NCBI GenBank assembly: GCA_026706165.1
Contig: JAPOZF010000098.1
Coordinates: 5,063 to 10,136 of the forward strand
DNA: 5,074 nucleotides
From: Gemmatimonadota bacterium
Lineage (GTDB): Bacteria; Latescibacterota; UBA2968; UBA8231
Direction of reading: 5' to 3'
Part shown: positions 1 through 5,074 of the stretch, one piece after another
Numbering within the stretch: position 1 is the stretch's first letter
Layout: every line of letters starts with the position of its first letter
Program-made: the position numbers and the translations under genes
The notes under the pieces: model-generated
Database searches by the model: none
Seen by the model: the letters and a program-made list of their open reading frames with translations, nothing else
Told to the model about the DNA's origin: nothing

Positions 1-419
1 GCGACGGTGACGACGTTCCCCGACTGCTGCGGGATCATCGCCCGGCGGACCACCTCCCGGGTGGTGAAGAAGACGCCGTTCAGCAGGACGTCGATCTGGC
101 GGCGCCAGTCCTCCTCGGGAAACTCCTCGGACCGGTGGGCGGTGAAGATGCCGGCGCTGTTGACGAGGATGTCGATGCGCCCGTGTTCGTCCAGCACCGC
201 GTCGACCAGGGCGGAGCAGGACTCCGGCCGGCTGACGTCGAGCTGTATCGCCCGGGCGCGGTACCCCTCCCCCCGCAGGCCCGCGGCCGCCTCTTCCCCG
301 CGGTCCGGGACCAACTCGCCGATGACCACCCGCGCCCCCTCGCCGGCCAGGGCGCGGGCGACGCCGAGTCCTATCCCCTGGCCGGCGCCGGTGACGACGG
401 CTGTCTGGTCCTCGAGCAT
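1..419 (-). CDS. Short-chain dehydrogenase/reductase (SDR), N-terminal part, truncated by window edge
   Basis: This is the first 139 codons of a classical SDR, an NAD(P)-dependent cytosolic oxidoreductase. Translation from ATG at 419-417 begins MLEDQTAVVTGAGQGIGLGV. Visible motifs are the cofactor glycine motif TGAGQGIG (residues 10-17), LDV (60-62, adenine-binding Asp), NSAG (87-90, the NNAG position) and Asn114 in LLNGVFF, the Asn of the N-S-Y-K catalytic tetrad. The frame leaves the window at NVVTV, just before the expected catalytic Ser; the Ser and YxxxK lie outside. Glu35 near the end of the second beta strand hints at NAD(H) over NADP(H), a weak inference. The substrate cannot be told. 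The start lies 10 nt after the stop of the DUF5069 gene and has no good Shine-Dalgarno (only GAG 9 nt upstream), so translational coupling is likely. There is no sign of damage in the visible part. Confidence 0.93.
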   Translation of the reverse strand, partial: MLEDQTAVVTGAGQGIGLGVARALAGEGARVVIGELVPDRGEEAAAGLRGEGYRARAIQLDVSRPESCSALVDAVLDEHGRIDILVNSAGIFTAHRSEEFPEEDWRRQIDVLLNGVFFTTREVVRRAMIPQQSGNVVTV

Positions 420-429
420 GACGGGCGGC

Positions 430-708
430 TCAGGGGCCCTTAACGGTCCGGTCCCCGAGGTGTTCCTTCATTCTGGAGATCAGCTCGTCGTCGTCGGCGC
501 TCGCCAGCACCATCTCCGAGAACTCCTCCGACTTCAGCTCCGCTTCCTCCAGGAAGCGCTGGTCGGCCGGTCACGGGAAGATGTAGTCGCCGATGCGCCC
601 GGCCTGCCAGGCGCGCGCCTTGTCCGCAATGCGGGCGAGCCAGGGAATGCCGCCGATCACGAGTCCGCGGGCCCGGGGTTTGAAGTCGAGGTTGTCCGAT
701 TCGCTCAT
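430..708 (-). CDS. DUF5069-family selenoprotein candidate (in-frame UGA read as Sec, 92 aa)
   Basis: Translation starts at ATG 708-706, preceded by AGGAG 8 nt upstream, and begins MSESDNLDFKPRARGLVIGG. Residues 16-45 include W-L-A-R-I-A-D-K-A-R-A, then G-x-I-G-D-Y-I-F-P, which match the DUF5069 pattern (L-P-R-x-x-D-K-x-R-A ... G-E-Y-x-[YF]-P-C-P-x-D-x-R/Q-F-L) as I know it. Codon 46 (573-571) is TGA, exactly where the family has its conserved Cys. The same frame then continues PADQRFLEEAELKSEEFSEM and onward for 46 codons to a TGA stop at 432-430. Of those 46 codons, 42 end in G or C, like the neighbouring genes, so the downstream part still looks translated. A SECIS-like hairpin lies at 558-541. 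The simplest reading is Sec insertion giving a complete protein; without it only a 45-residue stub is made. The family's biochemical function is unknown to me; Sec in place of Cys suggests a redox or nucleophilic role for that residue. The gene sits 57 nt after the kinase-like gene and 10 nt before the SDR. The alternative is a recent Cys-to-stop mutation or a sequencing error. Confidence 0.83.
541..558 (-). promoter_or_regulatory. Bacterial SECIS-like hairpin downstream of the UGA
   Basis: On the coding strand the sequence CGCTTCC-TGGA-GGAAGCG forms a perfect 7-bp stem with a 4-nt loop UGGA. The bottom can extend by CAG (561-559) pairing with CTG (537-535) across a 3-nt bulge. There are 19 nt between the UGA and the loop, and the second loop base is G. 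Bacterial SECIS elements recognised by SelB lie inside the coding region just after the UGA, with the loop roughly 16-37 nt away and a G in its first two positions, and this element fits. The SelB interaction itself is inferred. Confidence 0.75.
571..573 (-). other. Probable selenocysteine codon (in-frame UGA)
   Basis: TGA is codon 46 of the DUF5069 frame. It is flanked by proline codons (F-P-U-P-A-D) and replaces the family's conserved Cys of the C-P motif. TGC or TGT to TGA is a single-base difference, as expected for Cys/Sec exchange. Identity as Sec is inferred from alignment to the remembered family pattern, the intact downstream frame and the hairpin that follows. Confidence 0.8.
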
Positions 709-716
709 GGTTGTTG

Positions 717-721
717 CTCCT
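717..721 (-). promoter_or_regulatory. Shine-Dalgarno of the DUF5069 selenoprotein gene
   Basis: AGGAG lies 8 nt before the ATG at 708-706. It is the strongest ribosome-binding site in this part of the window and fixes the start used for the DUF5069 frame. That shows the short frame is meant to be translated despite its internal TGA. Confidence 0.7.
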
Positions 722-765
722 GAATCAGGGGTCGCGTGGGTGAAACAGGCTGTTAATCCGTGAAT

Positions 766-1818
766 TCACTTGCTTCCGGCATCGACCCGGCCGGGTTCCG
801 AATCCCGCATCCTCACAATCCATTCAGGGGAGAGGAGACGGGCGAACTGCCTCCTCAAGCCCGTGGTCATGGTATCGTCCCCGAGGGGGGCGGCGACCGC
901 GGCGCAGAGCTGGCCCAGCCGCAGGTCCGGCTGCCGCCATGCCTTCAGAAGCGCCCGGTGCGGCTCGGGCCCGGGGCGGTCGAGGGCCCCGCAGAGCCTG
1001 GCCGCGGCGTTCAGGTGGAAGAGGATGTGGTGGCCGTCGAGGGCGAACGCCCTGCGGGCCCGGTCTCCCGGGGCCGCGCGCGCGTACCGGCCGGCCGCGG
1101 TGCGGTCGAGGAGGCCGGCGAAGCCGCCCAGGGCGCCCGCCCCCAAACCGGTGGCGTACTGAACAAGGCGGCGCTCCGGCCAGTCCCAGCCGATCTTGGC
1201 GAACTCGATGAAGCTGACGGAGCCGCTGCCGGGGTCGACGACGACGTTGCGGGCGTTGTAGTCGGTGCTGCCGAGGCTCGGTTCCTCACCGGCGAGCCGG
1301 GAGCAGAGCTCGTCGAGCCGTTCCTCAAGCTCACGGAGAGCACTCCCGGAAGACGCCTGCCCCCAGCGCCCCAGGAGCCCGTGAAGGCCGTTCCGGCCGC
1401 CGGCGCGGGCCTGGTCGAGGGCGGCAGGCAGCCGGTCTCGTGGGGCCGCGGGTGAGACGTGGGGCTCCAGCTCTTGCCGGCATTCGGCGAAGGCCTGCTC
1501 GAGCTGCAGGAATCCGCTGACGAGCCGCTCCCGCAACCGCTGGAGGCGCTCCCGACCCGAGCATCGGACGGCGTCGTCCAGGGTCTCGTCTCCGACGTGC
1601 TCGAAGAAGATGATGCCCGCCGACGGATCGGAGCCGATCACCCTGGGGACCGGGCATTTCCGTTCCCTCAGCAGGTAGAGAACCCGCTGTTCCACGGCGA
1701 GCAGGTCGTCGGCCCGGCCCCGGGTGAGGCCGGCGAAGGGCTGGCGCTTGGCGACGGCGCGGCGGCCGCCGTCGAGGTCGAGCCTCCAGACCCCGGCTGC
1801 CAGTTCGGTCGCGGTCAC
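766..1818 (-). CDS. Aminoglycoside phosphotransferase (APH)/kinase-fold protein with altered catalytic motifs
   Basis: This is a 350-residue protein of the APH/choline-kinase type. The start chosen is GTG at 1818-1816, because it overlaps the lectin stop as GTGA, is preceded by GGGGAAGA, and the protein then begins VTATELAAGVWRLDL. An upstream in-frame ATG at 2304 would run through the lectin gene in another frame and is rejected. Kinase features: Lys24 in RRAVAKRQ (ATP lysine), a likely helix Glu43, a hinge-like region IIFFEHVGDETL (69-80), a catalytic-loop equivalent GSTDYNARNVVVD (183-195) with Asp186 and Asn191, and FIEFAKIGWDW (203-213). Two positions are unusual: the usual His of HxDxxxxN is Ser184, and the metal-binding Asp of the IDFE/DFG-like motif is Glu205. 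It may phosphorylate a small molecule such as a sugar, amino alcohol or lipid precursor, or be a degenerate kinase. I cannot name the substrate; there is no specific reason to call it an antibiotic-resistance enzyme. It sits between the lectin-like gene and the DUF5069 gene. Confidence 0.82.
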   Translation of the reverse strand: MTATELAAGVWRLDLDGGRRAVAKRQPFAGLTRGRADDLLAVEQRVLYLLRERKCPVPRVIGSDPSAGIIFFEHVGDETLDDAVRCSGRERLQRLRERLVSGFLQLEQAFAECRQELEPHVSPAAPRDRLPAALDQARAGGRNGLHGLLGRWGQASSGSALRELEERLDELCSRLAGEEPSLGSTDYNARNVVVDPGSGSVSFIEFAKIGWDWPERRLVQYATGLGAGALGGFAGLLDRTAAGRYARAAPGDRARRAFALDGHHILFHLNAAARLCGALDRPGPEPHRALLKAWRQPDLRLGQLCAAVAAPLGDDTMTTGLRRQFARLLSPEWIVRMRDSEPGRVDAGSK

Positions 1819-2192
1819 TCTTCCCCGAACAGGATGATCTGGGAGGAGAGCTTGCCGGCCTGGTTGTTGTGTTCGGGGTTCTCGTTCATCGCCAGGTGGA
1901 GCAGTCCGTCCCGGTCGCAGAGGAAGTCGTGGCGGCTGCCGACGGCGAAGGGCGGGCCGTCGTCGCCGACGCGGGCGATCAGCATGCCGACGTTGGCCCC
2001 GGGCAGCAGGTACCCCTCCCCGGCCGGGAGGTTGTACACCCCGTCGGCCCCGCACCAAGCGATCTGGTTGCGCATGTCCGGCGACCAGACCTCCTCGGTG
2101 TCGATCACCACCCGCTGTCCCCGCCGCAGGCGGATCAGGGTATCCTGCCATTCGGGGCTGGGGCGGACGGTGCGGATGACGGTCAGTGCCAT
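1815..2192 (-). CDS. LecA (PA-I galactophilic lectin)-like domain protein
   Basis: This is a 125-residue single-domain protein starting MALTVIRTVRPSPEWQDTLI. The start at 2192 is supported by AGGA 6 nt upstream (AGGAAGG at 2202-2196); further in-frame upstream sequence to 2405 is low-complexity and looks non-coding. The C-terminal half resembles the Pseudomonas PA-IL/LecA fold: GMLIARVGDDGPPFAVGS (69-86) parallels the LecA strand G-A-L-V-M-K-I-G, and LAMNENPEHNNQAGKL (100-115) parallels the LecA calcium/galactose loop Y-N-D ... N-N-S-G, with Glu104, Asn109 and Asn110 in ligand-like positions. The loop is about two residues shorter than in LecA. The likely role is calcium-dependent carbohydrate binding or a related beta-sandwich role. 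There is no signal peptide, so it is cytoplasmic or exported by another route, as LecA is. Its stop overlaps the kinase-like start. The assignment rests on motif memory, not a search; sugar specificity is unknown. Confidence 0.68.
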   Translation of the reverse strand: MALTVIRTVRPSPEWQDTLIRLRRGQRVVIDTEEVWSPDMRNQIAWCGADGVYNLPAGEGYLLPGANVGMLIARVGDDGPPFAVGSRHDFLCDRDGLLHLAMNENPEHNNQAGKLSSQIILFGEE

Positions 2193-2241
2193 GGTCCTTC
2201 CTGCGGGGTTCGGGGGCCGCCTGCGGGGGCGGTGTGCGGAA

Positions 2242-2256
2242 CGGCGATTTTCGCCG
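2242..2256. repeat. Small perfect inverted repeat in the lectin-gene leader
   Basis: CGGCGA-TTT-TCGCCG is a perfect 6-bp inverted repeat with a 3-nt loop, about 50 bp upstream of the lectin start. There is no T-run after it on either strand, so it is not a typical terminator. It could be an RNA hairpin in the 5' leader or a binding site; short GC-rich palindromes also arise by chance at this composition. Confidence 0.35.
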
Positions 2257-2273
2257 GTGTCTGGCGCAGACCC

Positions 2274-2303
2274 AAGATAGGCCGGGACCGCCGGAAGCGT
2301 CCA
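2274..2303 (-). promoter_or_regulatory. Weak sigma70-like promoter candidate for the lectin-led unit
   Basis: TGGACG (2303-2298) and TATCTT (2279-2274) are separated by 18 nt, each matching four of six consensus bases. Position, about 80 bp upstream of the lectin start and after the vapC-like gene, makes it a reasonable start for the four-gene unit. The match is weak and other placements are possible. Confidence 0.25.
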
Positions 2304-2440
2304 TTGCCCCCCTGCGCCTCCAGGGCCGTCGCCCTCCACTCCTGCCTGGTTGTCCGGCCTCGTCCTGGTCCCTTCCCGATTGCTCAGTACAGCCTCGCCA
2401 TCCACAGACCCCGGGGGAACCCGGTACTGGCGCGGAGAGA

Positions 2441-2872
2441 TCAGTGCCGGATCAGGGCCAGGGCCTGAAGGCCGCCGGGAACTCGTGAGGGATCGATGTG
2501 GGAATCCAGAGTGGCGAAACGGCCGCCGCGATGTACGGCGAGGGCCAGCAGGTAGGCGTCGGTCAGCTGCTTCGAGGTGATGCCCTGAAGTGACGGCAGC
2601 GTGCGACTGTCGGCCACGGAGATGCTGTCCTCCCAGAACAGGTGCCCCGGTACGGAACGCAGGCGCTGGAGCAGAGGCCGGACCTTTTCAGGCGACCCGG
2701 GCCCTCCCGGGTACCCGGGGTGACCCATGACCCGCAGCAATCCGTTCTCAGTCAGTGGGCAGGTTACCCAGCCTTCAGCCCGGTATGCGCGGAACCACTG
2801 CGCTGCCGGGCGATGGTGGACGTGATCGGCGTCGCAGAGCGCGACGAGGGGATTCACGTCCAGCAGGTTCAC
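2441..2872 (-). CDS. vapC: VapC-type PIN-domain ribonuclease toxin
   Basis: This is a 143-residue PIN-domain protein, near the usual VapC length. It starts with GTG at 2872-2870 (NLLDVNPLVALCDADHVHH after the initiator) and overlaps the antitoxin stop as GTGA. The four acidic metal-binding residues of PIN nucleases can be placed: Asp5 in LLDVN, Glu42 in PLTENGLLR, Asp105 in QLTDAYLLALA and Asp123 in FATLDSHID. The family cleaves RNA (tRNAs or rRNA in studied members) using Mg2+, and is held inactive by its cognate antitoxin. The insert around residues 50-60 is rich in Gly and Pro (HPGYPGGPGSP), as in a PIN subgroup I know from other VapC-like proteins. All catalytic residues are present, so it should be active. 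The RNA target is unknown. Confidence 0.9.
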   Translation of the reverse strand: MNLLDVNPLVALCDADHVHHRPAAQWFRAYRAEGWVTCPLTENGLLRVMGHPGYPGGPGSPEKVRPLLQRLRSVPGHLFWEDSISVADSRTLPSLQGITSKQLTDAYLLALAVHRGGRFATLDSHIDPSRVPGGLQALALIRH

Positions 2873-3108
2873 CCGGTCTCCTCATCCAGAAGCCTCCCGA
2901 CGATTTCCGCGGTAACGCGGGCACCCCGGGAAGGAAGGTGGGGCAAACCGTCATCGTCCACCTCGAAGAGAACCGGCGTTGAAGCGCCGTGGTGAACCTC
3001 TCGTTCGAGAGCGTGGGTGATTATGGCCTTCAGAGTGGTGCCGCGGCGGGCTGCCATGGCCTTCGCCGCACGCAGGAGGGCATCGGGAAGCTCGATGGTC
3101 GTCTTCAT
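2869..3108 (-). CDS. vapB: VapB-type ribbon-helix-helix antitoxin
   Basis: This is a 79-residue antitoxin starting MKTTIELPDALLRAAKAMAA. Residues 1-40 have the ribbon-helix-helix DNA-binding pattern: beta strand KTTIELPD, helix LLRAAKAMAARRG, then TTLKAIITHALEREV. The acidic/hydrophobic C-terminal half (about 45-79, ending IVGRLLDEETG) is the expected toxin-wrapping segment. It overlaps the toxin by four bases (GTGA), typical of co-translated toxin-antitoxin pairs. RHH antitoxins usually repress their own promoter, and direct repeats lie in the adjacent upstream region. ATG at 3108-3106 is the only good start for the RHH fold; it lacks a Shine-Dalgarno. Confidence 0.9.
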   Translation of the reverse strand: MKTTIELPDALLRAAKAMAARRGTTLKAIITHALEREVHHGASTPVLFEVDDDGLPHLPSRGARVTAEIVGRLLDEETG

Positions 3109-3134
3109 ATGGGTGATGATATGGTTTTATGGGT
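3109..3134. promoter_or_regulatory. Candidate VapB operator: ATGG(G/T)T direct repeats
   Basis: On the plus strand ATGGGT (3109-3114), ATGGTT (3121-3126) and ATGGGT (3129-3134) recur across the promoter core. Short repeated half-sites over the -10 region are what an autorepressing RHH antitoxin would bind. The role is inferred from position only. Confidence 0.3.
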
Positions 3135-3143
3135 CAAGGTCAA
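3116..3143 (-). promoter_or_regulatory. Sigma70-like promoter of vapBC, possibly leaderless
   Basis: TTGACC (3143-3138, 5/6) and TATCAT (3121-3116, 5/6) are separated by 16 nt. Only 7 nt separate the -10 box from the antitoxin ATG, so transcription would begin at or next to the start codon, which agrees with the absence of a Shine-Dalgarno. This AT-richer patch stands out in GC-rich DNA. Confidence 0.6.
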
Positions 3144-3236
3144 TGGCAAGTTTCGGAGTCGGTTCCAGGCATCGCAGGAGGGTCTCGCCGGATCAACCGG
3201 AGGTTCGGCCGTCCTGGAATTGATGCGATTCGGACT

Positions 3237-3251
3237 GGCGCAGGCAGCGCC
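3237..3251. repeat. Short inverted repeat after the hydroxylase gene
   Basis: GGCGC-AGGCA-GCGCC is a 5-bp perfect stem about 20 nt beyond the hydroxylase stop. It might help end or protect the upstream transcript, but it lacks a U-run, so it is not a convincing intrinsic terminator. Confidence 0.25.
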
Positions 3252-3269
3252 CCCGGAACTGCGAAGCTG

Positions 3270-4304
3270 TCAGTCGGAGTCCGTGACGACGTTGTGCCTG
3301 GCCCGGCGCTTCTCCCGCATCGCCGCGTGGGCATCGGGGGAGCCGTCGTGGCTGGTGCCGAACCAGTGGTCGAACGGGAAGTCGGGCTCGCCGTAGTTGC
3401 ACTCGAAGTAGCGGTGGTGGAGCTGGTGGAAGTAGGAGCCTGCGGCGACCCCGGCGTCCCCCTTCAGCAGCAGCTTCTCGAAGCCGACGTGGCCCTGGGC
3501 CGGTGTGAAGGCGGCGTGCTGCCCGTTGAGCACCATGTGTATGGGGTGGGACGGCACGACCCAGTGAACGAGCATGCAGCTGAAGTAGAGGACGTGCTCG
3601 AGCGGGTGCATTGCCAGCCCGGACCAGGGGCCGACGTTGATGTTCCTGTGGTGGAGGTAGTGGCCCGCCCTGTAGAGCGGCGGCCAGTGCAGGAGGCGGT
3701 GGACCCAGTAGAAGTGGAAGAGGCGCCAGAGCTGGATGCCGCAGAGCCAGGCGGCGAAGTACAGCGGCTGCTGCCGCGGGTCGACGTAGGGCAGCATGCC
3801 GTTGGCGTAAGCCCAGGTCATCAGCACCTCGTACGCGGTCCAGACCGTGCAGCCGCTGGCGCAGCTCCAGAAGATGTTGTCGCGGAGCTGGCTCCCCCCG
3901 AGGAACTTGCGCTTTCCCGTCGCCATCCAGTCCGAGGTGTACTTGTAGCGGAGGCCCTGGGACTTCCGGGTCCACAGCGGCAGGTGCCAGGCGCTGACGA
4001 CGACGATCAGCATCAGCTGGTTGCGCGCGAACATCTCGAGGATCCAGTCGGCCCGGAACTCGACGCAGCGGGAAAGGGCCGGCTGGAAGTGGAGCCAGGT
4101 AAGGGCGGCGATCCCCATGTAGAGGAGGTTCCAGGGGTACAGGTACCCCGGGAAGCCGAACAGCCACTTGAGCGCCGGGCCCGGTTTCAGCGGCCAGGAG
4201 AACCAGGGATTGGCCGGCGCCGTGCCCCGCTTCGGCTGCCAGAACCCGCGGGCGTCGCGGGGCATGCCGTCGATCGGTTGCCGTTGCCTCGGGGTATCCG
4301 TCAT
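3270..4304 (-). CDS. Fatty acid hydroxylase / sterol desaturase-family membrane di-iron protein
   Basis: This 344-residue integral membrane protein starts MTDTPRQRQPIDGMPRDARG. It carries the histidine clusters of the fatty acid hydroxylase superfamily: HRLLH (202-206, HX3H), HYLHH (215-219, HX2HH) and HQLHH (293-297, HX2HH), plus HPLEH (233-237). These bind the two irons that activate O2 for C-H hydroxylation or desaturation of lipids, sterols or carotenoids. Hydrophobic stretches that could span the membrane lie near 52-72, 93-110, 150-168, 181-200 and 238-256. The N-terminal 40 residues are polar and Pro-rich. The start lies 42 nt after the stop of the dioxygenase-like gene, so both are probably cotranscribed; the Shine-Dalgarno is weak. 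The substrate cannot be read from sequence. All metal ligands are present, so it should be functional. Confidence 0.9.
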   Translation of the reverse strand: MTDTPRQRQPIDGMPRDARGFWQPKRGTAPANPWFSWPLKPGPALKWLFGFPGYLYPWNLLYMGIAALTWLHFQPALSRCVEFRADWILEMFARNQLMLIVVVSAWHLPLWTRKSQGLRYKYTSDWMATGKRKFLGGSQLRDNIFWSCASGCTVWTAYEVLMTWAYANGMLPYVDPRQQPLYFAAWLCGIQLWRLFHFYWVHRLLHWPPLYRAGHYLHHRNINVGPWSGLAMHPLEHVLYFSCMLVHWVVPSHPIHMVLNGQHAAFTPAQGHVGFEKLLLKGDAGVAAGSYFHQLHHRYFECNYGEPDFPFDHWFGTSHDGSPDAHAAMREKRRARHNVVTDSD

Positions 4305-4346
4305 GGTCGCTGCCTGTGCCTTTGCGGACGCGGGGAAGGGGCGGGG

Positions 4347-5063
4347 TCAGACCTTCTGCAGCGACGCCCAGCGGTCGTAGTAGAGGTGAATGGACTCGGG
4401 CAGGAACTCGCGCGCCCCCGGGTTCAGCATGAAGGCGCACCGGCCCGGCTCCGACTTTTCCTCCTCCTCGTCGAAAACCTGAAAGCTGGTGGAGATGGTC
4501 AGCCTTTCCCGCCCCGGGGTGGCCGCGGAGCGGTGCAGGCAGTCGCCGTTCCAGAAGATCGTCTGCCCCGCCTTGAGGTCGACGACCATGTCTCCGGGCA
4601 GCCTCTCGTGGAGGCTGTCACGCATCGCCGCGTACTCCTCCCCGGTGCGGAAGCGGCGGTGGCTGCCGGGAATCAGCGAAAGCGCGATGTCGTCGACCAT
4701 CGCCATCTCCCAGCGGCAGCCGCGCCGGGGCTGGCGCAGGTACTCCATCTCCTCTTCTTCGCCGCGGTCCATCACCAGGCCGTCGTCGCGGTGCCAGCGG
4801 ATGTTGAACGGCTCGTTCTCCGGATTGGTGAACATCGCCATCGGACCGATGCGGATACCGGTGCCGATCTGCCCGTGCACGTAGTCGAGCAGGGCCCGGC
4901 AACCGTAGTATTCGGCGAAGACGGGTTCGCCGAACTCCGGGGCGTTCAACCCGACGATGTGGTAGGGCTCCCCGTCGCCGTGGAAATCGCTGTAGAGGTC
5001 GACCTCGCCGGCGCGGACCTTCTGCCTGATTCTCCGCGCCGCGACGCGCATCTCCCCGGTCAT
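4347..5063 (-). CDS. Phytanoyl-CoA dioxygenase (PhyH)-like Fe(II)/2-oxoglutarate oxygenase
   Basis: This protein has the PhyH-type jelly-roll signature: iron-binding HxD as WHRDD (His91, Asp93), the IPGSHRR motif (131-137) and distal His177 in NGDCLHRSA, followed 10 residues later by Arg187, the 2-oxoglutarate anchor. Such enzymes couple 2-oxoglutarate decarboxylation to hydroxylation of a small molecule or lipid-like substrate; acyl-CoA is not implied by the family name. ATG at 5063 has AGGA 7 nt upstream at the very edge of the window. The frame stays open to the edge, and only 90 residues precede HxD, somewhat short for the family, so the true start may lie outside and the gene may be partial. 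An acidic patch (DEEEEKSE) lies near the C-terminus. It is followed after 42 nt by the membrane hydroxylase, suggesting two oxygenases acting on related substrates. Confidence 0.86.
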   Translation of the reverse strand: MTGEMRVAARRIRQKVRAGEVDLYSDFHGDGEPYHIVGLNAPEFGEPVFAEYYGCRALLDYVHGQIGTGIRIGPMAMFTNPENEPFNIRWHRDDGLVMDRGEEEEMEYLRQPRRGCRWEMAMVDDIALSLIPGSHRRFRTGEEYAAMRDSLHERLPGDMVVDLKAGQTIFWNGDCLHRSAATPGRERLTISTSFQVFDEEEEKSEPGRCAFMLNPGAREFLPESIHLYYDRWASLQKV

Positions 5064-5070
5064 CCCCGGT

Positions 5071-5074
5071 TCCT
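5071..5074 (-). promoter_or_regulatory. Possible Shine-Dalgarno of the PhyH-like gene
   Basis: AGGA at the window edge lies 7 nt before the ATG at 5063-5061. It supports that start, but the window ends here, so an upstream start in the same open frame cannot be excluded. Confidence 0.4.

What the first reader, a model, noticed from the sequence alone, without database searches (positions are those of the whole stretch)
430..708. DUF5069-family protein with UGA at the conserved Cys: probable selenoprotein
Seen directly: a good Shine-Dalgarno and ATG, 45 sense codons, one TGA, then 46 codons in the same frame with 42 of 46 ending in G or C, then a stop. The residues on both sides (GDYIFP before, PADQRFLEEA after) form one continuous DUF5069 motif, and the TGA falls on its conserved Cys. 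Established: Cys/Sec exchange at a reactive position is the hallmark of selenoproteins. I do not recall DUF5069 as an established selenoprotein family, so this may be a new or little-described one. Standard gene callers would lose it or call it a pseudogene.
Basis: partly seen in the sequence, partly recalled or inferred. Interest (0 to 1): 0.93.

Follow-up and report, generated by a model that had tools for sequence, protein, structure and literature searches.

The report
Overlooked selenoprotein family in uncultured bacteria
A small bacterial gene of unknown function has a UGA "stop" codon exactly where its relatives have cysteine, followed by an RNA hairpin conserved across two groups of uncultured bacteria, and it is therefore predicted to be read through with the rare amino acid selenocysteine, which would make it a selenoprotein family that public databases cut short.

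Summary
Confirmed and extended. On the minus strand (708 to 430) lies a 92-codon DUF5069 gene (Pfam E 3e-16) with TGA at codon 46. All 65 full-length homologues found have Cys there. Two phylum surveys that read through stops find the same small protein in 43 of 64 Latescibacterota-type genomes (36 TGA, 7 Cys) and 77 of 84 Poribacteria-type genomes (71 TGA, 6 Cys). Each TGA form read carries a hairpin with loop UGGA, 19 nt after UGA (22 in one), as the published bacterial SECIS model asks. Its outer stem pairs covary; in 109 distinct genes the codons over it show no synonymous variation. None of 12 Cys forms compared has the 12-base core. SelA, SelB, SelD and tRNA-Sec track the TGA form in the first phylum, and SelD itself carries an in-frame TGA in 35 of 36 such genomes. 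TGA is the normal stop of six other window genes. No DUF5069 selenoprotein appears in the searched literature, in a 2026 catalogue of 119 families, or in NCBIfam. Very probably a new, widespread selenoprotein family. Its chemistry is unknown; there is no experiment, and the window's own genome is not held. A metagenome family of 2008 (GOS_A), whose sequence I could not see, might be the same.

The parts
430..708 (-). DUF5069 gene, 92 codons plus stop, with in-frame TGA at codon 46
   Evidence: PF16798 E 3.1e-16 across the TGA
571..573 (-). TGA codon 46, predicted selenocysteine codon
   Evidence: Cys in 65 of 65 full-length homologues; TGA at the same codon in 107 genomes
541..558 (-). Predicted bacterial SECIS hairpin: 7-bp stem CGCUUCC/GGAAGCG with loop UGGA; loop at 548-551
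   Evidence: loop UGGA in 96 of 96 distinct TGA segments, outer pairs covary; core absent from 12 of 12 Cys forms
544..555 (-). TTCCTGGAGGAA core, codons +6 to +9 after the TGA; exact in 93 of 96 distinct TGA segments; no synonymous variation in 109 distinct genes
717..721 (-). Shine-Dalgarno AGGAG
   Evidence: Read from the sequence
430..432 (-). Terminating TGA of the DUF5069 gene
766..1818 (-). APH-like gene directly upstream, same strand; homologues upstream of the small DUF5069 gene in 19 other loci of 62 compared
   Evidence: (PF01636 22.0 bits, just under cut-off 23.2)
1815..2192 (-). 125-aa gene without Pfam match, overlapping the APH-like gene; homologues in 18 other loci of 62 compared
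3..419 (-). Short-chain dehydrogenase gene starting at 419, shortly after the DUF5069 stop; runs off the window
   Evidence: PF00106 E 4.9e-34

Best explanation
The gene at 708-430 (minus strand) is a DUF5069 gene whose in-frame UGA at codon 46 stands where Cys-form relatives have cysteine and is followed by a conserved hairpin, and this UGA is predicted to be decoded as selenocysteine by SelB and tRNA-Sec instead of ending translation. Shown: the UGA and its recurrence, the Cys/UGA exchange, the hairpin with covarying outer pairs and synonymous constraint, the companion sel genes in relatives, and use of TGA as the stop of neighbouring genes. Inferred: that SelB binds the hairpin and that the 92-residue selenoprotein is made. 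Inferred further: the selenolate at position 46, placed directly before a helix in the predicted fold and without a Cys elsewhere in the protein, would act as a single nucleophilic or redox centre that needs an external partner for recycling.
For: Cys at codon 46 in 65 of 65 full-length homologues (invariant in the 54-row alignment). TGA at that codon in 36 of 64 genomes of the phylum of G001 and 71 of 84 of the phylum of G002, in searches that read through stops (codons read). Hairpin: loop UGGA in 96 of 96 distinct segments; pair 18-31 is G-C in 81 and C-G in 15; 91.8% of cells paired against 79.3% in shuffles; 66 double changes against 23.9. No synonymous variation at codons +6 to +9 in 109 distinct genes: TTC 109 of 109, CTG 109 of 109, GAG 108 of 108, GAA 106 of 106, expected entropies 0.99 to 2.40 bits. 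Spacing and loop fit the bSECIS model as stated in PMC13188914 (passage). SelB, SelA and SelD over cut-off in 35, 35 and 36 of 36 TGA genomes of the first phylum and tRNA-Sec above 60 bits in 34 of 36; Fisher p 1.3e-8, 5.5e-8 and 2.5e-8 against the other 28 genomes for SelB, SelA and tRNA-Sec. SelD carries an in-frame TGA in 35 of these 36; it lies at UxxK in 5 of 5 TGA forms read, four of them from Sec-DUF5069 genomes. tRNA-Sec anticodon tca in 10 of 10 loci tested. Six of six other window genes checked end in TGA.
Against: No experiment. The window's own genome is not held, so its sel genes are untested. Four of 71 TGA genomes of the second phylum show no SelB at E<=1e-60 (G091, G094, G097, G125), and 2 of 36 of the first show no tRNA-Sec at E<=1e-8 (G052, G068); these may be gaps in draft genomes. 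G010 (L011) has the TGA gene but no SelB over cut-off, and its best tRNA-Sec match, 47.0 bits, only just reaches the gathering score of 47. Six of 7 and 5 of 6 Cys-form genomes also have SelB, so the machinery does not dictate the form. Two of the five covariation measures do not exceed their shuffles (pairs with a change on both sides 3 against 2.9; further pair types 7 against 8.0). One Cys form, L079, keeps the 7-bp stem with another loop (UACA), and one, L131, keeps the bases TTCCTGGAG without the stem. For the window alone only the 50-nt fold stands out (z -2.42), not the 40-, 60- or 77-nt folds (z -0.79, -0.62, -0.32). Rfam has no match.
Confidence: 0.94

Rival explanations
1. The TGA is a mutation or sequencing error in a decaying or Cys-coding gene.
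For: A single in-frame stop in a small gene is the usual mark of either (recalled).
Against: The same TGA at the same codon in 107 genomes of two phyla, an open frame behind it, and no synonymous change in the hairpin codons across 109 distinct genes.
Confidence: 0.01
2. The UGA is a real stop and a short protein of about 41 to 45 residues is the main product; the hairpin regulates termination or frequent read-through.
For: Public annotation holds short forms: 29 of 30 hits of the window's N-half and 16 of 16 of the Poribacteria N-half end just before the site. UGA termination competes with Sec insertion in general (recalled).
Against: The C-terminal half is conserved in both forms: D49 and F63 are invariant among the Cys forms aligned and in 109 of 109 distinct TGA genes (positions +3 and +17), and it lies in the fold shared with 3OMD. 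In the 107 TGA and 13 Cys genomes read, the codon is TGA or Cys and no other stop. sel genes accompany the TGA form.
Confidence: 0.04
3. UGA is decoded as Cys or another residue by a special tRNA, without selenium.
For: The aligned residue is Cys, and unusual UGA-reading tRNAs are known (recalled).
Against: A bSECIS-like hairpin would not be needed. tRNA-Sec with anticodon tca, SelA, SelB and a TGA-form SelD accompany it. The genomes were not searched for other UGA-reading tRNAs.
Confidence: 0.03
4. The organism uses a variant code in which TGA is generally a sense codon.
For: An in-frame TGA within a conserved gene.
Against: Six of six other window genes checked, and this gene too, end in TGA. 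In the relatives the over-cut-off SelB and SelA matches contain no stop inside.
Confidence: 0.01

Closest known systems
DUF5069 (Pfam PF16798), Cys forms; solved structure 3OMD of Leptospirillum rubarum
   Different: Codon 46 is UGA with a hairpin behind it; no Sec form was found described.
Bacterial selenoproteins with one Sec opposite Cys homologues (more than 110 families, PMC13188914)
   Same: UGA/Cys exchange, bSECIS-type hairpin directly downstream, sel genes in the genomes of relatives.
   Different: No CxxU, UxxC or UxxT motif, no other Cys in the window protein, and a mainly helical model, whereas the review says that most characterized selenoproteins have a Trx-like fold (PMC13188914).
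TGA-form selenophosphate synthetase (SelD, TIGR00476)
   Same: The same genomes carry it with TGA at UxxK, so both are predicted to use the same decoding apparatus.
   Different: A different protein family; the UUCCUGGAGGAA core is absent from the five TGA-form SelD loci read.
Hypothetical protein GOS_A (2008 ocean survey, 2 Sec sequences, 155 Cys homologues)
   Same: A predicted marine selenoprotein family listed without a conserved domain (PMC2398784, passages).
   Different: Its sequence could not be seen here, so identity with this family is neither shown nor excluded.

Membership tests
Bacterial selenoprotein gene | In-frame UGA aligned with Cys of homologues, conserved on both sides | tested here: met
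   65 of 65 full-length homologues have Cys; 107 genomes have TGA
Bacterial selenoprotein gene | bSECIS: small apical loop with G in its first two positions, 16-37 nt after UGA | tested here: met
   Loop UGGA, 19 nt after UGA, in 96 of 96 distinct segments; outer pairs covary; model as stated in PMC13188914
Bacterial selenoprotein gene | selA, selB, selC and selD in the genome | tested here: inconclusive
   Met in relatives; the window's own genome is not held
Bacterial selenoprotein gene | Selenium present at the site in the protein | not testable with these tools
   Needs 75Se labelling or mass spectrometry
DUF5069 (PF16798) | Score above the curated cut-off | tested here: met
   60.2 bits against 27
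DUF5069 (PF16798) | Fold of the solved relative 3OMD | tested here: met
Thioredoxin-like UxxC/CxxU selenoproteins | CxxU or UxxC motif | tested here: not met
   Site reads YIFP-U-PADQ; no other Cys in the window protein
Families of the 2026 selenoprotein catalogue | Listed under PF16798 or DUF5069, or hit by an NCBIfam model | tested here: not met
   0 occurrences of either name in the main text; no NCBIfam match at E<=0.001

The most novel reading that the evidence does not exclude
Sec-DUF5069 is a core selenoenzyme of two candidate phyla, near-universal in Poribacteria and common in Latescibacterota, with chemistry outside the thioredoxin-like world: a mainly helical protein with one lone selenolate at a helix start and no resolving Cys, whose UGA and UUCCUGGAGGAA SECIS core either date to a common ancestor or were exchanged between the phyla.
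Probability: 0.4. Interest if true: 0.85.

Novelty: new member of a known kind. Interest (0 to 1): 0.72.

Why it matters
A conserved protein of unknown function gains a testable active site: selenocysteine is predicted at one residue in over 100 genomes, which marks that residue as chemically important wherever DUF5069 keeps the Cys. Public databases hold the gene cut off before that codon, so half of a phylum-wide protein is missing from those annotations. The nearly fixed 12-base core across two phyla gives a clean natural data set for SelB recognition, and the alternation of Sec and Cys (at least 2 changes forced on the tree) allows a test of why lineages keep selenium.

Tried and rejected
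Rfam over the window: no match up to E 1. Whole genome of the window: not held. Viral contigs: the TGA pattern gave 0 hits. Two of the 25 pattern hits (L003, L018, Halomonas) hold no DUF5069 motif, are taken as chance and were dropped. L107 was left out of the hairpin alignment and the codon count because one extra codon shifts its hairpin by 3 nt; the core itself is kept. L180 (G080) was missed by my first site expression and read later: Cys; it is not among the 12 Cys forms compared for the core. Folds of 40, 60 and 77 nt of the window alone gave no notable z. My first two scripts for reading the SelD site used poor patterns: one gave mostly unrelated frames, the next found one of six; a homology-based reading settled the other five. 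P0060 was left out of the tree input because of an insertion. My first translation of the region was on the wrong strand.

Function: Foldseek's only match with E<=0.001 and VIA's only row is 3OMD, itself of unknown function. Neighbour genes differ between lineages: an APH-like gene and a 125-aa gene upstream in 20 and 19 of 62 loci, an NAD-binding oxidoreductase downstream in 13 of 62, a prephenate dehydratase downstream in 14, Poribacteria-type. No single partner follows, so I did not build a pathway on them. Literature on 3OMD: only the first 5 of 59 papers were listed, and none of these looked relevant.

The tRNA-Sec gathering score of 47 also rings in 5 of 14 control genomes, so I counted only matches above 60 bits; that threshold is mine.

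Full report
What is there. The gene lies on the minus strand: ATG at 708-706, TGA at 573-571 as codon 46, 46 further codons and a stop TGA at 432-430. GC at third positions is 40 of 45 before and 42 of 46 after the TGA. Pfam finds DUF5069 across the TGA (residues 11-87, E 3.1e-16). A Shine-Dalgarno AGGAG lies at 721-717. The next gene, a short-chain dehydrogenase, starts at 419. Six of six other window genes checked end in TGA, so TGA does not look like a general sense codon here.

Homologues. A search of 5.8 billion proteins gave 69 hits; 65 are full length and all 65 have Cys at codon 46 (C46 is invariant in the 54-row alignment). Three of the other four end exactly before the site and one is frame-shifted. 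Searches with the N-half alone gave 30 and 16 proteins, of which 29 and 16 end just before the site; one is named a DUF5069 protein of Latescibacterota and one of Poribacteria by NCBI. Their stop codons are not seen in these protein records.

TGA forms in genomes. A pattern that demands the TGA found 25 loci in a collection of 84,980 species genomes; 23 are DUF5069 genes. Because the pattern demands the TGA, I then surveyed two phyla with protein queries that read through stops. In the phylum of G001 (titles of its loci name mostly Latescibacterota; some say Gemmatimonadota or Gemmatimonadetes), 47 of 64 genomes match at E<=0.001 and 43 hold the small protein at E<=3.2e-20: 36 with TGA at the site, 7 with TGC or TGT. 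In the phylum of G002 (titles: Poribacteria), 77 of 84 hold it: 71 with TGA and 6 with Cys. The phylum names are my reading of record titles; the tool gives none. Profile PF16798 rings in 0 of 14 control genomes.

The hairpin. Behind each TGA read stands a stem with loop UGGA. In 96 distinct 45-base segments (L107 left out for a one-codon insertion) the loop is UGGA in 96 of 96 and the exact core UUCCUGGAGGAA in 93; L074, L076 and L088 vary by one or two bases. Pair 18-31 is G-C in 81 and C-G in 15; pair 17-32 is U-A, A-U, G-U or G-C in 86 of 96; pair 16-33 holds in 52 of 96. Paired cells are 91.8% against 79.3% after shuffling, double changes 66 against 23.9 and covariation score 0.248 against 0.064, 0 of 500 shuffles as high; two other measures do not exceed the shuffles (pairs with double change 3 against 2.9, further pair types 7 against 8.0). 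Sliding the partner by 1 to 3 columns lowers pairing to 27-68%. The shuffles do not keep relatedness, but the G-C to C-G exchange at pair 18-31 separates lineages within one phylum. None of 12 Cys forms compared has the core; L079 keeps the stem with loop UACA and L131 keeps TTCCTGGAG without the stem. Seven of them, aligned, show no double change and 73.5% pairing against 74.2% in shuffles. Across 109 distinct genes, codons +6 to +9 are TTC (109 of 109), CTG (109 of 109), GAG (108 of 108) and GAA (106 of 106), counting the rows with the commonest amino acid, where codon usage in the rest of the same genes predicts entropies of 0.99 to 2.40 bits; F at +17, for example, is TTC in 59 and TTT in 50. 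Most other positions vary about as expected; exceptions are I at -7 (0.31 against 1.29) and, less so, P at -1 and +1 and A at +14. The core occurs once in the window, expected 0.00. For the window alone the 50-nt fold has z -2.42; the 40-, 60- and 77-nt folds are unremarkable. The bSECIS model, as stated in PMC13188914 (passages), asks for a G in the first two loop positions, 16-37 nt from UGA; here it is 19 nt.

Machinery. In the first phylum SelB is over cut-off in 35 of 36 TGA genomes (G015 only in a fragment), 6 of 7 Cys genomes and 3 of 21 without the small gene. SelA: 35 of 36 (G054 a fragment), 6 of 7, 4 of 21. tRNA-Sec above 60 bits: 34 of 36, 4 of 7, 4 of 21 (the gathering score of 47 also rings in 5 of 14 controls). 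SelD: 36 of 36, 6 of 7, 5 of 21. Fisher p for TGA genomes against the other 28 is 1.3e-8, 5.5e-8 and 2.5e-8 for SelB, SelA and tRNA-Sec. The SelD match holds an in-frame TGA in 35 of the 36 (G054 is a fragment without the N-terminus), and none in 5 of the 6 Cys-DUF5069 genomes that have SelD. Of six SelD loci read, five have TGA at UxxK (G001, G015, G041 and G065 from the Sec-DUF5069 set; G067 from the Cys set), and G058 of the Cys set has CAAK. The one Cys-DUF5069 genome of this phylum without SelB, SelA or SelD over cut-off is G063. In the second phylum SelB is over cut-off in 67 of 71 TGA genomes and 8 of 13 others, p 0.004. Among the 23 pattern genomes, SelB is over cut-off in 21 and tRNA-Sec at 68 bits or more in 22; the exceptions are G015 (SelB split) and G010, an Alphaproteobacteria-labelled draft whose DUF5069 gene resembles the Latescibacterota-type group and is probably mis-binned; its best tRNA-Sec match has 47.0 bits. 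ARAGORN reads anticodon tca in 10 of 10 tRNA-Sec loci fetched.

Evolution. A tree of 179 proteins (92 columns, so many forks are open; the site was written as C in Sec rows) needs 4 Sec/Cys changes, at least 2 forced by well-supported branches, against 57.8 in shuffles. The window groups with Sec forms L074, L076 and L088 (support 92/90, not starred). Its fatty acid hydroxylase has relatives in 16 of 64 genomes of the phylum of G001, the closest 65-71% identical, so the window probably comes from that phylum; this is inference.

Literature. No paper of the library holds DUF5069, alone or with selenoprotein, and none holds selenoprotein with Poribacteria. Two hold selenoprotein with Latescibacter: passages of PMC8318568 concern a deltaproteobacterium, and PMC10340089 was not opened. 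Selenocysteine with Poribacteria gives two papers, with Latescibacter three; passages of PMC5649159 and PMC9999580 were seen, and PMC12805115 was not opened. PMC5649159 notes that SelA and SelB co-occur in the majority of sponge-symbiont bins of various phyla, which agrees with selenium use in such symbionts; the passages of PMC9999580 have nothing on the subject. The 2026 catalogue PMC13188914 (119 families; section 7 part 1 of 3 read, main text searched) has no PF16798 or DUF5069. Passages of PMC9312934 and PMC12013277 name none either. NCBIfam of June 2026 has no match. PMC2398784 lists GOS_A, whose sequence I could not see (passages). Preprints and most subscription journals are not in the library.

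Verdict. The finding is right and larger than stated: very probably a new selenoprotein family that is common in two phyla and truncated in public annotation.

Noticed in passing
window 2441-2872 and 2869-3108 (-): VapC-like PIN gene (TIGR00028, 105.1 bits over cut-off 73.6) overlapped by a 79-aa gene without Pfam match: likely a toxin-antitoxin pair.
   Followed up: no
window 766-1818 and 1815-2192 (-): APH-like gene and a conserved 125-aa protein without Pfam match (63-79% identical among 18 other loci), conserved upstream of Sec and Cys forms of the small DUF5069 gene in 20 and 19 of 62 loci.
   Followed up: partly
L006, L008, L010, L011, L014, L016, L017, L021, L069, L071, L078, L084, L085: NAD-binding oxidoreductase (PF00175, tested on the L071 copy) directly downstream of the small DUF5069 gene in 13 of 62 loci; in the window a short-chain dehydrogenase stands there.
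   Followed up: partly
L044, L048, L053, L062: Proteins of 295-457 residues with DUF5069 domains in tandem; a CPxD motif stands in one domain of L044 and L048 and in none of L053 and L062, where DSGLD or DSSQD-type sequences stand instead.
   Followed up: no
L011 (G010): TGA-form DUF5069 contig in a draft labelled Alphaproteobacteria without SelB over cut-off and with only a 47.0-bit tRNA-Sec match: probably mis-binned.
   Followed up: partly
L107: A natural one-codon insertion between UGA and hairpin shifts the hairpin by 3 nt but leaves its core intact.
   Followed up: no
G046: Two tRNA-Sec matches with equal score on different contigs.
   Followed up: no
window 3270-4304 and 4347-5063 (-): Fatty acid hydroxylase (PF04116) and phytanoyl-CoA dioxygenase-like (PF05721) genes; the first has relatives up to 71% identical in the phylum of G001.
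   Followed up: partly
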